NCBI GenBank assembly: GCA_024280155.1
Contig: JAJRQQ010000043.1
Coordinates: 1 to 53,304 of the forward strand
DNA: 53,304 nucleotides
Reading direction: 5' to 3'
DNA from: Bacteroidota bacterium
GTDB lineage: Bacteria > Bacteroidota > Bacteroidia > Flavobacteriales_D > Crocinitomicaceae
Part shown: positions 1-53,304 of the stretch, piece by piece
How the letters are laid out: each line of letters starts with the position of its first letter
Numbering within the stretch: the stretch's first letter is position 1
Made by a program: the position numbers and the translations under genes
The notes under the pieces: generated by a model
Databases searched by the model: none
What the model saw: only the letters and a program-made list of their open reading frames with translations
What the model was told of the DNA's origin: nothing

Positions 1-390
1 AATTGGCTTACCTATATTGACAAGGTTTACCAATAATAATTTCACTTCAGGTAAAATGTCACCATCAGGTCCGTTGAATGCCCAAGTCGTGAAGTTCTTC
101 GCACTTCCAAATCCACCAGGAATAATCAAAGCGTCGATATCTGCTGGTTCAACTGTAGAAATTTCTCTGACATCACCTCTTGCTATTCGAGCACTTTCAA
201 CAAGCATATTTCTGTTCTCATTCATCTCTTCACCAGTTAGATGATTGATTACATGATATTGGTCTTTGTCAATCGAAATACAAACGGCTTCTGCGCCAAT
301 TTCATCGATGGCTAATAATGTTAAAACAGCTTCTTGAATTTCTACGCCATCGTAAACACCATTTCCGGATAGTAAAACGCCAATTTTCAT
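1..390 (-). CDS. elbB: ElbB-like DJ-1/PfpI family protein, 3' part missing
   Basis: The first 130 residues of a DJ-1/PfpI superfamily protein are visible; the rest lies beyond the left edge. The start MKIGVLLSGNGVYDG, then EIQEAVLTLLAI, VINHLTGEEM and DALIIPGGFGSAKN follow the ElbB (isoprenoid biosynthesis glyoxalase) pattern closely. Family members are linked to glyoxalase activity and, by older genetics, to isoprenoid synthesis; the physiological role is poorly defined. The nucleophile-elbow cysteine region is not in the window, so activity cannot be judged. The ATG is at 388-390 and the frame is open to base 1. The lipoprotein gene upstream ends 8 bases before this start on the same strand, so co-transcription is likely. 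Confidence 0.88.
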   Translation of the reverse strand, partial: MKIGVLLSGNGVYDGVEIQEAVLTLLAIDEIGAEAVCISIDKDQYHVINHLTGEEMNENRNMLVESARIARGDVREISTVEPADIDALIIPGGFGSAKNFTTWAFNGPDGDILPEVKLLLVNLVNIGKPI

Positions 391-398
391 CGTAAAAG

Positions 399-932
399 TT
401 ATTGATATTTATAATTAATTCGTCCTTCGTATCCTTGTAAATTAAAAACGATTTCAGAACCTGATTCTTGCCTGTCTGCCATTTCTCGAATATCTACAGA
501 AATTGTTTTTGTAACAATTGCCTTGCATTTATCATCATTATTCTTGTGAATCAATTTTAATTGACGAATAGGAGGGAGTGATTTAGCTACAAATTGACTT
601 CCAACCATGTCAAAAGAATGTTCTTTACATCCTCCAGAATAAGAAACGGTAAGTATTAAAGTGTTACCAGAAACCATTGCAGATTGGATTGTAATAGGAT
701 CGGATTCTGCAAATTCTCCAAAATGTGCTTTGATTTCAATCGATTTTTGAGTCATTAAATCAGTTGTAGGTTCATCTTTCTTTTCTTCAATCTCATTCTT
801 TGCGTCATTGTAAGTCGCATCAACTTGTTCTTTCTTTTCATCAACAGTTGTGTTAGTTGTATTTGCAGCTTCTTTAGAATTACTACAAGAGAATAAAAGG
901 GTTGTCAACGCAATTGGAATAAATAATTTCAT
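399..932 (-). CDS. predicted lipoprotein of unknown function
   Basis: A 177-residue protein with a lipoprotein signal peptide (MKLFIPIALTTLLFSCSNS, lipidated Cys16). A low-complexity linker rich in Asn, Thr, Glu and Lys follows (about residues 18-60), then a compact domain with GGCKEHSFDM near residue 100. I do not recognise the family with confidence. The linker suggests a tethered periplasmic or surface domain. It lies just upstream of elbB on the same strand and is divergent from rimO. Confidence 0.8.
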   Translation of the reverse strand: MKLFIPIALTTLLFSCSNSKEAANTTNTTVDEKKEQVDATYNDAKNEIEEKKDEPTTDLMTQKSIEIKAHFGEFAESDPITIQSAMVSGNTLILTVSYSGGCKEHSFDMVGSQFVAKSLPPIRQLKLIHKNNDDKCKAIVTKTISVDIREMADRQESGSEIVFNLQGYEGRINYKYQ

Positions 933-955
933 AATTTTAGTTTCTTTTGATATTT

Positions 956-963
956 CAAATATA
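956..963 (-). promoter_or_regulatory. -7 box (TATATTTG) for the lipoprotein gene
   Basis: The minus strand reads TATATTTG, an exact match to the Bacteroidetes TAnnTTTG box, 24 bases before the lipoprotein start codon. The upstream element is only GTG, 18 bases away, so the -33 part is weak. Confidence 0.4.
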
Positions 964-993
964 ATACCATTTAAATAAAATCACGAATGAAAG

Positions 994-1022
994 TTGAAAA
1001 CATTCTTGAATGTCTATCTTTG
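994..1022 (+). promoter_or_regulatory. rimO promoter (TTG-N18-TATCTTTG), near-leaderless
   Basis: TTG at 994-996 and TATCTTTG at 1015-1022 are separated by 18 bases and match the Bacteroidetes sigma consensus. The ATG at 1027 starts only 4 bases after the box, where transcription should begin, so a leaderless rimO message is inferred. This also argues against the in-frame TTG at 994 being the start codon, because it is the -33 element. Confidence 0.6.
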
Positions 1023-1026
1023 TACT

Positions 1027-2340
1027 ATGAAAACGAAAACGCTTAAAAAGAATAAGGTAAATGTGGTAACGTTAGGTTGCTCTAAAAATTTATTTGATTC
1101 TGAAGTATTGATGGCTCAATTAAAAGGAAATAACTTTGACGTTGAACACGAATCACAAAGTGAAGATAGTGAAATTGTCATCATTAATACTTGTGGATTT
1201 ATTGATAGTGCAAAACAAGAATCAATCGATACGATTCTGAGCTTTGCGGATGCTAAAAAAGCAGGTTTAGTACACAAAGTTTATGTTACCGGTTGTCTTT
1301 CTCAACGTTATAAAGATGATTTAGAAGCTGAAATCCCTGAAGTGGATGCTTTCTTCGGGACAAAAGAATTGCCACATTTATTAAAAACTTTAAAAGCGGA
1401 TTATAAACACGAGTTAATCGGAGAACGTTTATTGACAACTCCAACTCATTATGCTTATTTTAAAATTGCAGAAGGGTGTGATCGACCTTGTTCGTTTTGC
1501 GCTATACCAATTATGCGTGGTGGACATAAGTCAACTCCAATGGAAGATTTGGTGAAGCAAGCAAAAGCTTTGGCTGCAAAAGGAGTGAAAGAATTAATGT
1601 TGATTGCGCAAGATTTGACCTATTATGGTTTAGATTTATACAAAAAAAGAGCATTGGCTGAATTGGTAGATAAATTGGCTGACGTTGAAGGAATTGAATG
1701 GATAAAATTGCATTATGCTTTTCCGAATAATTTCCCAATGGATGTCTTAGATGTAATGAATAATCGAGAGAATGTTTGTAATTATTTAGATATTCCTTTG
1801 CAGCACGGTTCAACTAAAATGTTAAAAGCCATGCGTCGTGGAATTACTCGTGAGAAAACGGAGCAATTAATCAAAGATTTAAGAGCAAAAGTACCTGGAA
1901 TTGCTTTGAGAACAACTTTAATTTCTGGTTATCCTGGAGAAACAGAAGAAGATTTTCAAGAGATGTATGATTTTGTAGAACGTTCTCGTTTTGAACGATT
2001 AGGGATTTTTACTTATTCTCATGAAGAAAATACACACGCTTACAATTTTGAAGATGATGTTCCCGAAGAATTGAAAAAAGAACGTGCCGATAAAATCATG
2101 GAATTGCAATCGCAAATAAGCTATGAATTAAATCAAGAAAAAATAGGAAAAGTTTTTAAAGTACTTTTTGATAAAGTGGAAGGCGATTTTTTTATAGGCA
2201 GAACAGAATATGATTCTCCGGATGTGGATAATGAGGTTTTAGTCCGAAAAGATGAACACTTTGTACGGTTGGGAGATTTTGCAATGGTTGAAATTACCAA
2301 AGCGGATCATTATGATTTATACGGGAAAGTAGTCGATTAA
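1027..2340 (+). CDS. rimO: ribosomal protein S12 methylthiotransferase RimO
   Basis: RimO methylthiolates the conserved aspartate of ribosomal protein S12, using two iron-sulfur clusters and S-adenosylmethionine. From the ATG at 1027 the protein has 437 residues, normal for the family. The N-terminal MTTase domain supplies Cys18 (TLGCSKN), Cys56 (NTCGF) and Cys90 (TGCLSQRY). The radical-SAM cluster motif is CDRPCSFC (Cys151, 155, 158). The C-terminal ~65 residues fit a TRAM domain. I chose 1027 over the in-frame TTG at 994 because that TTG is part of a good promoter. The gene converges on queD with 7 bases between stop codons. Confidence 0.96.
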   Translation: MKTKTLKKNKVNVVTLGCSKNLFDSEVLMAQLKGNNFDVEHESQSEDSEIVIINTCGFIDSAKQESIDTILSFADAKKAGLVHKVYVTGCLSQRYKDDLEAEIPEVDAFFGTKELPHLLKTLKADYKHELIGERLLTTPTHYAYFKIAEGCDRPCSFCAIPIMRGGHKSTPMEDLVKQAKALAAKGVKELMLIAQDLTYYGLDLYKKRALAELVDKLADVEGIEWIKLHYAFPNNFPMDVLDVMNNRENVCNYLDIPLQHGSTKMLKAMRRGITREKTEQLIKDLRAKVPGIALRTTLISGYPGETEEDFQEMYDFVERSRFERLGIFTYSHEENTHAYNFEDDVPEELKKERADKIMELQSQISYELNQEKIGKVFKVLFDKVEGDFFIGRTEYDSPDVDNEVLVRKDEHFVRLGDFAMVEITKADHYDLYGKVVD

Positions 2341-2347
2341 AAAAGAT

Positions 2348-2704
2348 TTATTTTTCGCTGTAAATTGCACCTGAGGTTGGTGTTTCATAGACTTCAATAG
2401 ATTCTAATAAAGGCAACTCTTTCTTAATTGTTTTGTATAACCACTCTGCTAAAATTTCACAGGTCGGGTTTTCTAAACCTTCAATGTCATTCAACGTATG
2501 ATGATCTAGTCTTTCGATAATAGGATTTAACACCGCTTTGATATCATTAAAATCAATAATCCACCCGTATTTAGGGTCAACTTTACCTTCTATGAAAACC
2601 GTTAAAAGATAGGTGTGCCCATGCATTCTCTTGCATTTATGGTCGTCAGAAACGTTTGGCAAATAATGCGCAGAATCGAAAGTGTATTTTTTGAAAATCT
2701 TCAT
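2348..2704 (-). CDS. queD: 6-carboxy-tetrahydropterin synthase (QueD/PTPS family)
   Basis: QueD converts dihydroneopterin triphosphate to 6-carboxy-tetrahydropterin in the queuosine and 7-deazaguanine pathway; the same fold is used by eukaryotic PTP synthase. The 118-residue protein has the zinc ligands His13 (SAHY), His28 and His30 (MHGHTY) and the expected catalytic cysteine at Cys24 (HKCKRMHGH). RLDHHTLND and the C-terminal VYETPTSG are typical. No other queuosine gene is in the window. A TAACTTTG -7 box lies on the minus strand at 2725-2732, about 20 bases before the ATG. Confidence 0.93.
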   Translation of the reverse strand: MKIFKKYTFDSAHYLPNVSDDHKCKRMHGHTYLLTVFIEGKVDPKYGWIIDFNDIKAVLNPIIERLDHHTLNDIEGLENPTCEILAEWLYKTIKKELPLLESIEVYETPTSGAIYSEK

Positions 2705-2785
2705 AGGATGTAAAAACTAGTTTACAAAGTTAAGGACAAGATTTGAAATAAAAATGATTTTCGTCAAGAGAATTCATTTTTCTCT

Positions 2786-3688
2786 TTATTTCATATTTCT
2801 AGGATGAAAAGAAATGATGGCTTCTTTTAAGAATGATTGATCGAGATGTGTGTAAATTTCAGTAGTAAGAATGGACTCATGCCCCAACATTTCTTGGATT
2901 GCACGAAGATTTGCTCCTCCTTCTAATAAATGAGTAGCAAAAGAATGACGGAATGTGTGCGGAGAAATGGTTTTTCTTAAATCAATTTTCTTTGCTAAAT
3001 CTTTGATAATCGTAAAAATCATGACTCTTGTGAGTTTTGCCCCACGGCGATTGAGAAATACAAAACTTTCATTACCAGGTTTTATTTTAAGATGATTTCT
3101 CATGTCTTCGATATACAAATCAATCTCATTTTCCACACTTTCGCTCACAGGAACCAATCGTTGTTTATTTCCTTTACCAATTACGCGGATAAATCCTTCA
3201 TTGAAAAAAAGTTGCTCAAATTGTAAATTGCATAATTCGCTTACACGTAATCCGCAACTGTATAAAGTCTCGAGGATTGCTCTGTTTCGCTGTCCTTCTT
3301 TTTTTGATAAATCAATTGCGTTAATAAGTTCATCGATTTCATTAATTGAAAGTACTTCAGGTAATTTTCGACCAATTTTAGGCAATTCTAACAATTGACT
3401 AGGGTCGTTTTCAATCTCCCCTTCCAAAACGAGGAATTGAAAAAATTGTTTGATACCACTAATAATTCTCGCCTGACTTCTAGCGCTTAATCCAAGGTCG
3501 TACAAATCTCCAATAAAGAGTTGTAAATCTTCGTATTGAATTGCATTTAAATCTTTTGATGATTCTCCAAAATAATTGTAAAGTTTCACAACATCATTTT
3601 GATAAGCTTGCACTGAATTCTCAGCTAAACCTCTTTCAATTTTTAAGTATGAAACAAAATCCTTAATATTACGATTCCAATTCGACAT
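2786..3688 (-). CDS. xerD: tyrosine recombinase XerD/XerC family
   Basis: A 300-residue site-specific tyrosine recombinase, the size of XerC/XerD, which resolve chromosome dimers at dif. An N-terminal SAM-like core-binding domain (about 5-90) precedes the catalytic domain. Catalytic residues visible are Arg148 (CGLRVSEL), Lys172 (GKGNKQR), His244 and Arg247 (HTFRHSF), His270 (LGHESI) and the nucleophile Tyr279 (EIYTH). It stands among housekeeping genes with no integrase-type surroundings, so the cell's own Xer protein is more likely than a mobile integrase. Its start codon is 2 bp from that of aroQ on the other strand. Confidence 0.92.
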   Translation of the reverse strand: MSNWNRNIKDFVSYLKIERGLAENSVQAYQNDVVKLYNYFGESSKDLNAIQYEDLQLFIGDLYDLGLSARSQARIISGIKQFFQFLVLEGEIENDPSQLLELPKIGRKLPEVLSINEIDELINAIDLSKKEGQRNRAILETLYSCGLRVSELCNLQFEQLFFNEGFIRVIGKGNKQRLVPVSESVENEIDLYIEDMRNHLKIKPGNESFVFLNRRGAKLTRVMIFTIIKDLAKKIDLRKTISPHTFRHSFATHLLEGGANLRAIQEMLGHESILTTEIYTHLDQSFLKEAIISFHPRNMK

Positions 3689-3690
3689 TT

Positions 3691-4101
3691 ATGAAACTTT
3701 TAATAATCAACGGACCAAATTTAAACTTAATTGGTCAACGAGAAGAAGAAATATACGGGAAAGAATCGTTTTTAGATTACTTTGAGGCATTAAAAGTGAA
3801 TAAAAAAATTGATTTAGATTATTTTCAATCCAATATTGAAGGAGTAATGATTGACACACTTCAGTCTTCTAATCACGATGGAGTTATTCTCAATGCCGGG
3901 GGATATACACATACTTCAGTTGCAATTAGAGATTGTGTGAAAGCGATAAAAGTTCCTGTTGTAGAAGTTCATATCAGCAATATCATGGAAAGAGAATCTT
4001 TTCGACATGTTTCTATGATCTCCGCCGTTGCTGAAGGTTGTATTTTTGGCTTCGGTCTGAAATCGTATGATTTAGCGATAGATTATTTTCTTCAAAAGTA
4101 A
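3691..4101 (+). CDS. aroQ: type II 3-dehydroquinate dehydratase AroQ
   Basis: AroQ dehydrates 3-dehydroquinate to 3-dehydroshikimate in the shikimate pathway. The 136-residue sequence begins with the family signature NGPNLNLIGQRE and EIYG, giving active-site Arg17 and Tyr22. It continues with NAGGYTHTSVAIRD and VEVHISNI, containing the conserved Asn and catalytic His. Length is normal. It is divergent from xerD with 2 bp between start codons, so its promoter must lie inside the 5' part of xerD. The gene ends 3 bp before the methyltransferase stop on the other strand. Confidence 0.96.
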   Translation: MKLLIINGPNLNLIGQREEEIYGKESFLDYFEALKVNKKIDLDYFQSNIEGVMIDTLQSSNHDGVILNAGGYTHTSVAIRDCVKAIKVPVVEVHISNIMERESFRHVSMISAVAEGCIFGFGLKSYDLAIDYFLQK

Positions 4102-4104
4102 GTT

Positions 4105-4668
4105 TTATTTTATTTTCTTCCAAAAAGTTAATTCTCCATTTTGTTTGATGTCGATGAGTTGAAAATTCTCTGAGAGAAAGAAAGTTTTTGCATAATGAAG
4201 AACGACGAGTGTACCTTCTTTCATTTTTTCGAGTTTATTCAATACAATTTCTTCGTATTCATAGTATTTTTCTTCAGCCAAGAAATCATTCTTCTCAATC
4301 CAGTTCTCGACAGCAATATGTTCACAGAAAGGGTTGTAGTAGTAAAAAGCATCAAAAGGGGAGAAGTCGATTTCTTTAACATCAGCTTGAATGAATGTGA
4401 TATTTTTTAAATTATAAATTTTAGAAATACGCAATGCTTCGTTGTGTAAAACTTCTCTAATTTCAATTCCCGTGAAATGGATGTTTGAGTTAAGTGCGCT
4501 AATAATACAGAATTTTCCAATTCCAGAACCGATATCTAAAACATTTTTCGCATCGTTTTTTTTAAAGAAGTCAGTTGTTAATTGGATTGTTGGAATTTCA
4601 CTCCAATGAATATTTGTAAAAAATCTTAATTCTTTTCTTATTAATTCATTAAAATTTTCTCCAAGCAT
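4105..4668 (-). CDS. class I SAM-dependent methyltransferase, substrate unknown
   Basis: A 187-residue protein with a Rossmann-fold methyltransferase core. Motif I is VLDIGSGIGKF (residues 43-53), followed by an acidic beta-2 end (FTGIEIRE) and FIQADVKEI. A YYYNPF sequence stands where N6- and N5-methyltransferases carry NPPF, but it is not the canonical motif. I cannot name the substrate. It lies 14 bases downstream of the glucosaminidase lipoprotein gene on the same strand, so the two may be transcribed together. Confidence 0.85.
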   Translation of the reverse strand: MLGENFNELIRKELRFFTNIHWSEIPTIQLTTDFFKKNDAKNVLDIGSGIGKFCIISALNSNIHFTGIEIREVLHNEALRISKIYNLKNITFIQADVKEIDFSPFDAFYYYNPFCEHIAVENWIEKNDFLAEEKYYEYEEIVLNKLEKMKEGTLVVLHYAKTFFLSENFQLIDIKQNGELTFWKKIK

Positions 4669-4682
4669 ATTAAATGAGTGAT

Positions 4683-5624
4683 TTACTTCAAAACATTAAT
4701 CAAAACTGTTCTCATTTCACTCAAAACAACATCATCAAATTGATGCAATTTGTTATGGGTAATGATTCCTTTAATTGTCGTAATGTATGAATTGCCCATT
4801 TCAGAATAATGCCCTTCTTTTTCAGCTAATTGCAAACCATTAAAAGTTGTGTTTGTTGTTCTAAAATGATGTCTGGCTTCTCGAACTCCTTTGTATGCAT
4901 TGTTTCTATTAAGATTGGCAATGTATTCAGTAATGGCTTCTTCTATTGTTTCAAAAGCTCTTAAACGCACACTTGAACCTGAAGCTTGAATATATTTTCC
5001 TTTAGCATTGTGTGGCATATGTTCACCGAAAAGAGAATTCCCTTCAACAGAGAAGTGAGAAGTTCCCCAAGCACTTTCGACAATGGCTTGCGCAATAACC
5101 AAAGATGGTGGCATGATGTCATATTTTATCGGTAATTGAGAATAATCGTTATTCTTAATATGAGTGATGTGACAAATACTATCTAAAAAAATAGAATCAG
5201 ATGCGTTGTATGTATCTTGACTTAAAGTTGCCATCATTTTCTCTCTTGTAACCATCATTTTTTCGTTCACTTTTAATGTGTTCGTTAAAATGATAGAAAT
5301 AAAAAGTTCTTTTCGTTGATTGGTTGTTAACTTCCGGTTACTTATTGTAATATTTTGCACAAAATAACGAGGAGCTTCTTTTTTTCGTCCCATTGTATCG
5401 TGAGAAAGTCCTAACTCCATATACCTTTCGTATAAATGGGGATAATTCGGGATGTGAATGGTTGTGTCAACGTTGTTTACTTTTTGTATAATTTCGAGGG
5501 AATCATCGTTTTCAACTTTAGAAACTTGTACTGGGGTTTCACTCGGTGTATTCGTTTCATTACATGAAGCAAATAAAATAATTTGAAACGAAAGAAAAAC
5601 GACTGAAAAAAAGGTTTTCATCAT
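4683..5624 (-). CDS. Bax-like glucosaminidase-domain lipoprotein
   Basis: A 313-residue lipoprotein (signal IILFASC, lipidated Cys21) with a C-terminal N-acetylglucosaminidase domain of the Bax/FlgJ kind (PF01832 family by pattern). The motif PPSLVIAQAIVESAWGTS contains the expected catalytic Glu183, followed by GNSLFGEH. Such enzymes cut the glycan strands of peptidoglycan in the periplasm. The middle part (about 60-165) is an alpha-helical extension. It is divergent from mtfA with a 71-base gap and probably co-transcribed with the methyltransferase downstream. Confidence 0.88.
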   Translation of the reverse strand: MMKTFFSVVFLSFQIILFASCNETNTPSETPVQVSKVENDDSLEIIQKVNNVDTTIHIPNYPHLYERYMELGLSHDTMGRKKEAPRYFVQNITISNRKLTTNQRKELFISIILTNTLKVNEKMMVTREKMMATLSQDTYNASDSIFLDSICHITHIKNNDYSQLPIKYDIMPPSLVIAQAIVESAWGTSHFSVEGNSLFGEHMPHNAKGKYIQASGSSVRLRAFETIEEAITEYIANLNRNNAYKGVREARHHFRTTNTTFNGLQLAEKEGHYSEMGNSYITTIKGIITHNKLHQFDDVVLSEMRTVLINVLK

Positions 5625-5675
5625 GGAATTATTTTTATTTAACAGCGAAATTACAAAATGAACAATTAAAACAAC

Positions 5676-5683
5676 TATTTTTG
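5676..5683 (+). promoter_or_regulatory. -7 box (TATTTTTG) for mtfA
   Basis: An exact TAnnTTTG match 12 bases before the ATG at 5696. The alternative TTG start at 5681 falls inside this box, which favours the ATG. No clear -33 TTG is present at the right distance. Confidence 0.45.
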
Positions 5684-5695
5684 AATAAAAAAGAA

Positions 5696-6496
5696 ATGGA
5701 ACTCATCATATTTGTGATTCTTGCCTCGTTGATTGTTTTTATTCTTATTTGGAAGAAATATAAGGAGGTAAAAAAAGAAGAAGCTCTAAAAATATTTGTT
5801 AATCAAGATTTTAGCGAAGAATGGCGCTCAATTTTAACTCAAAAAGTACTTTTTTACAGAGAATTGGATGAAGAAGAAAAAAAACTTTTCGAAAAACAAG
5901 TCCTCCGTTTTTTAGCAACCAAAAAAATCGAAGCTGTCAGTACGTCAATCAATGATGAGGTTCGCCTTCTTGTAGCTTGTTCTGCAGTTATTCCAACCTT
6001 TGCCTTTCCAAATTTTAATTACCCTTCTGTAAGAACTGTACTAATTTATCCAGGTAGTTTTGACGAGGATTTTAATACGGTTAAACATAAAAATCACCAG
6101 CAATTCATCACAGGAATGGTTGGGAATAAAGGATTGAAAGGAACTGTGATTCTTTCCAAGCCCGATTTATTGGCCGGTTTTAATGGGAGCAGAACCAAAC
6201 ACAATGTAGGGATTCATGAATTTGTCCACCTTTTGGATGGAGCAGACGGAGAAATTGATGGTGTTCCCGAAAGATTGTTGGAACATTCTTATGTCGGCTC
6301 TTGGCTTTTTGAAATAAAAGAGGAAATGGAAGAAATCATGCAACGAAAATCTGATATAAATCCTTATTCATTAACAAATAATGCAGAATTTTTGGCTGTT
6401 GTAAGTGAATACTTTTTCAGCAGTCCACACCAATTCAAAAAGAAACATCCTGATTTGTATGAGTATATGGTGGATATCTTTGACCAAGAATTGTAA
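5696..6496 (+). CDS. mtfA: MtfA-family zinc-dependent peptidase
   Basis: A gluzincin-type metallopeptidase related to MtfA, which in E. coli binds and inactivates the glucose repressor Mlc and has aminopeptidase activity. From the ATG at 5696 there are 266 residues. An N-terminal membrane segment (about 2-19) is followed by the cytosolic domain. The zinc motif HEFVH (about 174-178) continues as LLDGADGEIDG, a family hallmark, and NNAEFLAVVSEYFF supplies the likely third ligand Glu. Mlc is proteobacterial, so the partner here is unknown. The same gene order does not suggest a pathway. Confidence 0.9.
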   Translation: MELIIFVILASLIVFILIWKKYKEVKKEEALKIFVNQDFSEEWRSILTQKVLFYRELDEEEKKLFEKQVLRFLATKKIEAVSTSINDEVRLLVACSAVIPTFAFPNFNYPSVRTVLIYPGSFDEDFNTVKHKNHQQFITGMVGNKGLKGTVILSKPDLLAGFNGSRTKHNVGIHEFVHLLDGADGEIDGVPERLLEHSYVGSWLFEIKEEMEEIMQRKSDINPYSLTNNAEFLAVVSEYFFSSPHQFKKKHPDLYEYMVDIFDQEL

Positions 6497-6579
6497 AAAT
6501 TCTTCATTTTTCATTTCTACATCCTTCATTTCTACATTGTGCTTATCAAAATATCAATCATTTCATTATTTTTACAATT

Positions 6580-8673
6580 GTGAATAATTTTCTTCAAACA
6601 CCTATCGAATATCTTAAAGGAGTAGGTCCTCAAAAAGCAGAGGCACTGAAGAAAGAATTGCGTATTTTTAATTACCAAGATTTACTCGAGTATTTTCCAT
6701 TTCGCTATGTTGACCGTTCTAAATTTCACAAAATTTCAGAATTGCACCTCGTAGATGGCTTTGCGCAAATTAAAGGGAGAATTACTCGGATATTTGATTC
6801 TGGAATGGGGAGAGGAAAACGCCTTCACGCAACATTTCAAGATGACTTTGGGGTGGTAGATTTAGTCTGGTTCAAAGGCGCAGATTGGATTCGTTCCTCT
6901 TTAAAAATTAACGAAGAAATCATTGTTTTCGGAAAGCCAACTATTTTTAGAGGACAATGGAATATTCCTCATCCTGAATTTGTTGACCCGAAGAAGCAAT
7001 TGCAAATTGGTTTCCAACCTGTTTATTCAAGTACAGAAAAATTGAACAGAATGGGGTTGAATACGAAAGGTTTACAGAAAATTATTCTTCCCCTTTTGAA
7101 TTTAATGAAAGGACAGATTGAAGAAATTTTACCTCAAAATATTGTTGAAGAAAATCGCTTAATGACGAGAGAAGAAGCTTTGTACACAATTCATATTCCT
7201 AAATCAGAATTAGAGGCAAGAAATGCTCGATTGCGTTTAAAATTTGAAGAATTATTCTTCTTGCAAATGGAATTATTGATGCGAAAGAAAATTTCAATGA
7301 ATAAGTCTTCAGGTTTTATTTTTGCAAAAGTAGGGGAGGCATTCAATGAATTCTATGATAAACACATTCCGTTTGAATTAACAGGTGCTCAAAAACGGGT
7401 ACTCAAAGAAATTCGGAAAGATTTTACAACCGGTCATCATATGAATCGACTTTTGCAAGGTGACGTAGGGTCAGGAAAAACATTAGTAGCTCTTTTGTCA
7501 ATGCTTTTAGCAATTGGGAATGATTTTCAAGCTGCGTTAATTGCTCCGACAGAAATTCTGGCAACCCAACATTTTGAATCTATCAAAGAGATGCTCTCCG
7601 AAATGAATGTTGATGTGCGATTATTGACAGGTTCAACAAAAAAGAAAGACCGAAAAATTCTTCACGAAGATTTGCTCAATGGAGAAGTAAATATCCTCGT
7701 TGGTACGCATGCACTTGTTGAAGATGTAGTAAAATTTAAAAATTTAGGATTGGTTGTGATTGATGAACAGCATCGTTTTGGAGTGGCACAAAGAGCTAAA
7801 ATGAGAAAGAAAAACACTACACCACCTCATGTTCTTGTGATGACGGCAACACCAATTCCTCGTACGCTCGCTATGACATTCTACGGTGATTTAGATGTTT
7901 CAGTTATCGATGAAATGCCACCGGGTAGAAAACCCATTGTTACTTTGCACAAATACGAGAGCAGTCGTGCGAGATTGTTTGGATTCATGCGTGAACAAAT
8001 TGATTTGGGAAGACAAGTATATGTTGTATATCCATTGATTCAAGAGTCAGAAAAACTCGATTATAATAATTTAATGGAAGGTTTTGAGGCTATTACACGT
8101 GCATTTCCTCGACCTAAATATCATTTGAGTATTGTTCACGGAAAAATGAAACCGGAGGACAAAGAATTTGAAATGAATCGTTTTGTTAAAGGTGAAACTC
8201 AAATTATGGTGGCAACTACGGTGATTGAGGTTGGTGTGAATGTTCCAAATGCTTCGTTGATGGTTATCGAATCGGCTGAACGTTTTGGTCTTTCACAATT
8301 GCATCAATTGAGAGGTAGGGTAGGACGTGGGGCAGAACAATCATATTGCATCCTCATGACAGGCGACAAAATATCGAAAGATAGTCTGAAAAGAATGCAA
8401 ACATTGGTGAGAACCAATGATGGATTTGAAATTTCAGAGGTTGATTTGCAATTAAGAGGTCCTGGAGATATTATGGGAACACAGCAGTCAGGTTTGTTGG
8501 ATTTAAAAATAGCAAATCTTGCAAAAGATGGCGGATTGGTTTCTTTAACGAGAGATGTTGCTAAAAAATTATTGACCAAAGACCCTAAATTAGAATTAGC
8601 AGAGAATGCAGGAGTTCGAAAAGTACTCATTGACATTCTTCGAAATAAACCCAATTGGCAAGAAATTGCATAA
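6580..8673 (+). CDS. recG: ATP-dependent DNA helicase RecG
   Basis: RecG remodels stalled replication forks and branch-migrates Holliday junctions. The 697-residue protein has the N-terminal wedge/OB domain (about 1-250, with GVGPQKAEALKKEL), then the helicase domains. Walker A is GDVGSGKT, motif II is DEQH, motif III is MTATPIPRT, and motif VI is QLRGRVGRG. The start is a GTG; there is no suitable upstream ATG. A box one mismatch from consensus (TATTTTTA, 6567-6574) ends 5 bases before the GTG, suggesting a leaderless message. The ttcA gene starts 3 bases after the stop. Confidence 0.96.
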   Translation: MNNFLQTPIEYLKGVGPQKAEALKKELRIFNYQDLLEYFPFRYVDRSKFHKISELHLVDGFAQIKGRITRIFDSGMGRGKRLHATFQDDFGVVDLVWFKGADWIRSSLKINEEIIVFGKPTIFRGQWNIPHPEFVDPKKQLQIGFQPVYSSTEKLNRMGLNTKGLQKIILPLLNLMKGQIEEILPQNIVEENRLMTREEALYTIHIPKSELEARNARLRLKFEELFFLQMELLMRKKISMNKSSGFIFAKVGEAFNEFYDKHIPFELTGAQKRVLKEIRKDFTTGHHMNRLLQGDVGSGKTLVALLSMLLAIGNDFQAALIAPTEILATQHFESIKEMLSEMNVDVRLLTGSTKKKDRKILHEDLLNGEVNILVGTHALVEDVVKFKNLGLVVIDEQHRFGVAQRAKMRKKNTTPPHVLVMTATPIPRTLAMTFYGDLDVSVIDEMPPGRKPIVTLHKYESSRARLFGFMREQIDLGRQVYVVYPLIQESEKLDYNNLMEGFEAITRAFPRPKYHLSIVHGKMKPEDKEFEMNRFVKGETQIMVATTVIEVGVNVPNASLMVIESAERFGLSQLHQLRGRVGRGAEQSYCILMTGDKISKDSLKRMQTLVRTNDGFEISEVDLQLRGPGDIMGTQQSGLLDLKIANLAKDGGLVSLTRDVAKKLLTKDPKLELAENAGVRKVLIDILRNKPNWQEIA

Positions 8674-8676
8674 ATT

Positions 8677-9498
8677 ATGAGTGAAATTTCCACAGAAAAT
8701 ACTGTTTTGAGTGATTTGTCACCAAAAGATAGAGAAAAAATAATAAATCGATCTCGAAAACATTTGCGTCGTGATGTTTGGAATGCTATGCAAACCTATG
8801 ATTTGATTGAAAATGGAGATAGAGTAATGGTCTGCTTATCCGGTGGGAAAGATAGTTACACAATGTTGGACATGCTCTTGCATTTTCAGAAAGAATCGGA
8901 TATAGATTTTGAGATTGTTGCCATTAACCTCGACCAGAAACAGCCCGATTTTCCTGAACATATTCTACCCAATTATTTGCAAGATTTAGGTGTTGAGTTT
9001 AAAGTTTTAGAGAAAGATACCTATAGCATTGTTCGTGAGAAAATAGAATTAGGAAAAACAATGTGCAGTCTTTGCTCACGATTACGCCGAGGGAATTTAT
9101 ATACCTTGGCTGAAGAATTGGGGGCAACAAAAATAGCATTGGGACATCATCGCGACGACGCAATCGAAACATTTTTTATGAATTTATTCAACGGTGCTAA
9201 AATTGCAACGATGCCAGCAAAATATCGCACAAATGATGGTAAACATGTCGTAATTCGCCCATTAATATTCTGTAAAGAAGCTGAAATTGAGATTTATGCA
9301 GAAGAAAAACAATTCCCAATTATTCCATGTACGCTTTGTGGTTCACAAGAAAATCTAATGCGCAAGAAAGTCAAAAAAATGATAGCAAGCTGGGAGAAAG
9401 AATTCCCAGGAAGATCTTCTTCTATTTTTAATGCAATGAAAAATATCAATCCAACCCACATGCTAGACAGTGATTTGTTTGATTTTAAAAATATCTAA
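8677..9498 (+). CDS. ttcA: tRNA 2-thiocytidine biosynthesis protein TtcA
   Basis: TtcA inserts sulfur into cytidine 32 of some tRNAs using an iron-sulfur cluster and ATP. The 273-residue sequence has the PP-loop SGGKDS (55-60) and the two CxxC motifs characteristic of the family: CSLC (Cys130, 133) and CTLC (Cys218, 221). [16 protein letters not shown] is also typical. It follows recG by 3 bases and is very likely translated from the same message. Confidence 0.94.
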
Positions 9499-9540
9499 TT
9501 GGTTTGAAATTTGTATTTTAGGCCAACTAAAACAAAAACA

Positions 9541-9864
9541 ATGCGAAAACTACTTTTTTTATTCATCTTAATTTCATCATCCTCTTTCGGTCAACTTATC
9601 AGTGGAACATTGGTAGAAGAAGGACGTAAAGTGCTCAATAATCCTGCGTTTATCATTGAAGGAATGGCAAATGGCTATGCAAAATATGAATTGGCCGTTA
9701 ATAGAGAAGGAAAAGTAACCAGTGCAAGATTGGTGGAAACTAATTTAAAAAGTACACCAGCAACGTTTACCATTAAAAATTACGTTAAAACTTTTACGTT
9801 TCAACCAGGAACATATTATCCGAAATTTCATCATGTAGTGGTGAAGATTACTATGATGGAGTAG
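9541..9864 (+). CDS. small exported protein, TonB-C-like fold possible
   Basis: A 107-residue exported protein. The signal peptide MRKLLFLFILISSSSFGQ starts at the ATG at 9541; a longer reading from a TTG at 9511 would bury this signal and is unlikely. The mature part, with YELAVNREGKVTSARLVE and FTFQPG, resembles the beta-alpha-beta pattern of TonB C-terminal domains often found in Bacteroidetes periplasmic proteins. That likeness is weak, and no membrane anchor remains after signal cleavage. Function unknown. Confidence 0.72.
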   Translation: MRKLLFLFILISSSSFGQLISGTLVEEGRKVLNNPAFIIEGMANGYAKYELAVNREGKVTSARLVETNLKSTPATFTIKNYVKTFTFQPGTYYPKFHHVVVKITMME

Positions 9865-10072
9865 GTGAAGGTGCTGTTTTGAAGGTTTCTTGTTGAGAGG
9901 AGAGCTACGCGAATGGTTCGCATGGAACTTTTGGAATAAAGGACAAAAAGAAAACTTTAGTAGCTAGAAATAAACAATATGAAAAATTTAAACTAAATTA
10001 GCAGATAATTCGCTTAAATTTTAGTAAATAAGATTAATTTTATTAGAAGACATACACTAATTATTTAAAAAA
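9865..10072. other. 208-base gap with no gene
   Basis: No convincing reading frame. The left half is less AT-rich than the surroundings and holds a small inverted repeat (GCGAA, TGG, GCGAA complement) near 9909-9921. The right half is very AT-rich and must carry the start signals of the next gene; a TAAATTAG box lies at 9994-10001, 71 bases before its ATG. Confidence 0.4.
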
Positions 10073-10645
10073 ATGAAAAAAAAATATTTTTTATTCTACT
10101 TCCTCTTTATTCTACTCACTTTTGATTCTTTTTCTCAAGAAAAGTTAGCATATGGCTTGAATTATTGGGTGAACCCAAAACATCAAATAAAGACATATCA
10201 AAAGATATTAGTTATTACAAATGCAGGTATAAAGACGAGGGAGAAAATGAAAAAGGTCGCAAAAAAAGAAGGATTTAATATTGTGATTGCAAATGATTAT
10301 TTCCCTCCATATAAAAAATGGACAACTGAAGAGGTAGATTCGACTTTTAGAGCAATCAATCCAGATGCGGTTATACATATTAACATGAAAGGTCATGAAC
10401 AAACATATTCCACTCAAGGAATGTGGTCTGTAACTAATTATGGAACATTCTATTCAACTCATACATCAGTTAATTCTAATGTTGAAATTGAGGCATATTT
10501 TATTGATGTTGAACACGATGAAGAATATGCTTTTTATTGTACAGGATGGGTTGGAGGAAAGATTAGTCCAGCTATGTTTAAAACATTATATAAAATGTTT
10601 CAAAGATTTCCTGAGATTGGGGTAGCCTACCCTTCAATTAAGTAG
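10073..10645 (+). CDS. exported protein of unknown function
   Basis: A 190-residue exported protein: signal peptide of about 21 residues (MKKKYFLFYFLFILLTFDSFSQ), then a soluble domain. KILVITNAGIKTREKMKKVAKKEG and INPDAVIHINMKGHEQ suggest an alpha/beta fold with the pattern of a small lipoprotein or hydrolase-like domain, but I recognise no family or catalytic motif. It is a single gene with a 208-base gap upstream and a terminator downstream. Confidence 0.72.
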   Translation: MKKKYFLFYFLFILLTFDSFSQEKLAYGLNYWVNPKHQIKTYQKILVITNAGIKTREKMKKVAKKEGFNIVIANDYFPPYKKWTTEEVDSTFRAINPDAVIHINMKGHEQTYSTQGMWSVTNYGTFYSTHTSVNSNVEIEAYFIDVEHDEEYAFYCTGWVGGKISPAMFKTLYKMFQRFPEIGVAYPSIK

Positions 10646-10667
10646 TAGTTTTTTCCCAAATTCATTA

Positions 10668-10696
10668 TTAAAGCCTTCTTAATTGAGGGCTTTTTT
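10668..10696 (+). terminator. intrinsic terminator after the exported protein gene
   Basis: An AAAGCC..TC arm, an AATT-rich loop and a GAGGGCTTTTTT arm form a short hairpin ending in a run of T, 25 bases after the stop at 10645. Confidence 0.6.
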
Positions 10697-10801
10697 AGGA
10701 CTATACACTATACATTATACACCTAAATAAGCAAGTGATAGATACTTGGGTGGGCACCCCATGTTAACATTCGGAGTATAACAATCTATACCATCTCATA
10801 G

Positions 10802-13066
10802 TTACATTTTCAACGAAGTTCTTCCGACAGAAACTTTCACTTTTGCAATCGTTTTATTAAATCGGTCAATCACAATTTTAGCATCTTCTCTGGATAAATA
10901 TTTACCTGCAAGTACATTGATTTCATTTTTCAATTGTTTTAAAATAGACGCTGTTCGGTAAGCACTGAGGATTTCGTTTTTTGATAATTGATGCTTTTGC
11001 ATTGCGCTGAGAATAGTCGGGTCAGTGATTTTAATGTTAGATTTAACAGGGTCAGTATATGAATTGACTTCTAATCGAATTTCTCTTCCCATCTGAACGA
11101 AAACATGAGAAACTCGTAGCCGAACAAAGTTACTATCCATTTTTCCATTTGGGTAATTGGATAATTCTATAGGGTGACCATCATATACTGCTTCAACTCC
11201 GTTCCATTTTGCAATTCCTTGTCCACGAGCAATGATAGAAAAATCTACTTTTTTATCGAGCAGTCCTTCGAAGAATATTTGCAAAGCAACGCTATCTTTT
11301 TCCGAGAATAAAGCTTGGTTCAATTTCCAATCATCAGAAGCAAAGACATCTTGTAATTGCAAGTTAATTCGAGCATTGTAATTAGGTGCTGCGTCCATAA
11401 CATTGATGTGAATCATGACTTCATCAGCTGACTTAGACAAAGACGATTCAGGAATAGCAATCCAACGAACTTCAAAATTCTCCACTGAATCACTCGCTGG
11501 AAACTGAAATTCTTGTGTGAGAATGTCAAAAGTTGTAGAGTCTTCAAAAATGTACAATCCATCTTTTTCTTCGTAAGTTGCCCAACGATGGCCCATAATT
11601 CTTTTGTAAACATCCAGCTTTCGCGAGTAAGTTGCCATTAAATCAATTGCTTCTGCTTTTTGTTGCTCTAATTCGGCTATTTTTCGTTTGTAGGCTTCAA
11701 ATAAATTGTAAAGCCCAATAATCTTGTTTTGTAATTTCTTTCTTTCTTTTCGACCAGAATCAGTTGTTGGAGTAGCATCAAAAGAACCTGAGCCAGATCC
11801 TTTTTTAATGGCTTTTCGTTGTGACTTTTTGACTTTATGAGAAGGTTTCTTCTTTGTCGTTATTGGAGAATAACCCATATCAGAATATTGTTTCTCTGCT
11901 TTTTCAATTTTTAATTCTGTCGCATCTTTCTTCTTCTTGTTGTAGTCAATCCAATAATCAAATCCTTTTTTGCCATAAATCATCTCATGCAATTTGGCAA
12001 TTTTATTGAATTCTAAATCATTGATAATCGCCTGAAAAGTTGTTCCATCGGAGAAAGTAGAGTCAGGGGAGAGGAAACGGGTATCTTTAGCTCCAAAAAG
12101 GTGGTAATTTAGTCCGTTTTTCTCAATAACTACCGTTGTCTGCTTCTCAGAATTGTAGCCCCATACATCAAAATGGAGGTTGGTTAACCTATTCTCACCG
12201 GCAGTTTTGAAATCGTTCACAGAATAACGCATAGGTTCAATACTTTCAGTAATTTTCTTTTTGACTTGCGTTTTTGCTTTCACTAATTGATAAGGGAAGA
12301 GTCCAACAGCCTTGGGTAAACCTTTGTTCCAACGACCTTTTTCATCTTTTTCTCTTTCTTCGAGAATACCTGTCGTAGATGAACCATCACCTGCAGCTAC
12401 GAGAACATTTTGGAAATATTCTGCTTGACCGCCCAAAGAACGAAAAATTTCGTAGGTTCTTTTCTCAACATATTCATTGATGGCGTAGTTTATTGCTTCG
12501 AGTGTCAAGAATTCATCATTAATCGTTGGGTAACGTAATGAATGCACAAACATATATTTATCATCAAAAGACAAACTTGGATTGAGTAGATTGAGCATCT
12601 TGGGATGAACAGTAGCTTTTCCGTTTATATTTTTCTTTGCAATAGGAGGCAATTTTTCGAGTAAGAATTTCTCAAAGGTTGCATATTCATTTTCGTATTG
12701 TTTTAAATCGTTTGGAGAATTTCGTTTTTCGAGTAAAACTTTATTCAATTCCCAAAGTGCCATTTTATTTGCCGCTTCTGCAATCAAACCTTTAGGAGAT
12801 TTTGCGATTTCTTCTTTTCGGATAATTAACAAATCCGGTTGATTGATAATCAGCAACTCAACAGAATCAAAATTAACTTTTTTGTTAGGGTAAAGAATTT
12901 CAGGACCTTGATAATCAAAAAAACGTCCAAAATTATTATTTAAAATAGGACTTTTTTTAACGATGTGATAGAGGTAGGCACGTTCTTCTGGAGTTAATCC
13001 ATTATTTACTTGTGCGTTTTGTATAAATGGTAGAAATAAGAAAAGTAGAATGTAAATTTGTTTCAT
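10802..13066 (-). CDS. large exported protein of unknown function
   Basis: A 754-residue protein with a signal peptide of about 18 residues (ending IQNAQ). The N-terminal half is mixed; a strongly basic, low-complexity stretch (about 405-445, KKKPSHKVKKSQRKAIKK then a Gly/Ser run) leads into a likely coiled coil (about 455-515, rich in Lys, Glu and Leu). A beta-rich region follows (about 530-690) and a helical C-terminus ends the protein. No sorting domain, no transmembrane segment and no enzyme motif were seen. It may be a periplasmic scaffold, but nothing in the sequence assigns a role. Confidence 0.75.
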   Translation of the reverse strand: MKQIYILLFLFLPFIQNAQVNNGLTPEERAYLYHIVKKSPILNNNFGRFFDYQGPEILYPNKKVNFDSVELLIINQPDLLIIRKEEIAKSPKGLIAEAANKMALWELNKVLLEKRNSPNDLKQYENEYATFEKFLLEKLPPIAKKNINGKATVHPKMLNLLNPSLSFDDKYMFVHSLRYPTINDEFLTLEAINYAINEYVEKRTYEIFRSLGGQAEYFQNVLVAAGDGSSTTGILEEREKDEKGRWNKGLPKAVGLFPYQLVKAKTQVKKKITESIEPMRYSVNDFKTAGENRLTNLHFDVWGYNSEKQTTVVIEKNGLNYHLFGAKDTRFLSPDSTFSDGTTFQAIINDLEFNKIAKLHEMIYGKKGFDYWIDYNKKKKDATELKIEKAEKQYSDMGYSPITTKKKPSHKVKKSQRKAIKKGSGSGSFDATPTTDSGRKERKKLQNKIIGLYNLFEAYKRKIAELEQQKAEAIDLMATYSRKLDVYKRIMGHRWATYEEKDGLYIFEDSTTFDILTQEFQFPASDSVENFEVRWIAIPESSLSKSADEVMIHINVMDAAPNYNARINLQLQDVFASDDWKLNQALFSEKDSVALQIFFEGLLDKKVDFSIIARGQGIAKWNGVEAVYDGHPIELSNYPNGKMDSNFVRLRVSHVFVQMGREIRLEVNSYTDPVKSNIKITDPTILSAMQKHQLSKNEILSAYRTASILKQLKNEINVLAGKYLSREDAKIVIDRFNKTIAKVKVSVGRTSLKM

Positions 13067-13111
13067 AAATGCAATTTTCGCTAGTATAACGATTGTTTAC
13101 ACGAATGTAAC

Positions 13112-13153
13112 AAAAATAGTAGGTGCAAGTTGTGACCTGCACCTACTATTTTT
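13112..13153 (-). terminator. dsbD terminator overlapping the stop codon
   Basis: Two 16-base arms (13112-13127 and 13138-13153) are perfectly complementary around a 10-base loop. On the minus strand the hairpin starts in the dsbD stop codon and ends in TATTTTTG. Confidence 0.75.
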
Positions 13154-15288
13154 TATTTTTTATACAATTCTAACCCTTTAGAAAGCCATTTTTCGAATGC
13201 TTCCGGTGTACCGTGATCTTGATAATCTGCAGAACCATTCTCTAAATCTTCTAAATCTGGACCAAGCATTCTGTAATAAGGTTGAGAATTGGTTTGATAT
13301 CTCGTTGCTTGCAAATGGCTCCATTTATTACCATAAGATTTCAAGTTACGTGTAATTTTATCCGTTACTTGAACAGTGATTTGTTCTTCTTTAGGAAGTT
13401 TCGTTTTATCATCTACGTAAAGCGAAATCATCACCACTTTATTTTTTAGAATATCTAAAACGACTGGGGCACCCCAAACATTCGATTCCATTCTTCGGCA
13501 ATTTACACATGCATATCCTGTGAAATCGAGAAGTACAGGCTTACCTACCTTTTGCGCGTAAGCAATACCTAAATCATAATCATGAAAAAGCATAATTCCA
13601 TGTTCACCAGCGTGCATTCCTTCAACTATTTCAGATGAAGAAGAAGAATGACCTCCACCAGAACCTCCAAGTCCCATTGGTGACTCGCTGTATGACATCG
13701 GAGGTGGAAAACCACTGATGATTTTACGAGGAGCCCCCCATAAACCAGGAATTAAATAGATAACGAAAATAACAACCGTTGTTCCAAACAAAGCACGACC
13801 AACAGATAAACGTTCTACTTTATCATCATGAGGTAACGAGATTTTTCCAAATAAATACAAAGCAAGAACTCCGAAAATACCGATCCATATTGCTAAGAAT
13901 AATTCTCTTTCAAGCATGTGTCCTTGAACCACTAAATCAGCGTTTGATAAGAATTTAAAAGCAAGAGCTAATTCTAAGAAACCTAAAACTACTTTGACTG
14001 TATTCAACCAACCTCCTGATTTTGGCAAAGAATTTAACCAACCTGGGAATGCAGCAAATAAAGTAAAAGGTAAAGCAAGGGCTAAAGAGAAACCAAACAT
14101 TCCAATTGCAGGTGCGTAACCTCCCATTGTTGCAGATTCAACCAATAGAGATCCAATGATAGGACCTGTACAAGAAAAAGATACTAATGCTAAAGCCAGA
14201 GCCATAAAGAAGATGCCAATTAAACCTCCTTTGTCTGCTTTTGAATCCGCTTTGTTTAACCAAGAAGTAGGTAGACGAATTTCAAAAGCCCCCATGAAGG
14301 ATACGGCAAATACGACCAGAAGAACAAAGAATATAAGGTTAAACCATACGTTTGTGGACATTGCGTTTAAAGAATCTGAACCAAATATTGCTGTTACAAC
14401 TGTTCCTAAAAGTGTAAAAATCACAATAATTGATATTCCGAAAATAATGGCGTTTTTAATTCCTTCAGCTTTTGATTTACTCTGTTTTGTGAAAAAACTA
14501 ACCGTCATTGGAATCATTGGGAAAACACATGGCGTTAACAATGCTGCTAAACCACTAGCAAATGCAATTATGAAGATTGTCCACATTGATTTTGATTCAC
14601 TATCCTCAGATTCATCATTAATTTCACTTTCAGTGACGGTTGTGCTTTCATTCTCCGAAGAATGTGTCTCGGTGTTCTCATCTTGAGAAGTTGCGGCTAC
14701 AGTAGAATCAGAATTGTTTTCATCTTCTGGGGCGATAGATTCATTATTCGTTTCTTCATTTTCATTATTCGTTTCTGTAATTTCGTCAGGTGGAGCTTCA
14801 ACTGCACTTCTTCTAGCTCCTTTTACTTTGACTTCAAATTCAACTTCATGAGGAGGCAGACAATGCGTATCGTCACAAGTTTGAAAAGCAAATACACCTT
14901 TCACAGTGAAATCCTTAGGAGTAAGGATTCTAATTTTTTGTTTTAATACAATCGTGTTGGAATGAAAGTACAGATCCTCATCTGCTAAATCATCATGCAC
15001 GAAAATTGGTTTCGGTTCAGTAATCTTACCAATTAATTTGAAATCTGAAGAAGGTTTTAAATTTAATTCAGTAGGAAGGGTAAAGGAACCTTCAGGAATA
15101 TGAACGGCATATATGTGCCAGTGCTCAACCATCGTAATTGTAGCGATAATTGTAGCTTCCTCACCACTTTGTTCTACAGAGAATTTCCAACTGACTTTAT
15201 CTTCAGGGAATTCTAACTGGGCATTTAAATTTAAAGAACTTAGGACGGTCGTAATCAGCGTCAATAATATTAGAAAAAGTTTCGTCAT
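13153..15288 (-). CDS. dsbD: thiol:disulfide interchange protein DsbD
   Basis: DsbD moves electrons from cytosolic thioredoxin across the inner membrane to periplasmic disulfide partners. From the ATG at 15288 there are 711 residues with a cleavable signal. The N-terminal DsbD-alpha-type domain carries the cysteine pair of TCDDTHC; an acidic, Ser/Thr-rich linker of about 70 residues follows. The membrane domain has the conserved cysteines in TPCVFPMIP and SCTGPIIG. The C-terminal thioredoxin-like domain has CVNC. A longer reading from 15393 has no signal peptide at its N-terminus and is rejected. A TATTTTTG box lies on the minus strand at 15322-15329. Confidence 0.93.
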   Translation of the reverse strand: MTKLFLILLTLITTVLSSLNLNAQLEFPEDKVSWKFSVEQSGEEATIIATITMVEHWHIYAVHIPEGSFTLPTELNLKPSSDFKLIGKITEPKPIFVHDDLADEDLYFHSNTIVLKQKIRILTPKDFTVKGVFAFQTCDDTHCLPPHEVEFEVKVKGARRSAVEAPPDEITETNNENEETNNESIAPEDENNSDSTVAATSQDENTETHSSENESTTVTESEINDESEDSESKSMWTIFIIAFASGLAALLTPCVFPMIPMTVSFFTKQSKSKAEGIKNAIIFGISIIVIFTLLGTVVTAIFGSDSLNAMSTNVWFNLIFFVLLVVFAVSFMGAFEIRLPTSWLNKADSKADKGGLIGIFFMALALALVSFSCTGPIIGSLLVESATMGGYAPAIGMFGFSLALALPFTLFAAFPGWLNSLPKSGGWLNTVKVVLGFLELALAFKFLSNADLVVQGHMLERELFLAIWIGIFGVLALYLFGKISLPHDDKVERLSVGRALFGTTVVIFVIYLIPGLWGAPRKIISGFPPPMSYSESPMGLGGSGGGHSSSSSEIVEGMHAGEHGIMLFHDYDLGIAYAQKVGKPVLLDFTGYACVNCRRMESNVWGAPVVLDILKNKVVMISLYVDDKTKLPKEEQITVQVTDKITRNLKSYGNKWSHLQATRYQTNSQPYYRMLGPDLEDLENGSADYQDHGTPEAFEKWLSKGLELYKK

Positions 15289-15321
15289 TTTAATTAAATC
15301 TATAATTGATAAGTATTGTTG

Positions 15322-15329
15322 CAAAAATA
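15322..15329 (-). promoter_or_regulatory. -7 box (TATTTTTG) for dsbD
   Basis: Exact match to TAnnTTTG on the minus strand, 33 bases before the dsbD ATG at 15288. No clear TTG at the right upstream distance. Confidence 0.4.
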
Positions 15330-15408
15330 GACAATCCTTTGAAGAAAAAAAGAACTTTAATGGAATTAAGCTTGGATTCCTATGTTTATACAAGAAATCA
15401 TATTTGAT

Positions 15409-15744
15409 TTAAACTTTTATTTCTATAATCCTTTCTTTCGGAATCCAAACTCCACCCTTTAAGCAGATGTATTTAGAACCATTGGCCCAAATTGTTGTGT
15501 CAACTCTTTTAAAACCAGAATCTGCGTGGAAAAGGATAGAAACTTTTCTTCTGTATGAATTTCCAAGTTTAGTTGCTTTTTCTATTTGAGAATGAACATT
15601 TGGATGCTGTTTAATTGAAAGATCATCATTAAAAGCTAAATTTTGAATAATTTCTTTCTCTACTAATGTTGGTTTTACTGTTTCTTGCATGACATCTAAT
15701 TTAGAATTATCGTTTAAACTATTGATAATAAACTGATTTAGCAA
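15409..15744 (-). CDS. small conserved-looking protein of unknown function
   Basis: A 111-residue soluble protein without signal peptide or membrane segment. The C-terminal half (KVSILFHADSGFKRVDTTIWANG, then GGVWIPKERIIEIKV) looks like a small beta-rich fold of a kind I associate with hypothetical proteins of Flavobacteriia. The N-terminal part is helical. It lies between tsaD and dsbD on the same strand, 47 bases after the tsaD stop. Confidence 0.7.
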   Translation of the reverse strand: MLNQFIINSLNDNSKLDVMQETVKPTLVEKEIIQNLAFNDDLSIKQHPNVHSQIEKATKLGNSYRRKVSILFHADSGFKRVDTTIWANGSKYICLKGGVWIPKERIIEIKV

Positions 15745-15791
15745 GTTTTTGACTTTTGAATTATCAAATCAATGTTCCCAATGAATATTTA

Positions 15792-16814
15792 TTAGAATTT
15801 AATTCTGGCTTTTGCTGAAACGCTTTGGTCAGCAATTAACCCTTTCTCGTGCATGAATTTACCTGTAATTGCAATCATTGCAGCATTGTCTGTACAGTAT
15901 TCAAAACGAGGTATGTAGGTTGCTATTTGTTTGCTTTGCCCAATTTCTTTTAATCGACTTCTTAATTCTGAGTTCGCGGAAACCCCACCAGCTATTGCAA
16001 CTTCTTTGATATCTAGATCCTTTGCAACTTCAAATAATTGTTTCAAGAGAATATCAACGATTGTTTTTTGTATAGATGCACATAAATCATCTCTGTTTTC
16101 TTCAATAAAGTTAGGATTCAATTTCTCTTGCTTCTGTAAATAGTATAGGATTGATGTTTTTAATCCACTAAAACTAAAATTGTAGCCACCCACTCGAGGT
16201 TTGGCAAATTTGAATTTTGAAGCATCGCCATTTTTTGCATAACGATCGATTAAAGGCCCACCAGGGTATGGGAAACCTAACATTTTTGCAGCTTTATCAA
16301 AAGCCTCTCCAGCAGCATCATCGATTGTTGTACCGACCAATTCCATGTCTAAATATCCATTAACAACAACAATTTGTGTATGTCCGCCAGAGACGGTCAG
16401 GCAGAGGAAGGGGAATTTTGGTTTTGGTTTATTCTCATCATCAATAAAATGAGCCAAAATATGTCCGTACATATGATTAACATCAACCAGTGGAATATCC
16501 ATAGCCAACGCAAAAGTTTTAGCAAAAGAAGTTCCAACAATTAAAGAGCCTAAAAGCCCTGGACCTTTTGTAAAAGCAATCACATCGATGTTTTCTTTGG
16601 TGATTCCTGCTTTTTTTATAGCTGATTCTACCACCGGAATAATGTTCTGTAAATGTGCTCTACTTGCAAGTTCGGGAACTACTCCACCATATTCTTGGTG
16701 TACTTTTTGCCCTGCAATGACGTTAGAAAGGATAGCAGTTCCCTTAAGAATTGCTGCGGATGTATCGTCGCATGAAGATTCTATCCCTAGAATTATTGTT
16801 TCTTTTTGCTTCAC
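15792..16814 (-). CDS. tsaD: tRNA N6-adenosine threonylcarbamoyltransferase TsaD
   Basis: TsaD transfers the threonylcarbamoyl group to A37 of ANN-decoding tRNAs. The ASKHA-fold signature is complete: ILGIESSCDDTSAAI at the N-terminus, HMYGHILAH (metal-binding histidines), VSGGHTQ, GGPLID, IAGGVSANSELR and a C-terminal CTDNAAMIA. I place the start at the GTG at 16814 (340 residues). The frame runs open to an ATG at 16880, but that would overlap the divergent tamB-like gene by 44 bases and add residues the family does not have. Confidence 0.94.
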   Translation of the reverse strand: MKQKETIILGIESSCDDTSAAILKGTAILSNVIAGQKVHQEYGGVVPELASRAHLQNIIPVVESAIKKAGITKENIDVIAFTKGPGLLGSLIVGTSFAKTFALAMDIPLVDVNHMYGHILAHFIDDENKPKPKFPFLCLTVSGGHTQIVVVNGYLDMELVGTTIDDAAGEAFDKAAKMLGFPYPGGPLIDRYAKNGDASKFKFAKPRVGGYNFSFSGLKTSILYYLQKQEKLNPNFIEENRDDLCASIQKTIVDILLKQLFEVAKDLDIKEVAIAGGVSANSELRSRLKEIGQSKQIATYIPRFEYCTDNAAMIAITGKFMHEKGLIADQSVSAKARIKF

Positions 16815-16828
16815 AATGCTTATGTTTG
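16796..16828 (+). promoter_or_regulatory. promoter of the tamB-like gene (TTG-N22-TATGTTTG)
   Basis: TTG at 16796-16798 and TATGTTTG at 16821-16828, 22 bases apart. The ATG at 16837 begins 8 bases after the box, predicting almost no 5' leader. The element overlaps the start of tsaD on the other strand. Confidence 0.5.
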
Positions 16829-16836
16829 TAAATTGA

Positions 16837-17490
16837 ATGGTAAAATTACTGAAAATTATAGGAAGTTTTATAGGAATCACTCTAGAGTGGCTTCTAATCG
16901 CTGTAATTTTATTTTCTTTTTTAATTCGAATCTCTCCTGTTCAAACTTTCATCGCAAAACAAGCCACTGATTATTTATCAGAAAAATTGAATGTGGCTGT
17001 TTCTATTGATAAAGTGGCTCTCATTTTTCCGAATGAAATTGCGTTACATGGCGTTTATATGGAGGACGAAAATAAAGACACATTATTTACTTGTCAGTCG
17101 CTTTATGTCGATGTAGCAAAATATAATATTAAAACAGTCACGTTTAAAATTGGCAAGATTGAATTAGATGGTGGATATACACGTGTTCAGTACGATAAAA
17201 ATGGACGCTCAAACTTTAGTTTTATTAGTGAAAAATTCGGAAAAGATACTACAACGAAAAGTAATGTGAATTTTGATATTTTTGCAGATGAGATTGTACT
17301 TACAGAAACTACGTTTATTTATGACGATGACAGAAAAGCTCCAACAGATTTTGGTGTAGATTATTTTCATATTCGAGGAGACCATATCAATGCTATAATT
17401 GAAGATATTGATGTGTCTAAATATGACTACAAAGCTTTTATTCGCAATTTTCAGTTGTTGAAAAGTCAGGATTTAATTTATATTCTTTAA
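16837..17490 (+). CDS. tamB: TamB-like protein, N-terminal fragment before a frameshift
   Basis: The first part of a translocation and assembly module TamB-like protein (AsmA/DUF490 superfamily). TamB-type proteins are inner-membrane-anchored, span the periplasm and are tied to outer-membrane protein or lipid transport. Residues about 9-30 form a membrane anchor, followed by ATDYLSEKLNVAVSIDKVAL, a typical AsmA-like start. The frame reads well to RNFQLL at about 17460, then gives an unrelated 11-residue tail and stops at 17490. The protein logically continues in the -1 frame at 17463, so 16837-21428 is one gene of about 1,530 codons with a single base missing. Confidence 0.85.
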   Translation: MVKLLKIIGSFIGITLEWLLIAVILFSFLIRISPVQTFIAKQATDYLSEKLNVAVSIDKVALIFPNEIALHGVYMEDENKDTLFTCQSLYVDVAKYNIKTVTFKIGKIELDGGYTRVQYDKNGRSNFSFISEKFGKDTTTKSNVNFDIFADEIVLTETTFIYDDDRKAPTDFGVDYFHIRGDHINAIIEDIDVSKYDYKAFIRNFQLLKSQDLIYIL

Positions 17491-20400
17491 AAGCCCATGC
17501 AAAAGTTTCTCATCAAGGCATTTCATTGACAGAATTGAGTATTAGAACCCCAGGCTCAATTATTTATGCGCCTCGTTTTAATATGATTTCAACCGAGTTC
17601 AGTGATTTTAAAAGCTTTGTAGATAAAGTCAAATTTGATGCACAGTTGAATAAAAGCACAATTGCATTAGCTGAAGTCGCTTATTTTGCGCCAGCATTGG
17701 AAGGAATGGATGATACGATTAAACTTTCAACAATAGTAACGAAAAAAATACCTGAATTACGTCTCTCTAGTTTCAAATTGAAAATTAAAGAAAAAACGCA
17801 AATCAATGCCACGATTAACTTACCCGATTTTAGAAACATGGAGGGAGTTTTTTTACAAGAGAAGATTAAATATGCCTACATTGATTTAATAGAATTACAA
17901 TCCATGCATATGCCGAAATCCTTTAATGGGAAACATATTTCTTTGGATGAGAATACAAATCGTTTGGCTTATTTTGTTGTTGAAGATGTTCACCTAGATG
18001 GTTTTACATCTCAGTTTGTTCTTTCTGCAAATAGAATTAGCACACATCTGGGAAGCGTTCGTATGAATAACGGACTGATGTTTACCAAAAATGGAGAAGA
18101 TGGTTCCTTTAATTTTCAACAATCAACAGCGAGTGATTACGATTTGAAAATTGAGCAATTCGATTTAGGTCAATTCATAGGGAATAAACAGTTGGGTATT
18201 GTCGATGGATTCTTATTCGTCAGTGGTAAAGCATTCTCTTCTTCAAATCTCGAGTTTTCCTCTATCGAAGGAGAAATTAATCGTTTTGATTTTATGGACT
18301 ATTCCTATAGTAATATTTCTATTTTGGATGCAAAGATGATGGATAATTCTTTCGATGGTACAATTGACGTCGATGATAAAAACCTATGTTTACATTACAA
18401 TGGAATCGTTGATTTTAAGCGAAAATTACATTTTGATTTCGAATTGGACATTGACGATGCTAAGATAGACGAGCTTAACCTTTCTGCTACACCTGAAACG
18501 GAAACAATTCTCTCCACAGGGGTGAAAGTTGATATGGAAGGAACAGGTCCCAATAACTTTGAAGGAAGTGTGCTTGTTAGTAATTTACGATTGGATGAGA
18601 AAGGTGAAGAGAAACATCAAGAGTTATCTGTCCAGTCTCTCGATTTTAAAATTGTTAGAGGCGAATTGGAGGACGTTTTCTCTTTGAAAAGTGATATAGT
18701 CGATGCCGAACTGAGAGGTAAGATTGATTTTGACCAGCTACCAGATGACTTTCAACACCAAATGGATAAAATTCTACCATCTCTGACTGTAATTGAGGAG
18801 GAAGAGCACAAAGAACACAATACAGACAATTTTAAAATTCAAGTGGATATAAAAGATGCAAAGGATATACTCGGTATTTTTATGCCTGAATTAAAAATTT
18901 CACCTGAAACGCAATTGGTTATTGATTATCAAGAAAATAAACACGATTATTCGGTGAAATTAAATTCCAATCGGATTGAGTACAATGAACTTGTCTTTAA
19001 TAGCATTGACTTGAAGCAAATCATGGATGAAGATTCTTTGCACGGTTATTTGAAGATAAACCAATTTAAAATAAATGACTCTACTTCTTTTAATAATCTG
19101 ATGTATAGAGACAATGCCAAAGATGATGCAGTTCATTCTGAATTGACTTGGGGGGATGATTCGACAAGATTGTCTGAGTTGAATTGGCATACGAACATTC
19201 ACAGTTGGGAAGCAATGGATATTCTTGTTCATCCTTCAAAATTTAGTTTACGAGAATATGAGTGGAGCATCGATAAAGAAAGTCATGTAGCATTCAATAA
19301 GGATACTATTTCTATTGATCATTTTGAATTAATTCGTGGGCATCAATCGATTTTTTTAGAAGGAAGAATGTCTAAAAGCGTGACCGATAAATTAAATTTT
19401 AGGATAAAGAATGTAGATTTAAACGAAGTTTCTGACTTACTTCAAATCGCTGAGCTCGGTGGGTTAACAAATGCATCAGGAACCATTGCAGCCCCTTTCG
19501 ATGATTTTCAATTCTTCGGAGATGCATCAATTTCCGATTTGTACGTGATGAGTGAGGAAGTTGGGAATATCGAATTAGAATCTAAATGGGTGAAAGAAAA
19601 ACAAAGCATTGAGTTAAAGGGTGACCTAGAATTTAGAAATACGCAAACGCTACAATTTTCAGGTGATTATTATACAAAAAGGGAAAAAGATAATTTAGAT
19701 TTCTTCTTGAATTTTGATAATACTGACATCCATTTTACAAATGCCTTTATGAATCCGCAAGTCGTTTCGAATATAAAAGGTCATTTAAAGGGGAAAGTAA
19801 AAGTAACTGGTTCGCCAAGTCATCCAGAATTGGATGGTGTGATTGATTTAAAAAAAGGCTCAGCTAAAGTTGAAATGTTGGGAACTAATTTTACACTGGA
19901 CGGTCCAATTGAAATTGATGAAAGTGGGTTTTATATCAACAGTATTCCTTTATATGATGAAGAAGGAAATGCAGGTTCAGTAGTTGGAGCTGTTTTACAT
20001 GATAATTTCAGTGATTTTAACTTTGACCTACAAATTGACTTAGAAGATGATGCTGTTAATCGTGATCCCTTAAAGCCTTGGGTTCATTTAAAACTTGAGT
20101 CATTTCTAGTTTTAAATACAAAATCGACATTGGATGCAGCGTATTATGGTAAAGCTTATGCTACAGGTACTGTCAATTTATTTGGCTACACTGATAATCT
20201 TGAAATTACAGTTAATTTAGAAACAAGAAAAGGTACAACTGTAAGTATTCCAATGTACGGTGTTAGTGAAATTGAAGATGAAAATTTTATTGTTTTTGTC
20301 AATGAAAATTCAGAAAGTGATTCAACTGATTTGTCGAAAGATCCAAAAATTGATTTTACAGGAGTTAATTTAGATTTGAATTTTGTGGTAACCCCCGATG

Positions 20401-21428
20401 CAACCATTAAAATTGTTTTTGATGAAAATATAGAGGATGAAATTATCGCAAATGGAAAAGGGGATGTGAATATCAATCTAAATTCGTTGGGAGATATAAC
20501 AATGGATGGATTGTTTACAGTAACAAATGGAGTATATGATTTTACACTCGGACCGATTAAGAAAAAATTCTACATTGAAGAAGGTGGTACAATCAGTTGG
20601 TCGGGCGATCCGTATAATGCACTTTTGGATTTGAAAACTTATTATCGAGTTAATGCAAACATCGCTACATTGACTAATAATCAACTGGGACAAGGTTCTG
20701 GTTCTCGTCAACCTGTTTTGTGTTACCTTAAATTAAGTGAATCTCTGATTAAGCCTAAGATTGACTTTGATATTCAAGCACCCAATGCAGATGATATTTC
20801 TCAATCGTTGATTACTCGAATTAAAAGTGATCCTGATGAGTTGAATCGTCAGTTTTTCTCACTGTTATTGTGGAGAAGGTTTCAACCGTTAACAGGAACT
20901 TCTTCTTCAGATGGAAGTGCAGCACTTGAACTAGTTGCAAATCAGATCAATTCTTTACTTTCTAAAATGTCAAATGATTACACGATGAATGTTGACTTAA
21001 CAAAAGATCAACTAACGGGAGATAATTCGTATGAATTTGGACTAAAAAAAGGCTTTTTAGATGATAAACTCATTCTTTCAGGAAGTTTTGGTGTTGAGAA
21101 TCAAAAAGTGGACAAAGATGCCAACAAAAATTATTTGATTGGAGATGTTCGTTTAGAATATGTAATCAACGAGCAAGGGACTTTCCGAGTGAATGTTTTT
21201 AATGAGTCAAATGATCGATCAATTATTAATTCTCAAAAACAAGGTGCTTTCACACAGGGAGTAGGGCTTTCTTATAAGGAAAGCTTTAATACAATGGAGG
21301 ATTTTAAAGTCATTCAGAAAATTCTCAACCTTTTCAGGAAGGAAGAGAATAAGCGTTTTAAAAAGAGAAGGAAACTTGTTCCCGTTCCAAAAGATGATGA
21401 AAATGGGGGAGAAGTTCCAAAAACGTAG
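17463..21428 (+). CDS. tamB: TamB-like protein, C-terminal fragment after a frameshift
   Basis: This frame is open from 17427 and reads KSGFNLYSLKAHAKVSHQGI immediately where the upstream fragment loses sense. It contains long beta-helical AsmA/TamB-type repeats and ends with a DUF490-like C-terminal region (VTNGVYDFTLGPIKKKFYIEEGG, then DPDELNRQFFSLLLWRRF and YEFGLKKGFLDDKLILSGSFG). A basic tail of about 30 residues closes it. There is no good start codon near the junction (first TTG 17526, first useful ATG 17583), consistent with a broken gene and not a separate one. Adding one A to the four-A run at 17461-17464 would restore a single frame. Confidence 0.85.
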   Translation, partial: KSGFNLYSLKAHAKVSHQGISLTELSIRTPGSIIYAPRFNMISTEFSDFKSFVDKVKFDAQLNKSTIALAEVAYFAPALEGMDDTIKLSTIVTKKIPELRLSSFKLKIKEKTQINATINLPDFRNMEGVFLQEKIKYAYIDLIELQSMHMPKSFNGKHISLDENTNRLAYFVVEDVHLDGFTSQFVLSANRISTHLGSVRMNNGLMFTKNGEDGSFNFQQSTASDYDLKIEQFDLGQFIGNKQLGIVDGFLFVSGKAFSSSNLEFSSIEGEINRFDFMDYSYSNISILDAKMMDNSFDGTIDVDDKNLCLHYNGIVDFKRKLHFDFELDIDDAKIDELNLSATPETETILSTGVKVDMEGTGPNNFEGSVLVSNLRLDEKGEEKHQELSVQSLDFKIVRGELEDVFSLKSDIVDAELRGKIDFDQLPDDFQHQMDKILPSLTVIEEEEHKEHNTDNFKIQVDIKDAKDILGIFMPELKISPETQLVIDYQENKHDYSVKLNSNRIEYNELVFNSIDLKQIMDEDSLHGYLKINQFKINDSTSFNNLMYRDNAKDDAVHSELTWGDDSTRLSELNWHTNIHSWEAMDILVHPSKFSLREYEWSIDKESHVAFNKDTISIDHFELIRGHQSIFLEGRMSKSVTDKLNFRIKNVDLNEVSDLLQIAELGGLTNASGTIAAPFDDFQFFGDASISDLYVMSEEVGNIELESKWVKEKQSIELKGDLEFRNTQTLQFSGDYYTKREKDNLDFFLNFDNTDIHFTNAFMNPQVVSNIKGHLKGKVKVTGSPSHPELDGVIDLKKGSAKVEMLGTNFTLDGPIEIDESGFYINSIPLYDEEGNAGSVVGAVLHDNFSDFNFDLQIDLEDDAVNRDPLKPWVHLKLESFLVLNTKSTLDAAYYGKAYATGTVNLFGYTDNLEITVNLETRKGTTVSIPMYGVSEIEDENFIVFVNENSESDSTDLSKDPKIDFTGVNLDLNFVVTPDATIKIVFDENIEDEIIANGKGDVNINLNSLGDITMDGLFTVTNGVYDFTLGPIKKKFYIEEGGTISWSGDPYNALLDLKTYYRVNANIATLTNNQLGQGSGSRQPVLCYLKLSESLIKPKIDFDIQAPNADDISQSLITRIKSDPDELNRQFFSLLLWRRFQPLTGTSSSDGSAALELVANQINSLLSKMSNDYTMNVDLTKDQLTGDNSYEFGLKKGFLDDKLILSGSFGVENQKVDKDANKNYLIGDVRLEYVINEQGTFRVNVFNESNDRSIINSQKQGAFTQGVGLSYKESFNTMEDFKVIQKILNLFRKEENKRFKKRRKLVPVPKDDENGGEVPKT

Positions 21429-21429
21429 A

Positions 21430-21446
21430 TAATTTTGTATTTTCGC
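21430..21446 (+). promoter_or_regulatory. -7 boxes upstream of biotin carboxylase gene
   Basis: TAATTTTG (21430-21437) matches TAnnTTTG exactly and TATTTTCG (21439-21446) matches with one change. They start one base after the TamB stop codon and leave a leader of about 40-50 bases. Confidence 0.35.
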
Positions 21447-21489
21447 GTAGAATTAATTAGAAACAAAACATACATCCAACGAATCGATT

Positions 21490-22974
21490 ATGAAGAAAGT
21501 TTTAATAGCAAATAGAGGAGAAATTGCACGAAGAGTTATTCGTACATTGAAAAAAATGAACATCAAGAGTGTTGCAATTTATTCTGATGCAGATCGTAAT
21601 GCATTACATGTGTTAGATGCGGATGAAGCAGTATATGTCGGAGCAAGTCCTTCTGCTGAAAGTTATTTGAAGCAAGATGTGATTATTGAACATTGCCTTC
21701 GATTAGGTGTAGATGGTATTCATCCGGGGTATGGTTTTCTTTCTGAGAATGCAGAATTTGCTGACAAAGTACAGAAAGCCGGAATCACTTTTATCGGGCC
21801 GACTTCATCTTCAATGAAAGTAATGGGGGATAAGCTGAGTGCGAAACAAGCAGTTAAGCAATTTAATGTTCCATTGGTTCCAGGAATTGACGAAGCAATT
21901 GATGATGTTGAAGAGGCAACAAAAATTGCAAATGAGATTGGTTACCCCGTTTTGATTAAAGCAACTGCTGGAGGAGGAGGAAAAGGGATGCGTTTGGTTG
22001 AGAAAGAAGAGGAACTCGAAGAGCAAATGCATTTAGCACAGAATGAAGCGCGCTCTTCTTTTGGAAATGATGCTTGTTTTATTGAAAAATTTGTTACAAA
22101 ACCACGTCATATTGAAATACAAGTTTTTGGAGATACACATGGAAATCATGTGCATATGTTTGAGCGTGAATGTTCAATACAAAGACGTCACCAGAAAGTA
22201 ATTGAAGAAGCACCAAGTTCTATCTTATCAGAAGCACAGCGTCAAGAAATGGGGGCTGCGGCAATTAGCGTCTGTAAAGCATGTGATTATGTTGGTGCCG
22301 GAACGGTAGAGTTCTTATTGGATGCAGATTTGAACTTTTATTTCTTAGAAATGAATACACGTCTGCAAGTTGAACATGCTGTAACAGAAGAAATCACAGG
22401 ATTAGACCTTGTGGAATGGCAAATTAGAGTTGCTCGAGGTGAAAAATTACCTAAAAAACAAGAGGAACTAAGTATTAACGGTCATGCAATTGAAGTGCGC
22501 GTATATGCAGAAGATACCTTAGGAGGTTTCACACCTGATATTGGTCATTTAGAGCGTTATAGAGTACCAAGTGGACAAAGTGTACGAGTGGATGATGCAT
22601 TTGCTGAAGGAATGGATATCCCTATTTATTATGATCCTATGATTGCAAAATTGTCTGTCTGGGGCAAGGACAGGGCTCATGCGATTAAGCGTACAATCAA
22701 AGCCATTGACGATTATCAAATTTCAGGTGTTAAAACAACGTTAGATTTTGGTAAATATGTGATGAAGCACGAAGCATTTACTTCTGGTGATTTCGATACA
22801 AACTTCGTGAAGCATTATTTTGAAGATCCTAAAGTGATGTATTCACTCATGAAAGAAGAAGGAAAAGTGTTGAAGCATGGCTTAAATCAAATTTGGGATT
22901 CAATAATCGAGAAACAAGAGAAAGAATTCGCTTCAAGAGAAATTAAAAGTGCTTGGAGAAGAGAAAGAAGTTAA
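21490..22974 (+). CDS. accC: acyl-CoA carboxylase, biotin carboxylase subunit
   Basis: Biotin carboxylase uses ATP and bicarbonate to carboxylate biotin on a carrier protein, feeding acetyl- or propionyl-CoA carboxylation. The 494-residue protein has the N-terminal MKKVLIANRGEIARRVIRT, the ATP-grasp glycine loop KATAGGGGKGMR, HIEIQVFGD, ERECSIQRRHQKVIEEAPSS and EMNTRLQVEHAVTE. It ends without a biotin-carrier domain. No accB or carboxyltransferase gene lies nearby, so the carrier and the substrate (acetyl- or propionyl-CoA) cannot be decided here. The C-terminus is about 40 residues longer than typical AccC. Confidence 0.93.
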   Translation: MKKVLIANRGEIARRVIRTLKKMNIKSVAIYSDADRNALHVLDADEAVYVGASPSAESYLKQDVIIEHCLRLGVDGIHPGYGFLSENAEFADKVQKAGITFIGPTSSSMKVMGDKLSAKQAVKQFNVPLVPGIDEAIDDVEEATKIANEIGYPVLIKATAGGGGKGMRLVEKEEELEEQMHLAQNEARSSFGNDACFIEKFVTKPRHIEIQVFGDTHGNHVHMFERECSIQRRHQKVIEEAPSSILSEAQRQEMGAAAISVCKACDYVGAGTVEFLLDADLNFYFLEMNTRLQVEHAVTEEITGLDLVEWQIRVARGEKLPKKQEELSINGHAIEVRVYAEDTLGGFTPDIGHLERYRVPSGQSVRVDDAFAEGMDIPIYYDPMIAKLSVWGKDRAHAIKRTIKAIDDYQISGVKTTLDFGKYVMKHEAFTSGDFDTNFVKHYFEDPKVMYSLMKEEGKVLKHGLNQIWDSIIEKQEKEFASREIKSAWRRERS

Positions 22975-23022
22975 GTATTTACTTACGAGTTTATTAAAAA
23001 AGATGAATTAAATCAGAAAGAT

Positions 23023-24876
23023 ATGAAACTTGAAAAGATTTTAGACAATTTAGGTTCTTTAGAAAAGAATGCTTTTATTAAGATAATAGATAATATTATT
23101 TCTAAAAACCCAAAAAAGATAAAAGAGATTGATGCTATTTTAAGAACTTCAGATAAAGGTTTGAAATCTATTGACAGTCAGAATATCGCTGAAATATTTT
23201 ATTTAATTGAAGAAGAGTTTGCAACAGGGATAAAAAACGAATTTGTTAATACGTCGTCACAATTGGATATTTTAATTGATATCGTATCTCGTGATGGGAA
23301 TAATATAATGAAACAAGATTGGTTTTCTCGCTTGTATGAAAATGAATTAAAGTCTTTAAAGAAGAAAATTAAAGCATTACAATTAACAATCAAAGACGAT
23401 AAATCAGATTTAACATTTGATAGGAAAAGAGATTATAAAATATATCAAGCTTGTGTCGAGACAGCATTCGTTAATGATGTAGTCAATAATCGAGATGAAA
23501 AAATAACAGATGATGAGCTTTCAATTCTTTTAACTTTAGCTAAAGAATTGAACTTATCTCAAGAAGAAGTTAAATTAATGAATTATATGATTGTACCTGT
23601 CAAAAAAGTAGACATTGATACAATTACGAATAATTTAAAAAACATAGGAGTATTATTCTTTTCAAAAAAACAAAATACTATATATATAGCAGACGAAATA
23701 GTTCGTATTCTTAGAGTAATTAGAGGAAAAGAAATTGCAGATAAGTATTCAAGAAGAATTTTGGGAATGTTTAAAAGTTCTGAAATCAATTTAATTTCTC
23801 GAAAACATAATATTGATCATAAACTTAGTACAGAAGATAAAATTAGTGAGATAATAAATGAAGGTGTAAACCTTACTTCTATCCTAACAAATGATATTCA
23901 CAAAGAAGATGCGAATTTAACTGATAAGAAAAAATTTGCGAATGAACTTTGGGCGAGTTTTCATAATTCGTCGTCAAGTCTAAAAGGAACAACATTAGAA
24001 GAAAAAATAGGAAATATTATTAGCTACTTTGAAGCTCGTGAAAAAGACGAAAAAGTAGGTATTTCTATTAGCGGATATGAAAAAATGCTCATTGAACTAA
24101 ATGAAACATTACCAAAGCTGAATAAACAAATAAAGTTAGCTTTTGAACTTCAAGATGAATTTGTTCTGAGTAGTGAATTTCTACTTGATTACAATATTAA
24201 ACCAAGAGACATACTTGATTTGATTTCAAAAGAAGAAATTTTAAAATTTTGTAAAGCGAATGAAATTAAAACAAGAGGTGATGAAATTATAAATATTTTA
24301 GATACTTACAAAGATGCGGAAAACTTATATTTTGAAAACTTTGAAAATATAGGATTCCGAAAGTTGAACGCTTTGAAAGATAACGGGATTAAAATTAAAG
24401 AAAGTGAATTAGGAATTAAATTTGAAGAACTAACTAAATCTATTTTTGAAAAATTGGGCTTTAATGTTGATGAGCCTATGAGAAAGAAGATTAATACAAA
24501 GAAAGATAAAATGGATGTTCTCATTAATCTCGAAAATAACGAATATATAATTATTGAATGCAAAACGAGTAAAGAAAGTGGTTATAATAAATTCTCTTCC
24601 GTTTCTAGACAATTGAAAGCATATAATGATTTAGCAGAAAAAAATGATTTTATAGTAAGGAAAATACTTTTAGTAGCACCTGAATTCAGTGATCAGTTTA
24701 TTGAGGATTGCGAGTTCGACACAGATTTAGATTTGTCTCTTTTGACAGCTTCTGCTTTGATAAAAATATTTGATAGTTTTCAAAAAACAACTAAACATAA
24801 ACAATTTCCATATAAGTTACTTATGAGGGATGTTTTAATTAATTCTGATAGAATAGTCAAAGCAATCAGTAAATAA
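23023..24876 (+). CDS. PD-(D/E)XK nuclease-domain protein, SAP-like motif, function unknown
   Basis: A 617-residue soluble protein. The C-terminal part (about 462-560) fits a restriction-endonuclease-like fold of the Mrr type: helix IKFEELTKSIFEKLGFNV with Glu470, Asp498 (KMDVLI), Glu512-Cys513-Lys514 (IIECKTS) and Gln530 (SRQLKAY). Just before it, residues 400-428 (ISKEEILKFCKANEIKTRGDEI) have the spacing of a SAP-like DNA-binding helix pair. Residues about 137-190 are helical and vaguely TerB-like. The gene follows accC by 48 bases without a terminator and ends at a strong bidirectional terminator. Role unknown; DNA repair or phage defence are possible but unproven. Confidence 0.8.
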   Translation: MKLEKILDNLGSLEKNAFIKIIDNIISKNPKKIKEIDAILRTSDKGLKSIDSQNIAEIFYLIEEEFATGIKNEFVNTSSQLDILIDIVSRDGNNIMKQDWFSRLYENELKSLKKKIKALQLTIKDDKSDLTFDRKRDYKIYQACVETAFVNDVVNNRDEKITDDELSILLTLAKELNLSQEEVKLMNYMIVPVKKVDIDTITNNLKNIGVLFFSKKQNTIYIADEIVRILRVIRGKEIADKYSRRILGMFKSSEINLISRKHNIDHKLSTEDKISEIINEGVNLTSILTNDIHKEDANLTDKKKFANELWASFHNSSSSLKGTTLEEKIGNIISYFEAREKDEKVGISISGYEKMLIELNETLPKLNKQIKLAFELQDEFVLSSEFLLDYNIKPRDILDLISKEEILKFCKANEIKTRGDEIINILDTYKDAENLYFENFENIGFRKLNALKDNGIKIKESELGIKFEELTKSIFEKLGFNVDEPMRKKINTKKDKMDVLINLENNEYIIIECKTSKESGYNKFSSVSRQLKAYNDLAEKNDFIVRKILLVAPEFSDQFIEDCEFDTDLDLSLLTASALIKIFDSFQKTTKHKQFPYKLLMRDVLINSDRIVKAISK

Positions 24877-24910
24877 ATTTTTGTATAAAACACAGTCATT
24901 CTAGCAACAT

Positions 24911-24943
24911 AAAAAAACGTCCAATTTTCATTGGACGTTTTTT
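24911..24943. terminator. bidirectional intrinsic terminator
   Basis: A perfect 14-base stem (24912-24925 with 24930-24943), loop TTTC, with A-run on one side and T-run on the other. It serves the nuclease gene on the plus strand and gltA on the minus strand. Confidence 0.85.
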
Positions 24944-24963
24944 AGTATCAAAAAATATTCTAA

Positions 24964-26253
24964 TTATCTTTTTTGAATCTCAACATAATTTCGTTCGTTT
25001 TCACCAGTGTAAATTTGATGAGGGCGACCGATTGGTTCGTTATTTTCTCTCATTTCTTTCCATTGAGCAATCCATCCTGGCAATCGGCCAATAGAAAACA
25101 TTACAGTGAACATTTCAGTTGGAATTCCAATTGCTTTGTAAATGATTCCAGAATAGAAATCAACATTTGGATATAAATTTCTTGCTTTGAAGTATTCATC
25201 TTCTAAAGCTACTTTCTCTAATTTTTTTGCAATATCTAATAAAGGATCATCTATCCCCATTTTTTCTAAGATATTATCACAAGCTACTTTAATAATTGTA
25301 GCTCTTGGGTCAAAGTTTTTGTAAACCCTATGCCCGAATCCCATTAAACGGAATGAATCGCTTTTATCTTTTGCTTTTGCAACCCATTTGTCAACATCTC
25401 CACCATCATTGTGAATTTGTTCTAACATTTCAATTACTGCTTGATTAGCCCCACCGTGAAGTGGTCCCCAAAGTGCAGAGATTCCAGCAGAAATTGATGC
25501 GTATAAATTAGCATGAGACGAACCAACTAAACGAACGGTTGAAGTTGAACAGTTTTGTTCGTGATCAGCATGAAGAATCAATAATTTATTTAAAGCAGAA
25601 ACAACTGTCTGGTCTAACTTGTATTCTGAAGTTGGCATCGCAAACATCATTGATAGAAAATTCTCACAATAATCTAAATCATTGTTCGGGTATTTCACTG
25701 GGTGACGCATAGAATTTTTATACGACCAAGCTGCTAGAGTAGGCAATTTTGCAATCAATCGATGAATCGTTAAATCAATTGCTACTTCATCTCTATCTTG
25801 ATCTAAAGATTCTGGATAGAATGTTGAAAGTGAGCAAACCATTGAAGATAAAACACCCATTGGATGAGCTTTCGCAGGATATGCTTCGAAAAACTGTTTC
25901 ATATCTTCATGAACCAAGGTGTGATTTGTAATAGAATGAGTGAATTTAGCATATTCATCTTCATTTGGTAAATCTCCGTAAATCACAAGGTAAGCAACCT
26001 CTAAGAAGCTTGCGTTGTCAGCCAATTGCTCAATAGGATATCCTCTGTATCGAAGAATTCCTTTTTCACCATCTAAAAAAGTAATTGCACTTTTAGTACT
26101 TCCAGTGTTTTTAAACCCTGGATCGATCGTGATGTAACCTCCAGTAGCTCCTCTAAATTTACTAATGTCAATTCCTTTTTCATTCTCTGTACCTTCAATG
26201 ATTGGTAGCTCATACGTAGTGCCGTCCAATTCAATTTTTGCAATTTCACTCAT
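24964..26253 (-). CDS. gltA: citrate synthase
   Basis: Citrate synthase condenses oxaloacetate and acetyl-CoA at the entry of the TCA cycle. The 429-residue length is that of the long, hexameric bacterial form. Family motifs include FLDGEKGILRYRGYPIEQLA, HADHEQNCSTSTVRLVGS, the active-site region ALWGPLHGGANQAV, and GFGHRVYKNFDPRA; all active-site histidines are present, with the catalytic aspartate expected in NLYPNVDFYSG. It stands alone, ends at the shared terminator, and has a plausible promoter just upstream. Confidence 0.97.
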   Translation of the reverse strand: MSEIAKIELDGTTYELPIIEGTENEKGIDISKFRGATGGYITIDPGFKNTGSTKSAITFLDGEKGILRYRGYPIEQLADNASFLEVAYLVIYGDLPNEDEYAKFTHSITNHTLVHEDMKQFFEAYPAKAHPMGVLSSMVCSLSTFYPESLDQDRDEVAIDLTIHRLIAKLPTLAAWSYKNSMRHPVKYPNNDLDYCENFLSMMFAMPTSEYKLDQTVVSALNKLLILHADHEQNCSTSTVRLVGSSHANLYASISAGISALWGPLHGGANQAVIEMLEQIHNDGGDVDKWVAKAKDKSDSFRLMGFGHRVYKNFDPRATIIKVACDNILEKMGIDDPLLDIAKKLEKVALEDEYFKARNLYPNVDFYSGIIYKAIGIPTEMFTVMFSIGRLPGWIAQWKEMRENNEPIGRPHQIYTGENERNYVEIQKR

Positions 26254-26292
26254 GTTTTCTTGATGTTATTATTGATATTCGATATTCAACCT

Positions 26293-26323
26293 GCAATATA
26301 CCCAATCTTTTCAATTATATCAA
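26293..26323 (-). promoter_or_regulatory. possible gltA promoter
   Basis: On the minus strand TTG (26321-26323), 20 bases, then TATATTGC (26293-26300). The -7 box differs from TAnnTTTG in its last two positions. The leader would be about 35 bases. Confidence 0.35.
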
Positions 26324-26353
26324 GAAAATGAATGCGAAATTTAAAGAAAAAGT

Positions 26354-28504
26354 TTATAGATTTTTCAAGGTGTATTCTAACATCATGTTGTATAAATGAT
26401 TACGGGTGTTCCCGCCGTAGATGCCATGATTCTTATTTGGATAGATGAATAAATCGAATTGCTTATTGCTAGATACCATTGCAGAGACCATCTCCATCGT
26501 GTTCTGATAGTGAACATTGTCATCTCCAGAACCGTGAATGAGTAAAAACTTCCCTTTTAATTTATCTGTGAAATTTATGGGAGAATTATTGTCGTAACCG
26601 TCTACATTTTCTTTTGGAGTTCGCATGAATCTTTCCGTGTAAATATTGTCATAATACCTCCAGTTTGTTACCGGAGCAACAGCAATTCCCATTTTAAAAT
26701 AATCAGCCCCTTTAGTCATAGCTAGTGAAGTCATAAATCCACCATAACTCCAACCCATTATTCCAATTCTAGTTGCGTCGATATAATCATATCCTTGTAA
26801 TTCTTTGGCAACTGCAATGAAATCTTCAGTTTCAAGTTTTCCCAATTGTAAATAGGTTGATTTCTTGAAATTTGCACCACGGTACATTGTTCCTCTCGGG
26901 TCAACTGATACAACGATGTAACCTTTTTGAGCTAAAAGTTGATGATACATGAAGTTTGCAGATCCCCAGCTGTCAGAAACTGTATTCGCTCCAGGTCCAC
27001 CGTAGATATTAATGTAAACAGGATATTGTTTGGTCGAATCGAAATCGACAGGTTTAATTATCCAACCATTCAGTTCTTTTTCATGCCCTTTAAATTTAAT
27101 AAATTCTTTTTTTGAAGTTGTAAAGTTTGCTAAACGGTTTTTTAATGCTGAGTTGTCTTCTAGTATATTCAATTCTTTACCGCTGTTGTTGCAAAGTGAA
27201 TAAATAGAAGGTGTATTGGCATCAGAACTTGATTTAATGAAGTATTTCATCCCATTAGAAAAGTTGGCATTATGTGTGCCTGTTAATGGAGAAATTGCTT
27301 TCTTTTTAGTTCCATCAATGTTAATCTTATATATTGTCTTATAAATTGGTCCATTTTCAGCAGAAGTATAATAGACGGTTTTATTTTTAGCATCAATGCC
27401 TAAGAATTCAATTACATCCCATTGCCCTTTTGTTATTTGGGTTGATTTTCCATCAAAATCTAATTTGTAAATGTGATTAAACCCATCGGACTCACTCGTT
27501 CTTAGTATAGAATTACCATTACTTAGAATTAATAAATTATCATCAATTTCTACATAAGTATCTGATTTTTCTTCGAAGAACACTTTAGTGACAGGCTGAT
27601 TGTTTTCAATTGTACATAAATGGTATTTTAAATCATTTTGATGTCGATTTAATGTTTGTAGAATTAATTTATTGTCAGAATTTGACCATTTTAAACGTGG
27701 AATGTATTCATAATCACCTAAATCTATTGAGTGACTTGTTTTAGTATTTAACGAGAAAAGATGGGAAGTTACTTTAGAATTGTCTTCCCCTGCTTTTGGG
27801 TAACGAAAAGTATAAGGAGTTGGGTATAATTCTTCAAAATACATCATTGTGAATTCTTTCACTTCATTTTCGTTGAATTTTAAATAGGAGATGTACTTGC
27901 TATCTGGCGACCAATCATAAGCTTGAGTTATTGCAAATTCTTCTTCGTAAACCCAATCCGTAGTACCATTTATGATTTCATTTCTTTTTCCATCAGTTGT
28001 AACTTCAATAACTTCTCTAGTTTTTAAATTTTGTATGTAAAGATTGTTCTTATATATATAGGACACTTTTTCTCCATCAGGAGAATACATGGCTAAAGTT
28101 TGTGGTTGACGAGTCGAATCAAGTGCTTGTAATTTATTGGTCGATAAATCGAGCAAATAATAAACGGCAGAGAAACTGTGTCTGTAAATACTTTTTGTAT
28201 CAGTCATGATTAATGCTTTAGTTTCATCCGCATTAAAAGAATAATCTTGCATTTTTATCCCTTGCAAAGCTTTTGAAGCTATTAGAACGTCTCCTTTTCC
28301 AGAGTAATCCGAAAATTTATGTTTTGTCACATTTCCTTTCGTTAGTTTCGAGAAATAGTTTCCATCATTCATAGAACGAAAACCATCAACTCCTTTACCG
28401 AAGAATTGGTATTCAGACCAAATGTTTTCAACAGTAATATCTTGTGCGGATATCGTGTTGATAGTGAGAGTTATTAGTAGTGTGAGAGTTAATCTAAATA
28501 CCAT
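26354..28504 (-). CDS. dipeptidyl peptidase IV family serine peptidase (S9)
   Basis: A 716-residue exported S9 peptidase that should release Xaa-Pro or similar dipeptides in the periplasm. A signal peptide of about 20 residues precedes a beta-propeller N-domain with DPP IV features (DWVYEEEFAI contains the Glu pair that binds the substrate N-terminus). The alpha/beta-hydrolase domain shows the nucleophile motif GWSYGGF, the acid in GSGDDNVHYQN and the catalytic His in NKNHGIYGG. YGGPGANTV is also typical. It is a single gene with 100 bases to gltA downstream and a 342-base gap upstream. Confidence 0.93.
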   Translation of the reverse strand: MVFRLTLTLLITLTINTISAQDITVENIWSEYQFFGKGVDGFRSMNDGNYFSKLTKGNVTKHKFSDYSGKGDVLIASKALQGIKMQDYSFNADETKALIMTDTKSIYRHSFSAVYYLLDLSTNKLQALDSTRQPQTLAMYSPDGEKVSYIYKNNLYIQNLKTREVIEVTTDGKRNEIINGTTDWVYEEEFAITQAYDWSPDSKYISYLKFNENEVKEFTMMYFEELYPTPYTFRYPKAGEDNSKVTSHLFSLNTKTSHSIDLGDYEYIPRLKWSNSDNKLILQTLNRHQNDLKYHLCTIENNQPVTKVFFEEKSDTYVEIDDNLLILSNGNSILRTSESDGFNHIYKLDFDGKSTQITKGQWDVIEFLGIDAKNKTVYYTSAENGPIYKTIYKINIDGTKKKAISPLTGTHNANFSNGMKYFIKSSSDANTPSIYSLCNNSGKELNILEDNSALKNRLANFTTSKKEFIKFKGHEKELNGWIIKPVDFDSTKQYPVYINIYGGPGANTVSDSWGSANFMYHQLLAQKGYIVVSVDPRGTMYRGANFKKSTYLQLGKLETEDFIAVAKELQGYDYIDATRIGIMGWSYGGFMTSLAMTKGADYFKMGIAVAPVTNWRYYDNIYTERFMRTPKENVDGYDNNSPINFTDKLKGKFLLIHGSGDDNVHYQNTMEMVSAMVSSNKQFDLFIYPNKNHGIYGGNTRNHLYNMMLEYTLKNL

Positions 28505-28632
28505 AATATGAATGTTTTAATTCTAAATAAAAGCTAAAAGTAGAAATACTTTAGCATAAACCAATCCAATTTTGTTGAAAATAGTTAATAGATTGTTGAT
28601 AATTTGTTAACGTGTACTCACATAATTTCCCT

Positions 28633-28640
28633 TATATTTG
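28633..28640 (+). promoter_or_regulatory. -7 box (TATATTTG) of the scavenging locus
   Basis: Exact TAnnTTTG match about 207 bases upstream of the first ATG of the locus. A TTTG at 28603-28606 is 26 bases away, longer than ideal, so the -33 element is uncertain. If used, the message has a leader of about 200 bases. Confidence 0.4.
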
Positions 28641-28750
28641 TTGTGTAAAATTATGTGTTGTCCTAGAGGCTTGATTAATGTGCCGAAACCGCATAATGAA
28701 AAACTTAATAAATTAAGTGTTTGAATGAAGTAAAATCGTGAAATTAGCTC

Positions 28751-28777
28751 AATTGAATTCCCAATTCAATTTTTTTC
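28751..28777 (+). terminator. terminator-like hairpin in the leader
   Basis: Arms 28751-28759 and 28763-28771 are perfectly complementary (all A/T pairs except one G-C) around CCC, and the strand continues as a T-run. It could act as a weak terminator or attenuator. The A/T stem makes it less stable than the other terminators in the window. Confidence 0.4.
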
Positions 28778-28846
28778 AACGTATTCATTCCTTTTAACGT
28801 ATTATCAATACCAAATATATATTATCAACCGTTTAATTTTTTAATT

Positions 28847-29821
28847 ATGAAAAAAACTTTACTTATTTTAACAACCTTAATTGGTTCAATGACTTTCGCT
28901 CAAGACTGTTCAGATTTGTTTATCTCTGAATACGTTGAGGGGTGGAGTAACAACAAAGCATTGGAAATTTACAATCCAACAACAAGTCCAATTGATTTAT
29001 CTCAGTACATCGTTATTCGATACTCAAATGGCTCAACAACCGCTACAGCTGCAAATGCAATTCAGTTAACTGGAATGATTGCGCCTGGAGCAACTCACGT
29101 TGGTGTTTTGGATAAACAAGATCCTAATGGAACAGGTCAAGAAGCTCCAGTTTGGGACTCTTTAGCTGCTCGTGCAGATGCTTTTTATTGTCCAGTATAT
29201 GGTACTTCAAATGCATTTTATTGGAATGGAGATGACGCGGTTGTTTTGGCAAAAGGAAATGTTAATGATATTCCTAACGCACAAATGATTGACATTTTTG
29301 GTAGAATAGGTGAAGATCCAGGTTCTTCTTGGACTACTGCTGCACCTTTTACAAGTGATGGTGGAAATGGGGTTAATGTAACTAAGGATAAGTCTTTAAT
29401 TCGTAAAGCGACTGTATTAAAAGGTGTTACTAATCCTGTAATTACGGAGTTTGACGCATTGGCTGAATACGATTCTATTCCTCCAGTATATACTGTTATT
29501 ACAGCAACAGATACTTTAACTTATGGAAATTGGGCAACTTTAGGTTCACATTCTTGTAACTGTGTTGTTGGAGTTGATGAGGTTTCTTTAGAGAAAGTTT
29601 CGATTTTTCCAAATCCAACGACAGGTGAGTTTTTTGTAAACAATGTTGAAAATGTTTCTTCTATTGTTGTGTTAAATTCTTTAGGTCAAGTGATTGAAAC
29701 GATTAGTAATAACTCAAATTCTGTTGTTAAATTTAATATGGCAGAGCGAAAAGCGGTTTATTTTGTTCAATTGCGTGATAGCAAAGGAAGCACTATTACT
29801 AAAAAAGTAATTGTTAAATAA
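28847..29821 (+). CDS. lamin-tail-domain protein with T9SS sorting domain
   Basis: A 324-residue secreted protein. Signal peptide MKKTLLILTTLIGSMTFAQ; then a lamin tail domain (about 21-160: DLFISEYVEGWSNNKALEIYN, GMIAPGATHVGV, AFYWNGDDAVVLAKG), a fold often joined to extracellular nucleases and surface enzymes; then a C-terminal type A T9SS sorting domain (about 250-324: VSIFPNPTTGEFFV, ending KKVIVK). It is the first gene of the nucleic-acid scavenging locus. No catalytic motif is present, so it may bind the substrate or the cell surface. A terminator follows directly. Confidence 0.88.
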   Translation: MKKTLLILTTLIGSMTFAQDCSDLFISEYVEGWSNNKALEIYNPTTSPIDLSQYIVIRYSNGSTTATAANAIQLTGMIAPGATHVGVLDKQDPNGTGQEAPVWDSLAARADAFYCPVYGTSNAFYWNGDDAVVLAKGNVNDIPNAQMIDIFGRIGEDPGSSWTTAAPFTSDGGNGVNVTKDKSLIRKATVLKGVTNPVITEFDALAEYDSIPPVYTVITATDTLTYGNWATLGSHSCNCVVGVDEVSLEKVSIFPNPTTGEFFVNNVENVSSIVVLNSLGQVIETISNNSNSVVKFNMAERKAVYFVQLRDSKGSTITKKVIVK

Positions 29822-29839
29822 GAATAATATTTTAAATAT

Positions 29840-29868
29840 AGAGGTCGATTTTATCGGCCTCTTTTTTT
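29840..29868 (+). terminator. intrinsic terminator inside the scavenging locus
   Basis: Arms 29840-29849 and 29853-29862 pair over 10 bases (one G-U) around a TTT loop, followed by six T. It lies between the lamin-tail gene and the receptor gene, whose ATG is at 29880. No promoter box lies between them. Confidence 0.7.
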
Positions 29869-29879
29869 GACTAAACATC

Positions 29880-32603
29880 ATGAGATCAATTTACCTTTTT
29901 CTTTTTCTATTTATTTCACAATTTTCATTTTCTCAAACTTCAACTGTTAGCGGAATTGTAACTGATAATCATGCTCAACAACCTGTGGTTGGAGCAAAAG
30001 TTTTTCTATCACCAACTTTAAGAGCGATTTCTGATTTGGATGGTAAGTATACGATCAAAAATGTACCCTACGGTGATTATGAAATGATGATCGTGATGAT
30101 TTCTTTTGATACGATGCGCGTCAAAGTTACAGTAGATTCTCCTGAATATACTTATGATGTTTTGTTGGGGGGAAGTCAAGAGTTAGAAGAAATGCAAGTA
30201 ATAGGGAACCTTGCTCAAGACCGAAAAACACCGGTGGCTGTTACAACAATAGGAAAAAAAGAATTAGCAGAAGAACTCGGTTCACAAGATTTACCAATGA
30301 TTCTAAATTCTAAACCAGGTGTACACGCTACTCAGCAAGGTGGTGGTGATGGTGACGCAAGAATTACCATTCGTGGTTTTAGTCAGCGAAATGTTGGGGT
30401 AATGATTGATGGTGTGCCTGTCAATGATATGGAAAACGGTTGGGTGTATTGGTCAAATTGGTTCGGATTAGATAATATTACAGCACAAATTCAGCTTCAA
30501 CGAGGTTTAGGTGCAACAAAATTAGCATTGCCTTCTGTTGGTGGAACGATGAATATTTTAACTCAGAATACAGGTGGTAAAAGAGAAATAAAAGTAAGAC
30601 AAGAATACGGATCTGGGGATTTCTTTAGAACGTATTTGTCTTATAAATCCGGGACATTAAAAAATGGTTGGGGAATTTTATTCTCGGGTTCATACAAACA
30701 AGGAAATGGATGGGTTGATGGATTAATGACACAAGGTGCTTTCTATTATTTAAAAGTGCAAAAGAAAATGGGAAATCATGTTCTTTCCCTAAGTGGTTTT
30801 GGAGCTCCTCAAAAACATGGTCAACGTTCATTTAATCAAAAGATAGAATACTGGGATAGTGACCTTGCGAGAAGAACAGGTGTGACAAACTTTGATTCGA
30901 CGAATATGGATTTGGGAAGAAGGCATAATCAACACTGGGGATATGCTACAGAAAATGGTAAACGAGTTGTTAAAAATGAACGATTGAATCGCTACCATAA
31001 ACCTCAAATTACATTAAAAGACTTTTGGAGAGTCAATAAGAAATTATCATGGTCCAACATTGCATACGTATCTATTGGACGTGGTGGAGGACAGCGTTAC
31101 TTCGGTTCGTCGTCAACAATAGTTAGAGATGCTGATGGACTAGTCGATTGGGATCAGATTGAATATAATAATCAATGGAAAACTTTTGGAGGACAGGTAT
31201 ACTCAACAGTTGATCCAGTTTTTCATCCGACAAAATTAAAATCTTCTCAAATTCTTTCAGAATCTGTAAATAATCACATGTGGTTGGGAGCAATTTCTCA
31301 GTTTGATTATAAAATTAATGATAAATTTAAAACAGCTGGAGGTTTAGATTACAGATGGTATAAAGGAAGCCATTATACTCAAATTGTAGATTTGTTGGGA
31401 GGAGATTATTATGTAAATCAATCCAATAAAAATGACGGTAATCCGATGAAAGTGGTTGGTGATAAAATTGCTGACCCGACCAGACCTTATCAAAATGATC
31501 GAGATGGGTTTGTGCAATGGGCAGGAGCCTTTGGACAGGTGGAGTATTCTCACGGTCGTTGGACGGCTTTTGTAAATGTTTCAGGTGTTGCAAATGGTTA
31601 TAAAGGAGTTGATTATTTTCAAAAGAAAAGATTAACAGTTGGAGATACTTTATTAGAAATAGGTTATAATGACACTGTAAATTACAACGGTACAGCTTAC
31701 ACAAGAGATTCTGAAGGATTAGAGTATAATGCAACAGATTGGAAATGGTTATACGGTGGGACATTTAAAGCTGGAGCAAACTTCAATGTAACCGAAAGAT
31801 CAAATGTCTTTCTGAATATTGGGTATTTGAGTCGAACACCTCAGTTTAGTAATGTGATTGATAATAATACAAACACATTTTTTGAAAACATCGCCAATGA
31901 AAAGATATATGCTTTTGAAGCTGGTTACGGTTTTCGTTCGAAGAAAATTAGTGGGAATGTGAATGGGTACTACACGGTATGGGAAAATAAGCCTTTCCCT
32001 TACGGGGTTGCTGTCCCAGATCCAAATGACCCTACTGAATTTATTCGAGCAAATGTAAATGGAATGGATGCTTTACACATGGGGGTTGAGGTCGATGCTT
32101 CATATAGAATTACTAAGAAGATTACTTTTGAAGGAATGGTGAGTCTTGGTGATTGGACGTGGCAATCTTCTGAAATTTTAGATGTAGTTGGTACTCAAAT
32201 AGAATTCGATGCTAAAGGTGTTCATGTTGGTGATGCTGCTCAATCTACTTATGCAGCATCTGTTCGATGGGCCTTTATTAAAAATGCTTATATAAAGGTA
32301 AAATATACCTTCTTCGATCGTTACTACAGTTCTTTTGACCCATTCAGTTTAACTGGAACTACTGGAGGTACAGAGTCTTGGAAAATTCCTTCTTATGGAT
32401 TGATGAGCATTCATGCTGGGTACAGAATGAAATTTGAGAAAACGAGTTTAAATTTTAGAGCAAATATTTTTAATGTCCTTAACACTTTATATATATCAGA
32501 TGCAAGAACGAATCAATTCGGTTCCGGTTTTGATGCAAATTCAGCAGGAGTATTTGTTGGACAAGGCCTACGCTTTAATCTATCAGTTGGATTTAAATTT
32601 TAA
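29880..32603 (+). CDS. TonB-dependent outer-membrane receptor
   Basis: A 907-residue TonB-dependent receptor that should import a substrate across the outer membrane. Signal peptide of about 19 residues; a carboxypeptidase-regulatory-like domain (about 22-95: TVSGIVTDNHAQQPVVGAKVF); plug domain (about 110-230: DARITIRGFSQRNVGVMIDGVPVNDMENG); then the beta-barrel, ending in a C-terminal Phe (NLSVGFKF). No SusD-like partner is next to it, unlike polysaccharide loci. Its place between T9SS nuclease-type genes suggests nucleic-acid fragments or nucleotides as substrate, an inference from context only. Confidence 0.92.
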   Translation: MRSIYLFLFLFISQFSFSQTSTVSGIVTDNHAQQPVVGAKVFLSPTLRAISDLDGKYTIKNVPYGDYEMMIVMISFDTMRVKVTVDSPEYTYDVLLGGSQELEEMQVIGNLAQDRKTPVAVTTIGKKELAEELGSQDLPMILNSKPGVHATQQGGGDGDARITIRGFSQRNVGVMIDGVPVNDMENGWVYWSNWFGLDNITAQIQLQRGLGATKLALPSVGGTMNILTQNTGGKREIKVRQEYGSGDFFRTYLSYKSGTLKNGWGILFSGSYKQGNGWVDGLMTQGAFYYLKVQKKMGNHVLSLSGFGAPQKHGQRSFNQKIEYWDSDLARRTGVTNFDSTNMDLGRRHNQHWGYATENGKRVVKNERLNRYHKPQITLKDFWRVNKKLSWSNIAYVSIGRGGGQRYFGSSSTIVRDADGLVDWDQIEYNNQWKTFGGQVYSTVDPVFHPTKLKSSQILSESVNNHMWLGAISQFDYKINDKFKTAGGLDYRWYKGSHYTQIVDLLGGDYYVNQSNKNDGNPMKVVGDKIADPTRPYQNDRDGFVQWAGAFGQVEYSHGRWTAFVNVSGVANGYKGVDYFQKKRLTVGDTLLEIGYNDTVNYNGTAYTRDSEGLEYNATDWKWLYGGTFKAGANFNVTERSNVFLNIGYLSRTPQFSNVIDNNTNTFFENIANEKIYAFEAGYGFRSKKISGNVNGYYTVWENKPFPYGVAVPDPNDPTEFIRANVNGMDALHMGVEVDASYRITKKITFEGMVSLGDWTWQSSEILDVVGTQIEFDAKGVHVGDAAQSTYAASVRWAFIKNAYIKVKYTFFDRYYSSFDPFSLTGTTGGTESWKIPSYGLMSIHAGYRMKFEKTSLNFRANIFNVLNTLYISDARTNQFGSGFDANSAGVFVGQGLRFNLSVGFKF

Positions 32604-32631
32604 ATAGAATAAATAATTAATAACAAAGTAT

Positions 32632-34905
32632 ATGAAAAAAATAGCATTAATTCTTTCAGCAGTTGTTTTATCGTTTGGACTTTCTGCCCAAACAGACGTT
32701 GCTGATGCAAGAACGTACGGTATTAATCAGACAGTTACTGTAACAGCTGTTGCTACAAATGGAGCAGAACTAGGTAGTATTCGCTACATGCAAGATAACA
32801 CAGCAGGCATAGCTGGGTATGGTGGACCAATTACAGGAGTATTACGAGGTGATTCTATTACAGTTACTGGACCTTTGATTGAGTTCGCAGGGTTGTTGGA
32901 AATTTCGACAGTTACAACTGTTGTGAATCATGGACAAGCTATAGTACAACCTACTCCTCTTCAGGTACCAATTCCTACAGTTGGGGAGCCTTTAGAATCT
33001 CAGCTAGTGGAATTACAGAATCTAACATTTGTTCAAACAGGAAATTTTTCTGTAAATAGTACGACTTATCAAGTGAGTGATGGTACGAATACTTTAGATG
33101 TTCGAGTAAATGATTCAACAAATATTGCAGGAACGCCAATACCAACTGGTCCAATTAATTTAACAGGATTGGTAGGGCAATACAATACGAATTATCAAAT
33201 AATTCCGCGTGATTTAAACGATATAGTTCCTTATGTAGCGCCACTATATGAAATAAATATTCTAGTAGAAGGTTCTACAGTTTTAGATGGAGGGAACTAT
33301 TTTGTGGGAAATACAGCCGTTACAAATTTTACAATTGAGAATTACGGGGTTCAAGATTTAATCGTGTCAGGTGCAATCATCACAGGTGTGAATGCGGGTG
33401 ATTATTCAACCAACTTAACTACAGCGACTATTGCAGGTGGAGCTTCTCAGTCTTTTACAATCAATTATACTCCAAGTGCAACAGGATCACGTTTTGCGGA
33501 TATAGAAATTTCTTCGAATGATGCGGATGAAAATCCATACACTATTCATCTTGAAGGAGCAGGGACTGATAATTTAGCTTCAGAACCATCTGCAAATCCA
33601 AGTAACTTAACCTTTCCTTTGTTAGAAGCTTATACTGTAGGTGGACAATATATGGCAGGGTCTGGAGCAACTGATTACATTGTTTTATGGAAAAATGGTA
33701 GTGCAGTTACTGAAATGCCTGTCGATGGAACAACATACTTAAGAGGTGACATTATCGGTGGAGCAAAAGTTGCTTATGTTGGTGCGGGAACTTCTTTCAC
33801 ACCTCGTGGAATAATTGCAAATCAGAATTATAATTTTGCAGTATTTGCATTCAATGGTCAAGGTGGTTTTGAGAATTACTTAACAACTTCTCCTGCATCT
33901 GGAAATGTGACAAGTTTAGGTGAAAATATCAATGGGTATTATGGGGCAATCAATTCTTCGTCAGCGTCATTAGTAACTGACTTAAACGCTTTGATTAATC
34001 CTCATAATGTTGTTACTTATTTTATGTATAAGCAAACAATGATGGAGACATTTGAATTGAAAGATACTGTAAACGGGGACTCTTACGTAACTTGTGCTTA
34101 TTCTGGAGAAAATAAAGTTTTCTCGGGGAATTTTGACTGGACAGCGACTGGGTATTCTAGAGAACATACTTATGCGCATTCTTGGATGGCTTCATGGCCT
34201 GCAGATTCTCCTGAAAAACCAGAGTACAATGATCAACATAATCTATACCCAACAAATTTGACAGAAGCAAATATTCCGAGAAGTAACTTGCCTTTTGGAG
34301 TTATTGATGGGACTGTAATTTCTCAGTATTTAGACGGTAAAAAAGGATACATGGGAAGTCAAATAGTCTATGAGCCAAGAGATCAACAAAAAGGAAATGT
34401 AGCTCGTGCACTATTTTATATGACAGTGGCTTACGGATTTCCTTTTACTGGTGATGCGGATGCAGACCAACAATTGGAATCAATTCTAAGAAACTGGCAT
34501 TTCAATGATTTGCCAGATGATTATGAGATTGCTCGTCATGAATATATATACAGCATTCAAGGGAATAGAAATCCTTTCATTGATTCTGTTGACTTTGCTT
34601 GTTTCGTGAATTTTGACAATAATGTATATGAATCACTAGGTTGCCTTGCATCTATTGAGGAATTAACACAAGAAAATATGGTGGTATTCCCTGTGCCTTC
34701 AAATGACATGGTTTACATTCAAATCAATGGTCAGGAAATTACAAGTTATGAAATCGTAGATATGAACGGTAGAGTAGTGATGTCTGAAGCAAATTTAAAT
34801 GCAGGTACTGTAGAATTGAATTCTAATTTATTAGAAAGTGGGAATTACATTGTACACGTGACGACTGAAAGAGGTTCTGCGCAGAAAAAATTAATCGTAC
34901 AGTGA
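32632..34905 (+). CDS. secreted endonuclease I family protein, T9SS cargo
   Basis: A 757-residue multidomain secreted nuclease. After the signal peptide (ending GLSAQ) come an OB-fold-like domain (about 22-200: ARTYGINQTVTVTAVATNG), a choice-of-anchor-D-type beta domain (about 230-315), a fibronectin-like domain (about 320-425), the endonuclease I domain (about 430-660) and a T9SS sorting domain (about 680-757). The nuclease signature is SREHTYAHSWM, then DQHNLYPTN and IPRSNLPFG, including the His-Asn metal-site residues. Members cut DNA and sometimes RNA outside the cell. The stop overlaps the GTG of the next gene by 4 bases. Confidence 0.92.
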   Translation: MKKIALILSAVVLSFGLSAQTDVADARTYGINQTVTVTAVATNGAELGSIRYMQDNTAGIAGYGGPITGVLRGDSITVTGPLIEFAGLLEISTVTTVVNHGQAIVQPTPLQVPIPTVGEPLESQLVELQNLTFVQTGNFSVNSTTYQVSDGTNTLDVRVNDSTNIAGTPIPTGPINLTGLVGQYNTNYQIIPRDLNDIVPYVAPLYEINILVEGSTVLDGGNYFVGNTAVTNFTIENYGVQDLIVSGAIITGVNAGDYSTNLTTATIAGGASQSFTINYTPSATGSRFADIEISSNDADENPYTIHLEGAGTDNLASEPSANPSNLTFPLLEAYTVGGQYMAGSGATDYIVLWKNGSAVTEMPVDGTTYLRGDIIGGAKVAYVGAGTSFTPRGIIANQNYNFAVFAFNGQGGFENYLTTSPASGNVTSLGENINGYYGAINSSSASLVTDLNALINPHNVVTYFMYKQTMMETFELKDTVNGDSYVTCAYSGENKVFSGNFDWTATGYSREHTYAHSWMASWPADSPEKPEYNDQHNLYPTNLTEANIPRSNLPFGVIDGTVISQYLDGKKGYMGSQIVYEPRDQQKGNVARALFYMTVAYGFPFTGDADADQQLESILRNWHFNDLPDDYEIARHEYIYSIQGNRNPFIDSVDFACFVNFDNNVYESLGCLASIEELTQENMVVFPVPSNDMVYIQINGQEITSYEIVDMNGRVVMSEANLNAGTVELNSNLLESGNYIVHVTTERGSAQKKLIVQ

Positions 34906-35621
34906 GATTAAAAAATATTATTCTTTTATTCTTTGGAGCAGGTCTTTTGGCCTGCTCTTCTGTTCAAACTATATCGGTTTCGAATGAAAAACAGATCCCT
35001 GTCACTCAGGAGTATGAAAAAGCAAACAAAATTGATAGTCTAATAGCTCCCTATCGAACAAAATTAAACCTCGAAATGAAGGAAGTTATTGCTCATTCAA
35101 ACAGAAGTCTTGAGCGAGGCAAACCAAATGGAGTCCTTAATAATTGGTCTACAGATGTTGTTTTAGATGCAGGTAAAGAGTTTGTTTCAGATTCTGTTCC
35201 AATCTTCTGTTTATTAAATTGGGGAGGGCTTCGGAATTCCATTTCTGCGGGAGATGTTCTTTTGGAGGACATTTTTAAATTAATGCCTTTTGATAACGAA
35301 ATTGTTGTTGTAGAAATGCCCGTTTCATCTTTGGATGAAATAATTGAATATTTAGTTGGTCGAAATGGTGAACCGATTGGAGGTGCTTTTTTAAAGAAAG
35401 GTCGCTTCGAAATGGAGAATTTCAATGTTGGTCAAACTGAAAACATATTTATTGTGACATCAGACTATTTAATGAATGGAGGAGATGACATGACTTTCTT
35501 TGAAAATAGATTGCGAACTATTTTTACCGGAATTCTCATGAGGGACGCAATGATAGATGCTGCTAAACAACAGAAAGAACTGATATGGAATGATGAAAAA
35601 CGAATAATTCTAGGAGAATGA
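34902..35621 (+). CDS. 5'-nucleotidase C-terminal-domain lipoprotein
   Basis: A 239-residue lipoprotein (signal LLACSS, lipidated Cys18) consisting of the C-terminal substrate-binding domain of UshA-type 5'-nucleotidases. NWGGLRNSISAGDVLLEDIFKLMPFDNEIVVVEM is the family hallmark, and YLMNGGDDMTFF gives the base-stacking Phe region. The catalytic metallophosphatase half is encoded by the next gene, so the enzyme is split in the order C-domain then N-domain. The start is a GTG overlapping the nuclease stop (GTGA), and the stop overlaps the next ATG, showing translational coupling along the three genes. Confidence 0.9.
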   Translation: MRLKNIILLFFGAGLLACSSVQTISVSNEKQIPVTQEYEKANKIDSLIAPYRTKLNLEMKEVIAHSNRSLERGKPNGVLNNWSTDVVLDAGKEFVSDSVPIFCLLNWGGLRNSISAGDVLLEDIFKLMPFDNEIVVVEMPVSSLDEIIEYLVGRNGEPIGGAFLKKGRFEMENFNVGQTENIFIVTSDYLMNGGDDMTFFENRLRTIFTGILMRDAMIDAAKQQKELIWNDEKRIILGE

Positions 35622-36528
35622 AAAGAAGAGATTTTTTACGAAATTCAGTTTTAGTTTCTGGAGGAGTACTTGTTGCTCCATCAATATTTGCTCAATCATC
35701 ATTTTCTGAAAGAAAGAAATTAAAAAAATAACCATTCTTCATACGAATGATACACACTCGAATATCGATCCTTTTCCTGAGAATCATTCTAAATACCCAG
35801 GTAAAGGAGGGGTTGTGAGACGTTTTGAATTAATTGAGAAAATACGACGTGAGGAGGGAAATGTTCTGCTCCTAGATGCTGGTGATATATTTCAAGGAAC
35901 ACCTTATTTTAATAAATACGGTGGGGTTTTAGAAATGAAATTAATGACTGAGTTGGGATATGACGTTGCGACCATGGGAAATCATGATTTTGATGGAGGA
36001 ATGGATGGTTTTGTGAAAGCAAGAATGTTTGCTAATTTCCCTTTTGTTTGTTCAAATTATGATTTTAAGAACACTGAAGTAGACGGGCATACGGAAGATT
36101 ATACAATTCTTGAAAAAGGTGGTTTGAAAATTGGCGTTTTTGGTGTCGGTGTAGAATTAAAAGGTTTGGTCCCTGATAATAAATATGGCGAAACAGTTTA
36201 TTTAGACCCTATAGAAATAGCAAATGATAGAGCAATTGAATTAAAGAAAAAAGGGTGTGATTTAATTATTTGTCTGTCGCATTTAGGTTATAGCTATGAG
36301 AAAGAGAAAGTTTCGGACTTAATTCTCGCACAAAAAACAGAAAATATTCACCTCATTATAGGTGGACATACACATACTTTTCTTGAGAAACCAACAGAAA
36401 TGAAAAATAAAGTTGGTGATACGGTTCTCGTTAATCAAGTCGGTTGGGCTGGGATTAATGTGGGTAGAATTGATTTTGAAATTGAATCGAAACGCTTTTC
36501 AAAGAAAGATGTTTTGATTGTCAAATGA
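35618..36528 (+). pseudogene. Tat-exported 5'-nucleotidase-type metallophosphatase, frameshifted
   Basis: The catalytic half of a 5'-nucleotidase. The ATG at 35618 starts a Tat signal peptide (MKRRDFLRNSVLV, ending FAQS), but this frame stops at 35729-35731, right after seven A (35722-35728). The -1 frame continues without loss as ITILHTNDTHSN, LLLDAGDIFQGTPYF, ATMGNHDFDGG, CLSHLGY and GGHTHTF, all metal-binding motifs of the calcineurin-like family, to 36528. One extra A would give an intact protein of 303 residues. It may be a true mutation, an assembly error, or a slippage site (A AAA AAA). The ATG overlaps the preceding stop by 4 bases. Confidence 0.85.
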
Positions 36529-36550
36529 TCCAATAAAAGTATAGAAACAA

Positions 36551-36580
36551 AAAAAGCTTCATTTTTCAATGAAGCTTTTT
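36551..36580. terminator. bidirectional terminator between scavenging locus and tRNA-Asp
   Basis: A perfect 13-base stem (36551-36563 with 36568-36580), loop TTTC, with A and T runs on both sides. It can end the metallophosphatase message on the plus strand and the tRNA transcript on the minus strand. Confidence 0.85.
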
Positions 36581-36581
36581 G

Positions 36582-36655
36582 CGGTCTGGACGGGACTCGA
36601 ACCCGCGACCCTCGCCGTGACAGGGCGATATTCTAACCAACTGAACTACCAGACC
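36582..36655 (-). tRNA. tRNA-Asp (GTC)
   Basis: Minus-strand cloverleaf of 74 bases. The acceptor arms GGTCTGG (36649-36655) and CCAGACC (36583-36589) pair fully. The D-loop has AGTTGGTTAGA, the anticodon loop reads CTGTCAC with anticodon GTC, and the T-arm has GGTTCGAGTCC. The discriminator is G, as expected for aspartate. CCA is not encoded. A promoter and a small hairpin lie upstream and a terminator immediately downstream. Confidence 0.97.
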
Positions 36656-36949
36656 AAAATTCCTAATCATTTCGAGTGATACTGACAACAGTCAGTCTTG
36701 AGGATTTTGTTACACACTTTTCGTTTAAAGCGTGGGCAAATGTACGTATAAAAAATGGTTTGAAGCAAGGAAAAAGTGAAAAAAAAATAAAAAAAAAGCA
36801 GTCAGTTTGTAACCTGTTAAAATATAGGTAATTGTGGGGGTGAGTAATCTAATTGGTTATAAAAAAAAGAATGAATTCAATTATTGAATCTGTGTAACCA
36901 TTCAAGACGTATTCCGTAACAATATTAAATTAATAATAATAATTTCATT
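36656..36949. other. 294-base intergenic region
   Basis: It carries the minus-strand tRNA-Asp promoter and leader, including a 6-base stem hairpin with AACA loop (36681-36696). An A-rich tract follows (36776-36797). The right part precedes the YtxH gene and has no clear TAnnTTTG box on the plus strand. No reading frame is convincing. Confidence 0.4.
36737..36768 (-). promoter_or_regulatory. tRNA-Asp promoter (TTG-N21-TACATTTG)
   Basis: On the minus strand TTG (36766-36768), 21 bases, TACATTTG (36737-36744). Transcription would start near 36730, giving a leader of about 75 bases before the mature tRNA 5' end. Confidence 0.6.
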
Positions 36950-37291
36950 ATGTCTGATTCAAAATTTATTACTGGACTTATTCTTGGAGCTATTGGAGGG
37001 GTTCTACTTGCTCCTGCTTCAGGGAAAGAAACACGTGAGAAAATTACAGACGCAACTGCTGACATAAGGGCAAGTTTAAAAGAAAAAATCGAAGTATTAA
37101 GAAAAGAATATACTGATAAAGGAGAGCTGACGATAGAGGGGGTAAAGCATGCTTTATCGTCAGGAGGTAGCGATGATGTTTTACAAGAACTAAGCTCTCT
37201 AGAAAATAAAATAGAAAAGAAATACGAAGAATTGGATAAAGAGGCGCAAGAGTTATTAGCAGCTTTTAAACAGAAAAATTCTTTAACTTAA
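36950..37291 (+). CDS. YtxH-domain protein
   Basis: A 113-residue protein with one N-terminal membrane segment of the YtxH type (FITGLILGAIGGVLLAPASGKETREKI, split here as seen around residues 5-30), followed by a charged, probably coiled-coil tail. YtxH-like proteins are often linked with general or envelope stress; the biochemical role is unknown. It is the first of three closely spaced membrane-related genes; the next starts 11 bases after its stop. Confidence 0.88.
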   Translation: MSDSKFITGLILGAIGGVLLAPASGKETREKITDATADIRASLKEKIEVLRKEYTDKGELTIEGVKHALSSGGSDDVLQELSSLENKIEKKYEELDKEAQELLAAFKQKNSLT

Positions 37292-37302
37292 GATATTTAC
37301 AA

Positions 37303-37638
37303 ATGTTTGAATTACTAAAAAAATACATCGACAATAGAGTTGAATTATTTAAGCTGAGTATGGTTAGTGTAACGGCTAATCTTGCAGCAAAATTAATAAG
37401 TTCTTTCGTTATCCTCCTTTTTTCTTTGATGATTATGCTTCTTTTAAGCATAGGATTCTCTTTTTGGATTGGAGAGGCATTAGGTAGTCTAGCCTTAGGG
37501 TTTTTTATAATAAGTGGAGTTTACATACTTATATTCTTGTTGTACCTTGCTTTAGTTAAGAATAAAATTGAAGATATATTGAAAGATAAGGTTGTACAAG
37601 CATCTTTAGATGCTGAAAAAGAAGTAATGCAAAATTAA
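37303..37638 (+). CDS. holin-superfamily-III-like membrane protein (YqjE-like)
   Basis: A 111-residue protein with two adjacent membrane helices (about 35-60 and 65-90) between an amphipathic N-terminus (MFELLKKYIDNRVELFKLS) and a charged C-terminus. The pattern fits the Phage_holin_3_6/YqjE family, which in chromosomes is found beside YtxH- or ElaB-like stress genes and not in phages. No phage genes are nearby, so a lysis role is unlikely. Confidence 0.82.
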   Translation: MFELLKKYIDNRVELFKLSMVSVTANLAAKLISSFVILLFSLMIMLLLSIGFSFWIGEALGSLALGFFIISGVYILIFLLYLALVKNKIEDILKDKVVQASLDAEKEVMQN

Positions 37639-37644
37639 TGAGCA

Positions 37645-37986
37645 ATGAGAAAATTCAAAAATAAATACAGAATTAAGTCTTACGATGATCTTTCTCTTGC
37701 AATTCAACAACTGAAAGAAGAAACAATAGGTTTAGAAAAAGAATTAGCAGAAACTCCGATTGTCAAGTTAGCTACTTCATTTAAGAATAAAGCCGAACGG
37801 AAAGAAACTTTTCTGGGAATGTTTTTAAATGGTAAAGAATCAATAGGATCAACTGTCATAAAATCATTATTGATGTCGAATAAAATTACACGAAAATATT
37901 TCATGGCATACATGGTGGCAAAAGAAGTCATTCCGAGAGCTGTGAATGAAATAAAAGATGCTGTAGAAAAAGAAGAAGAAGAATAA
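37645..37986 (+). CDS. small charged protein in the YtxH cluster
   Basis: A 113-residue, highly charged helical protein without a signal peptide. The N-terminal half (SYDDLSLAIQQLKEETIGLEKEL) looks like a coiled coil, and a weakly hydrophobic segment follows (STVIKSLLMSNKI, then YFMAYMVAKEVIP). It starts 6 bases after the holin-like gene and ends before a terminator, so it completes the cluster. I do not recognise the family. Confidence 0.75.
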   Translation: MRKFKNKYRIKSYDDLSLAIQQLKEETIGLEKELAETPIVKLATSFKNKAERKETFLGMFLNGKESIGSTVIKSLLMSNKITRKYFMAYMVAKEVIPRAVNEIKDAVEKEEEE

Positions 37987-38006
37987 AAAACGAGAATAAA
38001 AAGCAT

Positions 38007-38045
38007 AAAAAAGTACGAAAGGGATATTCCCAATCGTACTTTTTT
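38007..38045. terminator. long bidirectional terminator
   Basis: Outer arms of 12 bases (38007-38018 with 38034-38045) enclose AA/AA mismatches and a second stem GGGA-TAT-TCCC. A-run and T-run flank it, so it can serve the YtxH cluster and ndk, which converge here. Confidence 0.8.
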
Positions 38046-38061
38046 AATTTCTAATTATATC

Positions 38062-38481
38062 CTAAAAAATCTCAGCCGCAGAGAAATGAAATTCTCCTTC
38101 AATTTTTGCATTGTCATCAGAATCAGATCCGTGAACTGCATTTTTTGCCAAAGACTCAGCATATTTTTTACGAATAGTACCTTCAGCAGCATCAGCCGGA
38201 TTAGTTGCACCAATTAATGTTCTAAAATCAGCAACTGCATTTTCTTTTTCAAGAATAGCAGCAATGATAGGACCAGAAGTCATATACTCAACTAATTCAC
38301 CATAAAATGGACGTTCAGCGTGAACTTCGTAAAATTTCTTCGCTTGGTCTTCTGATAAACGAGTATATTTCATCGCTTTGATTGAAAAACCTGCATCCAA
38401 AATCATTTGGATGATATTTCCTGCTTGACCACTTTCTAAAGCGTCAGGCTTTAACATTGTAAATGTTCTATTTGTTGACAT
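38062..38481 (-). CDS. ndk: nucleoside diphosphate kinase
   Basis: Ndk exchanges the terminal phosphate between nucleoside tri- and diphosphates. The 139-residue sequence has the family start [10 protein letters not shown], the active-site histidine His117 in NAVHGSDS and the [15 protein letters not shown] motif. Length and residues are normal. A TATCTTTG box lies upstream on the minus strand at 38506-38513, giving a leader of about 20 bases. Confidence 0.97.
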
Positions 38482-38505
38482 ATCTATTAATTTTCAAATT
38501 TTGGG

Positions 38506-38513
38506 CAAAGATA
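38506..38513 (-). promoter_or_regulatory. -7 box (TATCTTTG) of ndk
   Basis: Exact TAnnTTTG match on the minus strand, 25 bases before the ndk ATG. The -33 element is unclear. Confidence 0.45.
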
Positions 38514-38635
38514 CATATTTCTTTAACTTTCTTTTGAGAAAAATGTATTATTCTACTAAAACGATTAAATCAAGAGAAGTAGGATGCTTGTAAGCTGTAT
38601 CTTGAATTTTTAACATTTATTTCACATTTAATCTA

Positions 38636-38665
38636 TTGTCAATCGAATAAAATGCTTTAAATTTG
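38636..38665 (+). promoter_or_regulatory. promoter of the candidate small RNA (TTG-N19-TAAATTTG)
   Basis: TTG at 38636-38638 and TAAATTTG at 38658-38665 with exactly 19 bases between them: full consensus and ideal spacing. The expected start point is about 38670-38674. Confidence 0.6.
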
Positions 38666-38670
38666 TTGTA

Positions 38671-38768
38671 TCGAATAAAGGGGGTAGTTTACCTTTATTA
38701 GAGTTTTATAGTTTTAGCATGGTTTAGCAGAAAGAGGAACAAGTTTTTTAAATTTGTTCCTCTTTTTG
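38671..38768 (+). ncRNA. candidate small RNA of about 95-100 bases
   Basis: The unit begins 5 bases after a consensus promoter and ends at a strong terminator. Its 5' end folds into a hairpin with perfect 8-base arms (38674-38681 and 38692-38699) and a 10-base loop. A U-rich stretch follows with a near-tandem repeat (GTTTTAGCA, GTTTAGCA; 38712-38730), then the terminator. The next gene has its own promoter overlapping the terminator's T-run, which argues for an independent RNA and not a leader. I do not recognise it as a known RNA family. Confidence 0.5.
38732..38768 (+). terminator. terminator of the candidate small RNA
   Basis: Arms 38732-38743 and 38755-38766 are perfectly complementary over 12 bases, followed by T. 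Strong hairpin with no protein gene upstream on the same strand to account for it. Confidence 0.8.
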
Positions 38769-38797
38769 ATTTTATCACATTCTTATTGTATATTAGC
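38766..38797 (+). promoter_or_regulatory. promoter of the outer-membrane protein gene (TTTG-N20-TATATTAG)
   Basis: TTTG at 38766-38769 and TATATTAG at 38790-38797 are 20 bases apart; the box has one mismatch to TAnnTTTG. The leader would be about 12 bases to the ATG at 38816. Confidence 0.5.
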
Positions 38798-38815
38798 TAG
38801 CCAAAAACATTTACT

Positions 38816-40306
38816 ATGCAAGCTAAGCTATTTTTATTTTTTACAATTTTCTCATTCTTTTCATTCTCTCAAACACAAGGTGTAGCCTATACCGAGGTAG
38901 GGAAAGGTGTGGCGACAACTTTCGTAACAGATTACCATACACTTGGTATTAATTCTTCTGCGTTAGGTTGGGGAACAGGGTACGAAGGGAAGAAATTTAC
39001 AACAGGAATGACTGAGTTTAGTCTTGGATTGTATTCCGATTCACTTTCTTCGGATAAATTAGCAAGTCTTTATAAAACTGTTCGGAAAGAAATTAGGGGA
39101 GGATCGAATACAACAACCGATTGGGAACAACAAGCTTTGTATGCGAAAGATTATCTGTTGAGTGGAATAAGCATCGATGCATCTTATAATTGGTTTGGTT
39201 TTGCTTATCAGGGAGAAAAATTTGGAGGAATTGCATTCAATATTCAAGAACAATACAATTGGTATTCTAAGTTAAGTGCAGATGCTTCCGGAATTACTTT
39301 TCAAGGAAAATTAGCCGATTATTTTGATCAATTGACGGTAGTTTATGGTGCAGATACTACTATTATAGCAAATAATGGAAACATCTCTGATGACACATTG
39401 GCGCACGTAGTTTCTGGTCGAGTTTCTGCGCCACTTAGTTTGGCTAGTATCACTGAGGGAACTAAGATAAAATTTTCATGGAATAGATTCTACAATTTCG
39501 GATATGGTCGCAAAATAATTGGTGATTCTAGCTTTGCCATTTATGCTGGTATTGGTGGGCGATTTATACAATCTACAGCAATGTTTGATTTTGAATCAAA
39601 AGATGGTGAAATTAGAATGTATTCTTCGGTTTCACCAAGTTTTAATCTAGATTATGGTGCCGTTGCTAACTCTAACCCTTCTGCAGTGAATCAAAATTCA
39701 GCTGGTATTCCAACCTCAGTGGGAAATGGTTATGGCTTGGATTTTTCCGTGAGTGTTCGATTGTTAAAGCACATTAAATTAGGACTTGCAGTGAATAATA
39801 TTGGTGCGGTTACTTACACCAGAAATGTTTATTCTGTTAGAGATACATTAGTGGGAGAGATTAGTGTAGATGGTCTTTCAAATAACAATGTAACGGATGC
39901 ATTAAAAATTTTCTTGAAAGATGGAGGGCTACTTAATCTTGTTGGTGAGGAGAAAGTAACAATAAAAAATGCCGCAAATATTCGACTTGGTGGAAGCATT
40001 GAATTAGGGAAAATGATTCATGTTGGATTTGATTTTGTTGCTCCATTTGATAGAGATAGCCCAGGAAGCATTCAAAATGCTATTTTTTCAGTTGGTGGTG
40101 AAGTTCGACCAGTACGCTGGTTAGCTTTAAGCGTTGGTTATTATGGTGGTGGAATTTATAAAAATAACATTCCTGTAGGGATCAATTTCATTCTTGGAAA
40201 AGGACGCTATGAAATTGGGATTTCTTCAAGAGATGCGCTGACTTTTTTAACGAAGAATTCAAACAGTATTTCAACAGCATTTGGAGTTGCTCGATTGAGA
40301 TTTTGA
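38816..40306 (+). CDS. outer-membrane beta-barrel protein (DUF5723-like)
   Basis: A 496-residue exported protein with a signal peptide ending FSFSQ. Alternating hydrophobic strands and an aromatic C-terminus (FGVARLRF) indicate a beta-barrel. The long N-terminal part (NSSALGWG, SYNWFGFAYQGEKFGGIAFNIQEQYNW) and LGLAVNNIGAVTY resemble DUF5723/PorV-FadL-like proteins of Bacteroidetes; the family name is tentative. It is a single gene, ending 9 bases before the Nudix gene on the other strand. Confidence 0.78.
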   Translation: MQAKLFLFFTIFSFFSFSQTQGVAYTEVGKGVATTFVTDYHTLGINSSALGWGTGYEGKKFTTGMTEFSLGLYSDSLSSDKLASLYKTVRKEIRGGSNTTTDWEQQALYAKDYLLSGISIDASYNWFGFAYQGEKFGGIAFNIQEQYNWYSKLSADASGITFQGKLADYFDQLTVVYGADTTIIANNGNISDDTLAHVVSGRVSAPLSLASITEGTKIKFSWNRFYNFGYGRKIIGDSSFAIYAGIGGRFIQSTAMFDFESKDGEIRMYSSVSPSFNLDYGAVANSNPSAVNQNSAGIPTSVGNGYGLDFSVSVRLLKHIKLGLAVNNIGAVTYTRNVYSVRDTLVGEISVDGLSNNNVTDALKIFLKDGGLLNLVGEEKVTIKNAANIRLGGSIELGKMIHVGFDFVAPFDRDSPGSIQNAIFSVGGEVRPVRWLALSVGYYGGGIYKNNIPVGINFILGKGRYEIGISSRDALTFLTKNSNSISTAFGVARLRF

Positions 40307-40315
40307 TGAAGATGA

Positions 40316-40948
40316 TTAATCAATTGTTTTTAGAATCTCCTTGAATTCAGAGAGTATCATCGCGGTTGCACCCCAAACAATCTTGTTTTCAATTTCATAA
40401 TAAGGGACGTTTTTTTGACGAACCCCTTTCATAACTTCAATTGAACCTACTTTTTGAGTGTTGTGATTTAATAATGTCTCTAAATTGAAATAAATCAAGT
40501 GTTCAACTTCCCGCTCGTCTGGTTTAAATTCGGGTTCGTTCTGAGAATAGAAAACAAAGGGTTTCACCATAAAATTACTCACAGGAATGTAAATGTCGCT
40601 CAACTCTCCAATGAGCTCTCCTTCATTCATCGGTAGATGCACCTCTTCAAAACATTCACGGCGTGCTGTGTATTCTAAGTCAGTATCAGAATCTTCTTTT
40701 TTACCTCCAGGAAAACTCACTTGCCCTGAATGAGAACCATTATAAGTGGAGCGTTGAATCAATAAAGAACAAATACAATTATTTTTAGGAAAAAGAAGAA
40801 TGCTAACAGCGGAAGAACGATATTCTTTTTGAGAAGCTTTGATGTTTCGCGCAGATAATCGTTTCGCTGGAATTAAATGCTGATGAGCTGCATCACCGGG
40901 CAGCCCTTCTGAAATTTTTTCCCTTAATTGCTCAATGAAAACTTTCAT
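40316..40948 (-). CDS. Nudix hydrolase, CoA pyrophosphatase type
   Basis: A Nudix enzyme of the CoA pyrophosphatase (NUDT7/YeaB) type, which splits CoA to phosphopantetheine and 3',5'-ADP. From the ATG at 40948 there are 210 residues. The CoA-specific LLIQRSTYNGSHSGQVSFPGG precedes the Nudix box GGKKEDSDTDLEYTARRECFEEV. The last conserved Gly of the box (EEVGL) is His here (EEVHL), an unusual change; the metal-binding Glu residues are intact. A longer reading from 41020 would overlap the upstream lipoprotein gene. The start is 1 base after that gene's stop. Confidence 0.88.
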   Translation of the reverse strand: MKVFIEQLREKISEGLPGDAAHQHLIPAKRLSARNIKASQKEYRSSAVSILLFPKNNCICSLLIQRSTYNGSHSGQVSFPGGKKEDSDTDLEYTARRECFEEVHLPMNEGELIGELSDIYIPVSNFMVKPFVFYSQNEPEFKPDEREVEHLIYFNLETLLNHNTQKVGSIEVMKGVRQKNVPYYEIENKIVWGATAMILSEFKEILKTID

Positions 40949-40949
40949 G

Positions 40950-41540
40950 TTAATTTTCAATGGATGACAAAATATCAATGAAATCATCGTATAGATATCC
41001 CATGTTCTCTCTTTTCCCAATCATTTGTATTACATAAAATTCATCTTCAACTTCAATAGTGGAAATAAAATATGATGCGTCTTTTTCTTCTTCGTAATTT
41101 TTCCCATGAATAACTTGTACTAGTCCATTAAAACCAACAGATTTTGGTAGTTTTTTCTGAAGAGATATCTCGTGTTCTTTTAATGATTTAGAACGTTTGA
41201 AAACGTAATTATCATGAATGGCATCTAATGCAGATTTTTCATTGTCGTAAGAAAATTGAATCGTTTCTACATCAATGGCATCAAACAATTCCACAGATAA
41301 AAAAACATCTAAAATGTAACTCTGAAAGGTCTCATTTGTTGAACTGAGGACATAAGATTCGTTATAGCCTGTTGATAGCATCTCCGGTTTTAAGAAAGAT
41401 ATATTCTTAAAGGTACGTCGCTCAAGTTCAGGAAAATCCATGTTGTTCTTTTGTAACTCTCTTAGGTCATTTGGTCCTACAGAACAAGAGAAAAGGATAA
41501 TTCCAAAAAATAAAAAAATAGATGTATTGATAAGATTCAT
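40950..41540 (-). CDS. predicted lipoprotein of unknown function
   Basis: A 196-residue lipoprotein (IILFSCSVG, lipidated Cys19) with a mixed alpha/beta domain. The sequence holds no motif I recognise. It ends 1 base before the start of the Nudix gene and is surely in the same transcript. Confidence 0.75.
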   Translation of the reverse strand: MNLINTSIFLFFGIILFSCSVGPNDLRELQKNNMDFPELERRTFKNISFLKPEMLSTGYNESYVLSSTNETFQSYILDVFLSVELFDAIDVETIQFSYDNEKSALDAIHDNYVFKRSKSLKEHEISLQKKLPKSVGFNGLVQVIHGKNYEEEKDASYFISTIEVEDEFYVIQMIGKRENMGYLYDDFIDILSSIEN

Positions 41541-41629
41541 TACTACGAATATACAATTTCTAGTTCAATAAAGAATGTGTTCACCTAGAATAAATAAGAG
41601 ATAGAATGTATCGTTGAAAAATTACTGAG

Positions 41630-41662
41630 TTGTTCATCTTTTCAAAACATTCATTATCTTTA
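41630..41662 (+). promoter_or_regulatory. possible lgt promoter (TTG-N22-TATCTTTA)
   Basis: TTG at 41630-41632 and TATCTTTA at 41655-41662, 22 bases apart; the last base of the box differs from consensus. The ATG follows 22 bases later. Confidence 0.4.
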
Positions 41663-41684
41663 TACCGAAATAAAAAAAATAAAA

Positions 41685-42554
41685 ATGAAATTAGCAATCA
41701 ACTGGGATGCAAGTGCACAATTAATCGATGGGTGGAGTACACCAAATTTGTATGGTTTACTTTTTGTGACTGGATTAATATTAGGTTATCTTGTTGTTGC
41801 TAGAATGTATAAAAAAGAAGGAATTGATGAGAAATACCTCGATAAATTAGTTCTTTACGTTGTTCTAGCGACGATTATCGGAGCACGATTAGGGCATGTT
41901 TTATTTTACGGACCTTATTTCGATACTGTGCATCCAAATGGTTGGATTGAAGAAGGTTATTTCTCACATCCACTCTCCATCTTTAAAATTTGGGAGGGAG
42001 GTCTGGCTAGCCATGGTGGTGCTTTTGCCATTTTATTCGCATTGATTTATTATTCTAAAAAAGTCATTCATAAACCCCTTCTGTGGATTTTAGATAGAAT
42101 TTCTGCTCCAATTGCAGTAGCAGCCATGTTTATTCGATTAGGAAATCTAGTGAATCATGAAATAGTAGGTGGTATTACAACTGTTCCTTGGGGATTCCGC
42201 TTCTTGCACCACGATTGCAATCCACCTTATAATTGTGATTGGGCTGATATTCCTGTTCGACACCCCGCTCAATTATACGAGTCAATGAGTTATTTCCTCC
42301 TTTTTGCTCTATTGATGTTTCTTTTTTGGAAAAGAGATGCTTGGAAAAAACCAGGAATCATGTTCGGAACTTTTTTAATTGGATTGTTCGGCGCACGTTT
42401 CTTTATTGAGTTTGTCAAACTTGGTCAAGCAGCTAGAGATTCCGATTTAATAATAAATACAGGGCAGATGTTGTCTATTCCTTTTGTGATTGCTGGAATT
42501 ATCATTCTTGTAAAATCATTGAAAAAAACGCCTATTTCAACGACTGATAAATAG
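41685..42554 (+). CDS. lgt: prolipoprotein diacylglyceryl transferase
   Basis: Lgt moves diacylglycerol from phosphatidylglycerol to the lipobox cysteine of prolipoproteins, the first step of lipoprotein maturation. The 289-residue protein has about seven membrane helices. Conserved residues are present: His in GGLASHGGAFAI, the signature RLGNLVNHEIVG, and the essential Arg in LFGARFFIEFVKLGQ. It would serve the several lipoproteins in this window. Its 3' end overlaps the convergent ATP-grasp gene by 23 bases. Confidence 0.95.
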   Translation: MKLAINWDASAQLIDGWSTPNLYGLLFVTGLILGYLVVARMYKKEGIDEKYLDKLVLYVVLATIIGARLGHVLFYGPYFDTVHPNGWIEEGYFSHPLSIFKIWEGGLASHGGAFAILFALIYYSKKVIHKPLLWILDRISAPIAVAAMFIRLGNLVNHEIVGGITTVPWGFRFLHHDCNPPYNCDWADIPVRHPAQLYESMSYFLLFALLMFLFWKRDAWKKPGIMFGTFLIGLFGARFFIEFVKLGQAARDSDLIINTGQMLSIPFVIAGIIILVKSLKKTPISTTDK

Positions 42555-43425
42555 CATCTGCGCAAAGTTGAGCAGAATTTTCATTCATTCTAAACCATAA
42601 TTCAGGTTCGATGAGTTCAATTTCGCCTAAACAAAGTTGATTTTGATTGTTCCATATTACATCAACTCTTGCGTAAATTGGAGTAGGATTAACGGCATTG
42701 AAAACATTTTCTACAAATGCAATTTCATCTTCTGATGCTTCGTAAGGGTGAATGCTTCCTCCAAAATCGTCTTGAACCCTGAAATCACCAGCTTTTGCTT
42801 TTTTTAGAACGGCATGGCTGTATTTTCCGCCAAAAACCATAAAAGCGACTTCACCTTTTGTCGTTATTTTCTTTTGAAATTCTTGCAACATCCAACTTTC
42901 ACTTTTTAACAATTCGGCAAAAATAGGTTCTAATTCTTCTAAATTCTCCTGCGTAAAGCGATAAGTATGCCGACCTCCACCAGAAATAACTGGTTTCAGA
43001 ATGAATTCTTCCCAATCTAAAGTAGAAATAACCATTTTTAACGACCGAGAATCTCCTTTTTCAACAAAAATAGAAGCCGGAATTCGAACACCATTCGTTT
43101 TTAATTCTGCTAAATAATGTTTGTCAATATTCCATTTAATAAGTGAATGAGGATTAATGAAAGTAGTCAGTTCTTTCGTTTTTTTAAGCCATTTAGAGAA
43201 TTCAGGATAGCGGTCAAAGTAGTCCCATGTTGAACGGAAAATTGCACTTTTTGTTGATGACCAATCAAAATTTTCATCATCCCAATTGGTGCGATTAACT
43301 TTTAAACCTTTATTTTCTAGTGCTTTTTGAAGTAAAGAATCTTCGAGTAATACATTTGCAGAATATTCATCTTTGGTATTTTCTGAAATATATCTTTTAT
43401 CGGTAAGAATGGTGATGTCGTACAT
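42532..43425 (-). CDS. ATP-grasp domain protein, substrate unknown
   Basis: A 297-residue protein of the ATP-grasp superfamily resembling glutathione-synthetase/RimK-like ligases. Visible are WEEFILKPVISGGGRHT (ATP-binding Lys and Gly loop), WMLQEFQKKITTKGEVAFMVFGG, IYARVDVIW and the metal-binding GEIELIEPELWFRMN. Such enzymes join a carboxylate to an amine with ATP. The substrate cannot be told from the sequence. The ATG abuts the stop of the upstream hexapeptide-repeat gene, so they form a pair. Confidence 0.85.
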   Translation of the reverse strand: MYDITILTDKRYISENTKDEYSANVLLEDSLLQKALENKGLKVNRTNWDDENFDWSSTKSAIFRSTWDYFDRYPEFSKWLKKTKELTTFINPHSLIKWNIDKHYLAELKTNGVRIPASIFVEKGDSRSLKMVISTLDWEEFILKPVISGGGRHTYRFTQENLEELEPIFAELLKSESWMLQEFQKKITTKGEVAFMVFGGKYSHAVLKKAKAGDFRVQDDFGGSIHPYEASEDEIAFVENVFNAVNPTPIYARVDVIWNNQNQLCLGEIELIEPELWFRMNENSAQLCADAIYQSLK

Positions 43426-44025
43426 TTATTTTGCTTTAATTTTTTCCCAAGTTTCAATCAATTGCTCCTGAGTAGGTCGATTTTTTTCAATTTCTCTCAA
43501 TGGTTCACATTCTCGAAGTGATTGCTCGCATTCTTTGGGCAAAGTTTGGTACAGTTGAGTTCCTTTCGTCTTCCAATCCATCATTTTGTCACTCACTTCT
43601 TTGATTACTTTTGCAGGATTACCAACAATTAAACTGCGTTTAGGGTAAGTCGTTTTAGCAGGGACAAAACTCAATGCACCAACTATACATTCATCCTCTA
43701 AAACTACATCATCCATAATTACGCTGTTCATTCCGATGAGACAATTTTCACCAATTGTTCCGCCATGAATAATTGCACCATGACCAATGTGGGCACCTTT
43801 CTTTAATGTAACAGTTGTTCCAGGGAACATGTGAATGGTACAGTTTTCTTGTACATTACATCCATCTTCAATGATGATTTGTCCCCAATCACCACGAATT
43901 GCAGCTCCTGGACCGATGTACACATTTTCTCCAATAATTACATTTCCCGTAACACTTGCTTTGGGGTGAATAAAACTACTTGCTTTAACAACTGGAATAA
44001 ATCCATTAAAAGAATAAATTGACAT
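43426..44025 (-). CDS. gamma-carbonic-anhydrase-like hexapeptide-repeat protein (PaaY/CaiE type)
   Basis: A 199-residue left-handed beta-helix protein with repeated [LIV]-G-x-x hexapeptides (about 15-130). GPGAAIRGDWGQI, NVQENCTIHMF, GHGAIIHGG and IGMNSVIMD are typical of the gamma-carbonic anhydrase/PaaY group; the three metal-binding His positions (IHMF, IGHGAIIHG) appear conserved. The length and C-terminal extension match PaaY/CaiE better than the shorter YrdA type. It is probably co-transcribed with the ATP-grasp gene. Confidence 0.9.
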   Translation of the reverse strand: MSIYSFNGFIPVVKASSFIHPKASVTGNVIIGENVYIGPGAAIRGDWGQIIIEDGCNVQENCTIHMFPGTTVTLKKGAHIGHGAIIHGGTIGENCLIGMNSVIMDDVVLEDECIVGALSFVPAKTTYPKRSLIVGNPAKVIKEVSDKMMDWKTKGTQLYQTLPKECEQSLRECEPLREIEKNRPTQEQLIETWEKIKAK

Positions 44026-44105
44026 TTTAGTGTTTTTTGTGAAGTAAAGATAATATAATTGAAGAATAATTGTTTTAATTTAGCAGGTCTAAACAGAGAA
44101 TTAAA

Positions 44106-44648
44106 ATGAGTTATTGTGATTATTGTAAGCAAGAGAATTCGAAAGAAATTCATATTCGCTATCACGACAACCTGTATGGTTTCCCAATTGATGATGACAA
44201 TCAGTTATTTGGACGATTAATTCTAGAAATTAACCAAGCCGGTCTTTCTTGGGAAACAATTCTGAAAAAAGAAGATAATTTTAATAGGGCATATTCGAAC
44301 TTCGATATAGAAACAATTGCACAATATGGAGAGGAAGAAAGAGAGCGGTTACTGAATGATGCTGGGATTATTCGAAATAAATTAAAAGTGAATGCAGCGA
44401 TTTATAATGCACAACAAATCATGCAGATTAAAGTTAAATTTGATAGTTTTAAGCAATGGTTGGATAAAAATCACCCACTTTCTCTTGAAGAATGGACTAA
44501 ATTGTTTAAATTAACGTTTAAATTTGTAGGCGGAGAAATTGTTAATGAATTTTTAATGAGTACCGGATATCTTTTTGGCGCTCATGATGAAAATTGCCCG
44601 ATTTTTGCTAAAATTGCAAAAGTCAAACCTAAATGGATGGATGTATGA
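44106..44648 (+). CDS. tag: DNA-3-methyladenine glycosylase I
   Basis: Tag removes 3-methyladenine from DNA. The 180-residue protein has the zinc-binding Cys4, His20 (YHDN) and the C-terminal His-x3-Cys (GAHDENC), as in E. coli Tag. QAGLSWETIL and GIIRNKLKVNAAIYNAQ are typical. The usual EWG after YHD reads LYG here, and FKFVG, normally FKFIG, is kept. The stop overlaps the next ATG (ATGA). Confidence 0.93.
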   Translation: MSYCDYCKQENSKEIHIRYHDNLYGFPIDDDNQLFGRLILEINQAGLSWETILKKEDNFNRAYSNFDIETIAQYGEEERERLLNDAGIIRNKLKVNAAIYNAQQIMQIKVKFDSFKQWLDKNHPLSLEEWTKLFKLTFKFVGGEIVNEFLMSTGYLFGAHDENCPIFAKIAKVKPKWMDV

Positions 44649-45298
44649 AAAAAATATTGTTAATTATTGCCTTGTTTATAGGGAGTTCGACCTTTGCTCA
44701 ATTTAGCCTTTCTGGTGGGGCAAGTTTTTTAAAAGGGTTTAAAAGAGACACAAAACCTTGGTTTGGATTTCATGTGAGTGGAGAAATACCACGTGATGAT
44801 CAAGTTTCATTTTTTTTAAGATACAGTTATTATTTTAAACGGGAGGGGAAAGATTCAACTTCTGCCTTGTTGTATCCAATCGACCCAACAAACCCTGTAC
44901 CTCTTAATGTCGGAGCATTTACTTCGATGGATTATCATATTATTGAAGGGGGAACACGTTATTATCTCGGTGACGGTTTTGATTTTGGCTGGTCTGCTTA
45001 TGGTGGGACAAATTTTATGTTGATTTTTAATTCTGTAAAAACAGTTTACAGTGATTATAACGAATCGATTTACAAACCAGATGAAGAAAATTCAAGAGAT
45101 GGTCTTATCTTTGGATTGGGGGCAGGATTGAGTGGAGGTGTTAAATATACTGCACCGATCTACGGAACATTTTATTTAGATGCAGGACTTAATTATATGT
45201 TGTTCGCTCAAGCTAATCATCCAAATGTACCTGGTGATTTATACAGCTCACTTATTTTTACAGTTAACATAGGTTATCGAAGAGATCTTATGTGGTAA
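44645..45298 (+). CDS. small outer-membrane beta-barrel protein
   Basis: A 217-residue exported protein (signal ending SSTFAQ) whose amphipathic strands and repeated Gly/Tyr patterns suggest an OmpA/OmpX-type eight-strand barrel. No surface-domain motif is recognised. I chose the ATG at 44645, which overlaps the tag stop, over an ATG at 44633 because it puts the signal peptide at the N-terminus. The last 25 bases overlap the convergent kinase gene. Confidence 0.8.
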   Translation: MKKILLIIALFIGSSTFAQFSLSGGASFLKGFKRDTKPWFGFHVSGEIPRDDQVSFFLRYSYYFKREGKDSTSALLYPIDPTNPVPLNVGAFTSMDYHIIEGGTRYYLGDGFDFGWSAYGGTNFMLIFNSVKTVYSDYNESIYKPDEENSRDGLIFGLGAGLSGGVKYTAPIYGTFYLDAGLNYMLFAQANHPNVPGDLYSSLIFTVNIGYRRDLMW

Positions 45299-46179
45299 AA
45301 TAAAGGCTTTATTCCTTTTAATTCGTCAATAATTTCGTAGAAATCAGTATAACGTACATGCATCGCTTTTTTTAGATGTTCTTTTACATCTTCCTTGTTT
45401 ATTCGATTAGGAGGGAGAGAAAATTGATGTTTATTCGTCATTTTATTTAATATTCGAAATACTTTTTTAGGAACTTTAGAATGACTAGGTAGCGGATGTG
45501 TTATCTGTAAATTCGTAAAAACACTCGGATTTCTATGAGATAAAGGAAGTTCACCAGTGTATAATCTCCAAATAAGAATCCCCAAAGAAAATTGATCTGT
45601 TCGAAAGTCTATAATTGATAGCTCATTTAAAATTAATTCAGGGGCTGCATAACCTAGCGGAAAAAGTGTTTTTCTTTTACTCTGATTGTTTTTTATTGCA
45701 AGACCAAAATCAATAAGGTGAACATTGAAATCTCCTTCTTTCTCCTCAATGAGAATATTGCTTGGCTTGATGTCACAATGAACAACTTTCTGATCTTCAA
45801 GTGTTTTTAAAATTGGTGTGAATTTTTCAAGAAATTTAATAAGAAAAGATAATCTTTGTTTACGTTTTAGCTTCGCCCAGAAATGATCGATAGTTACTCC
45901 ATTTTTATACTGTAGAACGAGGAAAGTTTGATTGTCAATTGAAAAGGAATCGATAACTTTTGGCAAACCTTTAATTTCAAATGAAAATAATGATTCTGAA
46001 GAAGTTAGTTCAAACAGATGTTCATTTTTCGCAGTTTTGTCAAATTGTTTTAGGACAACATTAGAATGATTAAGTTGATCTTCCGCCAAAAAAGTTTGAC
46101 CAAACTTTCGCTTTCGCTGTCCTCCTAATTCTTTCTGAATTTTATAACGATTCATTTTTTCCACATTTGAAAAGTACAT
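45274..46179 (-). CDS. Hanks-type protein kinase, non-RD
   Basis: A 301-residue cytosolic serine/threonine kinase domain without a membrane segment or sensor. Subdomains are visible: a Gly-rich loop with inserted basic residues (GGQRKRKFGQTFLAED), Lys in VVLKQF, the catalytic loop HCDIKPSNILI (HRD is HCD, so a non-RD kinase), the metal-binding DFG in IDFGLAI and the APE-like AAPELIL. It is likely active since Lys, Asp, Asn and DFG are present. The start may be the ATG at 46179 or an internal ATG at 46155. Confidence 0.86.
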   Translation of the reverse strand: MYFSNVEKMNRYKIQKELGGQRKRKFGQTFLAEDQLNHSNVVLKQFDKTAKNEHLFELTSSESLFSFEIKGLPKVIDSFSIDNQTFLVLQYKNGVTIDHFWAKLKRKQRLSFLIKFLEKFTPILKTLEDQKVVHCDIKPSNILIEEKEGDFNVHLIDFGLAIKNNQSKRKTLFPLGYAAPELILNELSIIDFRTDQFSLGILIWRLYTGELPLSHRNPSVFTNLQITHPLPSHSKVPKKVFRILNKMTNKHQFSLPPNRINKEDVKEHLKKAMHVRYTDFYEIIDELKGIKPLFYHIRSLR

Positions 46180-46211
46180 AATTTTATTTAAATATTAAGC
46201 TGTTATTTTCT

Positions 46212-46219
46212 TAACTTAG
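46212..46219 (+). promoter_or_regulatory. -7 box (TAACTTAG), leaderless GTG start
   Basis: One mismatch to TAnnTTTG. The GTG at 46224 starts 4 bases after it, the same spacing as at rimO, predicting a leaderless message. No -33 TTG is clear. Confidence 0.35.
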
Positions 46220-46223
46220 TCGT

Positions 46224-47027
46224 GTGAAACAATATTTAATAGCGGATAGCGGAGGCACAAAAACAGATTGGTGTCTTGTGGACTCATTCAATAATAAAAA
46301 GTTCTTTTCGACAGAAAGTTATTATCCAGTGAATTGGAATGATGATTTTTTTAAAAGAATTAGATTGTTTTGGGAAGAATTTGAGGGAAAAGAGAATACT
46401 TCAATTTATTTCTTTGGCGCAGGTTGCCTTGAACCCGAGAAGTGTCAACAGTTGGCGAATTTATTTAATCTCTTAGGTTTTAAATCTATTAAAATTCAGT
46501 CAGATTTACACGCTGCGGCATATTCTTCAAGAGCTCAGAAGAAGGGTAGTGTTGCCATACTTGGTACTGGCTCTGTTTTGTTTGAATGGAGAAATGAACG
46601 AATTTTAAATGTAATTGGAGGGAAAGGTCATCGAGTAGGAGACGAAGGAAGTGGTTATTATTTTGGTAAACTTATTTTGAAAGCTTTTCATGACAAGTTA
46701 TTGAATTTAAAACAAATTGAAATTCTTGAAAAGTATAAACTCACAGAAATCGATTTGTCACAGAAATTTCAAGTCTCAGATATTTCGAAACAGTTGAGGA
46801 ATGATAAAAATATTTTCCGCCAATTTCATGAGTTAAATATTCAACGTTTTATCACGGCACATTACCTTCATAATTCAAGTATAGAATTAACTATCATTGG
46901 AAGTTATGGTTTTCATCATCAGGATATTATAAAGGGTGCTTTTGAAGATGAAAAGGTTTTAATTCTGAAATTTATTGAAAAACCAATATTCTCTCTCGTT
47001 GAAAATTCAGGGTGTTTCATTGATTAA
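46224..47027 (+). CDS. N-acetylglucosamine kinase-like (BadF/BadG family)
   Basis: A 267-residue ASKHA-fold sugar kinase-like protein. The phosphate-1 motif is LIADSGGTKTDWCLV, phosphate-2 is GSVAILGTGSVLFEW, and GGKGHRVGDEGSGYYFG is the family signature. Members phosphorylate GlcNAc or related amino sugars, as in cell-wall sugar recycling. The start is GTG at 46224. Confidence 0.87.
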   Translation: MKQYLIADSGGTKTDWCLVDSFNNKKFFSTESYYPVNWNDDFFKRIRLFWEEFEGKENTSIYFFGAGCLEPEKCQQLANLFNLLGFKSIKIQSDLHAAAYSSRAQKKGSVAILGTGSVLFEWRNERILNVIGGKGHRVGDEGSGYYFGKLILKAFHDKLLNLKQIEILEKYKLTEIDLSQKFQVSDISKQLRNDKNIFRQFHELNIQRFITAHYLHNSSIELTIIGSYGFHHQDIIKGAFEDEKVLILKFIEKPIFSLVENSGCFID

Positions 47028-47159
47028 AATGCCACTCTGACTGATTATTTGGGTTTAGCACGTAAAAACACGCATTCGTCTTTGATTAATCTTTGTTGGT
47101 AGAATAGTTGTGGAAAGTTCATTTTTTTTTACGAAATTGCAGTAGCAATAGAGACAATT

Positions 47160-47558
47160 ATGAAAGGACTATATTTCAAATCGACACCACATACCCCGTT
47201 GATCAATTTCAATCCTTTAACAGGAGAAATGGTGATGAAAGGGCGCGCAATACCAGAAGATGCAGATACTTTTTGGATGCCTGTGTTGGATTGGTTTGAG
47301 TCTTATGTTTCTAACCCAAATACAGAAACTTCTTTCTCTATAGACTTAGAATATTTTAATATTACATCTTCAAAGCGAATTTTATTCTTACTCTACAAGT
47401 TGAATGAACTGCGTGAAAAAGGGGGGGACGTTCACGTAGAGTGGCTGTATAGCAAAGAAGATGAAGATATGTACGAAGTTGGACAAGATTACGCTTATAT
47501 GGTAAAAGTACCATTCGTATTCAAAGAAACTAAAGACGATGAATTATTAATTGCATAA
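47160..47558 (+). CDS. SiaC-family (DUF1987) regulatory phosphoprotein
   Basis: A 132-residue protein of the DUF1987/SiaC family. In Pseudomonas, unphosphorylated SiaC activates a diguanylate cyclase and is switched by the SiaB kinase and SiaA phosphatase; Bacteroidetes homologues are poorly studied. The start MKGLYFKSTPHTPLINFNP and SFSIDLEYFNITSSKRIL contain the phosphorylation site (Thr69 corresponds to SiaC Thr68 by position). No SiaA, SiaB or cyclase gene is nearby. It is flanked by a terminator. Confidence 0.85.
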   Translation: MKGLYFKSTPHTPLINFNPLTGEMVMKGRAIPEDADTFWMPVLDWFESYVSNPNTETSFSIDLEYFNITSSKRILFLLYKLNELREKGGDVHVEWLYSKEDEDMYEVGQDYAYMVKVPFVFKETKDDELLIA

Positions 47559-47576
47559 CTCCTATAACTAGAAAAT

Positions 47577-47608
47577 AAAAACGCCTTTCTCCATTGGCGT
47601 TTTTTTTA
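47577..47608 (+). terminator. intrinsic terminator after siaC-like gene
   Basis: AAAAACGCC (47577-47585), a 10-base loop and GGCGTTTTTTTT (47596-47607) form a hairpin with T-run, 19 bases after the stop codon. Confidence 0.8.
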
Positions 47609-47640
47609 TGCAAAAAAGTGAACTTTGACCGCAATTCTGT

Positions 47641-47648
47641 TATTTTTG
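47641..47648 (+). promoter_or_regulatory. -7 box (TATTTTTG), near-leaderless
   Basis: Exact TAnnTTTG; the ATG at 47658 follows after 9 bases. A TTG at 47625 that could be read as an alternative start lies upstream and is not needed. Confidence 0.45.
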
Positions 47649-47657
47649 TTAAAAATT

Positions 47658-47909
47658 ATGAGAGTACTCAGAGATATACCGCATGAATTGTATAAAATTC
47701 AAATTTTTCAATACAATGAAAAGTATATTGTTGAAATTGAGTTAGACCAATATGAGCAAACATTTAAAATTGGAGAATTAGATGTGGACTCACTAGATGA
47801 AGTTGAGAATATGGTGACGAAACAATTACTATCGAACACGCTCAAGCGCTTCGTTGAAATGAGAAAAGAATGGCAAGAGGCTTTTGTAAATAAAAATAGA
47901 AAAAAATGA
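47658..47909 (+). CDS. small soluble protein of unknown function
   Basis: An 83-residue protein from the ATG at 47658 (MRVLRDIPHELYKIQIFQYN). Beta-rich N-terminal half and helical C-terminal half, no signal. It is not a family I recognise. It overlaps the OmpH-like gene by 4 bases (ATGA), so they are translationally coupled. Confidence 0.75.
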   Translation: MRVLRDIPHELYKIQIFQYNEKYIVEIELDQYEQTFKIGELDVDSLDEVENMVTKQLLSNTLKRFVEMRKEWQEAFVNKNRKK

Positions 47910-48532
47910 TGATGATGAAATTAGGAATAGCAATCGTAGGGTTAACAATGTTGACGGCATGTGGTGAAAATAAGGAAGGGAATACAGAACACCCTGTAGA
48001 GATTATTGAAAATATTAATGTTTCAGGAAACGGTTCAAACATCGTTATTGCTTATTATTACCAAGATTCTCTAAAAATGCAATATAATTATTATAGAGAG
48101 CAAGATTCTATTATGGTAATTAAAGGAACAGCTTTTCAGAATGAATTGGCGAGAAGGCAACGAGATTTAGAAAATTATATTCAAGTGAATGATGCGAAAG
48201 CGCAACAAGGTTTGTTAAGTCAGAATGACATCGCAATGATTCAGCAAAAAATTCAACAAAAACAAAATGTTTTGATGCAATATCAGCAATCCACAGGTGG
48301 AAAGCTAGAAGAAGAAACGTATAATATTCTCAATATCATTGGCAATAGAATTGATACTTTTGGGAAAGAATATTGTGAAGATAAAGGTATTCAAATATTA
48401 TTCTCGTACACAAAAGGAGCTCAAATTACCTACATCAATAATTCATTAGATGTTACTGAGGAATTTATTGCGTACTTGAACAAGAAACAGGTTGAGTTGG
48501 ACAACGAAATTGAATCAGGTAAAGAAGAATAG
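47906..48532 (+). CDS. OmpH/Skp-like lipoprotein
   Basis: A 208-residue lipoprotein (LTACGEN, lipidated Cys19) with a long helical, probably coiled-coil, middle (about 70-150, Gln- and Lys-rich: IQQKIQQKQNVLMQYQQS) and short flanking beta parts, the pattern of Skp/OmpH periplasmic chaperones. Four ATG codons in a row (47906-47917) begin the gene, so the exact start is uncertain by up to three residues. Confidence 0.78.
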   Translation: MMMMKLGIAIVGLTMLTACGENKEGNTEHPVEIIENINVSGNGSNIVIAYYYQDSLKMQYNYYREQDSIMVIKGTAFQNELARRQRDLENYIQVNDAKAQQGLLSQNDIAMIQQKIQQKQNVLMQYQQSTGGKLEEETYNILNIIGNRIDTFGKEYCEDKGIQILFSYTKGAQITYINNSLDVTEEFIAYLNKKQVELDNEIESGKEE

Positions 48533-48535
48533 GAC

Positions 48536-49087
48536 ATGCTAGTTGCAGAACAGAAACAAAAAACAAATATTGCTGAGTACGTTTTATATATGTATCAGAT
48601 TGAGGATCTTATTCGGGCTTGTCAGTTTGATTTAGATGTAATCATTAACAACGTTGTTAAACCTCAATTACCCGATACATCTTTTATTCCTCAGTACGAG
48701 AAATGGTATACCGACTTGATTGCTCGAATGAAAAGCCAACATATAGAGAAGACCGGGCATTTAATGTCTACGCAAGAAATTGTTGTTGAACTTTCTTATT
48801 TGCATTCTTCGCTGCTGAATTTTAAAGAAAACACGAAATACAAAACAATTGTTGAAACAGCATTGCCACATATTGAAGAATTTAAGGCAAAATCAAATTT
48901 AAAAGATAAAAACGAAGTTGAAATAGTTTTTCATGCAATGTATATGAAGTTACTACTTCGACTTCAGAAAAAAGAAATTAGTCCAGCTTCTGAAGAGTCT
49001 TTCGATGCTATGCGTGTATTATTAGCATACTTAAGCCGTTCATACATTAAAATGAAGGCTGGGGAAACAGATTTCTTGAATCCTTAA
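48536..49087 (+). CDS. DUF4924-like helical protein
   Basis: A 183-residue all-helical soluble protein. AEYVLYMYQIEDLIRACQFD and SYLHSSLLNF are the pattern of DUF4924, a small Bacteroidetes family without known function. It follows the OmpH-like gene by 3 bases. Confidence 0.8.
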   Translation: MLVAEQKQKTNIAEYVLYMYQIEDLIRACQFDLDVIINNVVKPQLPDTSFIPQYEKWYTDLIARMKSQHIEKTGHLMSTQEIVVELSYLHSSLLNFKENTKYKTIVETALPHIEEFKAKSNLKDKNEVEIVFHAMYMKLLLRLQKKEISPASEESFDAMRVLLAYLSRSYIKMKAGETDFLNP

Positions 49088-49113
49088 TTCGCTTCGCTTC
49101 GATCCTATTCTTT

Positions 49114-49836
49114 TTAGAAAGAAATTTTCGAAAAGTTCAAGTCAACTTCTCCTTCAATTCCTGGTATTCTACCGTTATCACTGTATTGCCAATAAAGGAT
49201 TTGATCATCTTTAAAACGGTATTCTTTTTTGCTATAATTGGCTACCCAGAATTTATAATTAGGAAAGTTCTTCTTCAAAAGGTCGCGATACAAAATAAAA
49301 GAAGTGTAAATAATTGGTCTTCTACCTGTTTGCTTTTCTACAATGAGCAACCATCCCTTCATTCCTTCAATAAGTCTCGAATGATCTTCGCCAGTCACTT
49401 CGGCATCCAAAACCGGTGGTAAATCATCTGGATGGACAGAATAATGGGTTAAAAAATGCTTGGCTTGATTGGAGGGAGAAACGGTAGGTAAGAAAAAATG
49501 ATATGCACCATGTACTTTTTTTCGAGACAAAAGTGCTGTACGATTATTCTCCCATTGACGATCAATATGTGTTTCTCCTTCTGTGGCTTTACAATAAATA
49601 AAAGAAATTAATGTATCTGGAGATTGTAAAACAAGGTCCCAATTAATTTTATTTTGATGGTGAGAAACGTCAATTCCATAGCTTTTGAAACTTTCAGGTA
49701 AAGGAATGAACTTTTGAGGAGCGTGATATGGTTGTAATTTTTTGTATAAAAAATAGACGCTCGGAATAGAAATGAAAATCAATACAATATATGCAAAGAT
49801 TTTCCGGTTGTTTTTGTTTTTGATTTTTTTTGCCAA
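49114..49836 (-). CDS. GH25 lysozyme-family glycoside hydrolase
   Basis: A 240-residue membrane-anchored protein (one N-terminal helix, about 12-30) with a GH25 (Cellosyl/lysozyme) domain. YGIDVSHHQNKINWD, CKATEG, VHGAYHFF, PPVLDAEVTGED, RRPIIYTS and WQYSDNGRIPGIEGEVDLN are family motifs; the Asp and Glu pair of DAE is the expected catalytic site. It would cut peptidoglycan in the periplasm. Confidence 0.92.
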   Translation of the reverse strand: MAKKIKNKNNRKIFAYIVLIFISIPSVYFLYKKLQPYHAPQKFIPLPESFKSYGIDVSHHQNKINWDLVLQSPDTLISFIYCKATEGETHIDRQWENNRTALLSRKKVHGAYHFFLPTVSPSNQAKHFLTHYSVHPDDLPPVLDAEVTGEDHSRLIEGMKGWLLIVEKQTGRRPIIYTSFILYRDLLKKNFPNYKFWVANYSKKEYRFKDDQILYWQYSDNGRIPGIEGEVDLNFSKISF

Positions 49837-49862
49837 AAGTTTTGTTTAAAACAGTAAGATAC

Positions 49863-49903
49863 AAAAAAAGCCTTTTCAAAACAATAAATGTTGAAAAGGC
49901 TTT
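49863..49903 (-). terminator. rplS terminator
   Basis: On the minus strand, arms 49891-49903 and 49867-49879 pair over 13 bases, followed by a T-run (plus-strand A-run 49863-49869), 26 bases after the rplS stop. Confidence 0.8.
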
Positions 49904-49928
49904 CGGTATTTTAAAATCGCTTGTTTGA

Positions 49929-50279
49929 TTAAGCGAAAGATCTTTTTTCTTTAATACGAGCAGACTTACCTGTTCTTTCTCTAAAGTAAAAGATACGTGC
50001 ACGACGAACGTGACCTTTCTTCGTTACTTTGATTCCATCAATGAATGGAGAAGAAATAGGGAAGATACGTTCAACTCCTACATTTCCAGACATTTTACGA
50101 ACAGTAAAAGTTCCAGTTGCTTCACCTCGTCGTTGTAATACAACTCCTTGAAACTGCTGGATACGCTCTTTGTTACCCTCTTTAATTTTGTATGAAACAA
50201 CAATCGTATCTCCACTCTTAAATGATGGAAGTTCGTTTGCTCCAATTAACTCGTTTTCAATTTCTTTAATAATATCCAT
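49929..50279 (-). CDS. rplS: 50S ribosomal protein L19
   Basis: A 116-residue L19 with GDTIVVSYKIKEGNKERIQQFQGVVLQRRG, TFTVRKMSGNVGVERIFP and HVRRARIFYFRERTGKSARI. L19 sits at the 30S-50S interface. No trmD or rimM gene is next to it, unlike in many bacteria. It has its own terminator. Confidence 0.97.
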   Translation of the reverse strand: MDIIKEIENELIGANELPSFKSGDTIVVSYKIKEGNKERIQQFQGVVLQRRGEATGTFTVRKMSGNVGVERIFPISSPFIDGIKVTKKGHVRRARIFYFRERTGKSARIKEKRSFA

Positions 50280-50441
50280 GTCGCTTAATTTCTAAATTCT
50301 CCGCTTAAAACGGGGTGCAATATTACGAATTTTTTCTGGAATAAGAATCCATTCGCAAGTTTTTTTTACAAATTTATACATTTTTTATTCATTTCTTGAA
50401 ATATTTCGATTCCAATTGAGCTCGATTGATTTGCTTTTCAT

Positions 50442-50449
50442 TAAATTTG
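50442..50449 (+). promoter_or_regulatory. -7 box (TAAATTTG) of panB
   Basis: Exact TAnnTTTG, 18 bases before the panB ATG. TTG at 50416-50418 is 23 bases upstream. The TTG at 50426, a possible alternative start, precedes the box and is excluded if this promoter is used. Confidence 0.45.
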
Positions 50450-50467
50450 ACAAAAAAACACATATAT

Positions 50468-51283
50468 ATGTCAGTGCATAAAGACGTAAAAAAAGTTACT
50501 ACACACGTTCTTCAAACAATGAAAGAAGAAGGGGAGAAAATAAGTATGTTAACAGGCTATGATTTTTCTATGGCTAAAATAATTGACACTGCTGGAATTG
50601 ATGTAATTCTTGTTGGTGACTCTGCTTCAAATGTTATGGCAGGACATGAAACAACTTTGCCCATTACATTAGATCAAATGATTTATCATGCGGCTTCTGT
50701 TGTTCGTGCTGTCCAAAGAGCTTTGGTTGTTGTGGATATGCCTTTTGGTTCCTACCAAGGAAATTCGAAAGAAGCTTTGTCGAGTGCTATTCGAATCATG
50801 AAAGAATCGGGTGGTCATGCAGTGAAAATGGAAGGTGGACAAGAAATTATTGAATCTATCAATCGTATATTAACTGCAGGAATTCCAGTGATGGGGCATT
50901 TGGGACTGACACCTCAGTCCATTTATAAATTTGGAACTTATGTGGTTCGAGCAAAAGAAGAAGAAGAGGCTGAACGTTTAATCGCTGACGCAAAAGCACT
51001 AGAAGCAGCTGGCTGTTTTGCTATTGTTCTTGAAAAAATCCCTGCAGACTTGGCTACTCGAGTTGCGAAAGAAATAAGAATTCCTATCATCGGTATTGGT
51101 GCTGGTGGTGGTGTTGATGGACAAGTTTTGGTTGTACACGATATGCTCGGAATCAACAATGAATTTAATCCACGTTTTTTAAGAAAATATCACAACCTCT
51201 ATCAAGAAATGTTAGGAGCTTTTGGGAATTACATTGAAGATGTAAAATCAGGTGATTTCCCGAATAAAAGTGAACAGTATTAA
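50468..51283 (+). CDS. panB: 3-methyl-2-oxobutanoate hydroxymethyltransferase
   Basis: PanB makes ketopantoate, the first committed step of pantothenate (CoA) synthesis. From the ATG at 50468 there are 271 residues. Motifs: [30 protein letters not shown] (metal-binding Asp), [25 protein letters not shown] (catalytic Glu) and [14 protein letters not shown]. Interestingly a CoA-degrading Nudix enzyme is also in this window, but not adjacent. Confidence 0.97.
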
Positions 51284-51307
51284 AACAATCCTCGAATCAT
51301 TATTTAC

Positions 51308-52006
51308 ATGAGTAAAAAATCACCATTGAGTATTCTTCATCTGGATAATCATACAGTTGTTGTCAATAAAAAATCTTCTGACATCGTTCAGGGAGATAAG
51401 ACTGGTGATGTACCTCTCGTGGATATAGTGAAATCTTTTCTTAAAAAAGAATTCAATAAACCCGGCAATGTTTTTTGTGGAGTTGTACATCGATTAGATC
51501 GACCAACAAGTGGAGCATTGGTTTTTGCTCGAACAAGTAAAGCGTTAACTCGGTTGAATGAACAATTCCGTGAGAAAACAACCAAAAAAACCTATTGGGC
51601 AGTTGTGGAAACGAAACCTGCCCAGAACAATGGTAGGTTGGTACATTTCTTAAAAAAGAATGAAAAACAAAATAAATCCTACGCATCTGAAACAGAAACA
51701 AACGGAAGTAAAAAAGCCATTCTTTCTTATCGGTTATTAATCTCTTCAGACAAATATCATTTGTTAGAAATAGAATTGGAAACAGGGAGACATCATCAAA
51801 TTCGTTGTCAACTAGGAACAATTGGTTGTATTATCAAAGGAGATGTTAAATATGGTGCGAAACGTTCAAATAAAGATGCATCGATTCATTTACATGCAAG
51901 AAAATTGAGTTTCACACATCCAACTACAAAAGAAAATATTGAAGTAACTGCTCCTGTGCCTGAAGATTCACTTTGGCAATTCTTCGAAAAAGAAATGAAT
52001 ACATAA
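51308..52006 (+). CDS. RluA-family pseudouridine synthase
   Basis: A 232-residue RNA pseudouridine synthase of the RluA group without an S4 domain. The active-site motif is GVVHRLDRPTSGALV with catalytic Asp64; TYWAVVE, ETGRHHQIRCQL and GDVKYGA follow. The target (tRNA or rRNA) cannot be inferred. It lies between panB and a symporter on the same strand. Confidence 0.92.
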   Translation: MSKKSPLSILHLDNHTVVVNKKSSDIVQGDKTGDVPLVDIVKSFLKKEFNKPGNVFCGVVHRLDRPTSGALVFARTSKALTRLNEQFREKTTKKTYWAVVETKPAQNNGRLVHFLKKNEKQNKSYASETETNGSKKAILSYRLLISSDKYHLLEIELETGRHHQIRCQLGTIGCIIKGDVKYGAKRSNKDASIHLHARKLSFTHPTTKENIEVTAPVPEDSLWQFFEKEMNT

Positions 52007-52017
52007 ATCGTTTACTG

Positions 52018-53304
52018 ATGACGCCAACTTTAATTGTAACAGTTCTTGTGCTTTATTTTATCGTATTAATTGCGATTTCTTATTTCACGTCAAGAAAAGC
52101 AAATAACGACAGTTTCTTCTTGGGGGAAAGAAAATCTCCTTGGTACATCGTTTCCTTTGGGATGATTGGTGCTTCGTTGAGTGGAGTTACTTTTATATCT
52201 ATTCCTGGTTGGGTGGGAAATGAAGCGAATCAATTTAGCTACATGCAAGCTGTTCTGGGGTATTTAGTTGGTTATTTTATCGTGGCTTATGTATTGATTC
52301 CTTTGTATTACAAACTCAATGTTACGTCAATTTATGAATATTTGAAACAACGTTTTGGCTACTGGTCATACAAAACAGGTGCTTCTTTCTTTTTAGTTTC
52401 TAGAATTATTGGTGCTTCGGTTCGGTTATTATTGGTTGCAAATGTATTGCAGTCTATTCTTTTTGAAGAATGGGGGATACCTTTTGAATTTACTGTTGTT
52501 ATTTCTGTCTTGCTAATTTGGCTCTATACCAATCGAGGTGGAATTAAAACCATCATTTGGACGGATACTTTACAAACAGCTTTTATGCTTGCATCTGTTT
52601 TATTAACCGTTTGGTTTATTAGTGATGCATTAGATTTATCATCAAATAATGGTGTCATCGAAGCAGTTTCGAACAGTGGATATTCTAAAATTTTCTTTTT
52701 TGACGACATTAATAGTAGCAACCATTTCTTGAAGCACTTTTTAGGTGGGATTTTTATTACCATTGGAATGACGGGACTTGACCAAGATATGATGCAGAAA
52801 AATCTCAGCTGTAAGAATACACGAGAAGCACAAAAGAATATGATTTCAATGGCATTTATTTTGGTCGTAGTAAATCTTGTTTTCTTAAGTTTAGGTGCTT
52901 TATTATATATGTATGCAGCAGAGAATAATATTTCAGTAGAAAGTTCAGATTTATTGTTTTCAAGTGTTGCAATGAGTGATACCGCAGGGCCAATTATCGG
53001 TATTTTATTTCTGTTAGGACTGATTGCCGCAGCGTATTCTAGTGCTGATTCTGCGTTAACTTCACTGACAACTTCATTCTCTGTTGATTTTTTAAGTGTT
53101 AACGATAAAGAGAGTGATAAAAAAGTAGGTGAAAATACACGTAAAATTGTTCATGTTATGATGTCATTTGTCATTATTCTGACAGTGATTCTATTGAAAA
53201 AATTCACGAACGAATCTGCCATTGGTTTGTTGATGAAGTTTGCTGGTTTTACGTATGGTCCATTAATCGGAATCTTTTTCTTCGGGATTATTTTTAAAAG
53301 AAGT
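52018..53304 (+). CDS. sodium:solute symporter family transporter, 3' part missing
   Basis: The first 429 residues of an SSS-family transporter; the frame is open to the right edge. Multiple membrane helices are obvious, and GASLSGVTFISIPGWVG, FIVAYVLIPLYYKLNVTSIYEYLKQRFG and AAAYSSADSALTSLTTSF are typical of the family (the last in the sodium-site region). The substrate is unknown. It starts 11 bases after the RluA-type gene. Confidence 0.9.
   Translation, partial: MTPTLIVTVLVLYFIVLIAISYFTSRKANNDSFFLGERKSPWYIVSFGMIGASLSGVTFISIPGWVGNEANQFSYMQAVLGYLVGYFIVAYVLIPLYYKLNVTSIYEYLKQRFGYWSYKTGASFFLVSRIIGASVRLLLVANVLQSILFEEWGIPFEFTVVISVLLIWLYTNRGGIKTIIWTDTLQTAFMLASVLLTVWFISDALDLSSNNGVIEAVSNSGYSKIFFFDDINSSNHFLKHFLGGIFITIGMTGLDQDMMQKNLSCKNTREAQKNMISMAFILVVVNLVFLSLGALLYMYAAENNISVESSDLLFSSVAMSDTAGPIIGILFLLGLIAAAYSSADSALTSLTTSFSVDFLSVNDKESDKKVGENTRKIVHVMMSFVIILTVILLKKFTNESAIGLLMKFAGFTYGPLIGIFFFGIIFKRS

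Follow-up and report, generated by a model that had tools for sequence, protein, structure and literature searches.

The window, that is the whole stretch of 53,304 nucleotides analysed here (contig JAJRQQ010000043.1 of a Crocinitomicaceae genome, Bacteroidota), contains an intergenic region flanked by a gene for NDK and a gene for a DUF5723 protein (Table 1). From position 38636 to 38768, sequence and folding reveal in order a promoter of the Bacteroidota sigma-A type, a 5′ hairpin, a single-stranded U-rich linker and a strong terminator. The segment 38671-38770 folds with -31.4 kcal/mol, compared to -16.05 +/- 2.79 kcal/mol for shuffled sequences (z -5.5; reached by none of 200 shuffles). 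An 8-bp hairpin at the start of the RNA and a U-rich linker with a near-tandem repeat, both named in the original prediction, were recovered: the hairpin by the fold and the repeat as TAGTTTTAGCA/TGGTTTAGCA in the window sequence, with the linker itself unpaired. The terminator was recovered as well, but its stem is longer than the 12 bp originally assigned to it. The linker contains an AUG which, read by eye in the window, continues with GUU UAG and which is found in only 28 of 46 copies; judged by eye, the RNA appears to hold no conserved reading frame. The order of promoter, hairpin, linker and terminator recurs across the family Crocinitomicaceae, which is beyond chance.

Table 1. Features at and around the predicted small RNA gene (positions in the window)
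Feature	Position	Strand	Basis
NDK gene, left neighbour	38062-38481	minus	Pfam
A/T-rich upstream stretch TTTAACATTTATTTC, possible UP-like element	38609-38623	+	TTAACA upstream of the -33 region in 32/63 family promoters
-33 element TTG	38636-38638	+	sequence; 19-base spacer to TAAATTTG
-7 box TAAATTTG, Bacteroidota primary sigma factor	38658-38665	+	TAnnTTT[G/A] in 63/64 copies, which were delimited by this box
Predicted small RNA, ~100 nt	38670-38772	+	start placed from the -7 box, end from the terminator U-run
5′ hairpin, 8 bp, arms AAUAAAGG/CCUUUAUU, loop GGGUAGUUUA	38674-38699	+	fold; kept in 64/64 copies
Single-stranded linker GTTTTATAGTTTTAGCATGGTTTAG	38703-38727	+	unpaired in fold; near-invariant in the genus (31- and 46-sequence alignments)
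Intrinsic terminator, 19 bp, 3-base loop, then ATTTTAT	38728-38768	+	fold; covariation
Promoter-like element of the next gene, TTG (38766-38768), N20, TATATTAG (38789-38796)	38766-38796	+	overlaps terminator end
DUF5723 protein gene, 496 aa, right neighbour, outside the RNA gene	38816-40306	+	PF18990, E 8.9e-10

The proposed promoter, TTG followed after 19 bases by TAAATTTG, was confirmed in the sequence. In the family, TTG stands at a spacing of 18-20 bases in 45 of 63 promoters and at exactly 19 bases in 32 of them. The only copy without a TAnnTTT[G/A] box is L031. Since the copies were delimited by that box (it was found within 40 bases in 48/48 copies of one set), the figure of 63/64 is partly due to this choice; by a hand estimate, the chance of such a box in such stretches is under a tenth. 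The hexamer TTAACA alone is not above chance in the window, and a generic sigma-70 scan was uninformative here, with 10 sites against 8.5 expected. According to the accessible text of Guerin et al. 2021 (PMC9723704), TAnnTTTG sits at -12 to -5, and therefore the RNA should start at about 38670 and not at 38672. This is a small correction to the predicted start.

The three parts of the RNA are conserved in different ways. Among 31 sequences of the genus, TTTTATAGTTTTAGCA is invariant and GGTTTAGC nearly so, and the 5′ hairpin varies in sequence. Of the 46 copies in the family alignment, 42 have the linker core GTTTTATAGTTTT without any change, and in the deepest genera the changes fall around this core. 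Two or more copies of the linker motif, at up to 2 mismatches, occur in 15/64 sequences versus 52/1280 with shuffled flanks, and the repeat structure is suggestive only. A hairpin before the linker folds in all 64 different copies (mean z -2.73; 57/64 below -1), which together have 59 different 5′ arms. A gap-free alignment of seven sequences, chosen out of twelve because their loops are equally long, shows compensatory changes and pairing in 64 of 70 cells. In the terminator alignment of 46 sequences, 95.4% of the cells pair, and both sides have changed in 14 of the 16 pairs; none of 500 shuffles reaches this covariation, and structures slid along the alignment reach 67.3% at most. RNAalifold on MAFFT alignments returned the terminator only, since the sequences of the 5′ hairpin cannot be aligned, and the hairpin claim accordingly rests on single-sequence folds. 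In the genus of the window the terminator stem AGAGGAA/TTCCTCT is conserved in sequence beyond what pairing alone would ask. In the middle of its 5′ arm, 11 of the 31 genus copies have G, 16 have C and 4 have T, and the G variants mostly give a G-G mismatch.

A search of relatives for the unit of hairpin, linker and terminator was positive, with the pairing conserved. By blastn, the region 38500-38900 matched 32 of 60 genomes. In the genus these were 31 of 34 genomes, namely the own genome and 30 of 33 relatives, with no match in G001, G027 and G031; a weak match was obtained in G058 from another family. G031 gave a weak model match only, without the linker. When linker and terminator were made into a covariance model (R1), 107 of 150 genomes of the family gave a match at E ≤ 0.001, spread over 19 of the 24 genera sampled. 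In the order, R1 found matches in 86 of 299 genomes, all of the matching rows being Crocinitomicaceae. Among weak model matches in genomes first scored as negative, L210 has the linker and was used; L209 and L211-L218 were dropped. Scanning named genomes with an 18-base pattern yielded at least 117 stretches. R1 confirmed 50 of the 80 listed first at E ≤ 0.01 (one more locus, from Lachnospiraceae, matched weakly and outside the pattern and was set aside) and 18 of the 37 others at E ≤ 0.0001, in total 68 of the 117 listed. Among the matches listed, the confirmed stretches belong to Brumimicrobium, Lishizhenia, Fluviicola and Crocinitomicaceae metagenome-assembled genomes, and those titled Flavobacterium or Clostridium were not confirmed.

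At class level, a model R2 matched 48 of 375 genomes at E ≤ 0.01. Eight of these are Crocinitomicaceae, with 80-109 bits, and three other Crocinitomicaceae genomes of the sample gave no R2 match. The 40 matches outside the family reach at most 43.5 bits; the best 4 of the 40 were inspected and rejected as stretches before terminators without a promoter box, and one of these four, L276, holds GTTTTATAGTT, which we read as the tail of a coding frame. With the best 4 of 40 inspected, we take the sequence matches outside Crocinitomicaceae as chance, and neither R1 in the order nor R2 in the class revealed a credible relative outside the family. Several sequence records with unexpected titles carry the RNA. 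CP034120.1 (L164), deposited as Glaciecola amylolytica THG-3.7, is one of them and its label looks wrong; we paired it with a locus of a Crocinitomicaceae genome (L051, contig G145:C1). Metagenome bins titled Chryseobacterium gleum, Chitinophaga pinensis and Candidatus Kuenenia also have the RNA, and these titles are probably mislabels (loci of oddly titled bins: L107, L115, L120, L136, L160, L161, L166, L178, L189 and L207). In one genus (g29) diverged copies stand in tandem, 180-290 bases apart (L087, 1067-1319; L089, 1120-1474; L090, 1112-1360), and one genome of this genus, G065, has a third copy elsewhere (L088).

The neighbourhood of the RNA was compared at 71 loci. Upstream lie a ZIP gene in 28/71, an ABC-3 permease gene in 16/71 and a Methyltransf_30 gene, which we take to be MnmD-like, in 5/71; the ZIP counts include two partial matches (L012, L024) and two loci in which ZIP is 270-340 bases away (L006, L009). 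The original prediction had kept a leader attenuator for the outer-membrane protein (DUF5723) gene as an alternative. Under this model the RNA would be the 5′ leader of that gene, and read-through would depend on a switch between its hairpin and terminator and an antiterminator. DUF5723 indeed follows in the same direction in 42/71 loci. However, it is missing at the loci L017, L022 and L009, and a protein search in 12 genomes found no match in seven carriers of the RNA (G015, G024, G019, G085, G094, G106 and G062) and placed the gene far from the RNA in two more (G061, G060). The seven carriers without a detectable DUF5723 gene argue that the RNA is not the leader of that gene, as a cis leader always lies upstream of the gene that it regulates, which is not the case here for DUF5723. 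Conversely, G027 has kept ZIP and DUF5723 without a detectable RNA between them (L308, 1340-1487) and has a promoter-like box, TAAATTTA, before DUF5723. A separate promoter of the next gene, overlapping the T-run of the terminator, had been proposed from the window and is plausible: a loose box TAnnTT[T/A][G/A] lies 16-23 bases past the terminator in 20 of 28 genus loci with DUF5723 and in 0 of 3 without it, a count made with no chance control. The minimum-energy folds show no antiterminator, which alone would not be enough to exclude one. We therefore reject the attenuator, as a very unlikely explanation, and strongly favour the independent RNA of about 95-100 bases as originally preferred, on the grounds of its own promoter box, its hairpin kept in every copy, its covarying terminator and its carriers that lack a detectable DUF5723 gene.

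The metal importers offer another origin, in which the RNA would be processed from the 3′-UTR of the upstream ZIP or ABC-3 mRNA. An importer gene does lie upstream in the same direction in 44/71 loci; against this, nearly all copies keep a promoter box of their own, and the genome of the window and 6 more of the 31 genus loci keep the RNA without a ZIP match upstream. We regard such a processing product as very unlikely. Because the neighbours vary and DUF5723 can be absent, the RNA is neither a leader nor tied to one host transcript. The simplest objection, that there is merely a strong terminator with chance conservation around it and no RNA gene, would fit the four inspected weak matches outside the family, which are terminators. 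In Crocinitomicaceae, the linker is conserved jointly with the promoter and the 5′ hairpin, whatever the neighbours are, and this objection appears extremely improbable. In view of the predicted promoter and terminator of its own and of a conservation that does not depend on neighbouring genes, the RNA would be classified as an independent trans-encoded sRNA.

Trans-encoded sRNAs share the plan of a hairpin, an exposed seed and a terminator, which is the same in this RNA. Elsewhere they usually use Hfq as a helper; here, none of 30 genomes gave an Hfq match (the genus contributed 19, the own genome included, and other families of the order 11), in a search whose control was positive in 5 of 14 named genomes. 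RRM_1 proteins were found in 14 of 16 genus genomes in a family search, with no match in G004 and G011 (89% complete), both carriers of the RNA. G001 (99% complete) has a weaker RRM_1 match, in a long frame of 374 aa, and had neither an RNA match nor, in the 12-genome search, a DUF5723 match; a joint loss of RNA and DUF5723, with only this weak RRM match, is possible.

Proteins of the RRM type bring the Bacteroides RNAs FopS and GibS into play. According to the accessible part of the source (PMC11697453), the RRM protein RbpB of Bacteroides prefers single-stranded regions and binds FopS and GibS, and FopS represses the mRNA of a SusC-type transporter. As far as described there, these RNAs (Rfam RF04319, BTncRNA_FopS) resemble the Crocinitomicaceae RNA in being short, with a TAnnTTTG promoter, a conserved U-rich single-stranded stretch and an intrinsic terminator. 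RRM_1 proteins are present in the genus genomes too, and may bind the RNA. TTCATAGT occurs in 15 of 24 fetched loci with the FopS pattern and in 21 of 33 aligned RNA copies from outside the genus of the window. Unlike FopS, the Crocinitomicaceae RNA carries a 5′ hairpin ahead of its linker. It is mostly single-copy, in contrast to the 14 FopS paralogs given for B. thetaiotaomicron in the source text available. Membership in the FopS family was rejected: the RNA has no match to RF04319, whereas all 4 FopS loci scanned, taken from genomes of the class, match at 75.6-78.2 bits. None of 11 family genomes contained the R1′ motif of FopS, searched as a 26-base pattern at up to 3 mismatches; the local alignment of this motif with the RNA was reached by 17 of 300 shuffles, and a FopS profile search gave a best E of 0.9, though many of its weak matches share one register.

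The possibility that the linker base-pairs with messages, also raised in the original prediction, found no clear support. A scan of the own genome for the linker's 20-base complement, at up to 3 mismatches, gave no site besides the RNA gene itself. In eight genus genomes, 157 sites were found for a 17-base complement versus 295 for the reversed control, and 19 versus 36 for a 16-base complement, with eight of each being the RNA gene itself; the own genome alone gave 33 sites versus 27 for the 17-base complement. Target prediction in the window returned 5 of 48 genes with z < -2. Regarding gene starts, a first enrichment of 8-mer complements was biased because some loci had been fetched with the complement itself. 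After removal of these loci the sum came to 34, where gene bodies would predict 10; 47 of 200 shuffled linkers gave as much. Pairing of the linker over the start codons of 467 genes was not above that of shuffled linkers (17/60 reach it; runs of at least 8). With AATTTCATAGTTGTAG, a piece of the loop in the other genera, start codons gave a result above shuffles: pairing at 82 genes, reached by 2/60 shuffles, and with runs of at least 10 at 24 genes, reached by 1/60. This is a hint only, because most of these genes are neighbours that recur from genome to genome. Hence, long complementary sites are not enriched and the tests at gene starts are mixed.

Two readings concern the partner of the linker. 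It may mainly be a platform for protein, acting as a sponge or partner of RRM proteins and not as a seed for mRNA pairing. Its single-stranded stretch of about 25 bases, nearly invariant in the genus, would suit such a role, as would the lack of enriched long complementary sites, the failure to find Hfq where RRM proteins are present and the binding behaviour of RbpB in the source cited above, yet by the shuffles the resemblance to the FopS motif lacks significance. We regard this option as possible but doubtful. It does not exclude pairing with mRNA, since the FopS stretch also pairs with mRNA. The targets might also include the DUF5723 mRNA itself, with hairpin loop and linker pairing to the start codon. 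The longest run over the start codon averages 8.3 for 39 DUF5723 starts versus 6.8 for 126 others (p 8e-5), and 9.1 (n=27) versus 7.3 (n=18; p 0.004) when only starts with lysine as second codon are compared; these p values are too small because the loci are related. Duplex energies agree (mean z -0.78, n=40, versus -0.08, n=127), and a 13-base pairing is seen in L053. However, RNAs from other lineages pair as well (8.27) as the own ones (8.31), in what is a weak test given nearly identical linkers, and the RNA is kept where DUF5723 is missing. DUF5723 mRNA as a target thus seems rather unlikely.

The locus very probably represents a conserved, independently transcribed gene for a trans-acting small non-coding RNA of about 100 nt, with the linker as a docking surface. 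The comparison of sequences shows a predicted sigma-A type promoter of its own, a 5′ hairpin that varies in sequence, a near-invariant linker core and a covarying terminator, all kept despite loss or exchange of both neighbours. The RNA would be transcribed and accumulate, its ends presumably protected by the 5′ hairpin and the terminator, and the exposed linker would be the working surface that docks on a partner in trans. This partner could be several mRNAs via short pairing, an RNA-binding protein, for which the small RRM proteins are candidates, or both, and docking would then change the translation or stability of mRNAs. This docking mechanism is an inference, given negative searches for long complements and mixed tests at gene starts.

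A known Rfam RNA was rejected. At the gathering threshold of Rfam 15 the window gives a single match, to a tRNA (36582-36655), and the loci of ten relatives gave 0 matches. Our literature search, with subscription papers and preprints outside its scope, found no paper on small RNAs of Crocinitomicaceae or Fluviicola, and broader queries showed nothing on this family among the titles listed. Rfp18 and other Rfp RNAs of Flavobacterium psychrophilum, a bacterium of the same taxonomic order, are likewise independently transcribed RNAs, and TAnnTTTG is found in the main promoters of that genome (PMC9723704). The accessible text describes a third stem-loop of Rfp18 as the part that pairs with targets, and we set the Rfp RNAs apart by this description and by the outcome of our model searches, in which no match outside Crocinitomicaceae was judged credible. 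On the basis of comparative analysis, the RNA is a new family of a known kind, the trans-encoded sRNAs. Its central stretch has hardly changed in a large part of this family of aquatic bacteria, and the exact core in most copies together with the presence in most sampled genera implies a widely used partner. Since Hfq was not found in these bacteria, the RNA provides a handle on sRNA action without Hfq.

A more far-reaching, and in our judgement improbable, idea is that it is the core regulatory RNA of a family without Hfq that acts via small RRM proteins, with a role in metal homeostasis; it and FopS/GibS would then be two branches, or convergent forms, of a single RRM-dependent system that spans the phylum and acts on translation starts. 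In different genera, genes of two unrelated families of metal importers, ZIP (PF02535) and ABC-3 (PF00950), are found at the same position ahead of the RNA (for example L002 and L041, or L051 and L066), and DUF5723 often follows with either importer. A link of the RNA to metal homeostasis is possible.
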